From Nitrospirota bacterium (GTDB taxonomy: Bacteria; Nitrospirota; Leptospirillia; Leptospirillales; Leptospirillaceae): a stretch of 64,000 nucleotides of DNA. This document shows positions 1 through 64,000 of this stretch, piece after piece. The DNA lies in contig JAJYYA010000038.1 in NCBI GenBank assembly GCA_021801345.1, positions 1 through 64,000 of the forward strand. Direction: 5' to 3'. Positions within the stretch are counted from its first letter, which is position 1. Every line of letters starts with the position of its first letter. Under the pieces are notes generated by a model. It made no database searches. It was not told where the DNA came from and was given only the letters and a program-made list of their open reading frames with translations. The translations under genes were made by a program, and so were the position numbers.

Positions 1-135
1 GCATGAAGGTGCTGGGCGGTCGTATGTCGAGGGAAGGGTGCCCCCTTCCTCTCGGGATTATATCCCAGGGGAATGGGCAATAAAAGGCATTTTTCCGAGC
101 GAGGGGACCGGGAGTGGGTGCTTTTTAAAGTTGGA

Positions 136-789
136 TTAAGGCACAGTCGTTCTGATTAAGGCGAGGAGGTGCGATCTGAGCGGACCATCAGGGGCGAGCG
201 CCTCCGCCTTTTGAAAGTCCCGGCGGGCTTTTTTCGAACGTCCCAGACGCTCGTTCAAAAGTCCCATGTTGGCCAGAACGAGAGGATTGTCGGGGTGACG
301 AGCGAGCGCTTCGTGAAGAAAGATCGAGGCTTCGGCAAGATGGCCGGTCTCGATATCGATCCGACCCATCAGGGTCCGGAAGCCTTCCGGCCATCTTTTT
401 CCGGAAACGAGGGGATGCAATATGTGTCGCGCGGCTTCAGTCGCCCCCCGAGTGAGCTCAATTTTTGCGAGGTTTTGGGTGATCGCTGCCTCGGAAGGAT
501 AGAGGCGGTGGGCTTGGGAGAGAATCCTGAACGCCGCTTCCGTATTCTTTCTGCGGGTTTGGATGAGGGCCATCTGGTTTAGCGCGAAGGGAGAGGGGCC
601 GAAGCGGGCGACAAGGAGGCTTGTAAGACGATAGGCCAACTCAAGATGCCCGTCCTTGAGGGCTGTCCGGCTTTCGATCTCAAGGTTTGAGAGGTTCCCG
701 GAATAGGTCGTCTGGCAGGCGGCCAACGTAAGGGCAAGTCCCAGGGAGAAGATTCCTCCGGCGAGTGTCTTGCGAATATCCGATGTCAT
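136..789 (-). CDS. TPR-repeat lipoprotein (TadD-like)
   Basis: Predicted 217-residue lipoprotein. I chose the ATG at 789 because an AAAGGAG ribosome binding site lies 7 bases upstream; the frame stays open a little further but without such a site. The N-terminus is a lipoprotein signal with lipobox LAAC, lipidated Cys at residue 25. The rest is helical tetratricopeptide repeats of alternating small and aromatic residues (about residues 35-210), similar in size and layout to TadD/PilF-like TPR lipoproteins that scaffold pilus or secretin assembly. No pilus genes are visible in the window, so the partner is unknown. It follows the outer-membrane protein gene on the same strand with a 54-base gap and may be co-transcribed with it. 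Confidence 0.75.
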   Translation of the reverse strand: MTSDIRKTLAGGIFSLGLALTLAACQTTYSGNLSNLEIESRTALKDGHLELAYRLTSLLVARFGPSPFALNQMALIQTRRKNTEAAFRILSQAHRLYPSEAAITQNLAKIELTRGATEAARHILHPLVSGKRWPEGFRTLMGRIDIETGHLAEASIFLHEALARHPDNPLVLANMGLLNERLGRSKKARRDFQKAEALAPDGPLRSHLLALIRTTVP

Positions 790-843
790 GGGCGACTCCT
801 TTATCCTGAGGACCTGCGTCAACTCCGCAGATCTGAAAGGCCC

Positions 844-1974
844 CTACTCCCCACGATAGCCGAAGGGTCCGTTGTAGTAGACGGTGATGGTCCCCATGGG
901 GGTATAGGTGGACGGGTAGTTGGACTGGTAGACCGGGACGCCCATGGCAAGGCCCCAGGTGACCGAGAAACGATCGGTGTCGGGCCAGGTGATTTCGACT
1001 CCCGGGTCAACCCAGAGGAAGCTCCATGGCGGGGCGCTGGCCGGACCAAAGAGGAGACTTTGCCCCATCTGGCTTTCTCCGAAAAACTCCAGCACATACC
1101 CCGCTCCCCATCTGTCGCTTAAAACATGCTCGAAGGCCCCGGAAAACCACAGAAGATTTCCGTTGATGACTGTCTGGGGGGCCGGGGTCGTCTGAATTCC
1201 ATTGTTAAAGGTGAATCCCGTTCCGACCTGGGTGGGGTTTTCGATGATGTCTCCCAGCTGCATGTAGAGCATGAAGGGCTTGAAATGCTTGCGCATGATC
1301 AGATAGAGCCCCTCGTTGTAGGTTCCGTCCCCGGTCTGGTCTTCCCCGTAGATCTGGGGGTTGAGATCCAGAAAGTGTCCGGTCGGGAGGGTGAACTGGA
1401 TTTCGAGGGAAAGAGCGGGCCTGGCGAAAAGATGAAAGGGGTCGGCATCGCTTGTGAGTTGATTTTTGACCCAGACGAGCGTGTCTCCCATGCCGAAGGC
1501 ATTGACCGTGGTTCCTGCCGGCGCGGTCGGGGCGGTCGCTTCATTTGAAACGAAAGGGAGGGCGATGTCGAACTCCCAGTTCTTGATAAGCCCGATCGAG
1601 AGGCGCTGTGTCATGGCAAGGGAGGAGCTTCCCAGTCCCGGGTACAGATAGTCGAACCAGTAAGGTTCATAGAAAAAGGAGCCTACCGGTTCGACTTCGG
1701 CCGTTCCGGTGAACATGGGGCCGCTCGTGTTCGGCCCCCAGGAGAGGTAGTGGGGAGCCATCTCGTCGAGGTCGGGAATAAGATCGCCATCAACATCCTG
1801 AGGGCCGGGGGAGCTCTCCGCCGCACATAGCGACGCCGGGGCTGTGACCAAGGCCGAAAGCGAAATGGTCGACAGGAGGATCAGGAAAAAGGCTCCCGAA
1901 AAAAAACCGTTTCGACTCTTCCTTCCGTTCCCGACACTCGGCTTTCCGGAAGTATCCGGCGTTATCGTGCCCAC
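844..1974 (-). CDS. Outer-membrane beta-barrel-like protein, probably Fur-regulated
   Basis: 376-residue exported protein starting at GTG, with GGGAG six bases upstream. A long basic N-terminus precedes a hydrophobic signal segment (about residues 24-50). The mature start carries an acidic DVDGDLIPDLDE segment resembling calcium-binding thrombospondin-3-type loops. The remainder is rich in Gly, aromatic residues and short alternating strands typical of outer-membrane barrels of the transporter or phenol-degradation MetA-like type; the exact family is not recognised. It shares general character with the protein at 21568-22482. A sigma70-like promoter and two Fur-like boxes lie immediately upstream, so expression should respond to iron; this is an inference from motif matches only. 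Confidence 0.7.
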   Translation of the reverse strand: MGTITPDTSGKPSVGNGRKSRNGFFSGAFFLILLSTISLSALVTAPASLCAAESSPGPQDVDGDLIPDLDEMAPHYLSWGPNTSGPMFTGTAEVEPVGSFFYEPYWFDYLYPGLGSSSLAMTQRLSIGLIKNWEFDIALPFVSNEATAPTAPAGTTVNAFGMGDTLVWVKNQLTSDADPFHLFARPALSLEIQFTLPTGHFLDLNPQIYGEDQTGDGTYNEGLYLIMRKHFKPFMLYMQLGDIIENPTQVGTGFTFNNGIQTTPAPQTVINGNLLWFSGAFEHVLSDRWGAGYVLEFFGESQMGQSLLFGPASAPPWSFLWVDPGVEITWPDTDRFSVTWGLAMGVPVYQSNYPSTYTPMGTITVYYNGPFGYRGE

Positions 1975-2009
1975 ACAATTCTCCCGATAGATGAGACTTA
2001 ATATCTATT

Positions 2010-2022
2010 GATATTGAGTATC
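2010..2022. promoter_or_regulatory. Fur-like 6-1-6 box overlapping the promoter start region
   Basis: GATATT-G-AGTATC is a near-perfect inverted repeat matching the Fur 6-1-6 pattern GATAAT-N-ATTATC at 10 of 12 positions. It overlaps the -10 element and the expected transcription start of the outer-membrane protein gene, a classic repression position. Confidence 0.5.
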
Positions 2023-2048
2023 GTAACGCGATCTGAGTTTTTCGTCAA
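2020..2048 (-). promoter_or_regulatory. Predicted sigma70 promoter of the outer-membrane protein gene
   Basis: On the minus strand TTGACG (2043-2048) and TACGAT (2020-2025) are separated by 17 bases, placing the transcription start near 2013 and leaving a leader of about 40 bases before the GTG at 1974. Confidence 0.5.
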
Positions 2049-2059
2049 GTGTGATTAAT

Positions 2060-2078
2060 GGTAATGAGAGTCATTATC
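2060..2078. promoter_or_regulatory. Fur box
   Basis: The 19-base site matches the consensus GATAATGATAATCATTATC at 16 of 19 positions. It lies just upstream of the -35 element for the gene at 844-1974. A Fur-family protein is encoded at 25758-26318, so regulator and candidate target lie in the same window. Confidence 0.65.
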
Positions 2079-2950
2079 GATATTCGGGTCAGGTTTGTCA
2101 AATTTCTCTTTAAAGGTTCCGGAAAGGGAGGCTTTTCGGCCGATCCCTTTCCGGAGAGTGTTTCGTGAGGAGGCTGTCCATCAGTTCCTTAAACCTCTTC
2201 AGGGAACAAGGCGCCCCAGGCTTCCTGGGGCGGAAAGGATTTCCTGAAAGACCTTTCCGAAGCCCCGGGCCAAAGAAAGGAGTCGTCTCATCCAAGTTTT
2301 CGGTGTTTTTCGCATGGTTCCTCCGCAGAGACATCTCCTGCATTTTGGCCAAAAGAAGGCGTCATGCGCTCTTTGGCGCACACAGGGGAAATCTCTCTTT
2401 GTTAAAGTGATCGTTTGTGGTTTCGAAGGCTCGATCCAAACGGAGGAAAAGGAGGCGAAAAACTTAGGAGGGAATCGGGAAGTTGGATGTGATCTTCCGG
2501 AAATCTGTCATGAATCTGCGGTGACTTTTCCCTCCTTTCCCGTCCGTTTAGGACTTGGTCCGTCGTCCATGGGAACTCCTTAAATGTATTGTGGCCATTG
2601 CCGCTCCCAAGGAAAAGCCCCCTGGCAAACGACCTGTCTTAGGGATTGGGCAATCGGGAACACTGACACCTCTTGCCGACATCTTTTTCAACTTATGCTC
2701 TTTTTATCTCTCTGTCAATCCCATCTTTTACTTGAGATTCGGCGGTCCGAATAAACCAGGGAGGCTTGCCCTGCAGTTTTTGGGGCAGAAATGGGAAACT
2801 CGCCCTGATGGATTCTATCGGGGACAAACAAAAGAATCTCTTCGAGACTCTCTCGGAACTTTTGTTTGCTCCAGAGGCGCCGGACGACTTACAATAAATT
2901 GACATGGCCCATGTCTGCCTGCCTTCCCCAACACTTCCGGAGGATTTTGA
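2079..2950. other. Non-coding region with strong hairpins
   Basis: No convincing gene. Short open frames exist on both strands but lack family resemblance and good start signals. Three strong inverted repeats cluster on the left: an 11-base stem at 2118-2128/2145-2155, a perfect 9-base stem with a CTT loop at 2212-2232, and a 7-base stem at 2232-2238/2252-2258. This could be a structured RNA or a set of bidirectional terminators or attenuators. The right part contains a possible thiG promoter. I see no TPP riboswitch core. Confidence 0.5.
2866..2895 (+). promoter_or_regulatory. Possible thiG promoter
   Basis: TTGCTC at 2866-2871 and TACAAT at 2890-2895 with 18-base spacing, about 50 bases upstream of the thiG start. 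Motif match only. Confidence 0.35.
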
Positions 2951-3769
2951 ATGAGTACTTCTGCCCTTCCAACCCTTGCCCCGGAGAGTCTTCCTGCCGA
3001 CCCCCTCGTGATCGGCGGGAGATCCTTCCGATCGCGTCTTTGGATCGGGACCGGAAAGTATCCCTCCTTCGAGGTCACACGAAAGGTGATCCTCGAATCT
3101 GGGGCGGATGTTGTGACCGTCGCCGTGCGTCGGGTCAATATTCTCAAAAAGGACGAGCCGAACCTTCTCGACTATCTTCCTCCCTCGGAGTTTACGATTC
3201 TTCCCAATACGGCCGGCTGCTATACGGTGGAAGAGGCGTTAAGGTATGCGCGCCTGGCCCGGGAATCCGGGATCTCCCCCCTTGTGAAGCTTGAGGTCAT
3301 CGGAGATCCCAAGACCCTTTACCCCGATGTCACGGGACTTGTCGAGGCGGCACGGATTCTTGTTGCAGAGGGGTCTGTCGTTTTCCCCTATACGAGCGAC
3401 GATCCGGTTATTGCCAAAAAGCTCGTCGACGTCGGATGTGTCGCCGTGATGCCATTGGCCGCCCCCATCGGTTCGGGACTGGGCATTCGGAACCCCGCCA
3501 GTATCCGCATCATCATGGAGTCCGTCTCCGTCCCCGTGATCGTCGATGCCGGGGTGGGATGCGCCTCCGACGCGGCCATCGCCATGGAGCTTGGTGTGGA
3601 CGGGATTCTCATGAACACCGCAGTGGCCGAGGCGAAGAATCCCCTTCTCATGGCCCGGGCCATGAGAAATGCCGTCTTAGCCGGTCGAGACTCCTTCCTG
3701 GCCGGTCGGATGCCGCGCAGGCTCTATGCCAGTGCCTCAAGCCCCCTCGACGGGATGCTGGGGGCCTGA
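2951..3769 (+). CDS. thiG: Thiazole synthase ThiG
   Basis: 272-residue ThiG, which forms the thiamine thiazole phosphate from DXP, dehydroglycine and ThiS-thiocarboxylate in the cytoplasm. Family signatures are clear: [10 protein letters not shown] near the start, the Schiff-base lysine in LVKLEVIGD (Lys113), [10 protein letters not shown], and the phosphate-binding [12 protein letters not shown] followed by [16 protein letters not shown] precedes the ATG by 8 bases. Its stop overlaps the next start (TGATG), indicating a thiamine operon with the ThiE/TenI-type gene. ThiS and ThiC are not in the window and must lie elsewhere. Confidence 0.96.
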
Positions 3770-4404
3770 TGGAGAGTCGTCGTGCCGAGATTCTTGGGCC
3801 TCTTCTCTACGTCACTCCGGAGGAGGTGCCTGTGAGAGATCTTGTGAGGAGGGCGATCGAGTCGGCGCGCGGGGGGGTGACCGGGGTGGTTCTGCGAAGA
3901 AAGGCCGCGACTTCGTGGGAGTTTTCGGAACTTGTCAGGAGCTTTCGCGACAATGTTCCCCGGGGACTTCCCTGGCTCGTCAACCGGCGATTGGACTTTG
4001 CTCTTGCCGGGGGGGCTGCGGGACTTCACCTTCCCGAGGCTCATCCTCCGATTCCCAGGATCCGGCCACATCTTCCCGATGCCTTTCTTTTGGGCGCCTC
4101 GGTCCACTCTCTTTCTGCGGCAGAGGAGGCCGTTCGGGAGGGGGCCGACTACCTGATTGCCGGACCGGTCTTCGACACTCCCTCCAAACGTCCTTTCGGA
4201 CCTCCCATCGGGGTGTCCTTGCTCGAAAAGATTGTCGCTTCTGTCTCCGTCCCGGTCTTCGCCATTGGGGGGATTGGACCACAAGAGGCGCCGAAGGTCC
4301 GACAGGCTGGAGCTTTCGGCATGGCCGTGATGGGAGCGCTTTCCTTTGCCCCCGACCCGGTGGCGTCCGCCTTCGCCCTGAGGAAGGCCTGGGCTCGTGG
4401 CTAG
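3769..4404 (+). CDS. ThiE/TenI-family thiamine phosphate synthase or thiazole tautomerase
   Basis: 211-residue TIM-barrel protein of the ThiE/TenI family, starting at an ATG that overlaps the thiG stop. Visible signatures: VVLRRK (40-45), VNRRLDFAL (71-79), GASVHS, AGPVFDTPSK (131-140) and the glycine-rich phosphate loop FAIGGI (164-169). From memory, the stretch after residue 145 (GVSLLEKI, VRQAGAFGMAVMG) resembles Bacillus TenI more than ThiE. However, the TenI catalytic His of GHVF is Pro here (GPVF), as in ThiE, while the ThiE Gln of QLR.K is Val. Function is therefore either thiamine phosphate synthesis or thiazole isomerisation; the operon supports a thiamine role either way. Confidence 0.85.
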   Translation: MESRRAEILGPLLYVTPEEVPVRDLVRRAIESARGGVTGVVLRRKAATSWEFSELVRSFRDNVPRGLPWLVNRRLDFALAGGAAGLHLPEAHPPIPRIRPHLPDAFLLGASVHSLSAAEEAVREGADYLIAGPVFDTPSKRPFGPPIGVSLLEKIVASVSVPVFAIGGIGPQEAPKVRQAGAFGMAVMGALSFAPDPVASAFALRKAWARG

Positions 4405-4417
4405 AGGGAGAGAATCT

Positions 4418-5353
4418 GTGAGAGGACGACGTGTCGGCGCGCTCGTTTTTGTGCTCCTTCTTTTCGGGAGTATGCCCTCGTCGGTTTTTGCCGCCGCCCC
4501 GGCTCTTTCCCTCCCCCAGGGGGGGGTGCTCCTCGTGCTCTTTCCCTGGAGGTCGTCGATCCGTGAGGTCGATCTCGGCGAGACGACGGGGCAGGTTTAC
4601 CCCTGGATCCTTGAGAACCCCACCGAAGGGGAGGGGCGGTTTCGGGCCGTTCTTGTGGGGGTGGACTTTTCCCATCCTGCCGGTTCGCTTAATCTAAGGC
4701 TTGTTGGGTCTGATCGGACCCAAGTTGAACCTCTTTCGGTGACAAAGCGCTCATTCCAGGTCTCCCGTCTCTCCGTGGCGCGATCCTTCGTGACCCCTCC
4801 GGCCTCCTTTCTCCGCCGTCTTGCCCGTGAAAGGGCGGTGATCCTGAAGGCGCTTGCCGCGCCGGATGCCCCCCTGAAATTTCATAAGCCGTTTGTCCTG
4901 CCCCTTTCCGGGCGGGTGACCCATGATTTCGGGGCCTACCGCTACCTGAACGGCCGTCCCATGGCCCGCCATTCGGGAGAGGACATCGACGCTCCGAAAG
5001 GGACCCCGGTCCATGCGACCAACGACGGCGTTGTGCGGCTTGCCGGGCGTTTCTACTACGACGGGAACATGGTGATCGTCGATCATGGGGGAGGGCTTCT
5101 CACCGAGTATCTTCATATGTCGGACATGGCGGTCCGGGCCGGAGACCGGGTCGTACGGGGGGAGGTGATCGGCCACGTGGGACAGACCGGGCGCGTCACC
5201 GGCCCCGTCCTTCACTACGGGGCAGTTTTGAGGGGCGCCCACATCAACCCCATGCTTTTGACCGGCCTCGTCCGACAGGCGGTTCATCTCCCCGACCTCG
5301 GCCCCGGGAGGGGAACGGCTGCGGAAGCTCGGAGGGAGGGCGGAAAGCGGTGA
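4418..5353 (+). CDS. M23/LytM-family exported peptidase-like protein
   Basis: About 311 residues. I prefer the GTG at 4418 because GAGGGAGAGA precedes it; an in-frame GTG at 4397 overlaps the previous gene. A signal peptide (residues 1-25, ending around VFAAAPA) leads to a beta-rich N-terminal domain and a C-terminal LytM domain (about 160-285). The zinc-ligand pattern HSGED (His185, Asp189) and final His266 are present, as is His233 of the EYLH motif. The usual first His of the HLH motif is Val264 (GPVLHYG), so catalytic activity is uncertain. Such proteins cleave, or regulate cleavage of, peptidoglycan peptide bridges in the periplasm. Its place inside the thiamine run is probably incidental. 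Confidence 0.85.
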   Translation: MRGRRVGALVFVLLLFGSMPSSVFAAAPALSLPQGGVLLVLFPWRSSIREVDLGETTGQVYPWILENPTEGEGRFRAVLVGVDFSHPAGSLNLRLVGSDRTQVEPLSVTKRSFQVSRLSVARSFVTPPASFLRRLARERAVILKALAAPDAPLKFHKPFVLPLSGRVTHDFGAYRYLNGRPMARHSGEDIDAPKGTPVHATNDGVVRLAGRFYYDGNMVIVDHGGGLLTEYLHMSDMAVRAGDRVVRGEVIGHVGQTGRVTGPVLHYGAVLRGAHINPMLLTGLVRQAVHLPDLGPGRGTAAEARREGGKR

Positions 5354-6171
5354 ACAGATTCCCGCTTTCCATCGCCGGTCTCGACCCTTCCGGTGGAGCC
5401 GGGCTTTTTCAGGACCTCCGTGTTTTTTCGGCCCTGGGGCTTTCCGGCTGGGGTGTTCCCACGGCCCTGACCATCCAGAGTCTTCGGGGGGTGCGGGGCG
5501 CCTCTCCCGTGGACTCTGCGCTTTTTTCCGCCATGCTCGCTGCCTTGTCCGACGGGGGGAGACCGTCTTCAATCAAGATCGGGCTCATGCCCGCATCGCT
5601 CGTCGGCCCCCTCTCGGACTATCTTGACGGCCTTTCCGGAGAGGTGTTTCGCATTCTCGACCCGGTCTTTCTCTACGGCACAGGAGGCTCCCTCCACTCC
5701 CCCCAGGACTATCGGGAGATGGCGCGGGTCCTCTTCCCCAGGGTCGACCTCGTCACCCCCAACATTCCCGAGGCCCAGGAGCTTACCGGGGCCATTCTGG
5801 AAAGGACGCCGGAGGATCTCGTCTTCATGGCCCGTCGCCTGCGTGACCAGTTCGGAGCCCGCGCGGTTCTTCTCAAGGGAGGACATCAGGCGGGGGAGGG
5901 GGAGCGCACCGACCTTCTCTTGACCGCCTCCGGTGAGCGTCTTTTTTGCCATCCCTTCCTCAGGCTTCCCGGGATCCACGGGGGGGGGTGCACCCTTTCC
6001 TCGCTTGTGGCCGGCCTTTTGGCGCGAGGGAATGTCTCTCTTGAGGCGGCCGTCTTCGAGGCTCTCTCTCATTACCAGAAACTTCTCTCCAAGGTCACGG
6101 GAGAGGAACGCTCCGTCCTCGACCCGGACCTGCTTCGAAGATCTTTTTCCGACCCTGATGTTTCCTCCTGA
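5350..6171 (+). CDS. thiD: Hydroxymethylpyrimidine/phosphomethylpyrimidine kinase ThiD
   Basis: 273-residue ribokinase-fold kinase phosphorylating HMP and HMP-P, the pyrimidine half of thiamine. Signatures: SIAGLDPSGGAGLFQDL at the N-terminus, KIGLMP, LDPVFLYGTGG, DLVTPNIPEAQELTG, VLLKGGH, and the anion-hole/catalytic Cys loop GIHGGGCTLSS near residues 212-222. Many homologues have HGTGC, and here the Thr is Gly. The GTG start overlaps the preceding TGA (GTGA), indicating translational coupling with the M23 gene. Confidence 0.95.
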   Translation: MNRFPLSIAGLDPSGGAGLFQDLRVFSALGLSGWGVPTALTIQSLRGVRGASPVDSALFSAMLAALSDGGRPSSIKIGLMPASLVGPLSDYLDGLSGEVFRILDPVFLYGTGGSLHSPQDYREMARVLFPRVDLVTPNIPEAQELTGAILERTPEDLVFMARRLRDQFGARAVLLKGGHQAGEGERTDLLLTASGERLFCHPFLRLPGIHGGGCTLSSLVAGLLARGNVSLEAAVFEALSHYQKLLSKVTGEERSVLDPDLLRRSFSDPDVSS

Positions 6172-6214
6172 CCCCTTATGTTCTGCCGGCCCCTCACGTT
6201 TTCGACGTCTTCTC

Positions 6215-6223
6215 TGATATAAT
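6215..6223 (+). promoter_or_regulatory. Extended -10 promoter upstream of queD
   Basis: TGATATAAT is a perfect extended -10 element (TGNTATAAT). No good -35 is seen, as is usual for extended -10 promoters. Transcription would start near 6230, giving a leader of about 75 bases and driving queD, both ABC ATPases and possibly pheST. Confidence 0.6.
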
Positions 6224-6307
6224 GCCATCTTGACGGGTCCGGGTGCCGGGCCTCTCCAGGCGTCCGTTCGTTTTTGAGAGAGTCGAAATTTTTTTGAAAG
6301 GAAATCC

Positions 6308-6691
6308 ATGGGGTTCACTGTTTCTGTCCGGAGAAGCTTTGCCGCTTCCCATATGATTCCCGGGTATCCCGGGCTCTGTGCGCGGCTCCATGGCCATAAC
6401 TGGACTGTTGAGGCGGCCTTCCGGACAAATGAGCTCGACTCCCTCGGCATGGCAGTCGACTTTCACGAAATCGAGCGTCTTCTCGATCCCCTTCTCCGGG
6501 AGGTCGACCATACCCATCTCAACGACCATCCATTCTTCGCCGAGAGGACGACGACCGCCGAAAATATTGCCCTTTTCTTCTACCGAGGCCTTGTCCGCTC
6601 GCTTGCGGACTCCCCCCGTCCGGGACCCTCGGTGGACCGGGTTTCGGTGGGAGAGATGGACGGTTATGTCGCCACCTACGGGGAGCCCTGA
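6308..6691 (+). CDS. queD: 6-carboxy-5,6,7,8-tetrahydropterin synthase QueD
   Basis: 127-residue 6-pyruvoyl-tetrahydropterin-synthase-family enzyme that converts dihydroneopterin triphosphate to carboxytetrahydropterin for queuosine. Zinc ligands His15 (FAASH), His28 and His30 (LHGHNW) and the catalytic Cys24 are present, as are the TTAENIA motif and the C-terminal VGEMDGYVATY pterin anchor. GAAAGGA lies 5 bases from the ATG. No other queuosine genes are adjacent. Its stop overlaps the next ATG. Confidence 0.93.
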   Translation: MGFTVSVRRSFAASHMIPGYPGLCARLHGHNWTVEAAFRTNELDSLGMAVDFHEIERLLDPLLREVDHTHLNDHPFFAERTTTAENIALFFYRGLVRSLADSPRPGPSVDRVSVGEMDGYVATYGEP

Positions 6692-7704
6692 TGGGGGGAG
6701 AGGAGACGCTTCTCCGCGTCGAAGATCTCACCGTGGCTCTCGAGACGCGCGAAGGTACGATCGAGCCCGTCAAGGAGGTCTCGTTTTCCGTGGAGCGGGG
6801 GGAGGCGGTGGGTCTGGTCGGGGAGTCCGGATCGGGGAAGACCCTTACGGGGCTCTCCCTCCTGGGACTCTTTCCTCCGGGGGCCAAACCTCCAGAGGGA
6901 CGGATCCTCTTTGAGGGATCCGATCTCCTCTCCCTTTCCCCGTCCCGGCTTCGGGAGATCCGGGGCCAGAAGATCTCCATGGTTTTTCAGGAGCCCCAGA
7001 GTGCACTCAATCCCGTACTGACAGTTTTCACCCAGATGGAGGAGATCTATAAAAGCCATACATCTCTTCCCTCCTCTGACGTCCGGGAAAGGATCCTCGG
7101 GAGACTGCGCGAGGCCGGACTCCCCGACCCCCTGACGGTGAGCCGTTCCTATCCCCACCAGCTCTCAGGGGGGATGCGCCAGCGGGTCATGATCGCCATG
7201 GCCCTAGCCCTTGACCCCCTTCTTGTGATCGCCGACGAGCCGACGACGGCTCTCGACCCCACCGTGGCGCTCCAGATTTTGGCACTCCTTTCGCGCATCC
7301 GGAAGAGCTCCGGACAGAGTCTCCTCTTCATCTCGCACGACCTGTCCCATGTCCGTCGGGTGTCGGATCGGGTCCTCCTCATGTACGCAGGACGGATCGT
7401 CGAGGAGGCCAACTCTGCGATTTTCTTTTCTGCAGGGCCCCGACACCCCTATGGTCGGGCCCTTTTGGCCTCCCGCCCCGAGGGCGCGACGCTGACCCGG
7501 AAGGACGGGCCCCTTTCCGCGATCGGAGGACAGGTCCCTCCCCTGTGGGATCTTCCCCCGGGGTGCGCCTTCGCTCCCCGGTGCGAACGGGCCGACGATC
7601 TTTGCCGTTTCACGCGCCCCTCCTGGCAGACCAAAGGAGAGGGCCGGGTCTTTTGCCACCACCCCGTCGATACTCCCATGGGAGCTCCTGTCCATGCAGC
7701 CTGA
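6691..7704 (+). CDS. Dipeptide/oligopeptide ABC transporter ATPase (DppD/OppD type)
   Basis: 337-residue ATPase. Walker A is GESGSGKT, the Q-loop is MVFQEPQSALNP, the signature is QLSGGMRQRV, Walker B is LLVIADEPTTALDP, and the switch His is in SHDLSHV. The C-terminal oligopeptide-transporter domain has the Cys cluster GCAFAPRC...LC...VFCH, which holds an iron-sulfur cluster in some DppD/OppD proteins. It would energise peptide or nickel-type uptake with the ATPase encoded next. No permease or binding protein lies in the window, so those partners must be encoded elsewhere. It overlaps queD by one base and the second ATPase by 11 bases. Confidence 0.93.
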   Translation: MGGEETLLRVEDLTVALETREGTIEPVKEVSFSVERGEAVGLVGESGSGKTLTGLSLLGLFPPGAKPPEGRILFEGSDLLSLSPSRLREIRGQKISMVFQEPQSALNPVLTVFTQMEEIYKSHTSLPSSDVRERILGRLREAGLPDPLTVSRSYPHQLSGGMRQRVMIAMALALDPLLVIADEPTTALDPTVALQILALLSRIRKSSGQSLLFISHDLSHVRRVSDRVLLMYAGRIVEEANSAIFFSAGPRHPYGRALLASRPEGATLTRKDGPLSAIGGQVPPLWDLPPGCAFAPRCERADDLCRFTRPSWQTKGEGRVFCHHPVDTPMGAPVHAA

Positions 7705-8758
7705 CCCGACCTCCCCCCTTCTTTCGTCCGAAGGGCTCGTCCGGGAGTTCGAGCTGCCGGGCGGAGGCCTTTTTTCCCGGAAGAAGAGTCTCCGGGCGGT
7801 CTCGGATGTCTCCTTTTTTATCGGGAGAAGAGAGGTTCTGGGGCTTGTGGGCGAGTCCGGTTCTGGCAAGACAACGATCGGGCGCCTGGTGATGCGGCTT
7901 CTGCCTCCGACCCGGGGACGGATCCTTTTCGATGGCATCGACCTGACGAACCTTTCGGGGGGCGCTCTCCGGAGCCACCGTCGGCGCTTTCAGATGGTCT
8001 TCCAGGATCCTTACGCCTCCCTCAATCCCCGCATGCGGGTACGCGAGATCGTGGAGGAGCCTCTGATCGTTCACGGAATCGGATCCGGAAAAGCCGAACG
8101 ACGGGAACGGGTCGCACACCTCCTTGAGCGGGTGGGGCTTTCTTCGCGTGACATGGAACGCCTTCCCCGGGAGTTCTCTGGCGGGGGGCGCCAGAGGATC
8201 GGAATTGCCCGGGCGATCGCCTGTGGTCCGGATCTTTTGGTGGCGGACGAGCCGATCGCCTCGTTGGACCTTTCGATGGGGGCCCAGATCATCAACCTCT
8301 TCTCCTCCCTGGTCGAGAGCGAAGGGATGAGCCTCCTTTTCATCTCCCATGACATTCCGGTGGTAAGGTATCTCTCTGACCGCGTGGTGGTCCTCTATCG
8401 GGGATCGGTCGTGGAGAGCGGACCGACGGGGCAGGTCTTCGCCTCACCGCGCCACCCCTACACCCGTCTGCTCACTGAGGGAAGCCTTCCGTCCGAACCC
8501 GTCGCTTCCGGAGAGATCCCTTCCCGACACTCTCCACCGGACTCCGTAGGCTCCCAAGAGGCGGGGCTCTGCGCCTTTCTTCCGCGGTGCGGCGACTCCC
8601 TTCCGGAATGCCGGACCTCCCCGCCGATTCGCTATTCGGACGGGAAGGGAGGCCGGGAGGCCCTTTGCCACCTTCTTCGGGGGGAGTCCGACTGGCTCCC
8701 CCTCCACCCCTCAAGCCAAGGAAGTCCCTCCGATGTCCCAATCGCTGCATCCCGTTGA
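7694..8758 (+). CDS. Dipeptide/oligopeptide ABC transporter ATPase (DppF/OppF type)
   Basis: 354-residue second ATPase of the pair. Walker A is GESGSGKTT, the Q-loop is MVFQDPYASLNP, the signature is EFSGGGRQRIGIARA, Walker B is LLVADEPIASLDLS, and the switch is SHDIPVV. The signature has GGG where GGQ is usual, and Walker B has DEPIASLD as in many DppF proteins. The C-terminal domain again has clustered Cys (LCAFLPRC...C...LCH). It overlaps both neighbours, so the two ATPases and pheS are translationally linked. Confidence 0.92.
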   Translation: MQPDPTSPLLSSEGLVREFELPGGGLFSRKKSLRAVSDVSFFIGRREVLGLVGESGSGKTTIGRLVMRLLPPTRGRILFDGIDLTNLSGGALRSHRRRFQMVFQDPYASLNPRMRVREIVEEPLIVHGIGSGKAERRERVAHLLERVGLSSRDMERLPREFSGGGRQRIGIARAIACGPDLLVADEPIASLDLSMGAQIINLFSSLVESEGMSLLFISHDIPVVRYLSDRVVVLYRGSVVESGPTGQVFASPRHPYTRLLTEGSLPSEPVASGEIPSRHSPPDSVGSQEAGLCAFLPRCGDSLPECRTSPPIRYSDGKGGREALCHLLRGESDWLPLHPSSQGSPSDVPIAASR

Positions 8759-10292
8759 ACGGGCTCTACTCAGACCGTTTCTTCTCAGCTCCGACAGGGA
8801 AGCCTTTCTCCCGGTCGACGAGATCGGCCGTCTCTCGGGACTCTCTTCCGCCCAGGTCCAGATGGGTCTCGAATGGGTCAAGTCCAAGGGCTTCGTCGAG
8901 GAACGCGTGGACCGGGAAGAGACCCTCCTGCGCCCCACCGATATGGGGCTTTCCGCGCTTTCGGAGGGTCTCCCCGAAGAGCGGATCCTGAGTGCGCTCT
9001 CGTCCGGACCACGCGCGATGAACGATCTGAGGGCACTCTTTCCCGACCCTTCCGTCGCCTCGAAGGCTGTGGGGGCCCTCAAGGAGAGCGGAAGCATCAA
9101 GATCGTCGAGGGGGGACAGGTCATCCGCTCGGGGGAGGCCCCCCCGGGGATCCGCATTCTTCGGAAGATTCTCGAAGCCTCGGCGCAAGAGCCTGTCATT
9201 TTTGAAAGTCTTCCGAAAGAGGAGCAGGAGGTCCTCTCCCTGTACCAGCATCGCCGGGGCAAGGAAAAGGGTCTTGTCCGCTCCGATCTCCGCTCCTTTC
9301 GCTCCTACCGGCTCTCGCCGTCCTTTTCCCTCACTCTCTCCGACCTCGACGGGGCGGAGGAGCTTCTCGGCAACGTGACACCCGAGATGCTCCAGAACAA
9401 AAGCTGGGAAGGGGGGACCTTCCGTCCCTTTTCCGTGGGATCGGAGGCTCCCCGCCCCCAGACCGGCTCCCTCCACCCCTATCGGGAGTTCCTCGACGAG
9501 GTGCGTGACCACCTCGTCCGTCTGGGATTTGCCGAGATGACCGGCAGTCTTGTCGAGCCCGAGTTCTGGAATATGGACGCCCTCTTCATCCCCCAGACCC
9601 ATCCGGCTCGCAACATTCACGACATCTACCTCATCTCCGAGCCGAAAAAAGCCTCCGACACCCGGGACTGGCCGCTCGATCGCGTGGCCAGAACGCATGA
9701 GGGCCGCGACTCTCCGGCCCCGACCCGGGGCTGGCGCCAGGGCTTCGACGCGGATCAGGCCAAACGGCTCCTGATGAGAAGCCAGGGGACGGCGCTCTCC
9801 TCCCGGACGCTTGCGAACAAGCCCTCCGTTCCGGGAAAGTACTTCGCCATCGCCCGCTGTTTTCGCCACGACCAGGTCGATGCCACCCATGCCGTGGACT
9901 TTTTTCAGGCCGAGGGGATCGTCCTCGAGGAAGATGCGAGCTTCCGGACCCTCCTGGGTCTTCTTGCCCTTCTGGCTCGGGAGATTGCGGGGGTCGACCG
10001 GGTCCACTACAAGCCGGCCTATTTCCCGTTTACCGAGCCGTCCGTCGAGCTCCACGCCCACCATCGGGATCTGGGGTGGATGGAGCTTGGCGGGGCGGGA
10101 CTCTTTCGCCCTGAGGTGACGCGACCCTTGGGGGTCGATGTTCCCGTCATCGCCTGGGGGATGGGGATCGACCGCATGGCCATGTTCCGGCTGGGGCTCT
10201 CCGATATCCGTGATCTTTTCACGGGGGATCTCTCGGTTCTGGCGGGCATGAACCGCTCTGAGGAGCGCGCCTCCACCTGGCAAAGGATCTGA
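8733..10292 (+). CDS. pheS: Phenylalanyl-tRNA synthetase alpha subunit, archaeal/eukaryotic type
   Basis: 519 residues, far longer than the usual bacterial PheS of about 330-350. The N-terminal half consists of winged-helix-like segments (about 1-200), as in archaeal and cytosolic eukaryotic alpha subunits, instead of the bacterial coiled coil. The catalytic core carries the class II motifs HPYREFLDEVRDHLVRLGF, the archaeal-style WNMDALFIPQTHPARNIHD, YFAIARCFRHDQVDATH (motif 2) and VIAWGMGIDRMAMFRLG (motif 3). It charges tRNA-Phe together with PheT. The ATG overlaps the upstream ATPase by 26 bases and is preceded by AAGGAAG. The subtype suggests acquisition from an archaeal or spirochaete-like source. 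Confidence 0.93.
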   Translation: MSQSLHPVERALLRPFLLSSDREAFLPVDEIGRLSGLSSAQVQMGLEWVKSKGFVEERVDREETLLRPTDMGLSALSEGLPEERILSALSSGPRAMNDLRALFPDPSVASKAVGALKESGSIKIVEGGQVIRSGEAPPGIRILRKILEASAQEPVIFESLPKEEQEVLSLYQHRRGKEKGLVRSDLRSFRSYRLSPSFSLTLSDLDGAEELLGNVTPEMLQNKSWEGGTFRPFSVGSEAPRPQTGSLHPYREFLDEVRDHLVRLGFAEMTGSLVEPEFWNMDALFIPQTHPARNIHDIYLISEPKKASDTRDWPLDRVARTHEGRDSPAPTRGWRQGFDADQAKRLLMRSQGTALSSRTLANKPSVPGKYFAIARCFRHDQVDATHAVDFFQAEGIVLEEDASFRTLLGLLALLAREIAGVDRVHYKPAYFPFTEPSVELHAHHRDLGWMELGGAGLFRPEVTRPLGVDVPVIAWGMGIDRMAMFRLGLSDIRDLFTGDLSVLAGMNRSEERASTWQRI

Positions 10293-10332
10293 GTCTCTCT
10301 CCGACCTTGTCTCACACGACGAAAGGATCACC

Positions 10333-12093
10333 GTGCCGACTCTTGAAGGACATCTCGACGACCTCAACCGCCTGCTCGACAGACCTCTGGCTCCCGGGGA
10401 GATGAATCGGGCCCTCGACTTGGTGAAGGGCGAGTGGAAGCACTACGATCCGGCGACCCGCCGCTTCAAGATCGAGCTCAACGACACCAACCGCCCCGAT
10501 CTCTGGAGTGTGGAGGGGATTGCCCGCCAGCTCCGCGGCGGACGCCCTCTGCCGGGACATCCCTACGACTTTCTTGAAAAGGCGGCGCTCCGGGAGGCGG
10601 GGCGCCCCCCCGAGATCTCGATCGACCCGAAGCTGTCTGCCATCCGTCCCTTCATGGGAGGATTCCGGGCGACGGGCGGAGTGCTGGGAGAGGAGGGGCT
10701 GGCACAACTCATCGGGACGCAGGAGCGTCTCTCGGAGCTCTTCGGGCGAAAGCGCCGGGACCTTGCAATCGGGGTCTACCCCCTCGAAGGGATGGTTTTT
10801 CCCCTGGCCTACCGGACGGCCGATCCGGACCGGACCCGATTCTTCCCTCTGGGGGGATCGGCTGTCCTTTCTCTTCGGGAGATCGTGTCGACCCATCCCA
10901 AGGGGTTGGCCTATGGCTCCCTTGTCTCGGATCATCTCCTCTGGCCGATTCTCGAAGATGCCCGGGGAGAGATTCTCTCCTTTCCTCCGGTCATCAACTC
11001 GCAGACCTCCGGAGCCGTCGGAGCCAACGATACCGCTCTTTTCGTGGAGGCCACGGGAGGCGATCCCCAGAGAATCCTCCTCGTTTTGGCCATTCTAGCG
11101 GCCAACCTCTCCGACCGGGGCTTTTCCGTCGAGCCGCTTCTCTCTGCCGGTGCCTTCGGAGAGATCCTGGCCCCCGTTCCTGAGAAGACGACGGTATCCG
11201 TTCCCTTCGGCACCCCTGCGAGGGTCATGGGGATGGAGGAGGATCCCCGGGACTTCATAGAGGTTCTTCTAAACTTCGGGTATCCGGCGATCTCCCGCTC
11301 CGGGAAGCCGGAAACGGGGCAGGGGGGGCAACCGGGAACCGGGAGCTACGAGGTGCTGCAACCCTTCTACCGCGACGATCTTCTGGGCGCGGTGGACGTG
11401 GTCGAGGACTATCTCGTGGCCCGGGGCTTCGACACCTTTGCCCCCGTCATGCCCCGTGCCTTTACACCGGGACAGGCCGCTCCCCGGCTCAAAATCGAGA
11501 ACCGTCTCCGGAGGGCCTTCCTTGCGATGGGATTTACCGAGCTGCTCTCCAATATCCTCACCGGAGAGCCCCTCGTCACCACCCGACTCGGGAGAGAGGC
11601 AGACGGACTTGTCCGGATCGACAATCCGGCTTCCCTGCAATATGCCGTCGTTCGTCCGACCCTTCTTGCGGGTCTTCTTAGCGCCGAGTCGCGGTCGAGC
11701 CGCCATCCCTACCCCCACCGGATCTTCGAGATAGGCGAGGCCATGGACCTTTGCGAGGGGCCTCCGGGAGGTGCGAGGCGCCTTAGGGACCGATTTCTTG
11801 CTGCCGCTCTCGTTGCTCATCCCCAGGCGGGGATCTCCGAGGTGCAGGGGATCCTCGACGCCCTCTTCGAGCGGATGGACCGGAAATTTTCCGTCTCGGG
11901 GGAGGATCTTTCCCCCTACATTCCGGGCCGGTGCGGGGTCTACAAAAACCTCCGGGGAGAGACGGTCGCAACAGTAGGTGAGGTTCATCCCGCCACCCTC
12001 GATCTCTGGGGAATTCGCATGCCGGCCGTCGCCTTTGAGCTCGACGTGGAGGCCTTGACCGCCCGGGACTCCTCGCAGGACTCGGGGGCTTGA
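10333..12093 (+). CDS. pheT: Phenylalanyl-tRNA synthetase beta subunit, archaeal/eukaryotic type
   Basis: 586 residues, against about 800 for bacterial PheT. It starts directly with MPTLEGHLDDLNRLL and the ELNDTNRPDLWSVEGIARQLRG motif typical of archaeal beta subunits. It contains LSFPPVINSQTSG in the B3/B4 editing region and the DDLLGAVDVVEDYLVARGF segment before the catalytic-like domain. The bacterial N-terminal EMAP-type and C-terminal anticodon-binding (FDX-ACB) domains are absent. The GTG start follows GAAAGGATCACC. It partners the archaeal-type PheS, so the whole enzyme is of one foreign type. Confidence 0.93.
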   Translation: MPTLEGHLDDLNRLLDRPLAPGEMNRALDLVKGEWKHYDPATRRFKIELNDTNRPDLWSVEGIARQLRGGRPLPGHPYDFLEKAALREAGRPPEISIDPKLSAIRPFMGGFRATGGVLGEEGLAQLIGTQERLSELFGRKRRDLAIGVYPLEGMVFPLAYRTADPDRTRFFPLGGSAVLSLREIVSTHPKGLAYGSLVSDHLLWPILEDARGEILSFPPVINSQTSGAVGANDTALFVEATGGDPQRILLVLAILAANLSDRGFSVEPLLSAGAFGEILAPVPEKTTVSVPFGTPARVMGMEEDPRDFIEVLLNFGYPAISRSGKPETGQGGQPGTGSYEVLQPFYRDDLLGAVDVVEDYLVARGFDTFAPVMPRAFTPGQAAPRLKIENRLRRAFLAMGFTELLSNILTGEPLVTTRLGREADGLVRIDNPASLQYAVVRPTLLAGLLSAESRSSRHPYPHRIFEIGEAMDLCEGPPGGARRLRDRFLAAALVAHPQAGISEVQGILDALFERMDRKFSVSGEDLSPYIPGRCGVYKNLRGETVATVGEVHPATLDLWGIRMPAVAFELDVEALTARDSSQDSGA

Positions 12094-12102
12094 GAAAAAA
12101 AG

Positions 12103-15100
12103 ATGGCTTCCCGAGAAGCTCCGCGATCCGGACAGGGTGACTCTCCGGAACACTCCGAAAGACAGGGCTCGGGAACGCCTCCCCTGCGGGAGGTCGCCCG
12201 AAGCTATTTTCTCGCGCGATGGGTCGACGTTCTGGTCGTCGGGACCCTCCTCGTGGCCGGGGCGGCGCTCGCCTCCTTCGAGCTGACCCGATTTAAAGAG
12301 GCCAAGGCGCAGGTCGCAGAGGAGGCCCGGAGGACAGGGCTCGAGGTGGCGGGACGTTTTTCCGACACGCTCTCCCGGCGTTTCCTGGACCTGGGCTTCA
12401 TTGCCGCGTCCTTTACCGGGCGCTCCTCGACGATGCCTGGCCGGATGTTCAGACAGGAGGTCCGGGTCTACCTCGCTCTTCATCCGGCACTGGTCGACTT
12501 CGAAGTGCGAAAGGGCGAGGCGGGGCCAATCCTGTGGTCGACCCGGGCGGGAGGAGGTCCCCCGCTTCGCCCGGGAGGGACAAGGACGCAAGCGGACATT
12601 CCCCTCCTCTCAAACCCGACGCTTCTTCTCGGTTCGCCCTACGCCTCCTCCCGCATCGGCGCCTGGCTTCTTCCCCTCGGCATCCTTATCCCCTCCTCCC
12701 CCCTCTACGTTCGTACCCATGTCCGGCTCGACACGCTCCTTCCCGCACCCGTTCAGTCTCCCTTCCGCGTCCGGATGGGAGACAGCCGGAAACGTCCGGC
12801 TCCTTCGGCTTCCCTTGGGCAGGGCTCTTCCTCCCTAAGAGTTTCCGTTCCCTCCTATCCCTTTTTTTTCGAGGTCTCCTGGCCGGAGAAGACCTCCTTC
12901 CTCCGCTACCGGAGATCTGCCGACTTCCGTTGGATCCTGGAGTTCGGAGGACTCCTGCTTCTTTCGCTCATGGGGGGAGGGATCAGGATCCTGTCGCGCC
13001 GTCAGGGAAAGATCCTTCAACGATTCGCCGAGCTCTCCGCGCTCGATTTTGCGGTCTTCGAGGAGGCAGGGGCGCTGGGGCTCGTGATCGGGGAGGACGG
13101 CCGGATTCTCCGGATGAACCGGTCGGCCCGGGAGTTCACCGGCCTCCCCCCGGAGGCTCTCCCCGCCACGCCCTATTATTGGGAAAGGTTTATTCCGGAG
13201 GAGGAGGTTCCGGAGGTCCACGCTCTTTTCGAGCGCCTCAAAACGTCGGCGTCGTCCGGGGAGTACGAGAACCATTGGGTCCGTCCGTCGGGGGAGCGCC
13301 GGCTCTTCCGCTGGATTCTCACGGTGATCGGCGAGGCAGGCGATCGCACTGTCGTCAAGATGGGGCTCGACATTACCGAACGCGAACGGCTGGCCGGACT
13401 TCTTCGGGAAAAAAACGACAGGCTGGAAGAGCTTCTGTCCTACAACATTCTCCGGGGGAAGCTTGCGGAGGCCGTTGCCGCCGCCTCCGGAGAAGGCGCT
13501 CTTCTCGAGTCCTTCTGCGCCCTCTCGATGGAGGTTCCGGGGGTGGTCCTGGCCTGGGTGGGGATGCCCGACGAGGTGACGGGGGTGTTCTCCGTCCTGG
13601 CCGCCTCCGGGGCGACCGGCTATCTCGAAGGGGTCCGTATCTCGGCTCGGGAGGAGGACCCCGCCGGCCGGGGAGTGTCGGGCCGGGCCTGGAGGGCGGG
13701 GCAGTCCGCTTTCAACGACTCCTTCGACAAAAGCCCTTCGATGCAGCCCTGGAGGGAGCGGGCGAAGTCGTTTGGGATCGCGGCGAGCGCGACCGTTCCC
13801 ATCCGGAAGGGGGGTCGGCTCTATGCCCTTCTCACCGTCTATCTCGACCACGAGGAGGTGTTTTCCCTGGAGCTTCGGTCGATCCTCGAGGCGATCGGGG
13901 CGAGCCTCTCCTCCGGTCTTGACCGGATCGGTCTCATGGAGCGGGAGAGGGAGGCCCGGGCGTTAAGCGAGGCGCTCATTTCCAATGCCGCCGCGGGGGT
14001 CGACCTCGTGCGCTATCCTGAGCGCGTGGTGGTGGAGGCCAACGAAGCCTTTCTCAGGATCTTCGGCTTTTCTTCGAAGGACGAGATCGTCGGTCAATCG
14101 GTGCGGAGGCTCTACTTCGACGACGAGGGATGGGCCCTTGTGGGATCGATCGCCTCCCGGGCCCTGGCGGAAGGGTCGGCCGTCGCCCGGAACGTCTCCT
14201 TCCGGAGGCGCTCCGACGGGAAGAAGATGTGGGCCGATGTCGCGGCCCACAAGGTTCCCGGCGAGACCCACGACCTCCTGGTCTGGACGGTGGTGGACGT
14301 GACGGACAATCACCGGCTCGAGCTTGAGGTGGAGCGGACTTCGCGTTTTCGGAACCTTCTGGCCCAGGTTGGCCGGAGGATGGGGGAGATGCGGGAGGAG
14401 GAGGGACTCCTGCAGGAGCTTTGCGAGATGTCCGTCAAGTACGGGGAGGTCGATCTTGCCTGGGCGGGGGTGCCCGACAAGGACGGCCGGGTCCACTTTG
14501 TGGGGGGAGCCGGCGAGACCGGCTATCTCGACGGGCTCTCGATTACGATCGACGAGAGATCTCCCGCAGGAGACGGCCCGGCCGGGCGGACGTGGCGCTC
14601 CCGTGAGCCCTCCTTCAACATCGACCTGGCCCTGGTCCTTGCCGGGAGATCCAATGCGGATCGGGCGGCCGGCTTCGGCTTCCGGAGCCTGGCAATTCTT
14701 CCGATCCTCCGGGGGGGAAGCCCCTGGGGGCTCCTGACCTTCTATATGAAGGAGGAGGAAGGTTTCGACGCCTCGCTTCAGGCCCTTCTCCGGGAGATGG
14801 CGCGGATGATCTCCGGGGGGCTCGACCGCCTCGACGAGGAGCGACGGCTGCGGATCCTCTCGAGCGCGATCGCCTCCGTGGGCGAGGGGGTGGCAATCAG
14901 CGACCCGGAGGGGCGGGTGCTCTTTGTAAACGGGGCCTTTACTGCCATCACAGGCTATTCCTTTGACGAGATGTTGGAGAACAACTGCCGGATCCTCCAG
15001 GGGGAGGAGACCGACCCCGGGACGGTGGAGGCGATCCGGGCGGCGATCCGGAGCGGGTCGTCCTTCCAGGGCCAGATCAAAAACTACAAAAAGGACGGGA

Positions 15101-16890
15101 GCCCTTTTTGGAACATGCTCTCGATCTCTCCGGTGCGCGACGAGAGCGGGAGGCTCGTCGAGTTTGTGGGAGTCCAGCGGGACGTCAGCGAGGTCGTGGC
15201 GATCTCGCGAAGGCTTGAGCACGAATCTCTTCACGACCGTCTGACCGGCCTTCCCAACAGGAGGTCTCTCGACCATGCCTTCGAGATGGCCTTTGGACGG
15301 TCAATGCGTTACCGATGGCCGCTTGCGGTCGTGATGATCGATCTCGACGGCTTCAAGCCGGTCAACGACTCCTTTGGACATGAGGTCGGGGACCGTCTTC
15401 TCGTCGCGATGGGAGAGCGCCTGGTCGGGGTGCTCCGGAAGACCGACTTTCTCGCGCGCCTCGGCGGAGACGAGTTCGTTCTCCTGGTCGAAAACTATGC
15501 TGGGACGACTGAGCTTCTGGATGTTCTCCGACGGGTCGAGGAGGCGGCGACCGGGGAGTTCCGACTTCCGGGAGGGGAGACGCTACGGGTCGGGATTTCG
15601 ATGGGGGTGGCGACGACCTCCGGGGGAAACCCCGAGAGCCAGGAAAGCCCCGACGCGCTCCTGCGGCTGGCCGACTTGGCTCTGTACGAGAGCAAGGCCC
15701 ACAAGGCTGACCGTGAGGTTCCCTGGGTGCTCTACGGGGAGGGGGTGAGGGTCCGCAAGAACGAGGCGCAGAGTCTTCTCGCGGAAGGCGCTCTCGAAGT
15801 CTCCTACCAGCCGATCCTGAGCGTGGCGACGCAGACGATCGTGGGGGTCGAGGCTCTGGCCAGACTCAGAAGGGGCGACGGGAGCCTTCTTCTTCCGGGA
15901 GAGTTTCTTGGGGAGATGTCCTCGGACGACCTCTTTGAGCTCTCCCGGCAAGTGATCGAACGGGTCCTAGATGAGATGCCCAGGCTCTCTGAAGCCGCTC
16001 CCGAGCTCTGGGTCTCGGTCAACATCGACCCCGGGTCGGTCTCGGAGAAGGGCGTTGGTATCTTGAGAGGGATGCTCGAGGGGGCGAAGATGTCACCGTC
16101 TCGGCTCTTCCTCGAAATTCTGGAGGCCCGGGAGTTCGGCGAGACGAAGGACGCGCTCGGGCTCCTTTATCGGCTGAAAGCTCTGGGCATCCGGCTCGCC
16201 ATGGACGATGTCGGAAGCGCCTACTCCTCGCTTTTGCGGCTCAAGGAGCTCCCCGTCGACAAGGTGAAGCTCGACCAGGGGTTCATCCGCACGATCGACC
16301 AGAATCCCCGGGACCTTCATTTTGTGGGGGCGGTCCAGGAACTCGTGAGCCGGATGGGGTTGGCCCTCGTCGTGGAGGGGGTGGAGTCGGAGAGCGTCCG
16401 GGATGCCATGGAGGCCATGGGGATCGACCTTCTCCAGGGATACGCCATCTCCGTTCCCGTCCCCCTCGAAGGCATCCGGAGCTTTTTGCAAGGCTTTCCC
16501 CGGGAGCCTCACCCGTACCCCCGGACCCTCTTCGGGCTTTATGCCATTGCGTTGTCGCTCCATGGCCGGATGAGCCGCAGCGTCAGGCAGAGCCCCTCCC
16601 TCTTCGACCCAAGGCTCCTCGCGGATGTTTCGAACTGCCCGGTGGAGGAGGCGATCGAGAGGGTGGGGATCGGGCGTGATTCGGAGATCGAGAGCCGTCA
16701 CGAGGAGTATCACAGGCAGATGGCCGCCTTCGTCCGCTCCATTAAACACTACGGGCGCGTCACGGAGGTGGTTGACCGCGCGTTTGCACTGGCGGGGGAG
16801 GCGATGCTTGACGCCATCCTCGCGGAGTACCGGAAGAAAAGCGGAGCCTTTCCGTCCGGGACCGGTGGGGGCTCCCGACTCGGGGACTAG
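12103..16890 (+). CDS. Membrane PAS-GAF-PAS-GAF-LOV-like-GGDEF-EAL c-di-GMP protein
   Basis: 1595 residues. Order: TM1 (about 40-58), periplasmic sensor region, TM2 (277-296), PAS (313-427), GAF (450-608), PAS (622-742), GAF (755-910), LOV-like PAS (918-1030), GGDEF (1043-1205), EAL (1225-1455) and a C-terminal helical domain (about 1475-1570). GGDEF (1121-1125) and the inhibitory RKTD site (1112-1115) are intact. EAL residues Glu1250, the DD pair in LAMDDVGSAYSS, VVEGVE and LLQGYA are conserved, so both synthesis and hydrolysis of c-di-GMP are possible. The third PAS has NCRILQ (Cys962), NYKKDGSPFWN and VGVQRDV, the LOV flavin-site pattern. The C-terminus has His1487, Cys1512, His1533 and His1537 in CZB-like spacing. 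The two GAF domains look like an internal duplication. It lies 9 bases after pheT. Confidence 0.93.
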   Translation: MASREAPRSGQGDSPEHSERQGSGTPPLREVARSYFLARWVDVLVVGTLLVAGAALASFELTRFKEAKAQVAEEARRTGLEVAGRFSDTLSRRFLDLGFIAASFTGRSSTMPGRMFRQEVRVYLALHPALVDFEVRKGEAGPILWSTRAGGGPPLRPGGTRTQADIPLLSNPTLLLGSPYASSRIGAWLLPLGILIPSSPLYVRTHVRLDTLLPAPVQSPFRVRMGDSRKRPAPSASLGQGSSSLRVSVPSYPFFFEVSWPEKTSFLRYRRSADFRWILEFGGLLLLSLMGGGIRILSRRQGKILQRFAELSALDFAVFEEAGALGLVIGEDGRILRMNRSAREFTGLPPEALPATPYYWERFIPEEEVPEVHALFERLKTSASSGEYENHWVRPSGERRLFRWILTVIGEAGDRTVVKMGLDITERERLAGLLREKNDRLEELLSYNILRGKLAEAVAAASGEGALLESFCALSMEVPGVVLAWVGMPDEVTGVFSVLAASGATGYLEGVRISAREEDPAGRGVSGRAWRAGQSAFNDSFDKSPSMQPWRERAKSFGIAASATVPIRKGGRLYALLTVYLDHEEVFSLELRSILEAIGASLSSGLDRIGLMEREREARALSEALISNAAAGVDLVRYPERVVVEANEAFLRIFGFSSKDEIVGQSVRRLYFDDEGWALVGSIASRALAEGSAVARNVSFRRRSDGKKMWADVAAHKVPGETHDLLVWTVVDVTDNHRLELEVERTSRFRNLLAQVGRRMGEMREEEGLLQELCEMSVKYGEVDLAWAGVPDKDGRVHFVGGAGETGYLDGLSITIDERSPAGDGPAGRTWRSREPSFNIDLALVLAGRSNADRAAGFGFRSLAILPILRGGSPWGLLTFYMKEEEGFDASLQALLREMARMISGGLDRLDEERRLRILSSAIASVGEGVAISDPEGRVLFVNGAFTAITGYSFDEMLENNCRILQGEETDPGTVEAIRAAIRSGSSFQGQIKNYKKDGSPFWNMLSISPVRDESGRLVEFVGVQRDVSEVVAISRRLEHESLHDRLTGLPNRRSLDHAFEMAFGRSMRYRWPLAVVMIDLDGFKPVNDSFGHEVGDRLLVAMGERLVGVLRKTDFLARLGGDEFVLLVENYAGTTELLDVLRRVEEAATGEFRLPGGETLRVGISMGVATTSGGNPESQESPDALLRLADLALYESKAHKADREVPWVLYGEGVRVRKNEAQSLLAEGALEVSYQPILSVATQTIVGVEALARLRRGDGSLLLPGEFLGEMSSDDLFELSRQVIERVLDEMPRLSEAAPELWVSVNIDPGSVSEKGVGILRGMLEGAKMSPSRLFLEILEAREFGETKDALGLLYRLKALGIRLAMDDVGSAYSSLLRLKELPVDKVKLDQGFIRTIDQNPRDLHFVGAVQELVSRMGLALVVEGVESESVRDAMEAMGIDLLQGYAISVPVPLEGIRSFLQGFPREPHPYPRTLFGLYAIALSLHGRMSRSVRQSPSLFDPRLLADVSNCPVEEAIERVGIGRDSEIESRHEEYHRQMAAFVRSIKHYGRVTEVVDRAFALAGEAMLDAILAEYRKKSGAFPSGTGGGSRLGD

Positions 16891-17933
16891 ATCTGGAAGT
16901 AGGCGGTCGTGCGATTTTTCCCGGCTTGCTTCGACTGGTACATCGCCTTGTCGGCGCGCTCTACCGTCTGCTGCCATTTCTGGCCGGGTTTGTGCACGTC
17001 TATGCCGATCGAGACGGTCACGGTTCCGATCGTCTTGTTGTCCTTCGATGAGAGAAGGGCGATCCGTTCGACGTTCTGGCGAATGTTCTCGGCGACGATA
17101 TGGGCCTTGTCGATAGGCGTGGACGGCAGGACGACGACGAACTCCTCCCCCCCATACCGGGCCACGATGTCCTCTCCCCGCGTCTTCCCCTTCAAAACCT
17201 GAGCAACGGCCTGAAGGATGCGGTCTCCCACCGAATGTCCGTGGTCATCGTTGATCTTCTTGAAGTTGTCGATGTCGATGAAGAGGACGGAGCACACTCC
17301 TGGACGGGACTCCTGGGCCTTGAGGCACTCGGTGATCCTCCGGTCGAAGCCGCGGCGGTTGATGACTCCCGTCAGCGGGTCGACGGACGACTCCTGCGCC
17401 GCCGCGCTCAGTTCGTTTTTGAGACTTTCGATCTCCTTCTGGCTCGTTCGGAGCTGGGTTTCGAGGGCATCGCTCGTTTCAAGCAGCTTTCTTGTCTCGC
17501 CGGCAAGGCGGGCGATGACGGTTTGAAGAAGTGCCGTATCCACGACCTCGGCTGTTTTGAGGGCGTTGTGCTGGGAGAGAATTCCGAAGCGGGCCTTTTG
17601 GGTATTTTCGACGGTCGTGTTTGCCGACCGGGACATCCGCTCGAGAATGGCAAGTATCTCATCGGTCAGGAGCTTTCTGGATTCGAGTGCGGGAAGGGCC
17701 TGTTCCGGGACGATAAACCCGTAATAGGCATTTTCGACGAGCGCGTCCGTCAGGGGGCCGGCGGCAAGGGCCTCGTCCACGGCCTTTTTGAGGGAGTCGT
17801 TAACGCCGGAGATATATTCGTAAACGACGGTGTAGTGGATCGGGGTGAAGGAGAGGCTCCACTCGGTCATTTTTCTGAGGACAAGCCTCAGAATTTCGGC
17901 ACTTTCTTCCTTTGTTTCCGGGTAACGGCCCAT
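16887..17933 (-). CDS. Diguanylate cyclase (GGEEF) with N-terminal helical domain
   Basis: About 348 residues from the ATG at 17933; the frame stays open for 36 more codons but with weaker start signals. The N-terminal helical region (1-215) includes the MTEWSLSFTPIHYTVVYEY segment seen in one family of cytoplasmic cyclases and a coiled coil just before the catalytic domain. The C-terminal GGDEF domain has DPLTGVINRRGF, FIDIDNFKKINDDHGH, the active motif RYGGEEF and an upstream RGED inhibitory site, so it should make c-di-GMP with product inhibition. It has no transmembrane segments. It converges on the large GGDEF/EAL gene, and the two stop codons share the palindrome CTAG. Confidence 0.9.
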   Translation of the reverse strand: MGRYPETKEESAEILRLVLRKMTEWSLSFTPIHYTVVYEYISGVNDSLKKAVDEALAAGPLTDALVENAYYGFIVPEQALPALESRKLLTDEILAILERMSRSANTTVENTQKARFGILSQHNALKTAEVVDTALLQTVIARLAGETRKLLETSDALETQLRTSQKEIESLKNELSAAAQESSVDPLTGVINRRGFDRRITECLKAQESRPGVCSVLFIDIDNFKKINDDHGHSVGDRILQAVAQVLKGKTRGEDIVARYGGEEFVVVLPSTPIDKAHIVAENIRQNVERIALLSSKDNKTIGTVTVSIGIDVHKPGQKWQQTVERADKAMYQSKQAGKNRTTAYFQI

Positions 17934-18023
17934 GATCGGTTCGACTCCAGTCGGGAGACAGTTGCCTTCCATTTGTGGGGGAGAATGGCCCCAGATATTG
18001 TCGGCCAGAGAGGGGAATGAAGT

Positions 18024-18055
18024 CAAAAAAAAAGGGCGCAAAGGCGCCCTTTTTT
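18024..18055 (-). terminator. Terminator of the thrS-infC-rpmI-rplT operon
   Basis: Stem GGGCGC (18034-18039) / GCGCCC (18044-18049) with an AAAG loop is flanked by an A-run on the left and a T-run on the right, so it can act in both directions. It lies just after rplT and before the cyclase gene. Confidence 0.85.
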
Positions 18056-18069
18056 ATGTTCGGGGATTC

Positions 18070-18423
18070 TCAGACGGCGGACTTGACCTTTTGGAGAAGG
18101 TCGGAGAAGACGGCCGGCTGATTGAGAGCCAGATCGGCAAGAATCTTGCGGTCGAGCCCGATGCCGAGCTTCTTGAGCCCGGAGATCAGACGGCTGTAGC
18201 TGATTCCCTGAGGCCGGCAGGCGGCGTTTATCCGCTGGATCCAGAGCCTCCGGAACTGACGTTTGTTGGCCTTTCGGTCGCGATAGGCGTAGGTGAGGCC
18301 TTTTTCGACCGTATGGCGGGCCGAGCGGTAGAGGCGGGAACGACCGCCCCAGTATCCCTTGGCCAGATCGAGTATCTTCTTTCTGCGGGCCCGAGTCTGC
18401 GGGCCGCCCTTGACGCGTGGCAT
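18070..18423 (-). CDS. rplT: 50S ribosomal protein L20
   Basis: 117 residues, the usual L20 length, a 23S rRNA-binding assembly protein. Highly basic N-terminus ([24 protein letters not shown]) and the conserved [13 protein letters not shown]-like and [15 protein letters not shown] blocks (here [15 protein letters not shown]). Last gene of the thrS-infC-rpmI-rplT operon, followed directly by a terminator. Confidence 0.98.
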
Positions 18424-18481
18424 GGTTCTTCCTCCTTGTGGTCCTCTTATGGCGCGCTATGACATCCTTTTGACGGGAGGA

Positions 18482-18682
18482 TCAGCCGTTTAAGTTGGCA
18501 AGGACCTTCTTTGCCTGGCCCTTTTCGAGGATGCCCGTCGAAAGAGAGCGAGTCCGCTTCGACGACTTCCCAGTCATCAGGTGACGCTTTCCCGACTGGT
18601 GGAACTTGACTTTTCCTGTTCCCGTGATGGAAAAGCGCTTTTTGGCTGCGCGCTTTGTCTTTAATGCCCGTCCTGTGGCCAC
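18482..18682 (-). CDS. rpmI: 50S ribosomal protein L35
   Basis: 66 residues, basic, with the L35 signatures TKRAAKKRFSITGTGKVK and GKRHLMTGKSSKR. GTG start preceded by GGAGAGTGTACG. The N-terminus reads MATGRALKTKRA in place of the common MPKMKTHKGA. It sits between infC and rplT in the standard order; the long spacer before it (18683-18787) could hold the autoregulatory leader found in many such operons. Confidence 0.96.
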   Translation of the reverse strand: MATGRALKTKRAAKKRFSITGTGKVKFHQSGKRHLMTGKSSKRTRSLSTGILEKGQAKKVLANLNG

Positions 18683-18787
18683 CGTACACTCTCCGATGTT
18701 AATGATGATAAGGTCGGCTCGAAAATCGCAATTTTTTAATTATATCGAAAAAAAACTCAGACAGCAATCCTTCTTTTCGGGTCGCTG

Positions 18788-19363
18788 TCAGTCCGAGGAT
18801 TGAGGCGGATCTTCCTGGAAAACGTCTCCGTCCTCTTTCCCCGACGGGCGGGGAGGATTGGCTGGAGCCAGGACCATCGTCATGTTTGATCCCTCCATCT
18901 TGGGAGGAGCCTCCACGATGGCCTTGGCCCCCAGGGAGGAGATCATCTTCTTGAGAAGTTCGGCCCCGACTTCGTAGCGGACCATCTCGCGTCCCCGAAA
19001 GACCAGCGATACCTTGGCCTTGTTCCCTTCCTCGAGAAAACGCTCGACATAGTGGATCTTGATTCCCAGATCATGCTCGTTGATGTGGGGACGAAACTTG
19101 AGTTCCTTCACCTGTCCTGTCCGTTGGTGCTGCTTCATGGAGTGGAGCTTCTTGCTCTGCTCGTACTGGAATTTTCCGAAGTCCATGAGCTTGCACACGG
19201 GGGGTTTGGCGTTGGGAGAGACCTCGACGAGGTCATAGCCGGTTTCCTCGGCCTTCTTGATTGCCACATTGGTGGGGACGATTCCGACCTGTTCCCCGTC
19301 GGCCCCGATGAGACGGACTTCCTTTGTCTTGATCTCGTGGTTGATGCGCGTCTTCTGGTTAAT
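18788..19363 (-). CDS. infC: Translation initiation factor IF-3 (ATT start)
   Basis: 191 residues when started at the ATT at 19363. The reading from there is INQKTRINHEIKTKEVRL, exactly the expected IF3 N-terminus, whereas the first ATG/GTG frame (19267) would remove 32 conserved residues. AAAGGGGG precedes the ATT by 6 bases. IF3 uses rare AUU/AUA/AUC starts to autoregulate, so this is the family norm. N-domain, linker (QSKKLHSMKQHQR) and C-domain (KELKFRPHINEHDLGIK, VSLVFRGREM) are complete, with a short acidic C-terminal tail. The start overlaps the thrS stop codon (GATTAA). Confidence 0.96.
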   Translation of the reverse strand: MNQKTRINHEIKTKEVRLIGADGEQVGIVPTNVAIKKAEETGYDLVEVSPNAKPPVCKLMDFGKFQYEQSKKLHSMKQHQRTGQVKELKFRPHINEHDLGIKIHYVERFLEEGNKAKVSLVFRGREMVRYEVGAELLKKMISSLGAKAIVEAPPKMEGSNMTMVLAPANPPRPSGKEDGDVFQEDPPQSSD

Positions 19364-21176
19364 CAGAAACCCCCTTTGAGTGAGTTGTGCGACCGGATTC
19401 GAGTCCGGAGGCCGTGTTCAATGAAAGGCCGGAGCGAATCTCTTCCGCCACAGATGTCAGGGCCTCCTTCCAGGGAAGGGCCCCTCCGGCCTGTCCGTCG
19501 CGGTTTCTTACGGAAACCGTTTGTTCCTCCGCTTCGCGATCTCCCATGATCCACATCTGGGGGATTTTCATCATTTGGGCCTCCCGGATCTTGGCCCCTA
19601 TCTTTTCGTTCCGGAAGTCGGTGAAGACGCGAATTCCTGCATTCTGGAGCTCGGAAGCGAGTGTCGTCGCATAGGGGATGTGCCGATCGGCGATCGTAAG
19701 GAGCGCGACCTGTTCGGGCGCAAGCCAGAGAGGAAAGGCCCCCTTGAAGTGTTCGACGAGAATGCCGAAGAAGCGCTCGACCGACCCGAGAAGGGCCCGG
19801 TGGATCATGATGGGGCGGACGGCGTTTCCGGAGGAGTCGCGGTAGGTAATGTCGAACTTCTCGGGAAGATTGAAGTCGACCTGAATGGTCGAAAGCTGCC
19901 AGGTTCGTCCGAGAACATCGTGAAACTTCATGTCGATCTTGGGGCCGTAAAAGACGCCTTCGCCCGGATCGATCTCGTAAGGGATCCCGGCGGTCTTCAG
20001 AGCCTCCTCGAGCGCGCCTGTGGCCAGAGCCCAGTTCTCGTCGCTGCCGACCGACCCCTCGGGGCGGGTGGAGAGGTAGACCGAGCGGTTCGTGAAGCCG
20101 AAAGGGGAGAGCATCTCGTCGACGAGCGTCAGAACCTTGCCGATCTCGGAGGCAATGTCCTCTGGCCGGCAAAAGATGTGGGCGTCGTCTTGTGTAAATC
20201 CCCGCACTCTCAGGAGGCCGTGAAGTGTTCCTGAACGTTCGTACCGGTAGACCGTTCCGAGTTCGGCCAGACGAACGGGAAGGTCCCGATAGCTCCGGAC
20301 GGACTCCTTGAAGATCAGGATGTGGAAGGGGCAGTTCATCGGCTTGAGCTCGAACTCGGAACCTTCGATCTCCATGGGGGAGAACATGCTGTCCCGGTAA
20401 AAATCCCAGTGGCCCGACTGTTTCCAGAGGTCGAGGCGGGCGATATGCGGGGTGTAGACGTACTGGTATCCGTGCCGGTCGTGGCGGGTCTTCCAGATCT
20501 CCTCGATGACGCGGCGGACCTTTGCGCCCCTCGGGAGCCAGAGAACCATTCCGGCCCCATTTTCGTCGAGGGTCCGGAAAAAGCCCTGTTCCTTGCCGAT
20601 CTTTCTGTGGTCTCTCTGTCGGATCTCTTCGAGTCGTTCGAGATAGGCGTCGAGTTCCTTCTGTGTATGGAAGGCCGTTCCATAGATCCGCTGGAGGGAG
20701 GGATTTGTTTCGATTCCTTTCCAGTAGGCGCCTGACGAGGACAGAAGTTTGACGGCTCCGATCATTGCCGTATCCGGCAGGTGGGGGCCCCGGCAGAGGT
20801 CGGTGAACTCTCCTTGATCATAGACGGTGATCTCGGCATCCGACGGGATGGAATGAAGAATCTCGAGCTTGAATGGCTCTCCCGATTTCTCAAAGAGATC
20901 GCGAGCCTGCTCGCGGGAGAGGGGACGGCGCACGATAGGGGCTCCGGCGGAAATAATTTTCCGCATTTCCTCTTCGATCTTTTCGAGATCCTGAGGCGAA
21001 AAGGGACGGTCAAAGCGGAAGTCGTAATAGAAGCCTTCCTCTGTGGCGGGGCCGATGCCTACCTGAGCGGAAGGAAAAAGGCGTTTCACTGCCTGGGCAA
21101 GAACATGGGCGGCACTGTGCCGAAGAGCTACAAGGTCACCATGGGAGCCGACGGGCTCCCGCTTGTCAGAGTTCAA
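19359..21176 (-). CDS. thrS: Threonyl-tRNA synthetase lacking the TGS domain
   Basis: 605 residues, started at TTG with AAAGGATCCC upstream; an in-frame TGA about ten codons upstream rules out a longer N-terminus. The protein begins directly with the editing domain: RHSAAHVLA (His20, His24) and DLCRGPH. The catalytic class II core has zinc-ligand motifs PMNCPFHI, DDAHIFC and MIHRALLGS, followed by the anticodon domain (PEQVALLTIADRH). The TGS domain at the start of E. coli ThrRS is absent. First gene of the thrS-infC-rpmI-rplT operon. No T-box sequence is visible upstream. Confidence 0.96.
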   Translation of the reverse strand: MNSDKREPVGSHGDLVALRHSAAHVLAQAVKRLFPSAQVGIGPATEEGFYYDFRFDRPFSPQDLEKIEEEMRKIISAGAPIVRRPLSREQARDLFEKSGEPFKLEILHSIPSDAEITVYDQGEFTDLCRGPHLPDTAMIGAVKLLSSSGAYWKGIETNPSLQRIYGTAFHTQKELDAYLERLEEIRQRDHRKIGKEQGFFRTLDENGAGMVLWLPRGAKVRRVIEEIWKTRHDRHGYQYVYTPHIARLDLWKQSGHWDFYRDSMFSPMEIEGSEFELKPMNCPFHILIFKESVRSYRDLPVRLAELGTVYRYERSGTLHGLLRVRGFTQDDAHIFCRPEDIASEIGKVLTLVDEMLSPFGFTNRSVYLSTRPEGSVGSDENWALATGALEEALKTAGIPYEIDPGEGVFYGPKIDMKFHDVLGRTWQLSTIQVDFNLPEKFDITYRDSSGNAVRPIMIHRALLGSVERFFGILVEHFKGAFPLWLAPEQVALLTIADRHIPYATTLASELQNAGIRVFTDFRNEKIGAKIREAQMMKIPQMWIMGDREAEEQTVSVRNRDGQAGGALPWKEALTSVAEEIRSGLSLNTASGLESGRTTHSKGVSD

Positions 21177-21567
21177 GGGATCCTTTCCTGTTTGGTCTTT
21201 CGGGCAAGATGATCACAGCGTCTTCGAAAAGTCTCCTGATTTAAATGATAGATGAGAAGAAGAAGGAAGACAATGGCCCCGGGTTTGAGGCGGGAGGGAA
21301 GAGGAGCGGGCTTCCTCTCCCCCCTCCTCGGGAGGCTTTACAAATCATGAAAAAAAAACTATAAATTGGTTTCAGATTTCCCCGACAATATCTCTTCTAT
21401 AGATAAGAAGTCTCCAGAGGCTCTCCCATACTCCGGGTAGCCTGCGGCACGAGAGTTTGCTTTGCCGCTGCGACCTGTCCGGGGCGGTATGTTTGTCCGT
21501 CCGAAGGCTGTAAGTCTTCCGGAAGTCTTGTGACGCGGGGGTTCCCGCCCAACAGAAAAGGACTGTC
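21177..21567. other. Divergent intergenic region with a long structured leader
   Basis: About 390 bases between divergent thrS and a porin-like gene. The 21400-21567 part, leading into the plus-strand gene, holds several inverted repeats: CTTCCGGAAG near 21509-21525 and GCGGG-GGTT-CCCGC near 21535-21548, just upstream of the AAAAGGA ribosome binding site. I do not recognise a known riboswitch class. AT-rich stretches around 21345-21410 could hold promoters for both genes, but no clear pair stands out. Confidence 0.4.
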
Positions 21568-22482
21568 TTGAAAAGAGAAGGTCAGGGATCTCTTCCGCCG
21601 GATGCGGCACAGAAAGTTCTTTTTTCCTTCCTGCTCTTTTTCTTGGTACTGATCTCTTTTGGGGGGCTTCGGCCCGAGGCGGCCTGTGCCGACCCCTTCC
21701 GCGACTTTATCATCTACCCCTACGAAACGCCCGAACAGGGTGAGATCAGCCTTGGGACCTGGCAGACGGTCCTTCTTCCCAACAAGACGGCCGAGTCGGT
21801 CTACGGCGCAAATATCCGGAATGCCGACCTCCTCTTCTCGACCTATGTCGTCGAGTTCGGTGTCACGGACTGGTGGACGCTGGGGACCTATGTGGACTTT
21901 ATTGCCGGAGGGGGGCAGACCTACTCCTACCTTCAGACGCGCGCCATCACCACCCGGCTTCGTCTCCCTCGCATTCCCGATTTTATCGATCCGGCCGTCC
22001 AGATCGAGTACTGGGCTCCGGGTGGAGGGACTGGCATGCAGTCCTTCCTCGATATCATCCTGATCGCGGAGAAGAAGGTCGACCGCTTTATTTTCGATGT
22101 CAACGGAAGCTTCATGTTTGCCACAGATGGCTCCGAACCCAACTATCCCCCGGAGTTCTCCTACTCGGCAGGACTTTACTATCTTCTTGCCGACAATGTG
22201 AACGCAGGGATCGAAGCCTTCGGGGAGGATGGGTCCATCAACAATATGGGGCCTCTCGGCGGGCCTCCGTCACAGTATCTCGCGATGCAGCAGCAGTTCA
22301 TCTTCCAGAGCTGGAACTTTGCCATCGGAGACCACATCGACTGGAATATCGGCGTGGGAACGGGCTTGACGCCGGTAAGTTCCCCCTTTGCCGTCAAGAC
22401 GATCTTCGAGTACCACTTCAAGCCCTTTGACTTTGGGGAAAAGGAAGGCGAGAAGTACAAGGAGGAGCAAAACGTTCACTAG
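21568..22482 (+). CDS. Outer-membrane porin-like protein
   Basis: 304-residue exported protein with a TTG start and AAAAGGA seven bases upstream. Signal peptide about residues 16-41 (ending EAACA-D). The mature part is rich in alternating aromatic and polar strands (WWTLGTYVDFIAGG, YWAPGGG, FEYHFKPF) typical of an outer-membrane barrel, with a charged KEEQNVH end and no C-terminal aromatic residue. It resembles the barrel protein at 844-1974 in style (FKPF segment, GDxIxxN pattern), suggesting related families. Substrate unknown. Confidence 0.7.
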   Translation: MKREGQGSLPPDAAQKVLFSFLLFFLVLISFGGLRPEAACADPFRDFIIYPYETPEQGEISLGTWQTVLLPNKTAESVYGANIRNADLLFSTYVVEFGVTDWWTLGTYVDFIAGGGQTYSYLQTRAITTRLRLPRIPDFIDPAVQIEYWAPGGGTGMQSFLDIILIAEKKVDRFIFDVNGSFMFATDGSEPNYPPEFSYSAGLYYLLADNVNAGIEAFGEDGSINNMGPLGGPPSQYLAMQQQFIFQSWNFAIGDHIDWNIGVGTGLTPVSSPFAVKTIFEYHFKPFDFGEKEGEKYKEEQNVH

Positions 22483-22488
22483 AGCCAG

Positions 22489-22517
22489 TCTCCGGGGCGC
22501 TTGCGGAGCCCCGGAGA
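22489..22517 (+). terminator. Terminator-like hairpin
   Basis: Perfect 10-base stem TCTCCGGGGC/GCCCCGGAGA with a 9-base loop, directly after the porin-like gene. The following T content is weak. It also shows that the next gene must start downstream of it. Confidence 0.6.
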
Positions 22518-22578
22518 TTGGGTTATTCTGACTCCCATGAGCTTGCGCAAAGGGTCCCGTCAAAATGATTGTCCCGAT

Positions 22579-23628
22579 ATGATCTCAAAAATGGCTTGCC
22601 CTTCGTCTTTCTTTGCCACCGCCTCTGTATGGAGCCTGCTGACACTCTTGATTTTCGGTGGATGTCAGAAGCCGCAGGCCGCTAGCATCCCAGCAATAAC
22701 TCTTCCCCCGGGAACCCCCTTTCTCCTCGAACAGCCTCCCGTGCCGGCACCTTCTGCCAGCGGCGAGCCCTATGTTGGCGTTCTCTCGGGGATTGCCACA
22801 AGTGGCGGAGCCCTTGTGGTCTCCGGGTATCAGGGAACACTCCTGAGACGTAAGGGATCGGGGGGGCCGTGGGTACGCCTTGACGTTCCGGGAGGGCGGG
22901 ATCTCTACGGAGTTGTCCAGGCTCCCGGTGGAACACTCTGGGCTTACGGGGACAGAGGGATCCTCCTTCGCTCTTCCGACCGGGGAGCGCACTGGTCGAC
23001 GGTTACGCTTCCCTCTGCTCCCCGATTTCTCTCGGCGGCCTCTTTTCCTGACGCTCGGACGGGATTCATCGCCGGGGCGTCAGGGGCCCTCTATCGGACA
23101 ACCGATGGGGGGGACCACTGGGCTCCTGTCTCTCTTCCGACAAAGAAAAATCTGTACGCGGTGGTTTTTCTCGACCCAATGCACGGTCTTGTCGCGGGCT
23201 GGCACCAGACCCTTCTTCGGACTTCCGACGGGGGGAGTTCCTGGCAGCCGGTCGAGATCTCCATCCAGAAGGTGACCCGGCAAAAGCCCTCGTACAATGC
23301 ATTTTGGTTCGATGGACATCGGCTTCTTCTCGCCGGCGACCACGGGCTTCTTTTCTCTTCGGATGACGGCGGGGGGAAGTTCGTCTCCATCGAGACCGGA
23401 ACCCTTCGAGATCTTTATGGCGTCTGTCAGACAGCCGCGGGACGCGTGGCCGTCGCAGGGGAGGCGGGGACATTTCTTCTCATGACACCCCGTGCGGGAG
23501 GGCAGTGGACGGTCTCCTCGCCGCTGGGGGCTTTTCACGCGGCCGACTTTCTAGGGATCTCCTGCGGAAGCACCCATGTCCGTCTTGTGGGGTCGAAAAA
23601 CGCTGTCGTCCTTCCTTCGAACCAATAG
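22579..23628 (+). CDS. YCF48/BNR-type beta-propeller lipoprotein
   Basis: About 349 residues. The start is uncertain: ATG at 22537, 22579 and 22591 all precede the signal sequence and none has a strong ribosome binding site; I use 22579. Lipobox IFGGC gives a lipidated Cys. The mature protein has repeated propeller blades with the Asp-box/BNR pattern: SSDRGAHW, TTDGGDHW, TSDGGSSW, SSDDGGGKF, and intervening YGVVQAPGGTLWAYGDRGILL-type strands. This resembles YCF48/Hcf136-like proteins, which act as assembly factors for membrane complexes or as extracytoplasmic binding scaffolds. No specific partner is evident. Confidence 0.8.
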   Translation: MISKMACPSSFFATASVWSLLTLLIFGGCQKPQAASIPAITLPPGTPFLLEQPPVPAPSASGEPYVGVLSGIATSGGALVVSGYQGTLLRRKGSGGPWVRLDVPGGRDLYGVVQAPGGTLWAYGDRGILLRSSDRGAHWSTVTLPSAPRFLSAASFPDARTGFIAGASGALYRTTDGGDHWAPVSLPTKKNLYAVVFLDPMHGLVAGWHQTLLRTSDGGSSWQPVEISIQKVTRQKPSYNAFWFDGHRLLLAGDHGLLFSSDDGGGKFVSIETGTLRDLYGVCQTAAGRVAVAGEAGTFLLMTPRAGGQWTVSSPLGAFHAADFLGISCGSTHVRLVGSKNAVVLPSNQ

Positions 23629-23703
23629 TCGCAGAAATCCCTTCCCCGATCTTCCTCTGGATTTTTCGGAGGGCTTGCCCGCTCATGTCTATCCGGAGGT
23701 CCC

Positions 23704-25674
23704 ATGGCTCTCTTTAAGATTTACCATCATACGCGGACCGGAATTGCGCGTTTTAATACGACGGTGCTCCGAAAGGTGGTGGGCCTTGGCGCCCTCTACT
23801 CGACCGGGTATGGTGACGTCGGCTCCTCCATCTACTACGCTCTCGGGATCACAACGATCTACGCCGGGGGGGCGGCCTTTCTTGCCATTGGGGTCGCGGG
23901 CCTCTTTTTCATCGCCACAGTCCTCTCCTATGCAGAGCTCTCCAGCGCCATCCCCGAGGGGGGAGGCTCGTCCCTTTTTGCGCGAAGGGCCTTCGGGGAC
24001 GGTTGGGCTTTCTTTACGGGCTGGGCCCTTCTTCTTGACTATATTCTGACGCTGGCGATCAGCGCCTTCTCGGTCGGTCCCTATCTCGGCTATTTTTTTC
24101 CGATATTCAAGACAAACCCCCAGATCAATGTGACCTTTACGGGGCTTCTGATCCTTTCCCTGGTGATCCTGAACATCGTCGGTCTCAAGGAGTCTTCCTG
24201 GTTCAGCCTCATGCTGGCCGGATTCGACGTGATCACCCAGGTCTCCCTCATGACCATGGGGGTTTTCTTTCTCTTCAATGCCCATACCATTTGGACTCAG
24301 TTTACGCTCGGAACAGCTCCCACCTGGCACAACTTTCTCTATGGCATTTCGATCGCCATGGTGGCCTATACCGGGATCGAAGCGATCAGTCAGATGGCAG
24401 GAGAGGCAAAAAATGCGGAGAAGCTGGTCCCCCGTGCCATGTTCATGACCATGGGGACGACCATTCTTCTCTACTCGGGAATCTCTCTGGTGGCCCTGTC
24501 GGCGATGAAGCCGGAGATCCTGTCGACGACCTGGGTCAATGACCCTATCGCCGGAATCGCCAATGCCATGCCGGTGGTGGGACATTTTCTCGCCCCCTGG
24601 GTGGCCATCCTCGGTGCGACGATCCTGACTGTGGCCGCCAATGCGGGGCTGATCGGCGTCTCTCGTCTCGCCTACTCGATGTCGAACAATCTTCTCATTT
24701 CTCCGGTTTTCCACAAGACGAGCGCCAAGTACAAGACGCCGATGATCTCGATCGGAATCTTCGGCACCCTCGCCGCCCTTATCGTGGCCTTTTTTCCCTA
24801 CCTCGACATTCTTGCCGACCTTTACAACTATGGGGCGATGCTCTCTTTTTCCATGACTCATCTGGCTCTTATATTTCTCAGGAAAAAGGAGCCGGACCTT
24901 CCCCGCCCCTTCCGTGTGCCCCTGTCCATCCACATCTCGGGCTGGGAGATCCCTCTTCCGACAGTTTTTGGCTTTTTGGGGACCTTCGGCGTCTTTCTGA
25001 TGGTTCTTCTCTTCCACAAATATGGCCGGGTCTTCGGAACGATCTGGATGGCCGTCGGGATTGCTTACTATCTTTGGTTTCGGCGTAAGGAGTCCCTTCC
25101 GGTCATGGATCGGGTCACGATTACGGAAGTCGCCAACGACATGCCTGAAGCCAAGCCGCACAGGCATATTCTCGTCGCGACCTCTCCGACGAGGCCCTCC
25201 CCGATGATCAGGGATGTTCTCAAGGTTGCCAAGGCCGACAACGCCAAAGTGACGGTCATCTCCGTTCTTGAAATTCCTCTGGCGCTTCCCCTCGATGCTC
25301 CTTTAGTCGAGGAGGAGGTTGTCGCCCGGCATACGCTGGATCTTTGTCAGGCGATCGGGATGGAGGAGGATGTTCTCGTCGATACGATTCTTGCAAGGGG
25401 ACGGGCGATCGGTCCGGTGCTCAACATGCAGATCCGGCGGCTTGGAGCCGATACGGTGGTGTTGAACGATACGGGAAGCTCCCTGGCGGCGGCCGTCCTG
25501 GGAGCGATTCGGAGATCCGCCAACACGGTCATGATCTGGACATTTCAGATCTACTCCGGTGCCGGTCTTTCTCCCACACCGCGTTCTCGGATCTCAGGGG
25601 AGACGCCGATCATTAGCACGACACCCAGCGGGGGGCACTCGGAAGAGGCGGGAAGGGCCTCGGCTCCCAAATAA
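23704..25674 (+). CDS. APC-family amino acid permease with C-terminal UspA domain
   Basis: 656 residues with GGAGG six bases before the ATG. About twelve hydrophobic segments (residues 25-465) show APC-superfamily hallmarks: GLGALYSTGYGDVGSSIYYALG in helix 1, AELSSAIPEGGGSS, and GIEAISQMAGEAKN after helix 5. From about residue 490 (HRHILVATSPTRPSPMIRDVLKVAK) a soluble universal-stress-protein-like domain follows, ending near SLAAAVLGAIRRSANTVMIW; the last 50 residues are low complexity. Expected role is amino acid or polyamine uptake or exchange across the inner membrane, with the UspA part possibly sensing ATP or stress. Possibly linked to acid resistance, but nothing in the sequence proves the substrate. 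Confidence 0.88.
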   Translation: MALFKIYHHTRTGIARFNTTVLRKVVGLGALYSTGYGDVGSSIYYALGITTIYAGGAAFLAIGVAGLFFIATVLSYAELSSAIPEGGGSSLFARRAFGDGWAFFTGWALLLDYILTLAISAFSVGPYLGYFFPIFKTNPQINVTFTGLLILSLVILNIVGLKESSWFSLMLAGFDVITQVSLMTMGVFFLFNAHTIWTQFTLGTAPTWHNFLYGISIAMVAYTGIEAISQMAGEAKNAEKLVPRAMFMTMGTTILLYSGISLVALSAMKPEILSTTWVNDPIAGIANAMPVVGHFLAPWVAILGATILTVAANAGLIGVSRLAYSMSNNLLISPVFHKTSAKYKTPMISIGIFGTLAALIVAFFPYLDILADLYNYGAMLSFSMTHLALIFLRKKEPDLPRPFRVPLSIHISGWEIPLPTVFGFLGTFGVFLMVLLFHKYGRVFGTIWMAVGIAYYLWFRRKESLPVMDRVTITEVANDMPEAKPHRHILVATSPTRPSPMIRDVLKVAKADNAKVTVISVLEIPLALPLDAPLVEEEVVARHTLDLCQAIGMEEDVLVDTILARGRAIGPVLNMQIRRLGADTVVLNDTGSSLAAAVLGAIRRSANTVMIWTFQIYSGAGLSPTPRSRISGETPIISTTPSGGHSEEAGRASAPK

Positions 25675-25682
25675 TCCCAAAA

Positions 25683-25704
25683 CGGCATCGGGTCAGGGAT
25701 GCCG
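25683..25704 (+). terminator. Weak hairpin after the permease gene
   Basis: Stem CGGCATC/GATGCCG with an 8-base loop just after the permease stop and before the convergent fur gene. No T-run follows, so function as a terminator is uncertain. Confidence 0.3.
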
Positions 25705-25757
25705 CCCGACATCTGCGTATTTGAAAGGTGAATGAATGAAGGAGGAGGCCGTTTTTC

Positions 25758-26318
25758 TTACTTTTTGAGGCGTTGGCAGGAGTCGCAGATCCCGTAAATC
25801 TCGAGACGGTGCGAAACGATCGTAAAGTGATTTTCCTGGGCGGCCGCCGCCTGAAGCTGCTCGATCACGGGCTGGTCGAATTCGACAACCTTGCCGCACT
25901 CGATACAGATGAGATGGTCGTGGTGCTTTGCCGGTCTGGCCTCGTACCTGCTGAATTCGTCGTTGAACCGGTGTTCTTCCACGAGGCCCTTTTCCTTGAG
26001 GGCGTGAAGAGTCCGGTAGATGGTGGCAAGACCGATGCGGGGGGTCTTCGACCGGACAAGGCCGTAAATTTCTTCGGCGCTCAGGTGTCCCTTCGACTCG
26101 ATCAATGTCTGAAAGACACGAAGGCGCTGCTGAGTAGGATGGATCCCCGAGGAGCGGAGATTCTCGGCGAGCTTCTGTGGCATGCCCGGGTCGGGGAGGG
26201 TCTTCTTCGATCTCTTTCGGGAAAGCGGAGTTGTTATTTTTTTGTGGGTGGCGCGCTCTCCCTGTGGCTTCTTCGAAGAAGGACTGTTGGGAGAAACGGA
26301 TTGTTTGCCTGAATCCAT
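25758..26318 (-). CDS. fur: Ferric uptake regulator family protein (Fur)
   Basis: 186 residues. The first 50 or so form a basic, Ser/Pro/Lys-rich extension not found in typical 140-150-residue Fur proteins. The winged helix follows (LRSSGIHPTQQRLRVFQTL, LATIYRTLHALKEKGLV). The dimerisation and metal domain has EEHRFNDEFSRYE, the HHDHLICIECGKVVEF metal motif, HRLEIYGICDSCQ and a CxxC pair, so structural zinc and regulatory metal sites look intact. GAGGGC lies upstream of the ATG. Its likely targets include the gene at 844-1974, which has Fur boxes. Zur or PerR identity cannot be excluded by eye, but the motif set looks most like Fur. Confidence 0.9.
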   Translation of the reverse strand: MDSGKQSVSPNSPSSKKPQGERATHKKITTPLSRKRSKKTLPDPGMPQKLAENLRSSGIHPTQQRLRVFQTLIESKGHLSAEEIYGLVRSKTPRIGLATIYRTLHALKEKGLVEEHRFNDEFSRYEARPAKHHDHLICIECGKVVEFDQPVIEQLQAAAAQENHFTIVSHRLEIYGICDSCQRLKK

Positions 26319-26610
26319 CGGTCTATGCCCTCGTTAAATTGCACAAGTCCCTTTGATCGGTCGGAAAACGTGAGAGATCTTTCGTCCAAATGTTCCGAAA
26401 ACGGATTAAGGAGTAGGCGGCTCCTAATTTTTGTTTGGCTATGATTCCCGAATCGTTCTTCGACCGAACGCGCTGGGGATTTCGAAGGCCCTTCACTGAA
26501 AAGAAAATAAGAAGTGCATTGCTTTTGAATCCTTTCTGCCCGGCTCTCCTGTTAATCCGGAAAGCCAAGCGGAAAGAATCTCAACACGAAGGGAAGCATA
26601 GCCTTTTGTT

Positions 26611-26638
26611 TTGTTAATGTTGTCAATATTGGCATAGT
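26611..26638 (+). promoter_or_regulatory. Possible promoter of candidate small RNA
   Basis: TTGTTA (26611-26616) and CATAGT (26633-26638) with 16-base spacing on the plus strand. Motif match only. Confidence 0.3.
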
Positions 26639-26644
26639 CCTGAC

Positions 26645-26866
26645 GCTGGTTCAAGCGGAGATATTGAGAGCGTGGATTTGTTTAATGGAAGCGCGCAAGC
26701 GTGCGGGGATCCTTGGGCTTGGGCGGTGACTCCGTAAATGTCCTTCCTGGAACGGACGGAGAGAGGCCGTTTCTTAAGGATGATGGCGGGACGGACGAGA
26801 CTCTCTCCGTCTTTGAACCATCCAAGAACGATTCTGATGTCCGAACGGCTGGAGAATCTCTTTTTC
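26645..26866 (+). ncRNA. Candidate small structured RNA
   Basis: About 220 bases between a sigma70-like promoter and a terminator-like hairpin (GATTCT 26830-26835 / AGAATC 26853-26858 followed by CTCTTTTT). It contains a perfect 11-base stem, GACGGAGAGAG (26755-26765) with CTCTCTCCGTC (26801-26811). No known RNA family recognised; 6S, RNase P, SRP and tmRNA signatures were not seen. Confidence 0.3.
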
Positions 26867-26934
26867 CCCCGACCAAAGCGTGAGCCCTTCGTCCTCCGGA
26901 AAGAATCTGAGTCTGAATGAATCGAGTGAATTTT

Positions 26935-26964
26935 TTGCATCCGGCATTTTTTTTATGCTAAGAT
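26935..26964 (+). promoter_or_regulatory. Possible rplU promoter
   Basis: TTGCAT (26935-26940) and TAAGAT (26959-26964) with 18-base spacing, about 150 bases upstream of rplU, in an AT-rich stretch. Confidence 0.3.
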
Positions 26965-27112
26965 TCTTCTTTGCGATTTTACAGAAACAGGCACATTCGA
27001 ATGTTGTCTGGGTGACCGGAGGGGCTTTGTGGGATCGGGACTTTCCCGGTCGGGACTAAGTCGCCGTTTCGGGTGCTGAAACAGAAAATCTTTCACAAAA
27101 GAGGGGGATTTC

Positions 27113-27436
27113 ATGGCAGACAACTTTGCCGTGATTCGGACGGGTGGCAAGATGTATCGGGTGTCCCCGGGGCAAGTACTCGTCGTCGAGCGGATTGAGG
27201 AAGAGGGAGCGATCGTTTTTCGCGAGGTCCTGATGGTGTCGGACGAAAACGGGGTCGCTTATGCCACTGCCGAAAAGCCGCTTTCCGTCGAGGTCCGTGG
27301 TCGGATCGTCCGCCAGGAAAAGGATCCGAAGATCATCGTTTTCAAAAAGAAGCGTCGGAAGAACTATCGGCGGAAAAAGGGACATCGTCAACTTGTCTCC
27401 CGCATCGAAATCGAATCGATCGTCAAGACCGCATAG
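27113..27436 (+). CDS. rplU: 50S ribosomal protein L21
   Basis: 107 residues, normal L21 length. FAVIRTGGKMYRVSPGQVL at the N-terminus and the basic KKRRKNYRRKKGHRQ segment followed by RIEIESI are family hallmarks. GAGGGGG precedes the ATG. First gene of the rplU-rpmA-obg run; a hairpin-rich leader lies upstream and may serve regulation. Confidence 0.98.
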   Translation: MADNFAVIRTGGKMYRVSPGQVLVVERIEEEGAIVFREVLMVSDENGVAYATAEKPLSVEVRGRIVRQEKDPKIIVFKKKRRKNYRRKKGHRQLVSRIEIESIVKTA

Positions 27437-27505
27437 TCCCCAAGAGGACTGCAAGGGCCTCTTGCCAGGACCATTCAGCCTTTTTTTAAGATAAGGAGCC
27501 TTAGC

Positions 27506-27790
27506 ATGGCACATAAAAAAGGGGTCGGTTCGACCCGAAACGGCCGTGATTCTGAATCGAAACGCTTGGGCGTCAAGCGCCATGACGGACAGTTTGTCCT
27601 GGCCGGCAACATTCTTGTCCGTCAGAGAGGAACACAGTTCTATCCTGGGGACAACGTCGGGATGGGGCGTGACCATACTCTTTTTGCAATGCAGACTGGA
27701 GTGGTGCGCTTTTCCCGATATGGCAGGGATGCCAAGAAGATCAGTGTCGTTTTGGATGCTGCCCCGGCACCGGAGTCCGTCAAGGCCTGA
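27506..27790 (+). CDS. rpmA: 50S ribosomal protein L27
   Basis: 94 residues. It begins [20 protein letters not shown], the conserved flexible tail that reaches the peptidyl-transferase centre; no cleavable Firmicutes-type extension is present. [14 protein letters not shown] (here [14 protein letters not shown]) and DHTLFA confirm the family. AAGGAG precedes the start. Confidence 0.98.
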
Positions 27791-27796
27791 GAATCT

Positions 27797-27815
27797 CCTC
27801 CCGCTTCACGGGAGG
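27797..27815 (+). other. Hairpin between rpmA and obg
   Basis: CCTCCCG/CGGGAGG stem with a CTTCA loop and no T-run. It may act as a processing or attenuation element that lowers downstream expression relative to the ribosomal protein genes. Confidence 0.4.
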
Positions 27816-27843
27816 GGCGGTCGTTCACCGTTCCGGAGGCGTT

Positions 27844-28893
27844 ATGTCCCAGTTTGTCGATGAGGTGACCCTTCGCGTTGCCTCGGGTAAAGGCGGGGAC
27901 GGTTCAGCCTCCTTCCGTCGGGAGAAGTTTGTTCCCCGGGGAGGTCCTGACGGAGGGGATGGAGGTAACGGGGGGTCGATCCTTCTTTTGGGGACCCCAG
28001 ACCGCTCGACGCTGCTCGATTTCAAGCACCGTCCCAGGGTCGTTGCCACCCCCGGCGAGAACGGCCGCGGGAAGAAACAGCACGGAAAAAGCGGCGAGAA
28101 TCTTGTCCTCAAGATTCCCCTTGGAACACAGGTCTACGATGCCGACACGGGTCTCCTTCTGGCCGACATTATTTCAGAGGGGCAGGTCTTCGTGGCGGCT
28201 CAAGGCGGACGGGGAGGCCGGGGCAATGTTCATTTTGCTACGGCAACCCGACAGTCCCCTGACTTTGCCGAGCCCGGAAAGCCCGCAGAAGAGGTTCACC
28301 TTCGACTTGAGCTTAAGGTCATGGCCAAGGTGGGACTCTTGGGCTTCCCGAATGCCGGGAAATCCACCTTTCTCGGCCGCGTCACACGCGCCCACCCGCG
28401 TATCGGCTCCTATCCTTTTACGACCCTTCATCCTCATCTGGGGGTTGTTTCCCGGGGAACCTTTCCTAACAACAGAGAGTATGTCATCGCTGATCTTCCC
28501 GGGTTGATCGAGGGGGCGCACGAAGGGAAGGGTCTCGGAGACAGGTTCCTTCGTCATGTCGAGAGGACGCAGGTTCTTTTGCATTTTATCGACGTGAGCT
28601 ATGAGGGACCCGCCGATCCGGAGGAGTCCTACCGCGTCATCAGAAACGAACTGGCGCTTTACGACCCCCGGCTTCTTGAAAAACCGGAACAGGTTGCGGC
28701 GACAAAGATCGACTCGGCTGATCCGGAGCGTGTGGACGCCTTTCGCCGCTTCTGTGAACGAACGGGACGGACTCCTTATCTTCTCTCCTCCCAGACGGGA
28801 GAGGGAGTCACGGAAATTCTGAACGCCCTCGATCCCCTCCTCGAAGAAGAGCTCCTCTCCGCGCAGGGAGAATTGGGCCAACACGGTCTCTGA
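27844..28893 (+). CDS. obg: GTPase Obg/CgtA
   Basis: 349-residue essential ribosome-associated GTPase acting in 50S maturation and stress control. The N-terminal Obg domain (1-157) is glycine-rich (KGGDGSASFRREKFVPRGGPDGG, here in shorter segments). The G domain has GFPNAGKST (G1), YPFTTLHPHLG (switch region), DLPGLIEGA (G3) and, at G4, TKID where NKxD is usual. It lacks a long C-terminal OCT domain. The stop overlaps the proB start (TGATG). Confidence 0.96.
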   Translation: MSQFVDEVTLRVASGKGGDGSASFRREKFVPRGGPDGGDGGNGGSILLLGTPDRSTLLDFKHRPRVVATPGENGRGKKQHGKSGENLVLKIPLGTQVYDADTGLLLADIISEGQVFVAAQGGRGGRGNVHFATATRQSPDFAEPGKPAEEVHLRLELKVMAKVGLLGFPNAGKSTFLGRVTRAHPRIGSYPFTTLHPHLGVVSRGTFPNNREYVIADLPGLIEGAHEGKGLGDRFLRHVERTQVLLHFIDVSYEGPADPEESYRVIRNELALYDPRLLEKPEQVAATKIDSADPERVDAFRRFCERTGRTPYLLSSQTGEGVTEILNALDPLLEEELLSAQGELGQHGL

Positions 28894-30005
28894 TGACGGA
28901 GTTCTGCCGGGAGAGACGTGGCGAGATTCGACGCAGGCTCAAGGTCCTTGTCGTCAAAGTCGGCAGCAATATTCTGACCGCAGCCGACGGCGGCCTCTCC
29001 TCCCGGGCATTTTCTCGCATCGCTCGGCAGATCCGAGAGCTTCGGGAAAATGGGGTTCGGGTGGTTCTCGTCTCCTCCGGAGCGATCGCGGCCGGTCGAG
29101 AAAGAATCGGTCTCGGCCGCAAACCCCTTTCTTTGGCGCAGAAACAGGCAGCGGCTTCCGCCGGGCAGACAGCGCTTATGGGACAATGGGAAAAGGCCTT
29201 CCGTCGGCATGACATGACCGTGGCGCAGATTCTTTTGACCCCCGCCGATATTGTGGACCGCGAGCGGTTTACCAATCTCGAGCGAACCGTTGAAACATTG
29301 CTCTCCCTGGGGATTCTCCCCATTGTCAATGAAAACGACGCGGTGGCAACCTTCGAAATCCGTTTTGGGGACAACGACCGTCTTTCCGCCTATGTCGCCG
29401 GCCTTGTCAGGGCCCAATGCCTCCTGCTTCTTTCCGATGTCGCCTATCTTTATACCTCCGATCCCCGGGTTGACCCCTCGGCCCGACCCCTTCCCTGCGT
29501 CAGCCGGATCGACAGCCGGATTGAGCGGATGGCGGGTCTTTCCCGAAGCGGGCTCGGGACCGGCGGGATGTCCTCAAAGGTGGGAACGGCTCTCTGGGCA
29601 AACGGCTGGGGGCTTCCCGTCGGCGTCCTTAAGGGGGATCTGACCCGGGGGATCGTCCGGTTCTTCGAAGGGCGCACCGGAACCCTTTTCGATACCCCCC
29701 GCCCGCTCCCTTCAAACCGGAAGATCTGGATCGGCCATTTCTCCCGTCCCCGAGGAGATCTCTATCTCGATGCCGGAGCGGTTATTGCCATCCGGACGGG
29801 ACGAACCAGCCTTCTTGGAGCCGGAGTGACCCATGCGAGCGGAGAGTTTGCCGCCGGCGAAACGGTCTCACTCCGGGACTCCTCCGGGGAGGAAATTGCC
29901 CGAGGGATCGTTCGCAAGGGGGTCCGGGAGATCGCTCCGAAGGGTGAGGGACTTCTGGTTCATCTAAACGACCTCGTCCTGTCCGATTCCTCCCTCCATG
30001 AGTAA
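28893..30005 (+). CDS. proB: Glutamate 5-kinase
   Basis: 370 residues: an amino-acid kinase domain (about 1-270) and a C-terminal PUA domain (about 285-365). Signatures: LVVKVGSNILT, VLVSSGAIAAGRERIGL, NENDAVATFEIRFGDNDRLSAYVA, and GTGGMSSKV. First step of proline synthesis from glutamate. ATG overlaps the obg stop; proA follows after 12 bases. Confidence 0.97.
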   Translation: MTEFCRERRGEIRRRLKVLVVKVGSNILTAADGGLSSRAFSRIARQIRELRENGVRVVLVSSGAIAAGRERIGLGRKPLSLAQKQAAASAGQTALMGQWEKAFRRHDMTVAQILLTPADIVDRERFTNLERTVETLLSLGILPIVNENDAVATFEIRFGDNDRLSAYVAGLVRAQCLLLLSDVAYLYTSDPRVDPSARPLPCVSRIDSRIERMAGLSRSGLGTGGMSSKVGTALWANGWGLPVGVLKGDLTRGIVRFFEGRTGTLFDTPRPLPSNRKIWIGHFSRPRGDLYLDAGAVIAIRTGRTSLLGAGVTHASGEFAAGETVSLRDSSGEEIARGIVRKGVREIAPKGEGLLVHLNDLVLSDSSLHE

Positions 30006-30017
30006 GGAGTCTCTACT

Positions 30018-31277
30018 ATGTCCTACGACCGTTCAGCGCTGTCATCGATACTCGCAAGGACCCGGGAAGCATGCCGTTCCTATGCTGTTCTGACCTCGAA
30101 AAAGAAAAATGAGGCTCTGGCCAATGTTGCGCGCCAACTTCAGGAGATGCGGCCACTGATCCTCGAGGCCAACCGCGCCGATACTGAGGCGGCACTGAAA
30201 GCGGGGCTTTCCCCGGCGATGTGCGACCGCCTTCTTCTCACCGAAAACCGTTTTGAGTCTATGCTCAAAGGGCTTCTTGAAGTCTCCAACCTTCCCGATC
30301 CCGTAGGGACCGCCGTCTCTCGCTGGGAAAACCCTGACGGACTCATTATCGAGAAGATCAGAGTCCCCATCGGTCTTGTGGGGGTTGTCTACGAGGCACG
30401 CCCTAACGTGACCATCGAGGTGGCCTCCCTTTGTTTCAAGGCGGGCAACGGGGCAGTCCTGAAGGGGGGAAAGGAGGCCATGCGAAGCAATGAGGTGCTC
30501 TTTAGGGCAATCTGGGAGGGTCTTGCCCAGGCCAACGTCAACCCCGAGGGGGTGGCCTTCCTCCCCTGGTCCGACCGGAAGGTTGTGGCGGACCTCGTCA
30601 GTGACACCACCCTCGATGTGGTGATCCCCCGGGGCGGTCAGTCACTGATGGAAACGGTAGTGGCTCATGCCAGGGTTCCTGTCCTTCGCCACGATCAGGG
30701 AATCTGCCATGTCTACGTCTCGGCGTCGGCCCCTTTTCTGATGGCGCGGGATATTGTTCTCGACGCCAAGACAAACAGGCCCTCGACCTGTAATTCCATG
30801 GAGACGCTTCTTGTCCACGAGGCCCAGGCGGAGACTTTCGCCCGCCCCTTTCTGCACCTCCTCCGGGAGAGGGGTGTCACGGTTTACGGCTGCCCCCGTA
30901 CTCGCCAGATCGATTCTTCGGTCGCTCCGGCAACGCCCGAGAGTTACCGGATGGAGTATTTGGCTCTGACCATGAATATGCGGATCGTTTCGACCTTCGA
31001 CGAAGCCCTTGACCACATCGCTCGCTACAGTTCGGGGCATACCGAGGCGATCGTGACCTCCGACGTCGAAGAGTCGGAGCGCTTCTTTCGCGAGGTGGAC
31101 TCCTCCTGCGTGATGGTCAACGCCTCTACGAGGCTCCATGACGGCGGAGTCTTTGGGCTGGGGGCAGAGGTCGGGATCTCCACCACCCGGGTTCATGCCA
31201 GGGGAACGATGGGCCTCCCTGAACTCACCACGACGAAATACATGGTGCGCGGCCATGGTCATCTCCGGGGGCAATAA
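30018..31277 (+). CDS. proA: Gamma-glutamyl phosphate reductase
   Basis: 419-residue aldehyde-dehydrogenase-fold enzyme reducing glutamyl-5-phosphate to the semialdehyde, the second step of proline synthesis. Visible: IGLVGVVYEARPNVTIEVA, LKGGKEAMRSN, VIPRGGQSLM, DAKTNRPSTCNSMETLLVH with the catalytic Cys, and GLGAEVGISTTRVHARGTMG near the end. Pairs with ProB directly upstream. Confidence 0.97.
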   Translation: MSYDRSALSSILARTREACRSYAVLTSKKKNEALANVARQLQEMRPLILEANRADTEAALKAGLSPAMCDRLLLTENRFESMLKGLLEVSNLPDPVGTAVSRWENPDGLIIEKIRVPIGLVGVVYEARPNVTIEVASLCFKAGNGAVLKGGKEAMRSNEVLFRAIWEGLAQANVNPEGVAFLPWSDRKVVADLVSDTTLDVVIPRGGQSLMETVVAHARVPVLRHDQGICHVYVSASAPFLMARDIVLDAKTNRPSTCNSMETLLVHEAQAETFARPFLHLLRERGVTVYGCPRTRQIDSSVAPATPESYRMEYLALTMNMRIVSTFDEALDHIARYSSGHTEAIVTSDVEESERFFREVDSSCVMVNASTRLHDGGVFGLGAEVGISTTRVHARGTMGLPELTTTKYMVRGHGHLRGQ

Positions 31278-32004
31278 AGGCGGGCAGCGTCCATCGGCCG
31301 CCCTCTTTGGCGGGGCATTCAACCCCCTCCATAACGGCCATATCGCTTTGGCCGGAGAGATTGAGAAGCGCCTCTCGATCTCAGAGGTTATTTTTCTTCC
31401 AACGGGACAGCCCCCTCACAAGAAAAGTCCTGAGGTTTCCTGCGCAGAGCGAAGTCACATGGTCGATTTGGCCATTGCCGGAAGGCCCGGATGGCGGACA
31501 ATGGATATTGAGTGCCGTCTTCCGGGCCCCTCTCTCACGGCACGTACACTCGAAAGTCTTTCGATCGATCCACCGCCATTCTTCGTAATGGGGGAGGATG
31601 CCTTTGCGGACTTTATGGAGTGGGGGGGGCCCGGGATCATCCTCGCCCGGAGCCATCTCGTCATCGTCAACCGACCGGGATCGGCCTCTCCGAAGGCGCG
31701 GCGGACTCTCCTCACAATCCTTCGGGAGGCCGGGTCCTCTCTTGGAGAGGGGGACATTCCCGATCTGCGGGAGCTGAGAGGAAAGGGGGTTGTCGAATGG
31801 GTCGCAGCTCTTCCTGCCTTTAAAACAACGGTTCGCCTTGTGACCATCGATACGGTGGAGGTCTCCTCGACCGGGCTTCGGGCGGCGATTGCTTCGGGAG
31901 AGCCCCAAAGCTGGGGCCATCTCTTGCCTGAGGCAGTAAAGTCCTATATTGTTGAAAAGGGGTTATATCGAAAGCCCGACTTCCGGCCAGCCCTCCCTAC
32001 CTGA
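31255..32004 (+). CDS. nadD: Nicotinate-nucleotide adenylyltransferase
   Basis: About 249 residues. Start chosen at the ATG 31255, overlapping the end of proA by 23 bases; ribosome binding site weak. Nucleotidyltransferase signatures: LFGGAFNPLHNGHI (GxFNPxHxGH), VIFLPTGQPPHK, and EVSSTGLRAAIASG (ISSTxIR-like). Makes nicotinate adenine dinucleotide for NAD. The obg-proB-proA-nadD-rsfS order is common in bacteria. Confidence 0.94.
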   Translation: MVISGGNKGGQRPSAALFGGAFNPLHNGHIALAGEIEKRLSISEVIFLPTGQPPHKKSPEVSCAERSHMVDLAIAGRPGWRTMDIECRLPGPSLTARTLESLSIDPPPFFVMGEDAFADFMEWGGPGIILARSHLVIVNRPGSASPKARRTLLTILREAGSSLGEGDIPDLRELRGKGVVEWVAALPAFKTTVRLVTIDTVEVSSTGLRAAIASGEPQSWGHLLPEAVKSYIVEKGLYRKPDFRPALPT

Positions 32005-32055
32005 TCAGGATTTTTGAGAGGCATTCCCTGTTTTTTCGGGAGCGGACCCTGTGCA

Positions 32056-32064
32056 TGGTACACT
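32056..32064 (+). promoter_or_regulatory. Possible extended -10 promoter upstream of rsfS
   Basis: TGGTACACT fits TGNTAnnnT extended -10 form. Located 49 bases before the rsfS start; motif only. Confidence 0.3.
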
Positions 32065-32112
32065 GTATCTGTCAACATCAACATTGTCCCCATTTTTCCA
32101 AGGAGTCCTATC

Positions 32113-32583
32113 GTGGTGTCAGCCCTGGACCGGAAGGTCCGGAAGGAAGAAAAGCCGGAGTCGCTCGCCCGGGCAATGCGTCTTGCCAGCGTGCTTCTGG
32201 AGAAGAAGATCGGGGATGTATGGGTCGTGGATGTGGCGGGTTTTTGCGGATATGCCGACTGCCTTGTTCTGGGCGATGCCGAAAACGAGCGCCACATGCA
32301 GGCGGCTCTCGATGGACTCGACTTGGCCGTCTCCGTCCCGGGAACGGGCTTTGTCCCGGAGAGGGGAGGGCGGTGGACCCTTCTCGACTTGGGAGATGTG
32401 GTCATCGACCTCTTCCTGCCTGGAACACGGGGGCTGTACCGTCTCGAGGACCTTTATTCCGAAGCGACGATCTACGCTTTCGACGAGTCGGGAAAAAACC
32501 GGAGGATTCTTCCGGCGGAACGCCTTTCCCTTTACTCGGAAAAGGACCTTGAAATGCGTGGAGCAGGGATTCTTTCCCCATGA
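32113..32583 (+). CDS. rsfS: Ribosomal silencing factor RsfS
   Basis: About 156 residues from the GTG at 32113, which has CAAGGAG eight bases upstream; the frame is open further upstream but without family similarity. RsfS binds L14 and blocks subunit joining in starvation. Visible: LASVLLEKKIGDVWVVDVAGFCGYADCLVL and GRWTLLDLGDVVIDLFLPGTRGLYRLEDLYS, matching the W.LLD.GDVvVHvF...R.fY.LE.LW family core. The usual His in VVHVF is Asp-Leu here. The last codons overlap the next ATG (ATGA). Confidence 0.92.
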   Translation: MVSALDRKVRKEEKPESLARAMRLASVLLEKKIGDVWVVDVAGFCGYADCLVLGDAENERHMQAALDGLDLAVSVPGTGFVPERGGRWTLLDLGDVVIDLFLPGTRGLYRLEDLYSEATIYAFDESGKNRRILPAERLSLYSEKDLEMRGAGILSP

Positions 32584-33980
32584 CCCGCATCCTTCTCCTC
32601 GTCATGCTGGTTCTGGCCGTGGCCCTCGTGAAGCTCGCCGAGTGGAACGACCAGAAGGTCTCCTTCCAGATCCTCCCTCATCGTGTTCTGACTCTTCCTC
32701 AGATGACCCTCATCGTTCTGGCCTTTTCCCTGGGAGCGGCACTCGTCTTTCTTATCCACGGTCTCTCGGACCTTCTGGGCTGGATCAAGACGCTTCGGGA
32801 AAGCCGGGAGGAAAAACGGTCCGAAAAAGCCCAGGCTCTCTGGAAGAGAACCTGGACGGAGATCAATCGTTCCCACATGCCCCAGGCCCTCTCCATCCTC
32901 GAGCGTCTGGTGGCCCTTTTCCCTGACCACCGCGAGGCCCTCCTTCTTTACGGAGATCTGAAGAGAGCTTCGGGCGATACCGTCGGTGCCATCCGGATTC
33001 ACCGCCGGGCGCGTGTCTTTGATGAGGAGGATGTCCGACTCATTCTGGCCCTGGCGGCCGACTACGAGGCTGCCGCCCGCTTTGAAGATGCCCTGGCTCT
33101 GTTTCGGGAGTACTTCAAGAAGGAAGGCCGAAACCGTGAAGTGCTTGAGGAGTACAGACGGCTTCTCATCCGAGGAGAGCGCTGGGAGGAGGCTCTTTCG
33201 GTGCAGACGGCACTGGCCCGCTCCTTTGAGAAGGGAGAGCGCCGGGATCGGGAGGTGTCGCTTCTCGTGGGGTTGCGCTTTGAGGTCGGCTCCCTGCTCC
33301 ATCGCCAGGGAAATACTGAAGGAGCCCGCCGGGCCTTTCGGGGAGCGCTCAAGATAGATCCTTCCTTTACGCCCGCCCGACTGGGGCTTGCTGAAGCCCA
33401 GATTGTCGAAGGGCGGGAAAAGGAGGGAATCGAAAACCTCCAGGAGGGGTGGGGGAGGACATCGGAGACGCTCTATCTCGTTCGGTTGGAAGAGTTCTAT
33501 CTCGAAAAGGGAAATCCCGATGCGATCCTCACACTCTACGCCAAGGCTCTGGATCGACGACCGGGAAACGTCGCGCTGACCTTTCACAAGGCCCGCGTCT
33601 TCAACCGTCTTGGGATGGAGGAGGAGTCACTCTCGCTGCTCGAGGCCATTGAGGGAGAAGCCGTCTGGGGAGGAGAGTTTTATCGCCTGATGGGAGAAAT
33701 CTACGAGAGACGGCGGCAAATGGAGCCAGCTCTCGAGTGCTTCAGGAGGATCCTTTCCCTCGACCTCCCCTACGATCTGCCATACGGGTGCAAGAACTGC
33801 CACACATTTCTTCCGGAGTGGGGGGGGCGGTGCCCGACATGCGGTCAGTGGAACACGATCATCCGGACCGATGGTCAGGTTCTGCCCGGGACAGCGACTC
33901 CGGCCGTTCTCCCAGGATCCCACTCCCTTCCTCTCCGGACCGCCTACCAGGAGTATTTCGCCGGCCCCGGCATTTCGTGA
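32580..33980 (+). CDS. LapA-LapB fusion: membrane TPR protein with zinc ribbon
   Basis: 466 residues. Two N-terminal transmembrane helices (about 3-20 and 40-60) with the short QKVSFQILPHRVLTLP segment between them match the LapA (DUF1049) fold. A cytoplasmic TPR array follows (about 90-395), then a rubredoxin-like zinc ribbon with Cys404, Cys407, Cys418 and Cys421 (CKNC...CPTC), as in LapB/YciM. In E. coli LapA and LapB are separate proteins that adjust LpxC stability and LPS supply; here both appear fused. In LapB the ribbon is also C-terminal, but here about 45 low-complexity residues follow it. ATG overlaps the rsfS stop. Confidence 0.85.
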   Translation: MTRILLLVMLVLAVALVKLAEWNDQKVSFQILPHRVLTLPQMTLIVLAFSLGAALVFLIHGLSDLLGWIKTLRESREEKRSEKAQALWKRTWTEINRSHMPQALSILERLVALFPDHREALLLYGDLKRASGDTVGAIRIHRRARVFDEEDVRLILALAADYEAAARFEDALALFREYFKKEGRNREVLEEYRRLLIRGERWEEALSVQTALARSFEKGERRDREVSLLVGLRFEVGSLLHRQGNTEGARRAFRGALKIDPSFTPARLGLAEAQIVEGREKEGIENLQEGWGRTSETLYLVRLEEFYLEKGNPDAILTLYAKALDRRPGNVALTFHKARVFNRLGMEEESLSLLEAIEGEAVWGGEFYRLMGEIYERRRQMEPALECFRRILSLDLPYDLPYGCKNCHTFLPEWGGRCPTCGQWNTIIRTDGQVLPGTATPAVLPGSHSLPLRTAYQEYFAGPGIS

Positions 33981-33999
33981 CGAAAAAAAGCCGACGACC

Positions 34000-34662
34000 T
34001 TGACGATCCTGACAGGACTCTTCTCCCGGCTTTGTCTCTCCTGTGAAGCGCCGTCCGGTTCTGTAGGTCTTTGTCCTTCCTGCGCAGAGGATCCCTCGTG
34101 GAAGAGCCCGGTGCGAGCAACCGGGCGCGGAGGGCTTCCCGCGCACTCTCTCTTCCCTGACCAGGGGCCCCCCGGACGGCTCTTTCGGAAGGCAAAATTT
34201 TCCGGAAATCGCCGTGCACTCGATATTCTGTTGGATCGTGGCGATCTTGCGCGACTCCTTCCCGTCGACGCCTCGCTTCTCCTTCCGGTTCCCCCGCAAC
34301 GGGGCCGCCTTCTCCGCCGGGATCTTTCCGTGCCGGATATCCTGACCGCTCGACTGTCGGAGAAAGGGATCCCCTTCTCCTTCCGGGGGCTCGTGAGGAC
34401 GGGGTCTGATTCCCAGCGCGGCCGATCAAGGGAATCGAGGAGGGATGCTTTTTTTTCCCCGCGATTCCGGGTCGATCTCCGCAAGGTATCGGAATGGCCC
34501 AGACGCGGAGTGGTGGTTGTCGACGATCTTCTTGTTACGGGATGGACCGCCCGTTCACTCGCTTGGCTTCTTTCGGAGGCGGGCATCGAGGTGACGGCGA
34601 TCGCGACACTCCTTTTTCGTCCGCTGTCGCAAGAGGATCTCAGGCGAGTCCGCGGCTCCTGA
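34000..34662 (+). CDS. comF: ComF-family phosphoribosyltransferase-like protein
   Basis: About 220 residues from the TTG at 34000; the true start is uncertain because no strong ribosome binding site is visible after the preceding stop. N-terminal double-Cys zinc motif CLSC...CPSC (Cys12, 15, 25, 28), then VPPQRGRLLRRD and the phosphoribosyltransferase loop VVVVDDLLVTGWTA. ComF proteins take part in DNA uptake or related DNA metabolism. The last 23 bases overlap the convergent LysR gene. Confidence 0.88.
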   Translation: MTILTGLFSRLCLSCEAPSGSVGLCPSCAEDPSWKSPVRATGRGGLPAHSLFPDQGPPGRLFRKAKFSGNRRALDILLDRGDLARLLPVDASLLLPVPPQRGRLLRRDLSVPDILTARLSEKGIPFSFRGLVRTGSDSQRGRSRESRRDAFFSPRFRVDLRKVSEWPRRGVVVVDDLLVTGWTARSLAWLLSEAGIEVTAIATLLFRPLSQEDLRRVRGS

Positions 34663-35545
34663 CGAGACGTTGGAGAAACAAATCCGCGGCGGGAGAAAGC
34701 TTTTTCTGAGGGACAAAAATCCAGAGGTTCCGTACCGGAGCAAAGCCTTCGACCGGGACGGTCCGGATCCGATCGGCCTCTTCGGGTTTGAGGCAAAGCG
34801 AGGAGATGAAAGCAAGGCCTGCGCCGAGGGCGACAAGCTCTTTGATGGCTTCGGGGTTGTCGACGGTCATGACGACATCGAAATAGTCGGGAGGAAGGCC
34901 CTTTTCCAGGAGCTCCCGCTCGATGACCTGCCGGGTTCCCGAGCCGGTCTCACGCCCGATGAAGGGAAGTTTCTGGAGAAGCGAGAGGCTCAATGAGCCC
35001 GTCTCCGGAGCGAGCGGGTGGGCGGCAGAATCGATCAGGACAAGATGGTCGTGGTCGAAAAAGGTTCGGTCGAGCGAGAGGCCCTGGGTCTTTGTCGGCT
35101 CCCCCTCGATAAGTCCCAGGTCGATTTCTGAGGCCTTGAGGTCGTGGAGAATCTGGTGGGTGTTCTGGACTGCAAGGCTTGTCGTGATCCGGGGATGGTC
35201 TTTTCTGAATCCGGCAAGCAATCGGGGAAGAAGATAGGTCCCGATCGTCATGGAGGCGCCGAGTCGAAGATGCCCCTGAGGAGTCTTTCCCAGCGGGAGG
35301 ACAGCCTCTCTGGCCTCTTCCATTTGAAGAGTGATGGAACGGGCCATCGGCAGAAGCTTTCTTCCGGCCTCGGTCAGAAGGATCTTCTTTCCTGTCCGCT
35401 CAAAGAGGGGAACTCCAAGATCCTTCTCGAGAGACTTGACCTGGAGGCTGATGGCGGGTTGCGTCAGGAAAAGGGCCTCTCCCGCCTGGGTAAAGCTTTG
35501 ATGTTCCGCAACCTTGAGAAAGACCTTCAGTTGGTCGTTTGTCAT
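34640..35545 (-). CDS. LysR-family transcriptional regulator (CbbR/CysB-like)
   Basis: 301 residues. N-terminal winged helix (residues 1-60: FLKVAEHQSFTQAGEALFLTQ, AISLQVKSLEKDLGVPLFER) and a C-terminal periplasmic-binding-like effector domain (about 90-295: LGASMTIGTYLLPRLLAGF, GRETGSGTRQVIE). Resembles regulators of sulfur or carbon fixation genes, but the ligand is unknown. LysR regulators are often divergent from their target; here the upstream side is occupied by an insertion element, so the original target may have been displaced or lie elsewhere. Confidence 0.92.
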   Translation of the reverse strand: MTNDQLKVFLKVAEHQSFTQAGEALFLTQPAISLQVKSLEKDLGVPLFERTGKKILLTEAGRKLLPMARSITLQMEEAREAVLPLGKTPQGHLRLGASMTIGTYLLPRLLAGFRKDHPRITTSLAVQNTHQILHDLKASEIDLGLIEGEPTKTQGLSLDRTFFDHDHLVLIDSAAHPLAPETGSLSLSLLQKLPFIGRETGSGTRQVIERELLEKGLPPDYFDVVMTVDNPEAIKELVALGAGLAFISSLCLKPEEADRIRTVPVEGFAPVRNLWIFVPQKKLSPAADLFLQRLVRSRGLA

Positions 35546-35657
35546 CCTGTCTCCGAAGGGAAAGCGTCTTCGTCTGTCGAGGTCCGGGAGCGCGCAACCT
35601 TTTAGGTCCAGACCCGGCAGAAGCGGGTATCTCCTCCAATGCGCCGCAGATTATCTC

Positions 35658-35689
35658 GTCAACGACCCCTCGCCTTTCGGAAGGAGCTT
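35658..35689 (-). repeat. IS605-type right end of tnpB element
   Basis: Read on the minus strand: CAAGCTCC, a small GAAA-loop hairpin, GGCGAGGGG and a final GTTGAC. The same layout (CAAGCTCC...GGGGT, GTTGAC) recurs at 37303-37335. It lies 20 bases past the tnpB stop, where the 3' end of the guide RNA scaffold is expected. Confidence 0.7.
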
Positions 35690-35707
35690 GCGATTCAAGC
35701 GTTAAAT

Positions 35708-36778
35708 TCAGACCGCAATAGGCGTATTGACGGACGCCCTTGAAGCAATATTGATGGCCGCGTTATGGTCGGCATTCAGGGAGAACCCGCACTGGACGCA
35801 ATGAAATTCGGATTGGGATTTCCGGTTCTTCCTGTCGAGGTGTCCGCAACAGGAGCATTGCCGGGACGTGTTTCGCGGATCGACAAAGAGGACCGGAACC
35901 CCGGACATCATGGCCTTGTAGAGGATAAAGGACCGAAGCTGTCCGAAGGCCCATTTTCCGAATCGTTCCCGCTGACTATGCATAACCGTGATCCCGTCCC
36001 GGATTCCCTTGAGGTCTTCAAGGACAATCGCCCGACAGGTGCCTTTTGCCTTGGAAACGATGCGTTTGGAGATCACATGGTTCGTGTCTTTTTTAAATCG
36101 CGCCTCACGTCCCGAGACCTTTTTGAGGCGTCTTTTGGCCGACTTCGTTCCTTTCTTCTGAAGCCGGGCTTTGTGGGCGGTGGATCGCTCCCGGACCTTG
36201 TCCACCGTTTCTCCGGAAAAGGATTCTCCTTCGGAATCCGTGGACAAATTGACGATCCCCCTATCGATGCCGAGAGATCCTTTGGGTTTGAACGGGGGAT
36301 CGTCCGGCAGATCGATGACGAGATTCAGAAAGAACTTTCCCTTGGAATAGGTCAGATCGGCCTGTCCAAGCATCTTGTTTTTGTCGAGCGGGGCGTAATG
36401 TCCGAACACGAGAGGAACCTTGATCCGTCCCCCTATCGTGGCGAGAGAGGCATGGGACAGATCCTTGAACGAAAGCGTCCGCCTGTCGTATTCCATCGCC
36501 GAGTGGTCCCGGAAAAAATGTCGCTTTTTCCTGTCGGCCTTGTAGCTGTCGGAGACCTTGGCGATCGCCCGGATCATCGATTGGGAGGGAAGAGAGGGAA
36601 AAACGTCCCGGCCTTCCTTGTACAGAAGGTAATGGAGATCGTAGGCATTGAAGACCTTGGCCTCAAATGCCTTTTCGGAGATCCAGTCGCACGCCTTATT
36701 GAACAATTCCATTGTCCCAAGCAGTGTCTTGGCCTGTTCATCCGTCGTTATCAGTTTGACTTTCAATGTGATCTTCAT
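35708..36778 (-). CDS. tnpB: TnpB RNA-guided nuclease (full length)
   Basis: 356 residues. RuvC-like residues appear intact: Asp172 (LGIDRGIVNLST), Glu254 (IVLEDLKGIRD) and Asp337 (NADHNAAINIA). The Cys4 zinc finger is Cys308/311 (CSCC) and Cys327/330 (CVQC). N-terminal OrfB-type WED/REC-like region begins MKITLKVKLITTDEQ. TnpB proteins are RNA-guided DNA endonucleases that use an RNA from the element right end. Base usage is somewhat more AT- and lysine-rich than neighbours, consistent with mobile origin. Confidence 0.95.
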   Translation of the reverse strand: MKITLKVKLITTDEQAKTLLGTMELFNKACDWISEKAFEAKVFNAYDLHYLLYKEGRDVFPSLPSQSMIRAIAKVSDSYKADRKKRHFFRDHSAMEYDRRTLSFKDLSHASLATIGGRIKVPLVFGHYAPLDKNKMLGQADLTYSKGKFFLNLVIDLPDDPPFKPKGSLGIDRGIVNLSTDSEGESFSGETVDKVRERSTAHKARLQKKGTKSAKRRLKKVSGREARFKKDTNHVISKRIVSKAKGTCRAIVLEDLKGIRDGITVMHSQRERFGKWAFGQLRSFILYKAMMSGVPVLFVDPRNTSRQCSCCGHLDRKNRKSQSEFHCVQCGFSLNADHNAAINIASRASVNTPIAV

Positions 36779-36845
36779 GCAGGCTATTCTAGTTCATATT
36801 TGTTCCTACTTTCAATGGCCAAAAGATTAAGGAGGGCGCATTCCT

Positions 36846-36865
36846 CCCCGTCCTGAAGGACGAGG
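36846..36865. repeat. IS605-type end hairpin
   Basis: CCCGTCC-TGAA-GGACGAGG forms a small imperfect hairpin of the type found at IS605-family ends. It sits between the start of the full tnpB and the truncated tnpB on the opposite strand. Confidence 0.5.
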
Positions 36866-36871
36866 TTTCCA

Positions 36872-37297
36872 ATGGTCGCAGAGGATGAAAAAAATCCTCA
36901 AGACAAAAGAGCGTACCGTCGGAAGGCCCAAGGCACCGGACGCGGGATCGCCCTCGAGGATCTCTCGGGGATCCGGGACCGCGCCGGGAAACGGTTTGGA
37001 AAGGCCCAAAGGGCGAGATTCGGCTCCTGGTCGTTTCGGCAACTCCGGTCTTTTATCGTCTACAAGGCGATCATGGCCGGAGTCGAGGGGCGGGTCGTCG
37101 ACCCGAGAAACACGTCCCGGGAGTGCTCCGAGTGCCACCACGTGGTCAAGACGAACCGGAAGACACAAGCCCGGTTCGTCTGCGGAAATTGCGAACACGA
37201 AGAAAACGCAGATACGAATGCGTCGAAGAACATGGCTTCAATGGCGCCGGTCAATGCGCCTAGAGTCTCGCGCAGTACAGGCCGCCCAGCGGCCTAG
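36872..37297 (+). pseudogene. Truncated tnpB (C-terminal fragment)
   Basis: About 141 codons. The readable part begins near KAQGTGRGIALEDLSGIRDR and carries the RuvC Glu, the FGSWSFRQLRSFIVYKAIMAG helix, the zinc-finger Cys pairs (CSEC...CGNC) and the final NADTNASKN Asp. The N-terminal two thirds, including the first RuvC Asp, are missing, so it cannot be an active nuclease. It is clearly different in sequence from the full tnpB next to it. Probably the relic of an older insertion that was cut by, or lies against, the second element. Confidence 0.85.
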
Positions 37298-37302
37298 CAG
37301 GG

Positions 37303-37335
37303 ACAAGCTCCGCCGTTCACTGCGGGGTGGTTGAC
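37303..37335 (+). repeat. IS605-type right end of truncated tnpB element
   Basis: CAAGCTCCGCC, then GCGGGGTGGTTGAC with a hairpin between. Same layout as 35658-35689, ending in GTTGAC. It overlaps the last codons of the minus-strand lipoprotein gene at 37317-37763. Confidence 0.7.
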
Positions 37336-37763
37336 TCTTTTTTTGTCGTCGGCTCTCCTGTCTTTTTCGCCGGAGAGTGGTCGAATCGGATCGGGGTTCC
37401 CCGGACGCTGGTGCAGGTCAGAGTATAGACGTTGTAGAGAGGAAAGAAGTTGTAGAGGGATGTCGATGTGGCGACATGAACCAGGCCGTCGGCGTGAAGG
37501 GAGGGGTTTTTCTTGAAGGCGTCCTTCATGGCGGATTCGAGGTCGGAGTCGCCCCAGGGAATAATTCCGAGAATAAAATGTCGGCATGCCCGGCCTTCGA
37601 TCTGGGGACCGACCCTGTGAAAAAGGTGGGAGTCGTGAGGGCCCAGGTCGGTTTCGGTCTCGCTGTCGGAGAGAAGCCCCAGAGAGCCGGTCGATGTGCA
37701 TCCGGCAAAGATCAGAAGAAGGGCAAAGGCGGAAGTCAGGGCGGTGATCCGGGTTCTTTTCAT
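37317..37763 (-). CDS. TRL-like family lipoprotein
   Basis: 148 residues from the ATG at 37763 (AGGAG upstream). Lipobox IFAGC near residue 21. The core EGRACRHFILGIIPWGDSDLESA and HVATSTSLYNFFPLYNVYTLTC matches my memory of the TRL-like family (GK.C.HSILGL..WGDAS..AA). Function unknown, envelope-located. Its final codons (STTPQ and stop) are written by the mobile-element right end, so the natural C-terminus may have been altered by insertion. Confidence 0.8.
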   Translation of the reverse strand: MKRTRITALTSAFALLLIFAGCTSTGSLGLLSDSETETDLGPHDSHLFHRVGPQIEGRACRHFILGIIPWGDSDLESAMKDAFKKNPSLHADGLVHVATSTSLYNFFPLYNVYTLTCTSVRGTPIRFDHSPAKKTGEPTTKKESTTPQ

Positions 37764-37935
37764 GGGAAGAGCTCCTAAGGTTTTGAAATTTGGGACTGTG
37801 GGCCCGGGCTGCAGATCGCGGGAAACCGCCTCATTGCCCAAGCCGTGATCCGGCCAGCAAGACTTTGTCAAACCCTCTTGTCCGAGTGAGTTCCGCTAAA
37901 GACGGTCTGGCGAAGGCTTGTCCTTTTCGGTCCGG

Positions 37936-38235
37936 CTACTTGGCGTGTCCTTTCGTTCTGTGCTTGAGGGTTTGTCCGGTAGCCGAAACGTCAGACTGCG
38001 GGCCTCTTGTTTCGTGAAAAAAAGCCGTTGCGACAGGAGGACCGGCAATGGATGAGTGGGTGGTTGCCTTGTAGGCGTAGGGCGTGTATCCGCCGCCACA
38101 GCAGCAGGTGCATTCGGGGACGTATGCGGGACCGTAGGTCCCTCCCCCTCCCCCGCAGGCTCCGAGGGTGAGGGGAAGGAGAAGAAAGAGAATCCTCTTG
38201 CAGGACAATCGCTGAGTCTGGACGGATGGCGTCAT
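37936..38235 (-). CDS. Small Cys/Gly-rich lipoprotein
   Basis: 99 residues; ATG at 38235 with CAGGAGC upstream. Lipobox LTLGAC followed by a run of Gly and a Cys-rich stretch ECTCCCGGGY. No family recognised. The Cys cluster could bind metal or be oxidised in the periplasm. AT-rich upstream DNA (38281-38345) probably holds its promoter. Confidence 0.65.
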   Translation of the reverse strand: MTPSVQTQRLSCKRILFLLLPLTLGACGGGGGTYGPAYVPECTCCCGGGYTPYAYKATTHSSIAGPPVATAFFHETRGPQSDVSATGQTLKHRTKGHAK

Positions 38236-38582
38236 GGGGGCTCCTGATCATTGAGGGGATTCCTGTCAAAATCTGCTGGGAGTCCTAAAAATATAAAAGT
38301 TATTTAAGTATTTTGTGTTAATAGATATTTCACATATTACCATTCTTTCTTTTGAAAGTTCAACTCGAAAGAAAGTTCCGGCATGCGACTCCCCGGACTC
38401 TTGTCCCGTCAGACACTTTATTGATCTTAAGGGCCATCCGGGAGTAGAATAAGGGAAAATAAGGGGAGATTTTGCTCGGCAATGGCGGCTGGTCTTGAGG
38501 AAATCCAAACCGACTTGTCGGCGTGCTCCCTCCGATCTTTCCGTGTCCATACCCTGCCCCCAACGGGGCGAAAGGAGTCTTG
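38236..38582. other. AT-rich intergenic region
   Basis: About 350 bases between divergent genes. The stretch 38285-38350 is very AT-rich and probably contains the promoter of the small lipoprotein gene. An imperfect TGTGAAAT...TTAACACA inverted repeat lies here on the minus strand but is too weak to assign. No gene seen. Confidence 0.35.
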
Positions 38583-39272
38583 ATGCAACCGTTGCTTTCG
38601 AACGGCCCCATCGTCGACAGTCGACGTTCGGCGGCCTCACTCAACCGCTTTATGATGAAGGTCTATGGGCTGCTCTCCCTGATGTTCCTGTTTTCAGGGA
38701 TCGGTGCGCTCTGGGGAATGAGTACGGGGCTCCGGGTCGTCGGACCCCACCCCATCATTCTTGCCATCGCCATGTTCGGGACGCTTTTCCTTTTGATGGC
38801 CGTCCAGAAGGTTCCCGGAATCAATGTTCTGGTGATGTCCTTCTTCGCCGCCCTCATGGGAGCCTCGCTCGGCCCCATCCTTTTCGCTCTTCTCCGTTCT
38901 CCGGGCGGGGCAGCGATTCTCTCCGACGCGCTCTTTCTCACGATGGCGATCTTTCTTGGCCTGACCTTCTACGCCATCGTTTCTGGCCGGAGCTTCTCCT
39001 TCATGGGAAGCTTTCTCTTCACCGGCCTCATCATCGTAGTCATCCTCTCGGTCATCCAGATCTTCTTTCACCCGCCCCTGTTCCAGGCAGTGGTCTCAGG
39101 GATCGCGTCGCTTCTTTTTTCGGGACTGATCCTTTTCGACACCGGCCGGATCCTCGAGTCGACCGAGGATGAGTTGACCCCCGTAATGGCGGTCGTTTCG
39201 CTCTACCTCGACGTCTTCAACCTTTTTGTGAGTCTTCTCCGTCTTCTGGAGATTTTTAAGGGCGAGGAATAG
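38583..39272 (+). CDS. Bax inhibitor-1/YccA-family membrane protein
   Basis: 229 residues; ATG at 38583 chosen for AAAGGAG eight bases upstream. Seven hydrophobic segments with BI-1 signatures: MKVYGLLSLMFLFSGIGA, FYAIVSGRSFSFMGSFLF, LFDTGRILEST and ALYLDVFNLF-like ending (VSLYLDVFNLFVSLLRLL). The conserved Asp pair expected for pH/ion sensing in helix 6/7 (LFDTG, YLDV) is present. Bacterial homologues act in ion homeostasis and protease regulation in the inner membrane. Confidence 0.93.
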   Translation: MQPLLSNGPIVDSRRSAASLNRFMMKVYGLLSLMFLFSGIGALWGMSTGLRVVGPHPIILAIAMFGTLFLLMAVQKVPGINVLVMSFFAALMGASLGPILFALLRSPGGAAILSDALFLTMAIFLGLTFYAIVSGRSFSFMGSFLFTGLIIVVILSVIQIFFHPPLFQAVVSGIASLLFSGLILFDTGRILESTEDELTPVMAVVSLYLDVFNLFVSLLRLLEIFKGEE

Positions 39273-39282
39273 TCTCGCCCTT
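39258..39282 (+). terminator. Terminator after the BI-1 gene
   Basis: AAGGGCGAG/CTCGCCCTT stem with loop GAATAGT; the loop contains the gene's stop codon. A modest T-rich stretch follows. It precedes ilvE. Confidence 0.6.
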
Positions 39283-39311
39283 TCTCACTTTTCCGCGACA
39301 AGGAGCTCCTC

Positions 39312-40241
39312 ATGCTTAAGGAAAGCCGCTGGATCTTTATGGACGACAGGATGGTGCCGTGGCAAGAGGCCAACGTGCATGTCCTGACCCATTCTCTCCA
39401 CTATGGAATGGCGGTTTTCGAGGGGATACGTGCCTACAAGGGGAGCGATGGAACCCACATCTTCCGGCTCGAAGAGCACACCGAACGTCTTCTTAATTCA
39501 GCGCGGGTCATGCAGATGGGAGGGGACTTTACTCTCAAGGGAGTCATGGATGCCACCTGTCGCGTGGTGGTCGAGAACGGCCTCGATTCGTGCTATATCC
39601 GGCCGATCATCTACATCGGCTATGGGGACATGGGAATCTATGCCAAAAAAAATCCTGTCCGTCTGTCGATTGCGGCATGGGAGTGGGGAACCTATCTGGG
39701 AGAGGAGGGGCTCTCCCGGGGGATTCGCGCCAAGGTAAGCTCCTATACTCGGTTTGGAACCAACAATTTTCTTGCGCGCGCCAAGGTGTCGGCGCACTAC
39801 GTCAACTCCCAGCTGGCCAAGTGGGAGGTCAAGGGCGCAGGGTACGATGAGGCGATTCTGCTCGACAGCGATGGCATGGTGGCGGAGGGGCCCGGGGAGA
39901 ATATCTTTATTGTCCGCAAGGGAGTGTTGAAGACGCCGCCGCTTCGCTCGGTCCTTGACGGGATCACGCGCCACAGCGTCATGACCCTCGCCCGGGAGGA
40001 AGGACTCTCCGTTTCGGAGGAGGCACTGACGCGCGATGACCTCTATCTGGCCGACGAAGCCTTCTTTACGGGGACGGCCGCCGAGCTGACGCCCATTCGG
40101 GAGATTGACGATCGCCCGATCGGCTCAGGAAGACCGGGTCCGGTCACGCTGGCCCTACAGAAGATCTTCTTCGATATTGCCCGCGGGAACGTGGCACGCC
40201 ATCTGGAATGGCGGACAACGGTCTCTCCGGCCCCTGTCTGA
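39312..40241 (+). CDS. ilvE: Branched-chain amino acid aminotransferase
   Basis: 309 residues, fold-type IV PLP enzyme. AAGGAG precedes the ATG. Hallmarks: HSLHYGMAVFEGIRAYKG, YIRPIIYIGYGDMG, the PLP lysine in NNFLARAKVSAHYVNSQLAK (first Lys), GYDEAILLDSDGMVAEGPGENIF and EAFFTGTAAELTPIREIDDRPIG. Catalyses the last step of valine, leucine and isoleucine synthesis. A terminator follows. Confidence 0.97.
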   Translation: MLKESRWIFMDDRMVPWQEANVHVLTHSLHYGMAVFEGIRAYKGSDGTHIFRLEEHTERLLNSARVMQMGGDFTLKGVMDATCRVVVENGLDSCYIRPIIYIGYGDMGIYAKKNPVRLSIAAWEWGTYLGEEGLSRGIRAKVSSYTRFGTNNFLARAKVSAHYVNSQLAKWEVKGAGYDEAILLDSDGMVAEGPGENIFIVRKGVLKTPPLRSVLDGITRHSVMTLAREEGLSVSEEALTRDDLYLADEAFFTGTAAELTPIREIDDRPIGSGRPGPVTLALQKIFFDIARGNVARHLEWRTTVSPAPV

Positions 40242-40252
40242 TAGTCTTTTCT

Positions 40253-40280
40253 CCCGCCCTCCCGGGCGGGTTCTTATTTC
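40253..40280 (+). terminator. Terminator after ilvE
   Basis: CCCGCCC/GGGCGGG with a TCCC loop followed by TTCTTATTT. Confidence 0.75.
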
Positions 40281-40307
40281 GGGACTCTCGACGAAAGGAT
40301 CTCCGCC

Positions 40308-42893
40308 ACGGCTGCCATAAAAAAGAGCAAAGGCAGGCCGTCCCCTCCCCCATGGGCGGGCGACCTTCCGGAGCGCACCCTTTTTCTCATGGACGGGTTC
40401 GGCTATATCTTTCGCGCCTACTATAGTCGGGTCAGCTTTGTGACCCGAGAGGGGATCGCGACAGGCGCCTTTACCGTCTTCGGGAACATGTTGCTCTCAC
40501 TACTCGGGACCTTTCGCCCGCGCTATCTGGCGGTCATCTTCGAAAGCCGCACGGGAAACGTCCGTTCGGAAATCCTGCCTGAAATCAAGGCCAACAGAAC
40601 CCCTCCTCCCGAGGATCTCGTAAGCCAGATTCCCCTGATCGAATCCCTTATTTCGGGTCTTGGCATCCCGGTTCTTTCAACCGACGGCTATGAGGCGGAC
40701 GACACGATCGCCGCCCTTTCCCGGGGGTGGCTTGCCCAAGATCCCGCGGCCCGGGTTCTTGTCATGTCGGGAGACAAGGATCTTCTGGCACTCGTCTCCG
40801 ACCGTCTGGGCGTCTACGATCCCATGACCCAGAAGCTCTATGGTCCGGCCGAGGTCCGGGAAAAATGGGGGGTGGACCCCGATCAGATCTCCGATCTTCT
40901 GGCCCTGACGGGGGACGGGGTGGACAATATTGGCGGCGTTCCGGGAATCGGCCCGAAAACGGCGGCGACTCTGCTTGCCGGGGGGCTTCATATTGAGGAT
41001 CTGGTGACACGCATCGAGTCGGTGCAACCGGAAAAGCTTCGCCCAAAGATCCTGGAGCACCGGGATCTGATCCTCCGGAACAAGAGCGTGACCGTTCTTC
41101 ACGACAGGATCGGAGTCGATGCCCGTCCTGAGGCCCTGGCGCTGGGGACACCCCGTCTTGCCGAGCTCAGAACGCTTGCGCGGCGTCTTGAGGCGGCGAC
41201 GCTTCTCTCGAGAATCGAGGCTCTGGCCCAAAATGGAGAGAGCGAAGAGTCCTCTGAAGGAGGGGGACGGGAGGGATCGGAAGGGGTTTTTCTTCCTGCC
41301 CTGCCGGGTGTCGTCTCCGATCCCGTGGCCGGAGACGGTCTCTGGGACGGGACCGCATGGAAGCCCCTCCCCTCGGGCGATCTCTGTCGTGCTCTTTCGG
41401 AGGTGGAGTGGAAGGACCAAAACTACTGGACCACAAGCCTCACATCCCTTTTGAGAGCCTGCTCTTCCGTTTCCACAGACTCCTTCGTCCTGCCCTCCTT
41501 CGACATGGAGCTCGCCGGATACCTCGTCGATCCTGGCCGCCGGGACTACAGGCTCTCCGATCTCCGCGGGCAGTTTTTTCTCTCCGACCCTCTTTGCGAA
41601 GGACGATCCTCTCTCCCCCAGATCGAGGGCCTGCTTCGACGGCTCGAGGAGGAGGTGGAAAGGTTGGGGGTGGGGGAGCTTCTCCGGACGGTCGAGATCC
41701 CGGTCGCACGCATCCTCGTCGATATGGAGAAGGCGGGAATCCCGGTCGATCTCGGGCGGATCGCCAGGGCCAAAGAGACGATCGAGGAGAAGATCAGAGA
41801 GCTCGAATCGGAGATTACCCGGGAGGCGGGCCAGAGCTTTTCGATCCTCTCTCCCAAACAGGTCGGGGAGATCCTCTACGGAAAGCTGGGGCTGCCCCCT
41901 CCCCGTCGGACCGGAAAGGGAACGGGAGCCCCCTCTACCGACGAGGAGGCGCTCGAAGCGCTCGCCCCGCTCCACCCCCTTCCTCGACTCATTCTCTCCT
42001 TTCGTCAGCTCCGAAAGTTTTTATCGACCTACCTTCTTCCGATGGAGGAGGGGAGGGAGGCCGATGGGCGTCTGCACGGACAGTTTAACCAGACGGTGGC
42101 TGCGACCGGCCGGCTTTCCTCTTCCCGCCCCAACTTGCAGAACATTCCTGCCAGGACCGAACTTGGCCGGCTCGTCCGGAGATGTTTTGTGGCGAATCCC
42201 GGGTCGCTCTTAATGTCAGCCGACTACTCCCAGGTCGAGCTCCGTCTTTTGGCACACCTCTCACAAGATCCTTTTCTTCTCGACGCCTTTACCCGGGGGG
42301 ACGATATTCACGCGCGAACCGCGGCACTCCTCTTTGGAGAGCCGGTCACCGCCGAGTCGCGTCGCCGGGCCAAGACGATCAACTTCGGGATCCTCTACGG
42401 AATGTCCGCCTTCAGTCTCTCCCAGGATCTGGGGGTCGAGCAGTCTACGGCTCAGGAGATTATCGACCGGTATTTTTCCGTTGTGGCGGGTGTTCGGCCC
42501 TATTTCGAAAGGGTCCGGGAGGAGGCGAAGAGGACGGGACGGATCCGGACCATTCTCGGGCGAATCCGTCCTATTCCCGAGATCCGGGCCGAAAACAGAA
42601 ATCTTCGGGAGTATGGGGAGAGAATGGCGGTCAACTCGGTTTTGCAGGGGTCGGCCGCCGATCTCGTCAAGAAGGCGATGGTCGACCTTGTTCGGAGACT
42701 TTCCTCATCGGTTGCCCGATCCCGCCTACTCCTCCAGGTCCACGACGAACTGTTGCTCGAAGTTCCGGAAAATGAGGCCGAACAGATCGCAGCCCTCGTC
42801 AGGGAGACGATGGAAGAGGCGATCCGGATATCGGTTCCCCTGCCTGTTTCGATCGGACGGGGAACCGACTGGGTTGAGGCTCATCCGGTTTGA
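40308..42893 (+). CDS. polA: DNA polymerase I (start possibly ACG)
   Basis: About 861 residues if started at the ACG at 40308, which has AAAGGA eight bases upstream and reads MAAIKKSKGR. The first in-frame ATG (40389) would begin inside the first beta strand at MDGFGY and remove the RTLFL needed before the catalytic Asp. N-terminal 5'-3' exonuclease domain (EADDTIAALS, GDKDLLAL, TGDGVDNIGGVPGIGPKTA), a short region where the 3'-5' exonuclease catalytic acids are not seen, then polymerase motifs A (MSADYSQVELRLLAHLS), B (RRRAKTINFGILYGMS) and C (LLLQVHDELLLEV). It probably lacks proofreading, like Taq. A terminator upstream shows it is transcribed separately from ilvE. Confidence 0.93.
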   Translation, partial: TAAIKKSKGRPSPPPWAGDLPERTLFLMDGFGYIFRAYYSRVSFVTREGIATGAFTVFGNMLLSLLGTFRPRYLAVIFESRTGNVRSEILPEIKANRTPPPEDLVSQIPLIESLISGLGIPVLSTDGYEADDTIAALSRGWLAQDPAARVLVMSGDKDLLALVSDRLGVYDPMTQKLYGPAEVREKWGVDPDQISDLLALTGDGVDNIGGVPGIGPKTAATLLAGGLHIEDLVTRIESVQPEKLRPKILEHRDLILRNKSVTVLHDRIGVDARPEALALGTPRLAELRTLARRLEAATLLSRIEALAQNGESEESSEGGGREGSEGVFLPALPGVVSDPVAGDGLWDGTAWKPLPSGDLCRALSEVEWKDQNYWTTSLTSLLRACSSVSTDSFVLPSFDMELAGYLVDPGRRDYRLSDLRGQFFLSDPLCEGRSSLPQIEGLLRRLEEEVERLGVGELLRTVEIPVARILVDMEKAGIPVDLGRIARAKETIEEKIRELESEITREAGQSFSILSPKQVGEILYGKLGLPPPRRTGKGTGAPSTDEEALEALAPLHPLPRLILSFRQLRKFLSTYLLPMEEGREADGRLHGQFNQTVAATGRLSSSRPNLQNIPARTELGRLVRRCFVANPGSLLMSADYSQVELRLLAHLSQDPFLLDAFTRGDDIHARTAALLFGEPVTAESRRRAKTINFGILYGMSAFSLSQDLGVEQSTAQEIIDRYFSVVAGVRPYFERVREEAKRTGRIRTILGRIRPIPEIRAENRNLREYGERMAVNSVLQGSAADLVKKAMVDLVRRLSSSVARSRLLLQVHDELLLEVPENEAEQIAALVRETMEEAIRISVPLPVSIGRGTDWVEAHPV

Positions 42894-42919
42894 CTACTTT
42901 AATAAGGAGACCCCTCTAA

Positions 42920-43618
42920 ATGAATACCCGTCCCATTCTCGACAATATGAACCTCCCCCTCCTCGGGATGGCGCTGGCAACACTTCTTCTGGCCTTCCTG
43001 TTTGCGGCATTCGGAACGGCCTATGTTCTTCGTCGGGCCCGGGAGACGGTCCAGGAACCCAAAATACGATTCTGGGCCAAGGCCGGTTGGGCGGCATTCG
43101 GCATCTATGCCCTTCTTTATATGGGCTATTTTTACAAGAAGGCCCAGCCCGTGGTGATCGCCTACCCCTTTACGGCCGGAGACAAGGCGCTGGCCTCAGG
43201 CGACTACCGGGGAGCGCTCGACGACTACAAAAAGGTCATTGCGGCCTATCCGAATCTTGGAATGGCGCACTACAAGCTCGGGATGCTTCTTCGGGTCGTC
43301 AAGCAGGTCGATGGCTCCATCCATGAACTCAAGGAGGCGATCCGGCTCGATCCGAACCTGGCTCCCGCCTACTTCGCGCTCGGTTCGATTCTCTGGACGC
43401 AGGGGACGGCAATGGACGCGGAGCCCTACTTCGAGAAAGGGTTGACGATCGAACCCAAAACGCCTCAGCGCGCCTTTTTTCAGGAAATCATCGACCGGGC
43501 AAAAAAGGAGCGGGCGGGTCTCGTGAAGCCCGGATCGTCAGGACGCCCTCATCTTTCCCCCGGGGCTCCGGGGGGAATGCCCCCCCCAGCGGCCTCCCAG
43601 CCCGGAGGGGCCCCCTAA
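42920..43618 (+). CDS. Membrane-anchored TPR protein
   Basis: 232 residues with TAAGGAG upstream. Two N-terminal transmembrane helices (about 14-36 and 55-70), then two or three TPR repeats (ALASGDYRGALDDYKKVIAAYP, MAHYKLGMLLRVV, PAYFALGSILWTQG) and a Pro/Gly-rich tail. No specific family recognised; likely a scaffold on the inner membrane. It lies between polA and coaE on the same strand. Confidence 0.75.
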   Translation: MNTRPILDNMNLPLLGMALATLLLAFLFAAFGTAYVLRRARETVQEPKIRFWAKAGWAAFGIYALLYMGYFYKKAQPVVIAYPFTAGDKALASGDYRGALDDYKKVIAAYPNLGMAHYKLGMLLRVVKQVDGSIHELKEAIRLDPNLAPAYFALGSILWTQGTAMDAEPYFEKGLTIEPKTPQRAFFQEIIDRAKKERAGLVKPGSSGRPHLSPGAPGGMPPPAASQPGGAP

Positions 43619-43619
43619 G

Positions 43620-44048
43620 ATGCCGGCAAGAACCCGCATAACGCTTCTGATGTTTGCTCTCCCGGGGCTCCTAGACGAATACTGGCTCGGGAACCGGTTT
43701 CTGGACCTTCCTCCGTCCCTTCGCCATCCGGCGCTTCTGGTCGTGGAGCTCCCCATGCTCGCCCTTCTGGCTCTTCTGGTGGCCTGGAGCGTGACATCGC
43801 GGAGGATGACGGAGAGGGGAGCTCTGGGGCTCTTTGCCGCCGCCCTTCTTATGGGGGGAGGCGGACTCCTTCGCCTTCTTCTCGTCCTTGCCGCGCCCGA
43901 GGACGATCCTCTCCTCAAGCCCCACCTCTTCGAGGTAGGAGGGCTGGTCTTTGCGGCGATGATGGTGGGGATCGAAGGACAGGCGGCGCGCCGTTACTTT
44001 GAAAAGCTGCGACAGGCTCGGGAAGGGGGCAGGGGGACCTCCCGGTGA
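43620..44048 (+). CDS. Small multi-pass membrane protein
   Basis: 142 residues beginning right after the TPR gene. Three to four hydrophobic helices (about 5-20, 38-60, 66-90, 100-118), an acidic APEDDP loop and a basic C-terminus. No family recognised. The stop overlaps the coaE GTG start. Confidence 0.7.
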   Translation: MPARTRITLLMFALPGLLDEYWLGNRFLDLPPSLRHPALLVVELPMLALLALLVAWSVTSRRMTERGALGLFAAALLMGGGGLLRLLLVLAAPEDDPLLKPHLFEVGGLVFAAMMVGIEGQAARRYFEKLRQAREGGRGTSR

Positions 44049-44659
44049 CGCTCCTGGGGCTTACCGGGGGGATCGCCTCGGGGAAGTCCTTTGTGGGACG
44101 CCGTCTGGCCGCGCGAGGCATCCCGGTCATCGATGCCGACAACTTGGCGCGGGAGGCCGTGAAACCAGGGTCGGAAGGTTTTGCCGAGGTGGCTCGACAA
44201 TTTCCCGAGGTGATCCGAAACGGGGAGATCGATCGCCAGATGCTCGGGAGGATTGTCTTTGCCGATCAAACGAGGCTCTCCGAGCTCGAGGGGATCGTCC
44301 ATCCACGGGTTAGGGAGTTTTTTCTTCGGGAAAAGGCCTGCCACGGAAGCGCGCCTCTTGTCGTCTACGAGGTCCCGCTTCTCTTCGAGCGAGGGATAGA
44401 CTCCGACATGGACAGGGTCCTCGTAGTGGATGTGCCGGAGTCTCTCCAGCTCGAACGGCTCTTGAATCGGGCGGGCATGACGGCCGAGGAGGCCCGGCGG
44501 AGGATATCTGCCCAGATGGGACGAAAGGAACGGCTGTCCCGGGCGGATGTGATCATTTCGGGTGCGCTGTCCGAAGAGGAAACAGACAGGGCGCTTTCCC
44601 GGATTCTTTTGGAGATCCTTTCCACCCACGCCACACCCCAGAAGGAGGATCATTTATGA
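44045..44659 (+). CDS. coaE: Dephospho-CoA kinase
   Basis: 204 residues; GTG start overlapping the previous TGA. P-loop LTGGIASGKSFV, IDADNLAREAV, HPRVREFF and the VYEVPLLFERG lid motif mark CoaE, which adds the final phosphate to make CoA. The stop overlaps galU (ATGA). Confidence 0.96.
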   Translation: MTLLGLTGGIASGKSFVGRRLAARGIPVIDADNLAREAVKPGSEGFAEVARQFPEVIRNGEIDRQMLGRIVFADQTRLSELEGIVHPRVREFFLREKACHGSAPLVVYEVPLLFERGIDSDMDRVLVVDVPESLQLERLLNRAGMTAEEARRRISAQMGRKERLSRADVIISGALSEEETDRALSRILLEILSTHATPQKEDHL

Positions 44660-45546
44660 AGGATGTAAGAAAGGCGGTCTTTCCCCTGGCGGGACACGGG
44701 ACCCGTTTTCTGCCGATGACCAAGGCCTCCCCCAAGGAGATGCTCCCCCTCGTCGACAAGCCGGTTGTCCAATATGCGGTCGAGGAGGCTGTCGCCTCCG
44801 GCATCGGGCAGATCGTCATGGTCACAGGTCGGGGCAAGCGGGCCATCGAGGATCACTTCGACATCTCCTACGAACTTGAGGATATCCTCAGGGAAAAAGG
44901 AAAGACAGCACTGCTCGAGGCCGTCCGCAGGATCTCCTTCATGGCCGAGGTGGTCTATACCCGACAGAAGGAGTCCCTGGGGCTGGGACATGCGGTGCTT
45001 TGCGCAAGGAATCTTGTTGGGGAGGAGCCGTTTGCGGTCTCTCTGGCCGACGAGGTGATCGATGGTCCCGACCCGGCTCTTGCCCAGCTTCTCAAGGTGG
45101 CCCGGGAGTTTGATGCTCCGGTGATCGGTGTGCAGGAGGTTCCCGAAGGGGAGGTCTCCCATTACGGGATCATTCGGGGGGAACGCGTCAGGGAAGGACT
45201 CTTTCTTGTCGAATCCCTCGTGGAAAAGCCCCGGCCGGAGGTTGCCCCGAGCCGCTGGGCCGTGATCGGCCGTTACATTCTTCCGCCGGAGATCTTCCCT
45301 ATCCTGGAAAACCAAAGTCCAGGCGTGGGGGGGGAGATTCAGCTGACCGATGCTCTCGTGACCCTAGCCTCCCGCCGCCCCCTGTATGCCGTCAAGATCG
45401 ACGGGCGGAGATACGACACGGGGGACAAGGCGGGCTTCTTGCGGGCGACCGTCCAGTTCGGACTCAAAAATCCGGAACTTGGGCCCGCCTTCCGTCGCTT
45501 TCTTCGGGAGGTGCTCGACCATCCTGAGGAAGGTCTTCGGGGGTGA
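44656..45546 (+). CDS. galU: UTP-glucose-1-phosphate uridylyltransferase
   Basis: 296 residues. KAVFPLAGHGTRFLPMTKASPKEMLPLVDKP at the start (split here) is the NDP-sugar pyrophosphorylase signature, followed by VTGRGKRAIEDHFD, SLGLGHAVLCAR, LADEVID and GEIQLTDAL. Makes UDP-glucose for LPS, capsule or cellulose-type polysaccharide. Four-base overlaps with both neighbours indicate a tight operon (coaE-galU-thiL). Confidence 0.97.
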   Translation: MKDVRKAVFPLAGHGTRFLPMTKASPKEMLPLVDKPVVQYAVEEAVASGIGQIVMVTGRGKRAIEDHFDISYELEDILREKGKTALLEAVRRISFMAEVVYTRQKESLGLGHAVLCARNLVGEEPFAVSLADEVIDGPDPALAQLLKVAREFDAPVIGVQEVPEGEVSHYGIIRGERVREGLFLVESLVEKPRPEVAPSRWAVIGRYILPPEIFPILENQSPGVGGEIQLTDALVTLASRRPLYAVKIDGRRYDTGDKAGFLRATVQFGLKNPELGPAFRRFLREVLDHPEEGLRG

Positions 45547-46550
45547 GGGAGCACGACCTGATCGCAGAGCTTCGGGAGATTGTCGGGGCACCCCAGGACA
45601 TCCTCTCCGGCGGGGGGGTCCGGGTGGGGATCGGAGATGATTGTGCGCTTCTTTCCCTTCCCGAGGGAGTCGATCTTCTCGTGACGACCGACAGCCAGCG
45701 AGAAGGCGTTCATTTTCGCCGAGACTGGTTCGATCCAGTCGCGATCGGCCGTCGGCTGGTCACCGTCAACGTGAGCGACGTGGCATCGAAGGGGGGCTCT
45801 CCCGCCTGGGCGGTCGTTGCCGCAGGGCTCCCCGCCGGAATGGATCCGGAGTTTCTCAAGGGTGTCTACCGAGGGATTTCGGAGGCCTCCCGACGCTATG
45901 GAATCACAATTGTCGGTGGAGACATCTCCCGCGATCCGGGAGGCCTGAGTCTTGTGATGACGCTTATGGGAACCACCCCTCGGGGGACCTTTGTCGGAAG
46001 GGGAGGTCTCTCTCCGGGAGATGCCGTCTATCTCCTGGGGCGTCCCGGACGGTCTCGTGCCGGCTACCTCTCCTTGGCAAAAAAGATCGCGACCAGTCCT
46101 CTTGAAACGGCCCGGGAGGCGTTTCGGGAGCCCCGGGCCCTTCTCGGAGAAGGCAAACTTCTGGTCCGCCGTCCGGAGGTGTGCGCCATGACGGATACGT
46201 CCGACGGGCTTGAGCGCTCGCTTACGGAGATGGGAAGGGCTTCGGGAGTTGCGATTGTGGTGGAGGAGATTCCTGTTTCCGCGGAGATTGAGCTCTGGGC
46301 CTCATTTCTTGGCGAAAATCCCGGTGATCTCGTCTGGCAGGGGGGAGAGGACTACGATCTTGTCGTGGGGGTGTCCGAAAGGGAGGAGAAGGCCTTTGTC
46401 AGCTGGGCCCGGGAAGAGCTTTTACGAGACTCTCCCGAGGGGCTGTTCCGGATCGGCCATGCGGTCTCCGAAAAAGAGGCGGTGCTGAATTTCGCAAAAG
46501 GGCTTGAAAGGTTGGCAGACGGGAGGGGGGGATTTGAGCATACCATCTGA
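45543..46550 (+). CDS. thiL: Thiamine-monophosphate kinase
   Basis: 335 residues; GTG start overlapping galU. ThiL/PurM-fold hallmarks: VRVGIGDDCALL, VTVNVSDVASKGGSPAWAV, ITIVGGDISRDPGG, MTDTSDGLERSL and VWQGGEDYDLVV. Phosphorylates TMP to thiamine pyrophosphate, complementing thiG and thiD near 3-6 kb. Its 3' end overlaps the next gene. Confidence 0.95.
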   Translation: MREHDLIAELREIVGAPQDILSGGGVRVGIGDDCALLSLPEGVDLLVTTDSQREGVHFRRDWFDPVAIGRRLVTVNVSDVASKGGSPAWAVVAAGLPAGMDPEFLKGVYRGISEASRRYGITIVGGDISRDPGGLSLVMTLMGTTPRGTFVGRGGLSPGDAVYLLGRPGRSRAGYLSLAKKIATSPLETAREAFREPRALLGEGKLLVRRPEVCAMTDTSDGLERSLTEMGRASGVAIVVEEIPVSAEIELWASFLGENPGDLVWQGGEDYDLVVGVSEREEKAFVSWAREELLRDSPEGLFRIGHAVSEKEAVLNFAKGLERLADGRGGFEHTI

Positions 46551-47037
46551 GGAAAAAAAGGAGCCTTTCCTCGAAAAGGGCGGACCCGGGTGGTGGAAAA
46601 CGAAGGTTCTTCCCCTTTTCGTCGGGTCGCATGACCCGGCTCGGGACTCCCTTTCCTTTGCCGTGGGCGTTGCGTGTGCCTTCCTTCCCCCCTTCGGATT
46701 TCATTCGCTCCTTGTGGCCGGAATCGCCTACCTCTTCCGTCTCTCCCTTCCGATCGGCCTTTTGGGATCCTGGACGAACAACCCCTGGACCTTCGTCCCG
46801 GTCTTTCTTCCCGCCTATTTCGCCGAGGTGAGAATCGGGGAACGGCTCCTTGGCGTAACGGCGCCCATTCCAACCCTGTCCGTCCTGTCGAAGTTGCCTG
46901 AGAGCGTCCTCCTCTCCCAGATCAAACAGGTTCTTGTCCCGTTCTTTCTCGGCTCGGCCGTCGTGGCGGTTTGCGCCTTCCTTCTGACCTTTCCGACAGC
47001 CTACGGCGCCATTCTCTGGCTCAAACGTCCCCGCTGA
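46534..47037 (+). CDS. DUF2062 membrane protein
   Basis: About 167 residues; I prefer the TTG at 46534, which follows GGGAGG, to an earlier in-frame TTG at 46504. Motif SFAVGVACAFLPPFGFHSLLVAGIAYLF (here in parts) and GSWTNNPWTFVPVFLPAYFAEVRIG is the DUF2062 signature. Two or more transmembrane segments. Often near glycosyl or lipid-modifying genes; role unknown. Its stop touches the stop of the convergent OmpA-like gene. Confidence 0.85.
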   Translation: MSIPSEEKKEPFLEKGGPGWWKTKVLPLFVGSHDPARDSLSFAVGVACAFLPPFGFHSLLVAGIAYLFRLSLPIGLLGSWTNNPWTFVPVFLPAYFAEVRIGERLLGVTAPIPTLSVLSKLPESVLLSQIKQVLVPFFLGSAVVAVCAFLLTFPTAYGAILWLKRPR

Positions 47038-47736
47038 TCATTTTTTCACGAAATCGAGCCGGACAGAACGGCTTTGGGAATGGCATAGCGCGCTCTTTTT
47101 CCGGCAGGAGGAAAAAAGCCTGGTCTTTCGGTCTCCCCAGGAGAGAGCCCGAATCTTTTTGGCCGGAACTCCGCGGAAAATAAGGTACCTTTTGACGGAG
47201 AGAGCTCGCCACAGTCCGAGTTTTTTGTTGTAGGCTTCAGATCCCAGCGGATCGGTCGAGCCATGAAGAAGGATCCAGCGGAAGGGCTCCTCCTTTGCCC
47301 GTGCGGCGAATCGATCGATGACGACCTTGTCCCAGTAAGAGAGGCGGGCGCTGTTGAAGGAGAAGTAAACGGTTTTCTGAAGCGAATGACCGGACATTTT
47401 TGCTGGGGACGACGCGACCGGCGGAACCTTCGGACGGCTCGCGGGTTGCAATAGCGGACGGCTTGCAAGTGGGTGCGGCGGCACCTCTGTGTAGATGCGG
47501 TGCTCCGTCTCCCTCCCCGGTTCATGAACAGTCGGCCACTGGGCTCCGGTTCCGTTTCCATTTACGGAAACGCCCGGGAACCCGCGGTCTACGGTGGGAC
47601 CGGGGGCCATCGAGGGGGGAGGAGGGGGAGTTGCGCATCCGGCAAGTGCCAGGGAAAGGACTCCCCCGAAGCCGAAAGAGGCAAGACGCTGCAGGCTGAA
47701 AACCGTCGTTATTTTTGAGGCGATTCTGTGGGTCAC
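47038..47736 (-). CDS. OmpA-like peptidoglycan-associated lipoprotein
   Basis: 232 residues, GTG start with AAGGAG upstream. Lipobox ALAGC, a Pro-rich linker (about 35-110), then an OmpA-like domain (VYFSFNSARLSYWDKVVIDRF, LLHGSTDPLGSEAYNKKLGLWRALSVKRYLI). The usual peptidoglycan-binding Asp/Arg region is present in variant form, so binding is likely but not certain. Adjacent to pal but with its own promoter. Confidence 0.85.
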   Translation of the reverse strand: MTHRIASKITTVFSLQRLASFGFGGVLSLALAGCATPPPPPSMAPGPTVDRGFPGVSVNGNGTGAQWPTVHEPGRETEHRIYTEVPPHPLASRPLLQPASRPKVPPVASSPAKMSGHSLQKTVYFSFNSARLSYWDKVVIDRFAARAKEEPFRWILLHGSTDPLGSEAYNKKLGLWRALSVKRYLIFRGVPAKKIRALSWGDRKTRLFSSCRKKSALCHSQSRSVRLDFVKK

Positions 47737-47799
47737 GAAAGACTCCTTCCCTTTGGCGCTGCGATCTTCCCATGGCGGGTTTCGATGGGCTTTCCGGCA

Positions 47800-47808
47800 A
47801 CTATACCA
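47800..47808 (-). promoter_or_regulatory. Extended -10 promoter for the OmpA-like gene
   Basis: TGGTATAGT on the minus strand (TGN + TATAGT), about 60 bases upstream of the GTG at 47736 and downstream of the pal terminator. Confidence 0.55.
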
Positions 47809-47827
47809 CGATTAAAAAAAAAGAGAC

Positions 47828-47856
47828 AAAAAAAGCGGGCTCCCAAAGGAGCCCGC
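47828..47856 (-). terminator. pal terminator
   Basis: GCGGGCTCC/GGAGCCCGC, 9-base stem with CAAA loop, T-run on the minus strand. Lies just past the pal stop. Confidence 0.85.
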
Positions 47857-47882
47857 CTTTCTTTGTTTCGGTGAAGAAAAGA

Positions 47883-48422
47883 TTACATGGTGATTTTCAT
47901 GAAGTGGGCCACTCGGTTCTTCGACCAGCAGGACTCGTTGTGGTCGGAGCAGACGGAGTAGTTGGGGATCTCCCGCTTGCCGTAGGAGACGATCTTGATC
48001 CGCTTGGCGGAGACGCCGAGCCGGATGAGATAGATCCGGGCCGCCTTGGCGCGCTTCTGTCCGAGGACGATATTGTAGGCATCGGTCCCGCGCTCGTCGG
48101 CATGGCCGGCGATCACGACCTTGACGCTCGGATGGGCCTTGAGGATCGAGGCATCCTTCTTGAGGATCCCGCGGTCTTCGGAAGAAAGAATCGCCTTGTC
48201 GAATCCGAACTGGATATCCTTCTTGAGAGGATCCATCTCGGAGGCCGCCTGGGCAGCGGCTGTTGCGGCACTGTTGTCGGTAGCGGGCGCTGCTGCGGGG
48301 GTGGTTGTGGAAGAGGTTTCGGTTCCGCTTCCGTTGGCTCCGCCGGAAGAGGCGCAACCTGCCAGGCCAAGAACGCCAGCAACAACCAGGGCCAGAACAG
48401 CTTTCGATTGACCGAATTTCAT
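47883..48422 (-). CDS. pal: Peptidoglycan-associated lipoprotein Pal
   Basis: 179 residues. Lipobox GLAGC, Ala/Thr-rich linker, then the OmpA/Pal domain: IQFGFDKAILSSEDRGIL, VVIAGHADERGTDAYNIVLGQKRAKAARIYLIRLGV and IKIVSYGKREIPNYSVCSDHNESCW. The ADERGT...LGxxRA signature is typical for Pal, linking outer membrane and peptidoglycan with Tol proteins (not in this window). Confidence 0.93.
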   Translation of the reverse strand: MKFGQSKAVLALVVAGVLGLAGCASSGGANGSGTETSSTTTPAAAPATDNSAATAAAQAASEMDPLKKDIQFGFDKAILSSEDRGILKKDASILKAHPSVKVVIAGHADERGTDAYNIVLGQKRAKAARIYLIRLGVSAKRIKIVSYGKREIPNYSVCSDHNESCWSKNRVAHFMKITM

Positions 48423-48521
48423 GAGGAGCTCCTTCTTGTCGTTTGACGGTCGCCTTTGCGACCTGTCTTTTTATGTTTTACAGGCGAACGCAACGTTCTG
48501 CCCGGAATTTCTCAAAACCTT

Positions 48522-48968
48522 CTAGCGGATGTGGATCGCCGTCACTACGAGGCTGCCATGAAACCGATGGTAGTTCACGGAGACCTTTTGCCCGGCCTGA
48601 AGCGCGCTCATTCCGACCTTCTTCTTGCCCTTGAAAATGGCTGTCTTGGAGGTGATGTCCCCACCGAAGACAAACTCGTTCTTCTTCCCTGCGTTCTTGA
48701 CGACAACGAGGGTCATGGGCTGTGCGTTCATGTCGATGTCGCGGATCGTGCCAGCCAGTCCGGCAAAGCCTTTCCGGGCCACGTGAGCGTGCTTCTTCAC
48801 GGCCTTCTTCTTCGCCACCTTCTTGGCCGAGGCTTTCTTGGCAGGAGCGGCCGCCTTGGCCGGAGTGGAATCGGCGGCAAGCGCCGAGACGGAAGCGAGC
48901 GGAGACAGTGTCAGGCCCATTGCCGCAAGCAGCATAAGACCCAGAAATCCTTTTGTGAATCCTTTCAT
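48522..48968 (-). CDS. Exported Lys/Ala-rich protein (histone H1-like tail plus beta domain)
   Basis: 148 residues; ATG at 48968 with perfect AGGAGG upstream. Signal peptide to about residue 31 (ending SALAA). A lysine/alanine-rich stretch (about 35-65: AKKASAKKVAKKKAVKKH) resembles histone H1 tails and could bind nucleic acid or acidic polysaccharide. The C-terminal beta-rich domain (GTIRDIDMNAQPMTLVVV ... KVSVNYHRFHGSLVVTAIHI) looks like small DUF5666-type barrels. Function unknown. Confidence 0.75.
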   Translation of the reverse strand: MKGFTKGFLGLMLLAAMGLTLSPLASVSALAADSTPAKAAAPAKKASAKKVAKKKAVKKHAHVARKGFAGLAGTIRDIDMNAQPMTLVVVKNAGKKNEFVFGGDITSKTAIFKGKKKVGMSALQAGQKVSVNYHRFHGSLVVTAIHIR

Positions 48969-49605
48969 CAAATCCTCCTTTGAAACGAAACATGGTGTGT
49001 TGTCGATCGCGGCCATGTCAGGTTTCTTCATGGTCGCCCCGACAGAATGGGTGACAGTGTCGTCCGATAGCTCTCCCCCGGGGCCTCCTTCGTTTCCTGC
49101 CTCGTTTTTTTCCGCCGTCTTGCCCGTTATCGTCCCCCCTATGGATGACAGTGCCAGACGGGTCTCGGCCTGTTGTCTGCAGGGAACCAGGAGGAGCGGC
49201 AGGTCGCGCCTTGTGCGTCTCCGATAAGCAAACTTCTTAATTATATGAAAGTTTTTTCTCGGTGACAAGTCTCTTGAAATGAAAAAATCAGAAAAATGAA
49301 AACGAGTTGCTTCTGAAGGTCTGCTTTTGCATGAAGTCGGGATGGATGATTGGATATTTGTTTAAAATTAGAAGAACATATCAATTAGTTAACGATTGAT
49401 GAAGTCAGGAATTTGACGTCTTGTGATTCCTTGGGGAGGCTTCTATCATCGAACCATTCCCATTCTCATGGGATGGGTTTCAAGATTTTTGGACTGTTCG
49501 AGGCGATGTTCTTTCCTTACTGCCTGATTCCAAAGGACAAGGTGTTTTTTCGATCGCGTTTTCGTTCGAATCTCCCCGGTCCTCGCGAGGTATGGAGGCA
49601 TCACG
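48969..49605. other. Intergenic region with long leader and AT-rich DNA
   Basis: About 640 bases between divergent genes. The left part is the 265-base untranslated leader of the exported Lys/Ala-rich protein. 49230-49420 is AT-rich and holds its promoter. 49450-49480 has an imperfect hairpin (AACCATTCCCAT/ATGGGATGGGTT) upstream of the GGDEF-globin gene. No protein gene seen. Confidence 0.4.
49240..49268 (-). promoter_or_regulatory. Sigma70 promoter of the exported Lys/Ala-rich protein
   Basis: TTGTCA (49263-49268) and TATAAT (49240-49245) on the minus strand with exactly 17-base spacing. Strong consensus match; start near 49233, leaving a long leader of about 265 bases. Confidence 0.65.
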
Positions 49606-52600
49606 ATGGATGCGAAAGAACCGAAAGCCGACCCTTCCTTCCCCTGTCCTCCCTCCTTTTTCTACGAAGAGTCCGATCAGAGTCTCTTTATTCTCGATGC
49701 GACAGGGATTCTCGTCTCTGCAAACCCGTCCTTTCTTCGCGAGACCGGGTATGCGCCGGAGGAGATTGTCGGCACGTCCTTTCGCCTGTGGTGCGAGCCC
49801 GGCTCGGGGAGACTTCCGGCCTGCGGAGAAAAAAGCGTTTGGGAAGGTACGTGTAAAAGGGCCGACGGGTCGACCTTATATTCGGAAATCGTTCTCTCCG
49901 GCCGATTGGCCGGAGAGAGGGAAATCGTGGTCGGCCTTCTTCTCGACCGTTCGGGGAGAAAGAAACAGGAAGAGGAGGCCGTTCGTCTCGTCACGCTCAA
50001 CCGTCTGCTTGCCACATCGGCGGTCTACATGTCTGAAGAGCACTCCGAGGACGAGCTGTTTTCTGCCCTGTGTGCCCATCTCGAAAAAATCGGGGGATTT
50101 CCTCTCGTTTGGGCCGGACGTCCTGATCGGGAGGGGACCTTCACTCCGCTGGCCTTCTCCGGACTCTGGGAGAAAATCCGTCCGCTCCGCTTCTCGTCAA
50201 GGGAGGATCGTCCGGGAGGGCGCTCTCTTGCCGGACGGGTCTTCCGCACGGGGGCGCCCGTTTTTGTCGCCGATCTCCCGTCTTACGCAAGGGAATCGGG
50301 AGAAGCGGAATGGATCGAGGCGATCGCCGCTTCGGGCTTTCGCACGGGATCTTTTCTCCCTGTTTTTCGGGGAGGACAGCCTTATGCAGTCGTCTGTCTT
50401 TATTCCTTTTCCCCCGCATCCCTCTGCCCGCTTCTTGAAGAGATTCTCCTGACTCTTGTTCAGACCCTCTCGCGGGTCCTCGACAGGATCGACATGCGGT
50501 CCCGTGAGCGCGAAGGGGATCTTCTGAGAACGATACTTTTCGAGCATTCCCCTTCCGGGATCGGAATGGTGCAGGGAGAGCGCATCGTATACGCCAACCC
50601 TGTCCTTGCAGAGATTTTCGGCTATCCCGATCCCGGCGCGATGAAAGGTCTCCCGCTTCGGACTCTTTGGGAGAGCCCGGGGGAGGATCGCAGGATCGAA
50701 GAGGCCCTGTCCGGGACAAATCTTTCCCGACGGAGTCATTTTGTGCCGGAGATCCACGGGAAGCGTCTGGACGGGAGCCTTCTTGTTCTCGACGTCTCCG
50801 TTGCCTCGGTCAGACTCGATCGCGAGTTGACGGTCGTCCTGACGGCAAACGATGTCACCGAGCGTGTCAGGCAGTCTCGTAAAAGGGCGCGGATCCTTCA
50901 TCTGGGGGGCGTGCTTTTCGACCTTCGCCGGGAGATAGAGCAGGCGGGAGAGGAGGGAACCCTACTCCAGTCCCTGTGCAACAGTCTCGTTTGGGAGGGG
51001 GGATTTGATACGGCGGCCTTCTGGTCTCGGGGGATGGAACGCTTTCTCTGTCTTTCCGAGGTCAGGGTCGACCGGGTCGACGGCGAGGGGGAATACCATG
51101 TGCCCTCTCTGGAGGAAAAGATTCCCGAGGGCCTGCTCGAGGCGATTCGAAGAAGCTGCGAGGAAGGGGTCCCCTTTTTTGGAAAGGCAGAGCCGGCATC
51201 AAAGGGGGGCGCTCCAGAGGGAGGGGGATCCGGGGAGGATGCGTGTGGGGGAGGGCTCTTCCTGGAGTCTGTGTCATCGGCCCGAATGGAAGCGGAGCTG
51301 GCGCTTCTTCCTGTGCCGAGAGGAGGGCGGGCCTGGGCTGTGCTCGTTCTGACCTCCCCGGGAGCGGACACCTGGGAGCCGGAGGTGCGGGAGATCCTCT
51401 CCGGAATGATCGAAAGCCTCTCGCTGGCGCTCGACCGGAGAGACCTCCGGCGCTCGGAACGCGAGATCGGATCTCTCCAGAGAGCCATCCTGGAACATTC
51501 GCAGTCGGGCATCATTATGGCTGCCGGACGGGAGATCACCTATGTCAATCCCCGCCTCGTGAAAATTTTTGGTTACGATGGACCCGAAGAGCTTCTGGGG
51601 AAAAATTCCCGGATTCTCTACCGCACGCAGGAGGAGTACGAGCGGGTTGGGGCGCTTCTTTTTCCAAAGATTTACGAAGGGATACCGGTCTTCGTCCAGG
51701 ATATCGCCGCCATCAGAAAGGATGGATCCCCCCTGTGGATAGATCTCTACGATGTCATGGCGGATGTGGAGGGAAGACCGACCGTCATTGCCACCTTGAC
51801 CGACGTGACCGATCGCCACAATGAGGAGCTCCGGCTGACGATGGTCGCCCGCTTCAGGGGGCTTCTGGCCGAGGTCAGAAAGATTGCGGCCGTCGGAGAA
51901 GAGTCGGACATGCTTCGCGATGTCCTTTCGCATGTGGAGAAGGAAGGAGGATTCGACTTCGTGGGACTCCTTCGTCCGGACGGACGGGGAGGATTTTCTT
52001 GCGAGGAGGGGGAATGGCCTTCCGAACTCCTTGACACACTTGCCCCGGAAAAGTTGTCCTCCTTTTTGCAGTCCGTCGAAGGGGGCCGTGCCTGGTGGGG
52101 GCCGGAGGAGGCCAAAGGGGAGAAGACTTCCCCGTCCTTTGCCGCCCTCCCCCTCCTGCGGAGAGGACGCGTCTGGGGGATTCTTTTTCTCTCGAAAAAG
52201 GATCCGACGGTCATTTCTCCCGATATCCGGGAGATTTTGGAGGAGATCGGGAGAACTCTCTCCTACCAGCTCGATCGCCGGGACGCCGAGGCCCGGGAGA
52301 GAGAGCTTTCATCCCTGACTTCGGCGATCATGGGAAATGCCCGTGTGGGCTTCGTCCTGATCGATCTCTCGAGCCGCACGCTCCTGCACGTCAACGGCCA
52401 CCATCTCGAAGAGCTCGGGTATGGTGCAGACTTTCCGATTGAGGGAAAGCCGGCCGGTTTGTTGCTGGCCGACGAGGAGGAGGTTCGCCACGTAAACGAG
52501 GCGGTGGCCCTGGCGCAAAAAGAGGGGCGGGAATGGGTCAGTCTTGTCAACGTCCGGCTTCGCCATCGGGAGGGGGCGGTCATTCTTTTCGACCTCTTTG

Positions 52601-54192
52601 GCCATTGGCTCGAGCATGGGGGATCTTCGCGCTTTCTCTGGACTGCCGTCAACGCCACAGAGAGAAACCGTCTTCAGATGCGCATCGAGCATGAGGCCAC
52701 CCACGACAGCCTCACGGGGCTTCCCAACAGGCGGGCGCTCGAACATCATCTCGGGATGGCGGTCGCCCGAGCCAGACGGTCGGGAGGAACCCTTATGCTG
52801 GGGCTTCTCGACCTCGACGACTTCAAGCCGGTGAACGATCTTTATGGTCATGAGGCGGGGGATTGTCTTCTTCGGGAGTTCTCCGGACGGGCTCGGAGAC
52901 TCTTGCGCGAATCGGACTTTCTCTGCCGCCTTGGAGGAGACGAGTTCGTTGTGGTTTTGGAGATTTTCGAGAAAGATTCCGAAAGAATGTGGCGCGAAGT
53001 CTGTGTTGCGATGGACCGCCTCCATCAGGCGGTGGAAAGTCCCTTCGAGGTCATGCCTGGGCGTTTTGCCCGGGTATGGATGACGATGGGAGTGGCCCTT
53101 ACCCCCGAAGGGGGAGAGAGCCCGGACGCCCTTCTTCGAGAGGCCGATCATGTTTTGTATGCACTCAAGGCGGAAAAAGGAAGGCGAAGCCGCTGGTGGG
53201 GGAGGGGAAAGGATATCGGAGAGGGGACGATCGCCAAAAACAGTACGGAAGAGAGATTCTCAGAGTTCGGGGGACCTGCCGGGGAGCTTCTCGAACGAAT
53301 GGCGCCCCTTGTTAGGGAGGTAACCCGCCTCTTTGTCGAGAGGTTTTACGAGGATCTCGGCTTGGAGCCCGCGGCCCGGAGAATCCTCGATCGGCTCGAC
53401 AGCGCAGACATGGAATCTCTCAAGCTCTCCCAGGGGGGCCATCTCTCCTTTCTGCTGTCGCCCGGGACGACGGCGGAGGAGATTCGGAAAAGGGCAGGGC
53501 ACCTCGGGGAGATCCACGCGCTCTATGGGGTCGACCTCTCCGTTTTGCTCTTTGCCAAGACGCTGTATGGAAAGATCTTTACCTCGGCGCTGGGGGAGTC
53601 TCATCTTTCCGGGCTCGACCGGACCCGTCTCCAGATGATTCTCGAGGAGAGGCTTGGTCTTGATATCCGCCACCAGGCCGAGGCGGGGGCGCGCATTCAG
53701 AGGGCTTACAGCGAGATTCTCTTGCGCCCTGTCTCTCGTTTTGAGTCCGCACCTCTTGTCGGAGAGGAGGAGCTTCGCGCCCTGGCGGCTCTCCCGGGAA
53801 TGACCGGGGCGGCCCTTGTCGTTTTCGGACGGACGGGGAAGGGGACGATTAATGCTTCTCCGGACTCCTTTGAGGGAGTCGTCCGAATGTGTGGGGATCT
53901 GCTTGAGACGGCCATGGAGCGCCGCTCTCTCCAGATTGGGAAGTGTCCTGGAGGTGAAGAAGGGAAAGCGACACCCCTCTCTCTTGCCGCGCTTCCCATT
54001 TTGGGTCCGGGGCTCAGCCGGCCAGCGGCTCGCGTCCAGCCCCTTCCTGCAACTCTTGTGCTGGGTGGGGTCTATCCTCGACAGTTCAAGTCGGACTGGC
54101 TCCGGCACTTCCTGCAGGGTCTCGCATGGCGCTGGGGGGTCCTCCTCGAAGGTGCTCCGGAGGGGTCGTTTTCTTTCGATGGGGACGGATAG
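49606..54192 (+). CDS. PAS/GAF-GGDEF-globin c-di-GMP protein
   Basis: 1528 residues with TATGGAGG before the ATG and no transmembrane helix. Order: PAS (15-125), GAF (128-300), PAS (305-425), GAF (430-620), PAS (625-745), GAF (750-900), PAS (905-1020), GGDEF (1030-1200), globin-like (1222-1368), GAF-like tail (1385-1515). GGDEF at 1110-1114 with inhibitory RESD at 1101-1104, so synthesis of c-di-GMP is expected. The globin segment has GHLGEIHALYGV with His1304 in the place of the haem-binding His of globin-coupled sensors (IHAxxGV). Globin sensors are usually N-terminal; here the globin follows the cyclase. No EAL domain. Confidence 0.92.
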   Translation: MDAKEPKADPSFPCPPSFFYEESDQSLFILDATGILVSANPSFLRETGYAPEEIVGTSFRLWCEPGSGRLPACGEKSVWEGTCKRADGSTLYSEIVLSGRLAGEREIVVGLLLDRSGRKKQEEEAVRLVTLNRLLATSAVYMSEEHSEDELFSALCAHLEKIGGFPLVWAGRPDREGTFTPLAFSGLWEKIRPLRFSSREDRPGGRSLAGRVFRTGAPVFVADLPSYARESGEAEWIEAIAASGFRTGSFLPVFRGGQPYAVVCLYSFSPASLCPLLEEILLTLVQTLSRVLDRIDMRSREREGDLLRTILFEHSPSGIGMVQGERIVYANPVLAEIFGYPDPGAMKGLPLRTLWESPGEDRRIEEALSGTNLSRRSHFVPEIHGKRLDGSLLVLDVSVASVRLDRELTVVLTANDVTERVRQSRKRARILHLGGVLFDLRREIEQAGEEGTLLQSLCNSLVWEGGFDTAAFWSRGMERFLCLSEVRVDRVDGEGEYHVPSLEEKIPEGLLEAIRRSCEEGVPFFGKAEPASKGGAPEGGGSGEDACGGGLFLESVSSARMEAELALLPVPRGGRAWAVLVLTSPGADTWEPEVREILSGMIESLSLALDRRDLRRSEREIGSLQRAILEHSQSGIIMAAGREITYVNPRLVKIFGYDGPEELLGKNSRILYRTQEEYERVGALLFPKIYEGIPVFVQDIAAIRKDGSPLWIDLYDVMADVEGRPTVIATLTDVTDRHNEELRLTMVARFRGLLAEVRKIAAVGEESDMLRDVLSHVEKEGGFDFVGLLRPDGRGGFSCEEGEWPSELLDTLAPEKLSSFLQSVEGGRAWWGPEEAKGEKTSPSFAALPLLRRGRVWGILFLSKKDPTVISPDIREILEEIGRTLSYQLDRRDAEARERELSSLTSAIMGNARVGFVLIDLSSRTLLHVNGHHLEELGYGADFPIEGKPAGLLLADEEEVRHVNEAVALAQKEGREWVSLVNVRLRHREGAVILFDLFGHWLEHGGSSRFLWTAVNATERNRLQMRIEHEATHDSLTGLPNRRALEHHLGMAVARARRSGGTLMLGLLDLDDFKPVNDLYGHEAGDCLLREFSGRARRLLRESDFLCRLGGDEFVVVLEIFEKDSERMWREVCVAMDRLHQAVESPFEVMPGRFARVWMTMGVALTPEGGESPDALLREADHVLYALKAEKGRRSRWWGRGKDIGEGTIAKNSTEERFSEFGGPAGELLERMAPLVREVTRLFVERFYEDLGLEPAARRILDRLDSADMESLKLSQGGHLSFLLSPGTTAEEIRKRAGHLGEIHALYGVDLSVLLFAKTLYGKIFTSALGESHLSGLDRTRLQMILEERLGLDIRHQAEAGARIQRAYSEILLRPVSRFESAPLVGEEELRALAALPGMTGAALVVFGRTGKGTINASPDSFEGVVRMCGDLLETAMERRSLQIGKCPGGEEGKATPLSLAALPILGPGLSRPAARVQPLPATLVLGGVYPRQFKSDWLRHFLQGLAWRWGVLLEGAPEGSFSFDGDG

Positions 54193-54214
54193 GCCAAAAA
54201 AGAAGAGTCTGTCG

Positions 54215-54243
54215 ACGATCTCGTCCGGTCGGGATCGTTTTTT
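54215..54243 (+). terminator. Terminator after the GGDEF-globin gene
   Basis: ACGATC (54215-54220) / GATCGT (54233-54238) followed by a run of six T. Confidence 0.7.
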
Positions 54244-54332
54244 GAGGGTCTCTTCCGGTTTTGAGTCTGGGTCTTTTCGGCCTGCCCCCGGACGCTTGCA
54301 GGGTCGTTTCCCTATGAACCGGAGAGGCTCTG

Positions 54333-54341
54333 TGATAGGAT
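54333..54341 (+). promoter_or_regulatory. Possible rnr promoter
   Basis: TGATAGGAT fits an extended -10 element (TGN + TAGGAT), 85 bases before the rnr start. Confidence 0.35.
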
Positions 54342-54425
54342 GGTTCCCGAGAATATGGGGCCAACCGTTTGTTGGGTTCTTCCGGAGACTGTCCGGAAAT
54401 CTGCCGAGTTTGAAAAGAGGGTGTT

Positions 54426-56729
54426 GTGCCTGAAAAAAAGAGACGACGACGGAGACGGTCCGGTGGGTCCGGGGCGTCCGGGAGTGAACCTGCGGTGACG
54501 GAGGCTCCTCCAGACTCTCCCTTGGCATGGCGAGAACGCATCTTGAAGGCGTTGGAGGATTCTTCCGAAAATATTCTGTCGCTCGAAACCCTTCTCAGGC
54601 GTCTTCTCTCGAAAAAAGACCGGAACCATCGACCCGATGCCGAGGCGGCACTCGACCTTCTGATCGCCTCCCGCGAGGTGGTGCGTCTTCCCGACACGCG
54701 TCTGGCTCTCCCCGCACGACTCCCCTCTCTGACGGGGCGCCTTGATGCCAACAGGGACGGATACGGGTTTGTGATCGATCCCGAAGGCAAGAAGGATGTC
54801 TTTGTGCCGGCCCATGCGCTCTCGGGAGCGATCGATGGCGACACTGTCGTGTGCCATGTGGCGGGGGAGGATGCCAAGGGCCGTCGCGAGGGGGTCGTCC
54901 TGCAGGTTCTGGCCCATGGTCGGACAACCTTCCCCGGATTGCTTCTTTCGACGTCCGAGGGATGGTTCGTCAAGCCGAAGGATGCCCGGATCCGCACCCT
55001 GTTCCGGGTGGAGGATCCCCCGTCGGATCTAGTCGCCGACAACATCGTGATCCTGGCGGTGACCGTCTATCCTTCCGGACCTTCCGGGCCTTCCGGGCCT
55101 TCCGGGCCCTCCGGTTCGGGAGAAGGATCGGGCCCTTCGGGCCGGATCCTTTCCGTTCTCGGAGCAGACGGGGATCCGGCGATCGATACCGATCTTGTCA
55201 TTGCCTCTTTCGGGTTCCCCACCGCCTTCCCCTCAGAGGTGGAGGCCGAGGCCCATCTTCGGGCAGAGACCGTTCCCATTCTCCCCGACGCCGAACGGCG
55301 GGATTTCCGGGCACTTGAGATTGTGACCATCGATGGAGATAGCGCAAAAGACTTCGACGATGCGATCTCTTTCGAGGAGGAGGCCGACGGGTCGGTGACG
55401 CTCGGGATTCATATCGCCGACGTCTCCGCCTATGTTCTTCCCGGTTCGGCCCTTGACCGGGAGGGATTCTCCCGGGCGACGAGCGTCTATTTCCCCGATC
55501 GGGTGCTCCCCATGTTCCCCGAGGTCCTCTCGAACGGGGTCCTCTCTTTAAACCCCGATACGGACAGGCTGGCCCGCTCCGTGACGGCACGGATCGACTC
55601 CTCCGGGAAGATCCTCTCCTGGACCCTCGACCGTTCCGTGATCCAAAGCCGCAAGCGCATGACCTACTCGGAGGTCCACCGGGCCCTGACCGGCGACCCT
55701 TCGGAAGAGTACCGTTCCTTCGTTCCCCGCCTCCTCGGGATGTGGCGGGTGGCGTCTCTTCTCAGAAAAAGAAGAATGGCCCGGGGAAGTCTCGACTTCG
55801 ACCTTCCCGAACCGGAGATCGTCCTCGATCTTCGCGGCGAGCCGGTCGATATCCTGCGATCTCCCCGCTACCTTTCCCACCAGCTGATCGAGGAGTTCAT
55901 GCTCCTTGCGAACACCCTCGTGGCGACCCGTCTCAAGGAGCGGCTCGGCATGGCCCTGTTCCGGGCCCACGAGACCCCTTCTCCGGAGCGGATCGAGAAT
56001 CTTTACTCCTTCCTGGCCTCACTGGGACTTCCCTTTACGAGGCCGGAGACGGTGACTCCGAAGGATCTCTCCCGGATCCTCGAGGAGACCAAGGGCTCTC
56101 CCCTCGAACATCCGGTTCACTACTCGGTTCTCAGGTCCCTGAAGCAGGCCCGGTACGATCCGGCTCCCTTGGGCCACTTCGGGCTCGCCTTTCCCGACTA
56201 TACTCATTTTACCTCGCCCATCCGGCGCTACCCGGATCTGATCGTCCACCGCCTCCTCGATCTTGCCTCGCCGGGGGCCATGGAAAAGCTCCTTCCGGCC
56301 AGTCTCTCGGCGGTGGCCCAGCACTGTTCCGAGCGGGAGAGAAAGTCGACCGAGGCCGAGCGTATGGCCATCGACTACAAGAAGGTCCGATTCATCTCGC
56401 GCCATCTCGGAGAAAGCTTCGATGGACGGATTACGGGCGTGGCCTCGTTCGGTCTCTTTGTCGAGCTCACTCCGTTTTTTGTGGAGGGACTGATTCCGAT
56501 TCATCAACTGGGCAAGGACTATTACGAATACAGGGACGACAGGCACCAGATCAAGGGAGCCCGGAGCGGGCGGACATTCTCTGTGGGGGATGCCGTTCGT
56601 GTAACGGTGGCCAAGGTGGACTTCCAGAGGCTGAGGTGCGACTTTGTCCTCGAGGAGGAGGCCGGGAATCTTTCGGAAGAGAGTCGGTCCCCTTCAGGTC
56701 GGCGTCGTTCCGGCCGAAGAGGGAGATAG
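54426..56729 (+). CDS. rnr: Ribonuclease R
   Basis: 767 residues, GTG start with AGAGGG upstream. A basic N-terminus (PEKKRRRRRRSGG) precedes a winged-helix region, cold-shock domains, the RNB catalytic domain (DGDSAKDFDDAISFE with the acidic metal ligands; SRATSVYFPDRVLPMFPEVLSN; HFTSPIRRYPDLIVHRLL) and an S1 domain (FDGRITGVASFGLFVEL). Processive 3'-5' exoribonuclease for structured RNA. A low-complexity GPSG repeat (about residues 216-240) coded by a 9-base tandem repeat interrupts the region before the RNB domain. The basic end RRRSGRRGR is typical. Confidence 0.96.
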   Translation: MPEKKRRRRRRSGGSGASGSEPAVTEAPPDSPLAWRERILKALEDSSENILSLETLLRRLLSKKDRNHRPDAEAALDLLIASREVVRLPDTRLALPARLPSLTGRLDANRDGYGFVIDPEGKKDVFVPAHALSGAIDGDTVVCHVAGEDAKGRREGVVLQVLAHGRTTFPGLLLSTSEGWFVKPKDARIRTLFRVEDPPSDLVADNIVILAVTVYPSGPSGPSGPSGPSGSGEGSGPSGRILSVLGADGDPAIDTDLVIASFGFPTAFPSEVEAEAHLRAETVPILPDAERRDFRALEIVTIDGDSAKDFDDAISFEEEADGSVTLGIHIADVSAYVLPGSALDREGFSRATSVYFPDRVLPMFPEVLSNGVLSLNPDTDRLARSVTARIDSSGKILSWTLDRSVIQSRKRMTYSEVHRALTGDPSEEYRSFVPRLLGMWRVASLLRKRRMARGSLDFDLPEPEIVLDLRGEPVDILRSPRYLSHQLIEEFMLLANTLVATRLKERLGMALFRAHETPSPERIENLYSFLASLGLPFTRPETVTPKDLSRILEETKGSPLEHPVHYSVLRSLKQARYDPAPLGHFGLAFPDYTHFTSPIRRYPDLIVHRLLDLASPGAMEKLLPASLSAVAQHCSERERKSTEAERMAIDYKKVRFISRHLGESFDGRITGVASFGLFVELTPFFVEGLIPIHQLGKDYYEYRDDRHQIKGARSGRTFSVGDAVRVTVAKVDFQRLRCDFVLEEEAGNLSEESRSPSGRRRSGRRGR
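55071..55115 (+). repeat. 9-base tandem repeat inside rnr
   Basis: Five units of CCTTCCGGG-type sequence (55071, 55080, 55089, 55098, 55107), first and last with base changes. In frame, encoding Pro-Ser-Gly repeats in the RNase R linker. Unit number can vary without frameshift. Confidence 0.85.
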
Positions 56730-56748
56730 GGAGACCCCCCGCTCTCCC
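56729..56748. other. Hairpin after rnr
   Basis: GGGAGA/TCTCCC stem with an 8-base loop between the convergent rnr and lipoprotein genes. No T-run, so only a weak terminator candidate. Confidence 0.3.
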
Positions 56749-56758
56749 CGAAACGGAT

Positions 56759-57184
56759 TCAATTGCCCTGAAGGGGGGACTGGGCCGCCTTGATCTCGTT
56801 CGCTGCCGTCGTCAGGTCGGCGGAGGACTTGTCGAACATGTTCTTGGCCCAAACGGGGTTCCCGATCCTCTGGTACTCTTGGGCCGAGGAGATGCGGGTT
56901 CCTGCGGCTTCGATAAACTTCTTGGCCGCAAGAATATGGTTCTGGAGATCGACCTCTTTTTTGGCCTCCTTTTCAAGTCCCTGGGCGGAGGAGCGGTAGT
57001 TGTAGGCCGCGTTCTGGTGCTGCCCAATGGTCGAGTTAAACCCTGCGCAGGCCGAAAGCGCCAGGAAGGATCCGGACAGGACGAAAATGAGGCCGTGCCT
57101 TGTGCCCTTTTGGAGTGAGAGGGTCTGACCGGTCGCGGTGTTTTTCGGTGAAGGGGAAGAGAGTGACGCATTTTCGATGGGCAT
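56759..57184 (-). CDS. Small helical lipoprotein, family not recognised
   Basis: 141 residues from the ATG at 57184 (GGAGG nine bases upstream). Lipobox ALSAC, Cys near residue 46, after an unusually long N-terminal signal region. The mature part is helical and Ala/Lys/Glu rich (SAQGLEKEAKKEVDLQNHILAAKKFIEAAG), resembling periplasmic coiled-coil lipoproteins such as those near Lpp/DUF4398 families. No function assigned. It converges on rnr. Confidence 0.7.
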   Translation of the reverse strand: MPIENASLSSPSPKNTATGQTLSLQKGTRHGLIFVLSGSFLALSACAGFNSTIGQHQNAAYNYRSSAQGLEKEAKKEVDLQNHILAAKKFIEAAGTRISSAQEYQRIGNPVWAKNMFDKSSADLTTAANEIKAAQSPLQGN

Positions 57185-57307
57185 CGGAAAAGGCCTCCGC
57201 GGCGTAGTGAAACAGGTTTTCCTTGTCGGCATCCGACGAGGAGAGTGAAGGGCGCCTCCTCCAAATAAAGGAGCGTGCCGGGAGCAGACAGGATACTGCA
57301 AGCAATC

Positions 57308-58519
57308 ATGACAGAACATATGATATTTAACATATCGGCAGGTGCGGGTTCAAGCCAAACGTCTCGGAGGAGGTCGTTTTTCGGAAGGATTGCGGGGGGA
57401 GCACTTCTCGCGATTTTGGCCGGGTGTTCCTCCCTTTCTCATCCGGGAACGATTATCAGGGATCCGGCGGTCCTTTATCGAAGCTCGATGATGGCGGCCT
57501 CGGCCTTCCGTCCTCTGGTTCTGACACCCGTCGAATGTACCTCCCGCTATCTCGATGTCAGGGGAGAGAGGCTCGGGGGGCACCGCAAGGGAGGCGGTTC
57601 CTTGCGGATACGGATCCAGAAGAACTGGGCGAACGGGAAGAATCTGTCGGCGACAGGGCCGGTGGTCCTTCCTCTTGGCGCGCGGATTTCCGAGTTTAAA
57701 AACGGGTCCTGGGTGGATCACCAGGTTCGGGGCTTCGTCGAGTTCCGCGACCTGTCAACGTGCCGGATTCGTCGTGCGGCCTTTGTCGCCTCCGACGACT
57801 CCTCGGTGCTCGAGCCCGCCCTCTGGATCCTCAATGTGGCTCCCCCGCCTAGGGACTTCTGGGTCCCCCGCATCGTCCTCCTCAATGCCTACAGGACGGT
57901 CGTCAACGAGACGCTCTCCATCGTGGGGCCGGTCCCCTATAAAACGCCCCGCCGTCTTTTCTATCCCGTCTCGCTCGTGAACGGCGTGCCCCAGAGAAAG
58001 GACCTTCTTCGGGGCGTGACCCCTCCGAGCCTGCGCGGGAAGATCGACTCGACTCTCTGGTTGAAAGAAAAGGATCAGGAATTTAAAATAAAGGGGGAGG
58101 GAGAGACGGGGCTCTTCGTCCTTCGCTCCCGCCACACGGTCGGGGCGGGAATCTATCTTCCCTACCCGGATCCTTTTTACTTCTATCCGGCGAACTCGTA
58201 CCGGGTGGTCCTGGCAGGAAGCCTTCTCGTCGATGGCCCCTTTGCCTTCGAGGGAAGGGTGGTCTTTGACCGGGAGGCTCGGACCGCCTCTGTCTCGGGC
58301 CGAATCAACGAGGCGGGCTCTCTGGTTTCGGACTTTCAGGTGGAGGTTCCGTTTGTGAAGGGGGTCCGCTCCCGCTTCGGCGTGCCTGGAGAGGTCGACT
58401 TCTCCTTTTCCTTCAACAAGAGGCGGATCGATCTTGTGATGTTTCCGGATCCCAACCGCCGGACGATGTGGCTCGGATCGGTGAACCAGAACCTTCTGGG
58501 CATGGCCGATCCGGGCTGA
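57308..58519 (+). CDS. Large lipoprotein with twin-arginine-like signal
   Basis: About 403 residues from the ATG at 57308; no clear ribosome binding site, so 57320 is also possible. Signal SRRRSFFGRIAGGALLAILAGC combines a twin-arginine pattern (RRxFF) with a lipobox, suggesting a lipoprotein exported folded by Tat. The mature part is beta-rich (FEFRDLSTCRIRRAAFVAS-like and VVFDREARTASVSGRINEAG) and ends SFNKRRIDLVMFPDPNRRTMW. No family recognised. Confidence 0.65.
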   Translation: MTEHMIFNISAGAGSSQTSRRRSFFGRIAGGALLAILAGCSSLSHPGTIIRDPAVLYRSSMMAASAFRPLVLTPVECTSRYLDVRGERLGGHRKGGGSLRIRIQKNWANGKNLSATGPVVLPLGARISEFKNGSWVDHQVRGFVEFRDLSTCRIRRAAFVASDDSSVLEPALWILNVAPPPRDFWVPRIVLLNAYRTVVNETLSIVGPVPYKTPRRLFYPVSLVNGVPQRKDLLRGVTPPSLRGKIDSTLWLKEKDQEFKIKGEGETGLFVLRSRHTVGAGIYLPYPDPFYFYPANSYRVVLAGSLLVDGPFAFEGRVVFDREARTASVSGRINEAGSLVSDFQVEVPFVKGVRSRFGVPGEVDFSFSFNKRRIDLVMFPDPNRRTMWLGSVNQNLLGMADPG

Positions 58520-58584
58520 GAGAACCGGGTCGCCCCTCATCTTTTAGCTTCTGCGCCTCTCCCCAACCCCTCTGGAGCCTTTCC

Positions 58585-58797
58585 ATGGATGACGAAAAGA
58601 CAAAAAACGAGCCGTCCGTCTCTTCCGGTCCGGAGTCCGAGGCTTCCTCCATCGAGTTTACTCCGAAGAGGGCGAAAATCCTGGGGATATTCTTCCGGAT
58701 TTTTACCATTCTCGAGTTTGGCTTTCTGGGATTCATCATCTACGACCTGTTCCGGAAGTATATCGTCACAGGCAATCTGGACTGGTGGAAAAAGTGA
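58585..58797 (+). CDS. Small single-pass membrane protein
   Basis: 70 residues; TGGAGCC upstream. Acidic N-terminus (about 1-24), one hydrophobic helix (KILGIFFRIFTILEFGFLGFIIYDLF, residues 31-56) and a short basic-aromatic end (NLDWWKK). Family not recognised. It sits in a short run with the flanking lipoprotein genes. Confidence 0.6.
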   Translation: MDDEKTKNEPSVSSGPESEASSIEFTPKRAKILGIFFRIFTILEFGFLGFIIYDLFRKYIVTGNLDWWKK

Positions 58798-58804
58798 GAA
58801 TTCC

Positions 58805-59389
58805 GTGAAGGCTCCTGCCGAACGCTCGCCTTTTTTTTTGCAAGGTAGCGGGCATCCCCTGTCTCCCGTTCCCTTTCTCCTGTGTCTGGTTCTTCTTCTG
58901 GGGGGCACCGGATGCGAGATCTTCAATCCGCCGACCTTTACCAGCCGACAGCTGGCCGGTGTCGACCTTACCGTGGACTACCCTCAGGTGCTGTCGGGCT
59001 CCCGAAGTCTTGCGGGGGAGAAGGTGGTGGTGGGGGGGGAGGTCGTCCACCTCGAAAACCATACGACCCGGGCCTATGTCGAGATCGCTCCTTCTCCCCT
59101 CGACAGGATCCTGCGCCCGGAAGCCCCGGATGCTTCGGCGGGGCTCATCTTGCTGGTCTTCCCTTACCCGGTCGATCCCTCGGCCCTTCGTGACGGGGTC
59201 CGGATTACCGTGGTCGGAAAAGTTCGCCGCATGAAGCGGCCTGCCGTGACAATGGGAGGCCGCACCGTCCGTCTTGTGACCCTCGACGTGGCGGACCTTC
59301 ACACCTGGGTTCCCCCGACACAGCTTGTGGGAGGATCTCCCTACCCCGTCATGACCCCGGGCTTTACCGGTCCCTACCAGACCCCCTGA
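58805..59389 (+). CDS. Slp-family outer-membrane lipoprotein
   Basis: About 194 residues from the GTG at 58805, weak ribosome binding site. Lipobox GGTGC. Beta-rich body with EKVVVGGEVVHLENH, YVEIAPSPLDRILRPEAPDAS, RITVVGKVRRMK and TVRLVTLDVADLHTW, resembling Slp/YeaY lipoproteins induced in starvation or acid in enterobacteria. The 3' end overlaps the convergent phosphatase gene by 26 bases. Confidence 0.82.
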   Translation: MKAPAERSPFFLQGSGHPLSPVPFLLCLVLLLGGTGCEIFNPPTFTSRQLAGVDLTVDYPQVLSGSRSLAGEKVVVGGEVVHLENHTTRAYVEIAPSPLDRILRPEAPDASAGLILLVFPYPVDPSALRDGVRITVVGKVRRMKRPAVTMGGRTVRLVTLDVADLHTWVPPTQLVGGSPYPVMTPGFTGPYQTP

Positions 59390-60038
59390 TCCACGTCAAA
59401 ACTCCTGACAGACTTTCTTCCACCGAATCCGGACGGAGGGCGGCCAACTCCGCCGCCGTGTGCGTTCCGGTGGAAAGAAGGACGACAGGGCACCCGGCTC
59501 TCCGTCCCGCTTCGAGATCGAAGGGGGAGTCCCCCACGAAAAGGATGCGGGACGGGGGGACATTCATTCGTTCCGCCGCAGCCAGGAGCATCTCCGGTGA
59601 AGGCTTGAGGGCGTAGCCGTCGTGCTCTCCGATGCAGAGAGAGAGAAGGGACTCCCACTTGAAATGGCGAATCAGGGCCCGGGCCGAGCTCCCCAGCTTG
59701 TTGGTGACGACCCCCTGGGGCAGGCCCAGGTTTTTGATCTCGGAAAGAATCTCGTCCGCATAGGGCATGGGATGGGTCGTCTCGAGGTAGATAGACTCGT
59801 AGTGGGTCCGAAAGATCGCCGTGCCCCGCGCGACCTCTTGGGAGGGAAGAAGTTGCGCCACCGACTCTTCAAGGCCGCCGCCCACCAGCTGAAGCGACTC
59901 CTCCGGACTGAGTTGTCGGGAGAGTCCGAAATGGCGAAGCATGGCATTGAAGGACTCGCGAATGGGATGGAAGGAGTCGGCAAGGGTGCCGTCGAGGTCG
60001 TAGAGGAGGGCCTGGAAAGATCCGCGAAAGGGTGTCAT
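59364..60038 (-). CDS. HAD-family phosphatase (Gph-like)
   Basis: About 224 residues; ATG at 60038 chosen over upstream frame. Motif I LYDLDGTLADS (Asp14, Asp16), motif II VVTNK, motif III KPSPEML and FVGDSPFDLEAGRRAGC. Phosphoglycolate phosphatase-like; exact substrate uncertain. It follows tRNA-Glu by 76 bases and could be on the same transcript. Confidence 0.88.
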   Translation of the reverse strand: MTPFRGSFQALLYDLDGTLADSFHPIRESFNAMLRHFGLSRQLSPEESLQLVGGGLEESVAQLLPSQEVARGTAIFRTHYESIYLETTHPMPYADEILSEIKNLGLPQGVVTNKLGSSARALIRHFKWESLLSLCIGEHDGYALKPSPEMLLAAAERMNVPPSRILFVGDSPFDLEAGRRAGCPVVLLSTGTHTAAELAALRPDSVEESLSGVLTWIRGSGRDR

Positions 60039-60114
60039 GAGAGAAAGATCCAGGGAAAAAGGCGCCAAAGAGGAAAAGGCTCGGGCAATAGCGAGAGGAT
60101 CCAAAGAGGCGAGT

Positions 60115-60190
60115 TGGTGGTCCCAACGGGGTTCGAACCCGTGTTTCCGGCGTGAGAGGCCAGCGTCCTAGGCCACTAGACGATGGGACC
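60115..60190 (-). tRNA. tRNA-Glu (anticodon CTC)
   Basis: 76 bases on the minus strand. Acceptor stem GGTCCCA/TGGGACC, T-arm with GGTTCGAACC, anticodon stem CTGGC/GCCGG with loop CTCTCAC giving anticodon CTC, and an encoded 3' CCA. Compares well with bacterial tRNA-Glu. Confidence 0.95.
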
Positions 60191-60221
60191 CAATCGGTCT
60201 TGGAACGATCTCGAGGGAGAG

Positions 60222-60250
60222 ATTATAGCCCAACCCGACTTTAAAAGAAA
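60222..60250 (-). promoter_or_regulatory. Promoter of tRNA-Glu
   Basis: Perfect TATAAT on the minus strand (60222-60227) with a weak TTTCTT 17 bases upstream (60245-60250). Start expected near 60215, about 25 bases before the tRNA. Confidence 0.65.
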
Positions 60251-60328
60251 CTGTTTTTTGAAATCAGGAGAACGATGCCGGAATCACCTGCCAAAAGACG
60301 ATTCCGGCGGGGTGCCGATTCGAGGGGC

Positions 60329-63300
60329 TTAAAGGTCCTGGGGGGACTCCTTCCGGATCTTTTCGGCGATCCATGATTTGAGATTTTCCCGGAAGAGGGG
60401 GCGGCTTTCGGGGTCGAGATGGATCCCCTCATGCCAGAGAAGCGGCAGGGATCCGGGGCCGGCCCGGGCTGTCAGATAGGCGTGAAGGGGGCAATCGGCC
60501 GGCTCTCCTAGCGGGCGGGTTCCACGGGAGTCGTTCTTCCACAGATAGGCCAGGGCTCCCGAGGCGCTCTTGATGACAGGCTCTCCTGCCGGAATCCGAA
60601 AACGGTCGATAAAGGCAGGGATCTCGTCGGAAGGCATGGGACGGGCCAGGGCAAAGCCTTGTCCGTAGCGGGCTCCGAGGATTCTGGCCACATCGACGAG
60701 GTCGGGGTGGCCCAACCCTTCGATGACGACATGGTGGTTGAAGTCCCGTCCAAGTTCGACGATGGCGCCGACCAGGGCGATGGTCTCGAGGGGAGAGGAG
60801 AAGAAGCGGAAGAGAAGCCCCTGGTCCACCTTGATCGTGTCGAAGGGGACGGAGGCCAGTCTTTCGAGGGTGCTGTACCCCGAGCCCAGGTCGTCGATGG
60901 AAAGCTTGACCCCCTCGGCGAGGATGCGGCGGATTCCCTCCGTCTGGGTCCGGGGATCCATGTACTGGTTTTCGAGGAGCTCGAGGGTCAGGCGGGAGGG
61001 GGCGATCCCATGGCGTTCGAGGGGCTCCCGGACCCACCGCGAACAGCGGTCGTCGGCCAGAACATGGGGAGGGAGGTTGAGAGAGAGCGTCAGAAAGAGC
61101 CCCTGGCTGTCCCAGCGCGAAAGTTTCTCGGCGGCCATTTCAAGACCCTCCCGGAAGAGCCAGATCAGGTCGCTCTCGCCCAGAAGGGGAAGGAAGGCTC
61201 CCGGAGAGAGGACCTTTCCGTCCGGGCGTTCGAGCCGTGCCAGCGCCTCGACGCGGGTGGCCGTCCCGCTTTCGAAGTCGACCACCGGCTGAAAGTAAAT
61301 CCTGAGGCCCCCCTCGAGAAGATTTCGCCTGAGCTGGCGCGAGGACTCCTCTTCAAGTGTCCGTGAGGAGATGAGGGAACGACTACAAAGTTCGTTCCAG
61401 CGCCGGGAGAGATTCTTGATGAATCGTCCCGCCCAGGCCGAGTCGAACTGGTTCGGCCAGGCGCCGGCCAGAAACAGAATGGCCGAGGGCCGGCCTGTCG
61501 TATCGTTGACGGGCAAAAAGAGGGAGGAGCACCATTTCTCCGGATGAGTCCGGTCTTTTGGCGACGGGTTCTCGCAGTGCAGGAAGATCGGGCGATTTTC
61601 GTTCCAGGCGGAGGTCAGTGCCCTGAGAAGTTGGGGGTCCTCCCAGGGGAAGGCGATGTGCGAGGCGGCTTCGGCGACAAAGCCACCCTGGCGGTCGGGG
61701 CGCAGAAAGAGCACCCCCGTCATGCCGGGGAGCTCTTCGAGTGCGGAGATCTCCCGGGAGAGAATGTCGGGCCAGGGAGTCGCCGAAGAGGCGGCGGAGG
61801 TGGTCAGGCAGTCCGAATAGCGCTCTACTGTCTTCCCGTAGGCTTCGACCTGCCGGCGGATGTCCTCGTCGAGGCGGCTCTCGAAGAGGAGAAGGAGGCG
61901 GAGCCGGTCGGAGACCGAGAGAGGGGCCTTCGCGATCTTTTCGAAAAAGATAGTGCTGTAGAGGGTCTTGGCCGAGAGGATCAGCGGCACCGGAACGCCT
62001 ACCAGGGCGTGGATTGCCCCGAGGTTGGAGGAGACCTCGAGAATCTCTTCGTTTCTGGTGTCGGGGGAGAGAAGAAGTCGAAGATGGCGCGTCTGGGAGT
62101 CGACGAGTCTGTCCCTTCTTTCAGGGGAGAGGCGCTCGAGAATCGTGCGCGCCTGGGGATCGGCGGCCAGACGGTCGTAGAAGATCCCGGCAAACTGCCG
62201 GGTGACCTCGTCGAAAAGGGGCTGAAAGCGCTCGAGAAGGGAGAGGGCCTGGGGACCGTAAATATCGAATGTCTCCTCTCTTTCCGGAGCGACCGGCTCT
62301 TCCCGGGCGATGGTCCACCAGCGGTTTCGTGCGCCTTTTTCCTCCTTCGACCGATACATCGCAAGGTCGGCCTTCCGAAGGAGGACGTCCGGCGTCTCGC
62401 CGTCGGCGGGAAAGAGTGCGACCCCCATCGACATGCCGATGGTCGCCTGTCGGTCGGGGGCGATCCCGAAAGGAGCCTCCACCGCCTGGTGCAGGCGGGC
62501 GATGGCGGTGCCGAGGGCGGACTCGAGGGCCGCCGGGCTCTCTCCGTCGAGGGACTCGAAGACGACGACAAACTCGTCTCCCGCCAGCCGCCCGAAGAAG
62601 TCGGTCTCCCGGGTGAGGGCCCGGCCCCGGGCGGCGAATTCCCGGAGAAGCCGGTCCCCGCTCTCGTGTCCCCAGGTGTCGTTGACCGGCTTGAAGTCGT
62701 CGAGGTCGATGAAGCCTACGGCCAGGGGGCGGCCGGTCCGCTTTGCCCGGGCCAGTGCCGTGTTCAAATGGATGTCCAGGGCGTTCCGGTTCGGAAGTCC
62801 CGTCAGTTTGTCGTGAAGAGACGCGCGCTCGAACCGCTTCGAGGCTTCGACGATCTCCGTCACGTCCCGGTGGATGCCGACGAACTCCCGGATCGCGTTC
62901 GAGCCGTCGACGATGGGGTTGATGGTGAGAAGGTCCCAGAAGGTCGAGCCGTCCTTTTTGTAGAACAGAAGTGTGTTCTGGAAGGGCGTCCCGGTCCGGA
63001 AGGTCTCCTCGATGCGGCCGAGCGCCGCCGGGTCGGTCTCGGGTCCGGCGAGAAGATAGGGCGAGACCCCCACGAGTTCTTCCCGGGTCCTTCCCAGGAG
63101 GCGTTCCATTGCGGCGTTGGCGTAAAGGATCGTCATGTCCGTGCTGACGACGAGGACCCCCTCCCCGACCGAGGCGAGGGCGCTGACGAGCCGTTTCTGT
63201 TCGGCCATGCGGTCGAGCCGGTCGAGCCCTTCGGAGAGGCTTCGCCCCAGCTCGCGAAGGATTTGCGAGAGATCCTCGTCAAAGGCATCGGTCTGCCGGT

Positions 63301-64000
63301 CGAGAAAGGAGAGGATCGCAAAGGGCGCTCCTCCTCTCGTCACCGGAACCGAGGCGGTCGTGCGTATTCCGTTCTCTATGACAGTCTTCTCCCAGGATGA
63401 GGGAATTTCCTTTTCTCCGGGATCGGACAGGGTGTTGATATGGATCTCTCCGCTTCTCCAGGCCTCTCCCGCCGCACCCCGGCCTTCGGGGCGGGAGGGG
63501 TCGACCGAAAGCCTCAACCCGTCGATCCAGGAGGTCTGCCCGGAGCTGTGGCCGATCGAAAACCACCCCTCGGGATCGGGGCGTCCGATCCAGGCGATCT
63601 CGGCGATCCCCTTCTCCGTCGTCAGTCGGCAGACGCCGTCGAGAAGCTCGTTTTCGTCTTTGGCCGAGGCGGCAAGGCGTCGAAACTCGGCCAGAAGACG
63701 GGTGAACAGGGAGAGTCGGGCGAGCCGCCTCTCCTGGTTGTGGCGGACGGTGACGTCGGTGATGGTGAAGATCACCGTCCGGTCGTCTCCCAGATCGAGA
63801 GTCGAACCGTAAATATCGACCCAGAGGAGGGATCCGTCCTTTTTTCTGGCGCGGACGTCGGGAACAAAAACGCCCTCGGTCTCCAGAATCCTGGGATAGA
63901 AGAGTGCGCCCACCCGCAGATACTCCTCTTGCGAATCATACAAATAACTGGCGTCGCGTCCCGTCATCTCCCGGGCATCGTATCCGAAGAGGCGCACAAG
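60329..64000 (-). CDS. PAS-GAF-PAS-GGDEF-globin-GAF-EAL c-di-GMP protein (5' end outside window)
   Basis: At least 1222 residues inside the window; the frame runs off the right edge inside a PAS domain, so the N-terminus is missing (residue numbers count from 63997). Order: partial PAS (1-95), GAF (105-262), LOV-like PAS (265-385), GGDEF (390-555) with motif AGDEF (472-476) and inhibitory RETD (463-466), globin-like domain (575-720; SNLGAIHALVGV, proximal His663), GAF-like (735-865), EAL (885-1125) and a C-terminal helical domain. EAL catalytic set is intact (Glu917, ELLENQ, SIDDLGSGYSTLE, IKVDQG, VIEGLG, YGQGFAL). The PAS lacks the LOV Cys and Gln. The end has Cys1169, His1189 and His1193 (CPLHAYL...WHEGIH), CZB-like. 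Confidence 0.92.
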   Translation of the reverse strand, partial: LVRLFGYDAREMTGRDASYLYDSQEEYLRVGALFYPRILETEGVFVPDVRARKKDGSLLWVDIYGSTLDLGDDRTVIFTITDVTVRHNQERRLARLSLFTRLLAEFRRLAASAKDENELLDGVCRLTTEKGIAEIAWIGRPDPEGWFSIGHSSGQTSWIDGLRLSVDPSRPEGRGAAGEAWRSGEIHINTLSDPGEKEIPSSWEKTVIENGIRTTASVPVTRGGAPFAILSFLDRQTDAFDEDLSQILRELGRSLSEGLDRLDRMAEQKRLVSALASVGEGVLVVSTDMTILYANAAMERLLGRTREELVGVSPYLLAGPETDPAALGRIEETFRTGTPFQNTLLFYKKDGSTFWDLLTINPIVDGSNAIREFVGIHRDVTEIVEASKRFERASLHDKLTGLPNRNALDIHLNTALARAKRTGRPLAVGFIDLDDFKPVNDTWGHESGDRLLREFAARGRALTRETDFFGRLAGDEFVVVFESLDGESPAALESALGTAIARLHQAVEAPFGIAPDRQATIGMSMGVALFPADGETPDVLLRKADLAMYRSKEEKGARNRWWTIAREEPVAPEREETFDIYGPQALSLLERFQPLFDEVTRQFAGIFYDRLAADPQARTILERLSPERRDRLVDSQTRHLRLLLSPDTRNEEILEVSSNLGAIHALVGVPVPLILSAKTLYSTIFFEKIAKAPLSVSDRLRLLLLFESRLDEDIRRQVEAYGKTVERYSDCLTTSAASSATPWPDILSREISALEELPGMTGVLFLRPDRQGGFVAEAASHIAFPWEDPQLLRALTSAWNENRPIFLHCENPSPKDRTHPEKWCSSLFLPVNDTTGRPSAILFLAGAWPNQFDSAWAGRFIKNLSRRWNELCSRSLISSRTLEEESSRQLRRNLLEGGLRIYFQPVVDFESGTATRVEALARLERPDGKVLSPGAFLPLLGESDLIWLFREGLEMAAEKLSRWDSQGLFLTLSLNLPPHVLADDRCSRWVREPLERHGIAPSRLTLELLENQYMDPRTQTEGIRRILAEGVKLSIDDLGSGYSTLERLASVPFDTIKVDQGLLFRFFSSPLETIALVGAIVELGRDFNHHVVIEGLGHPDLVDVARILGARYGQGFALARPMPSDEIPAFIDRFRIPAGEPVIKSASGALAYLWKNDSRGTRPLGEPADCPLHAYLTARAGPGSLPLLWHEGIHLDPESRPLFRENLKSWIAEKIRKESPQDL

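Follow-up and report, generated by a model that had tools for sequence, protein, structure and literature searches.

The window analysed here, a 64,000-nucleotide stretch of a Nitrospirota genome assembly, carries a gene for a 1528-residue protein in which an array of PAS and GAF domains is followed by a GGDEF domain, a sensor globin and a GAF-like tail (Table 1). The diguanylate cyclase active site of this protein is intact, and its RxxD inhibitory site is present. Pfam detects no EAL domain in the reading frame, nor was one found in the 3 kb downstream, so the protein is not a bifunctional GGDEF-EAL enzyme. The hydropathy maximum over 19 residues is 1.54, without a clear membrane span. A mis-joined frame is ruled out, since the gene is one open frame without internal stops and its orthologue L047 has the same domain order. 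A chance open reading frame is ruled out by the 81%-identical globin of a syntenic orthologue in another species and by a globin dN/dS of 0.17. The next gene appears, by our own reading of its sequence, to encode an RNase R-like protein; a 9-base repeat in it (55071-55114, plus strand, 4.9 copies) encodes a Gly-Pro-Ser run. The window also holds a 1595-aa PAS/GAF-GGDEF-EAL protein without a Pfam globin match (12103-16890, plus strand) and, at its end, part of a second gene for a globin placed after a GGDEF domain.

Table 1. Features of the globin-bearing genes in the window
Feature	Position	Strand	Basis
Whole gene: PAS/GAF array - GGDEF - globin - GAF-like tail, 1528 aa	49606..54192	+	single open frame; orthologue in L047
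N-terminal GAF domain, residues 145-293, within the upstream sensor array	50038..50484	+	Pfam GAF_2
PAS domain, residues 312-422	50539..50871	+	Pfam PAS_4
PAS domain, residues 641-736	51526..51813	+	best stretch by Pfam PAS_9
GGDEF diguanylate cyclase domain, residues 1031-1192	52696..53181	+	Pfam E 2.1e-37
I-site RESD (RxxD), residues 1101-1104, 5 residues ahead of the active-site motif	52906..52917	+	
Active-site motif GGDEF, residues 1110-1114	52933..52947	+	
GGDEF-globin linker, low model confidence, without a middle domain	53182..53259	+	pLDDT; 15 residues between profile ends
Sensor globin domain, residues ~1219-1373	53260..53724	+	PF11563; model helices; DosC globin Z 17.9
Tyr1248, aligned with DosC Tyr43 (B10)	53347..53349	+	profile alignment to 4zva
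Gln1276, aligned with DosC Met69 (E11 position)	53431..53433	+	profile alignment
His1304, proximal haem ligand by alignment	53515..53517	+	67/67 aligned globins; HemAT/DosC alignment
Degenerate GAF-like tail, residues 1381-1510	53746..54135	+	GAF matches of paralogue tails; fold match
Globin of the second window protein, GGDEF-globin-GAF-EAL	61868..62248	-	Pfam; gene 60329-64000 runs off the window edge

The original prediction had described a globin-sensor pattern in this protein and proposed a profile search, which bears the description out. Pfam Protoglobin (PF11563) matches residues 1219-1362 with 27.6 bits in the whole protein, and with 34.2 bits (E 3e-8) when the globin stretch is taken alone, the cut-off being 25. 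No NCBIfam globin model matches the stretch, and phmmer with the single window sequence returns HemAT as its sole, weak match (E 0.33). A profile of eight paralogues matches the V. vulnificus RsbR globin (E 2e-9), the Geobacter sulfurreducens globin 2w31, HemAT and DosC. A chance globin match is ruled out, as all eight paralogues match PF11563 and the domain is under purifying selection. In a model of the globin plus tail (mean pLDDT 78.6), the best structural match is the DosC globin of E. coli (Z 17.9 over 140 residues, rmsd 1.9 Å), and the predicted fold is the 3-over-3 fold of sensor globins and protoglobins. The His of the IHALYGV motif is residue 1304, as had been claimed; in profile alignments it falls on the proximal (F8) His of HemAT and DosC, and all 67 aligned globins have it. 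We infer that the window globin is a haem sensor of the DosC/HemAT type, which would bind haem and exert control by O2.

The DosC numbering used for the distal pocket (Tyr43, Met69) follows passages of PMC5549716, and the E11 label for the Gln1276 column is taken from His66(E11) of GsGCS in a part of PMC4476040. Tyr1248 is present in 43 of the 67 aligned globins; the position holds Y, F, M or T across the family, and in the EAL-less proteins Tyr (14 of 20) or Phe or Thr (6 of 20). Such a variable distal pocket would fit a globin that senses redox, haem or NO, or that is enzymatic, rather than an O2 sensor, and sensor globins bind several ligands. We consider this rather improbable, however, as the window protein's pair of Tyr(B10) and Gln at E11 would be favourable to bound O2, and the E11 Gln is present in 57 of 61 family globins (17/20 in EAL-less proteins, 28/29 in GGDEF-globin-GAF-EAL and 12/12 in globin-GAF-EAL proteins).

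An AlphaFold2 model of the GGDEF-globin-tail part, built on a shallow alignment of three sequences (the window protein, L047 and the second window protein), contains a GGDEF domain, an all-helical globin at model residues 207-358 and an alpha/beta tail. Foldseek on this three-domain model returned GGDEF structures. The pLDDT is below 50 at model residues 177-207, which correspond to protein residues 1192-1222, and the GGDEF-globin linker of about 30 residues is probably flexible. The middle domain (a pi-helix with His-Lys) is absent between GGDEF and globin, where 15 residues separate the profile ends and the linker is modelled with low confidence. Canonical globin cyclases have this middle domain; as the window protein lacks it, its control would need another geometry. 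The length of the junction is nearly fixed, with 10-28 residues, mostly 12-16, between profile ends in L048-L097 and the paralogues of the own genome. A Trp pair precedes the linker in the own-genome proteins examined. In the globin-plus-tail model, the long H helix of the globin (model residues 131-168) enters the GAF-like tail and points away from the GGDEF domain. The tail half (model residues 157-318) matches GAF-like structures with Z 13.7-14.1, and the GAF-like tail of the original prediction is thereby upheld at the level of a predicted fold; Pfam matches GAF in three of eight aligned tails and finds nothing in the window tail alone. The tail scores mostly worse in EAL-less proteins.

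PF11563 was found nine times in the 2.6-Mb assembly, and seven of the nine globins come after a GGDEF domain, one of these in a gene split by a frameshift. Two such proteins, the window protein and L010, are without EAL. Four intact genes (L011, L012, L013 and L015) encode GGDEF-globin-GAF-EAL proteins, as does L014, which a frameshift within GGDEF divides in two; there (L014:2410-4629, minus strand, and upstream) the reading passes from frame 1 to frame 3, and a sequencing error and a broken gene are both possible. One globin-GAF-EAL protein (L016, 812 aa) and one globin-PAS-histidine kinase (L009) are also encoded. The second window protein is complete in L013 (1845 aa), where its GGDEF motif reads AGDEF. 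At the C-terminus of the EAL-bearing paralogues L011-L016 is a tail that carries an invariant Cys, within a CPL motif, and an HxxxH, metal-site-like, in six of six cases and with no Pfam match; identity of this Cys/His/His tail with CZB was rejected, as Pfam gave no CZB match.

The window gene and an EAL-bearing paralogue are on opposite strands, separated by 8.5 kb, and their group members in genome G003, L078 and L067, are likewise on opposite strands at about 10 kb from each other. This proximity would suit a globin that acts in trans, pairing with globins in sister proteins of the GGDEF-globin-GAF-EAL design; in such mixed dimers a single gas signal would govern both cyclase and phosphodiesterase. 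GCS globins do dimerise. Mixed signalling teams held together by globin and middle domains are also proposed in passages of PMC5549716. Nevertheless, of the four genomes that carry a window-type gene, only two show the linkage (elsewhere the genes fall on separate or short contigs), and the two globins of the window are just 42% identical, which makes action in trans quite improbable in our estimate. The window's genome has eight globins of this type. We give little credence to the idea that the family globins are exchangeable dimerisation modules, through which DGC-only, PDE-only and bifunctional paralogues form mixed oligomers and the choice of partner sets the c-di-GMP balance; were it true, gas ligation would control how much c-di-GMP is made and degraded through the partners chosen, rather than through a signal along one chain.

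Relatives were sought in 41 genomes with the profile of the eight own globins. It matched 20 of them, namely the own genome, all 13 others of the same genus, five of seven others of the same family and one of 20 further off. The 68 matches comprise 8 own and 60 others; 58 of the latter were taken, two fragments on one G005 contig being left out, and their domains were marked with profiles made from own-genome proteins. These 58 and nine own sequences make up the 67 aligned globins, and the tree omits six (four distant, one histidine-kinase globin and one cut short). Three designs share the globin-GAF module among the 61 globins of the tree set: GGDEF-globin-GAF-EAL (29), GGDEF-globin-GAF, which is the window type (20), and globin-GAF-EAL (12). 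The original reading of a DosC-type globin C-terminal to GGDEF and provided with a GAF-like tail therefore stands, but it missed that in most cases (29 of 49 GGDEF-globin rows) an EAL comes next and that the globin-GAF module is also N-terminal to EAL, including in stand-alone globin-GAF-EAL proteins. Since the last helix of the globin leads into the GAF-like tail, which precedes EAL in sister proteins, globin-GAF may be viewed as an EAL-type sensor module. Judging by these domain orders, it occupies the sensor position for EAL, and what the window type lacks is the EAL itself.

Of the 41 genomes, 17 have the GGDEF-then-globin order, and they all belong to one family. When 295 genomes across the phylum were searched, with up to the best 12 candidates scored per genome, at least 14 genomes outside the family gave a match. 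All 14 were inspected: none has a GGDEF before the globin, and in the five that have a GGDEF the globin comes first every time. An exact-pattern contig scan found one relative, on contig DAHXNG010000023.1 of a Nitrospirae MAG; relatives on plasmids or viral contigs were not found. G015, a family member on a single contig, carries one EAL-less GGDEF-globin protein, L090. As far as sequences can tell, the order is a retained design of the family and not an accident.

On the unrooted globin-plus-tail tree, in which long branches are flagged, EAL presence changes at least seven times and GGDEF presence at least twice; the starred branches alone force at least four EAL changes (GE and G_ labels). 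The window protein groups with three other EAL-less proteins, each of the four from a different species, at 100/100. One case is nested: L050, with EAL, stands beside L055 and L057, which have none. By our own reading EAL may have been lost in the window type, the nested case being the best support. The globin-GAF module could then be the leftover sensor of a lost EAL, now only an aid to folding or dimerisation that passes no gas signal to GGDEF. The repeated changes of EAL and the nested case are in line with this, as are the mostly lower-scoring tails of the EAL-less proteins and the relaxation of the tail, whose dN/dS between the window gene and L047 is 0.455, against 0.084 in GGDEF and 0.167 in the globin. 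However, none of the 20 EAL-less genes is followed by an EAL remnant (past two of these genes the contig extends only 364 and 601 bases further), so the loss lacks a direct trace. An alignment of the 20 EAL-less globins has 163 columns, of which 8 show no variation, including those of His1304, Gly1301, Gly1308, Phe1247 and Leu1272. Despite a lowest pairwise identity of 21%, all 20 EAL-less proteins keep the proximal His, and all keep the GGDEF motif and the RxxD I-site as well; some EAL-bearing relatives read SGDEF or AGDEF in place of GGDEF. This conservation argues that the EAL-less globin is not a dead passenger and, with the low dN/dS of the globin, makes a mere leftover unlikely.

The explanation that we prefer, and regard as probable, is that the window protein is a diguanylate cyclase, soluble and with several inputs, whose c-di-GMP synthesis is controlled at its C-terminal side by ligand binding to globin-GAF. 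The PAS/GAF array at the N-terminus would feed GGDEF from the usual side, and a DosC/HemAT-type haem globin with a GAF-like cap would be tethered behind it. O2 or another haem ligand on the globin would change c-di-GMP synthesis, since no EAL follows. The coupling may use globin dimerisation and direct globin-GGDEF contact over the flexible linker, with no continuous signalling helix. An oxygen signal acting back on GGDEF is plausible on the sequences because the haem ligand, the active site and the I-site are kept together in every EAL-less protein. Passages of PMC7033309 report that the isolated PccGCS globin in trans raises the activity of its cognate cyclase domain and that cross-links join globin and DGC. 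The same passages report that O2-dependence is lost without the middle domain, and control from the C-terminal side is weakened as a reading because the window protein lacks that domain. The H helix that leads away from GGDEF, the relaxed tail and the variable distal residues also count against it.

Signalling models for globin-coupled cyclases assume a globin ahead of the enzyme that acts via the middle domain. A globin behind the cyclase, with its haem ligand kept in every EAL-less copy, makes C-terminal control of GGDEF directly testable, and the repeated changes of EAL presence supply natural pairs with and without a phosphodiesterase. Heavy use of gas sensing in c-di-GMP control is indicated for a group that, by its presumed name, probably has the bioleaching leptospirilli as its cultured relatives.

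The definition of globin-coupled sensors in a part of PMC1457004 places the globin N-terminally and the output C-terminally, and general statements in the literature likewise put the haem sensor at the N-terminus, in agreement with the original prediction for known haem-globin cyclases. The window protein has the reverse order, the globin (1219-1373) coming after GGDEF (1031-1192), as first proposed. With DosC/YddV (DgcO), BpeGReg and PccGCS it shares the DosC-type globin fold, the proximal His, Tyr B10 and GGDEF with an I-site, but these proteins are ordered globin - middle domain - GGDEF, whereas the window protein runs GGDEF - short linker - globin - GAF-like tail. Acidithiobacillus, with its Protoglobin-GGDEF-EAL-CZB and GCS-EAL proteins, is likewise an acidophile rich in protoglobin c-di-GMP enzymes; compared by the description in passages of PMC6416229, these proteins have the protoglobin written first in their domain strings, unlike the window protein. 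The globin of VvRsbR (PDB 7o0i), the O2 sensor of the Vibrio vulnificus stressosome, is the top PDB sequence match of the family profile and has Gln at the same E-helix position, but it is N-terminal and coupled to a STAS output. An L. ferriphilum gene is named dosC in passages of PMC8357829 that do not give its domain order. No description of a globin behind GGDEF was recognised in the open-licence PMC literature, where parts of PMC10882959, PMC8846402, PMC4331095, PMC5772234, PMC2996932, PMC9237108 and PMC7231039 were also drawn on. Within the family, globin-GAF-EAL proteins such as L016 carry the same globin-GAF module with no GGDEF ahead and EAL behind, which is the sensor-first order. With ordinary parts in an unusual but conserved order, the window type is a new variant of globin-coupled c-di-GMP enzymes.

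Follow-up and report, generated by a model that had tools for sequence, protein, structure and literature searches.

The locus and its domain order

The window, by which we mean the whole stretch of 64,000 nucleotides analysed, ends within the gene of interest, which lies on the minus strand (60329..64000); the full open reading frame runs on to contig position 65866 and encodes 1845 aa. Pfam analysis of the full protein, together with its predicted model, gives the order (PAS/GAF)n–GGDEF–globin–GAF-like–EAL–tail. This bears out an earlier sequence-only reading, which had found GGDEF, globin, GAF-like and EAL domains in one chain and had put the globin at 61830-62280, in agreement with the profile match at 61817-62269. 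All of the domains described below are on the minus strand. PAS and GAF stretches are repeated N-terminal to the GGDEF domain, and include a GAF domain (Pfam GAF_2, aa 736-881, 63224..63661) and, as the last PAS domain before GGDEF, a PAS_9 domain (aa 902-1004, 62855..63163). The GGDEF domain itself (aa 1017-1178, 62333..62818) has an AGDEF active-site motif and an RxxD inhibitory site, as identified by Pfam and a motif census. It is followed by the globin sensor domain (aa 1200-1350, 61817..62269), whose Pfam Protoglobin core spans aa 1207-1333 (61856-62248).

The interval between the globin and the EAL domain (61355..61816) is occupied by a GAF-like domain. It has no Pfam match in this protein alone, but Pfam does match a GAF domain in the corresponding position of family members (E = 1.6e-8 and 2.4e-11), and the predicted model has a GAF-like alpha/beta order. 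The EAL domain (aa 1510-1743, 60638..61339; Pfam) contains the catalytic residues E, N, E, D, D, K, E and Q. When the residues needed for dual diguanylate cyclase (DGC) and phosphodiesterase (PDE) activity were checked, the GGDEF domain was found to have both AGDEF and RxxD, and the EAL domain was complete except for the second Glu of EGxE. Both catalytic sites thus look largely intact, as judged from these motifs.

The protein ends in a C-terminal tail (60332..60595), in which the family alignment reveals an invariant Cys1792, His1812 and His1816. This pattern of one Cys and two His (C-x19-H-x3-H here) is present in all 37 of the members compared, from two phyla. To the eye the tail looks metal-binding and similar to a CZB domain. 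However, Pfam searches of single tails and of 16 members, and a profile search against the PDB, gave no match to CZB, and this assignment was rejected. Immediately downstream of the gene there is a tRNA-Glu (CTC) at 60115-60190 on the minus strand.

The window contains a paralogue on the plus strand (49606..54192, 1528 aa), with the order (PAS/GAF)n–GGDEF–globin–GAF-like and no EAL domain. Its globin is at 53257..53709, with His1304 at 53515-53517. The window's other GGDEF–EAL protein (15229-16458, in a frame of 1598 aa) has no globin. It is worth adding that a nine-base tandem repeat of about five copies (55071-55114) encodes Gly-Pro-Ser repeats within an RNase R-like gene (54426-56729).

Structure and residues of the inserted globin

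Matches to Pfam Protoglobin (PF11563) score 36.7 and 31.6 bits, above the curated cut-off of 25 bits. A globin profile was built from eight paralogous domains of the same genome and compared with solved structures. The best match was the Vibrio vulnificus RsbR stressosome haem sensor (VvRsbR, 7o0i; E = 4e-9), with further matches to the Geobacter globin-coupled sensor (GsGCS), HemAT, Tlr1989 and DosC. Aligned to HemAT, the domain places its FY motif at Tyr70 and its conserved His at His123 of that protein. Tyr1230 (62177..62179) is thereby aligned to the distal B10 Tyr of HemAT, and His1286 (62009..62011) is the predicted proximal haem ligand; the latter is the residue that the sequence-only reading had called His663, counting from the window edge.

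An AlphaFold model of the globin, based on six alignment rows, has a pLDDT of 90.4 and a pTM of 0.83. The best 25 matches of this model to solved structures in Foldseek are all globin-coupled sensors, with TM scores of 0.60-0.72. The sequence-only reading had stated that its proposal would fall if structure prediction gave a helical linker rather than a globin. The sequence identity to solved globins, which is only about 16-21% for the Foldseek matches, might be taken in favour of such a linker, but the Pfam, profile, AlphaFold and Foldseek results all contradict it. Given that the best 25 structure matches are without exception globin-coupled sensors, we rejected the linker on the strength of the model and these matches, and regard it as scarcely credible. 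The inserted domain is therefore confirmed as a predicted globin of the globin-coupled-sensor type. A search of a viral structure library gave no significant match.

Across the family, the proximal His is kept in 58 of the 59 inserted globins, and is absent from three of the family members surveyed. The B10 residue of the inserted globins is Tyr in 41 and Phe in 10, with Phe or Met replacing Tyr in 14. The E-helix distal residue is variable (Arg, Ser, Leu, Ala, Lys or Gly), a variation that may correspond to differing ligand affinities. In the GGDEF domains, a GGDEF, SGDEF or AGDEF motif is found in 60/61 and RxxD likewise in 60/61, and the EAL catalytic residues are almost invariant in the alignment. 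The exception concerns the gene described here: in all four of its orthologues the second Glu of EGxE is changed to Gly (EGxG), a change not found in other family members, and because of this the phosphodiesterase activity of this orthologue group may be weaker.

The globin also separates the two enzymes widely. In the 44 loci of this type, the gap from GGDEF to EAL is 323–358 residues, with a median of 344 aa, while the genome's other GGDEF–EAL proteins, such as those on contigs C24 and C47, have about 20 residues between the domains. Direct joining of GGDEF to EAL (by about 20 aa, an arrangement that is usual and not strictly defining) is absent from the globin type.

A family in two phyla

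The sequence-only reading had called for a search for this architecture across genomes. Such a search found 44 GGDEF–globin–(GAF)–EAL loci in the window's taxonomic family and in one class of Pseudomonadota, together with 15 loci of GGDEF–globin–GAF, nine of globin–(GAF)–EAL and five in the conventional order. The globin profile matches all 14 genomes of the genus. Outside the family, a sample of 296 genomes of the phylum gave no match above 43.3 bits, and in the matches inspected there the globin is N-terminal, as is usual. Among named genomes, scanned with a narrower alignment that yielded four loci, the Proteobacteria MAG WY3.bin158 has all three layouts, and the GGDEF–globin–GAF–EAL layout is present in ten of the 369 genomes of its class. 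Two of these ten each carry it on one contig of about 2.4 Mb, which rules out mis-binning as the source of the Pseudomonadota loci. The layout is that of a family in two phyla, and is not unique to this protein. A search of a plasmid collection gave no match.

Of 72 globins placed in a maximum-likelihood tree, 63 cluster together (100/95); the cluster holds all of the inserted globins, all of those from globin–GAF–EAL proteins, and one conventional protein (L170). Three changes in the position of the globin relative to GGDEF suffice to explain the tree. Natural deletions exist on both sides of the globin: globin–GAF–EAL proteins without GGDEF, which are present in both taxonomic groups, and GGDEF–globin–GAF proteins without EAL.

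The two globin proteins of the window are indeed paralogues, as had been suggested from the sequence: their orthologue groups are sisters (98/93), and the two proteins are 44% identical across the shared region. In a second genome, too, the orthologues of the pair have opposite orientations, with about 10 kb between them. Since the two groups are sisters, it is most likely that the paralogue's group lost its EAL domain after the duplication. EAL has also been lost in other groups.

The loss of EAL appears to leave a mark on the domains that remain. The median ratio of GAF to globin divergence is 2.28 without EAL (six pairs) and 1.10 with EAL (thirteen pairs; p = 0.0007), this being a post hoc comparison of pairs that we chose ourselves, with high and partly saturated synonymous divergence. 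The dN/dS of the GAF is 0.26-0.62 without EAL, against 0.14-0.32 with it. The globin is slightly relaxed without EAL (p = 0.036 on the same post hoc pairs), while the EAL-less loci keep the proximal His in 15/15 and the B10 Tyr in 14/15, with a globin dN/dS of 0.10-0.30, indicating purifying selection. Because the GAF diverges faster without EAL while the haem-ligating His of the globin is kept, we read the GAF as serving mainly the EAL domain, and the globin as presumably mattering also without EAL, for the GGDEF domain.

Proposed signalling between the haem domain and the two enzymes

Proteins with both GGDEF and EAL domains raise the question of how a sensor chooses between synthesis and breakdown of c-di-GMP. 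For the present protein, we consider it on balance probable that it is a globin-coupled c-di-GMP enzyme, whose haem domain influences EAL by way of the GAF-like domain, and probably GGDEF as well. The haem domain would bind haem together with a diatomic gas, O2 being the most likely and NO a possible one; alternatively, it possibly reads redox state. The state of the ligand would shift the globin helices, and the long last globin helix (model residues 309-346) would relay this shift first to the GAF-like domain and from there to EAL. In the other direction, the short link of about 17 residues to the preceding GGDEF domain could let the globin influence cyclase activity, adding to the input of the N-terminal PAS/GAF sensors. 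The model of the whole module has a pTM of only 0.45, and therefore the relative positions of the domains cannot be read from it.

Coupling to EAL is suggested by the globin–GAF–EAL proteins that have no GGDEF and by the faster divergence of the GAF without EAL, and coupling to GGDEF by the retention of the haem residues in EAL-less proteins. The same observations bear on a rival proposal, that the globin and GAF regulate EAL only, in the manner of an ordinary N-terminal sensor fused behind a GGDEF domain that takes its input solely from the preceding PAS/GAF domains. The stand-alone globin–GAF–EAL proteins, the position of the PAS/GAF domains ahead of GGDEF and the relaxation of the GAF upon EAL loss would all fit this, but 15 EAL-less loci have retained the globin and its haem residues under purifying selection, and we judge the proposal rather unlikely. 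It is distinctly improbable that the globin has left gas sensing behind and serves in dimerisation or partner docking, with the haem structural or absent; the wide variation of the E-helix distal residue and the three members without a proximal His point this way, whereas the His is present in 58/59 inserted and 15/15 EAL-less globins. A more ambitious version of the coupling to both enzymes would make the globin a central haem hub, driving GGDEF backward through the short link and EAL forward through the GAF, with the diversified distal pockets of the paralogues forming a set of switches in each cell, tuned to different gases or affinities; this we offer only tentatively, as a possibility. 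We found no tested precedent for a backward effect of a globin on GGDEF in a search of open-licence papers.

Characterised globin sensors are described as N-terminal to their output (PMC8846402, PMC5549716). The present proteins join a globin to a signalling output domain in one chain (Pfam, alignment), which is what makes a globin-coupled sensor; their globin is N-terminal to EAL and C-terminal to GGDEF (59 loci), N-terminal placement being usual and not strictly defining. Globin control of a diguanylate cyclase is already known from DosC and BpeGReg. The cyclases DosC/DgcO, BpeGReg and AvGReg share the globin-sensor fold, proximal His and FY motif with this protein, but differ in having the globin N-terminal to GGDEF and no EAL. 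The RsbR globin of V. vulnificus, although the best profile match, has a different output and no c-di-GMP domains. In DcpG from Paenibacillus dendritiformis the globin is N-terminal. DcpG is described as having globin, GGDEF and EAL in one chain, as here, and its ligand controls opposite activities, the O2 form being active as a PDE and the NO form as a DGC (PMC10882959). The present protein differs from DcpG in that its globin–GAF unit is placed after GGDEF and before EAL, and in that GGDEF has several PAS/GAF domains ahead of it. Given the DcpG precedent, and given that both catalytic sites look largely intact, it is plausible that the haem domain switches between synthesis and hydrolysis, as the sequence-only reading had proposed.

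Acidithiobacillus, an acidophile, has c-di-GMP proteins that combine protoglobin, GAF, GGDEF and EAL, listed as Protoglobin-GGDEF-EAL-CZB and GCS-GAF-GGDEF-EAL with the globin first, an order that may not be the true one; some have a C-terminal zinc-binding (CZB) domain, which was not detected in the tails of the present family (PMC6416229). A search of open-licence papers found no protein described with its globin between the GGDEF and EAL domains, and the present family would be a variant of the globin-coupled sensors, set apart by the position of the globin and by its globin–GAF unit. The CDD entry 'GS_PAS-GGDEF-EAL' (cd14760) may be an earlier record of a related architecture.

The family supplies natural deletion variants around one sensor, without GGDEF or without EAL, so that a comparison of these would put the direction of signalling to the test. 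Across its 2.6 Mb, assembled in 73 contigs, the genome gives 20 EAL and 29 GGDEF matches. It has nine Protoglobin matches (Pfam), one in a conventional globin–PAS–kinase-like protein and eight in members of the inserted-type family, these being five GGDEF–globin–GAF–EAL proteins, one globin–GAF–EAL protein and two GGDEF–globin–GAF proteins, including the paralogue in the window. So many copies per genome suggest that sensing of gas or redox state may be a principal signal by which these bacteria control their biofilms. One of the five GGDEF–globin–GAF–EAL proteins (G000:C69:154946-155421) has its GGDEF split across two frames, by a frameshift in either the gene or the assembly. The conventional globin–PAS–histidine-kinase-like gene (G000:C31:102074-105791) has a GGDEF–EAL gene closely downstream, and in this genome the pair may give a globin another way to act on c-di-GMP.
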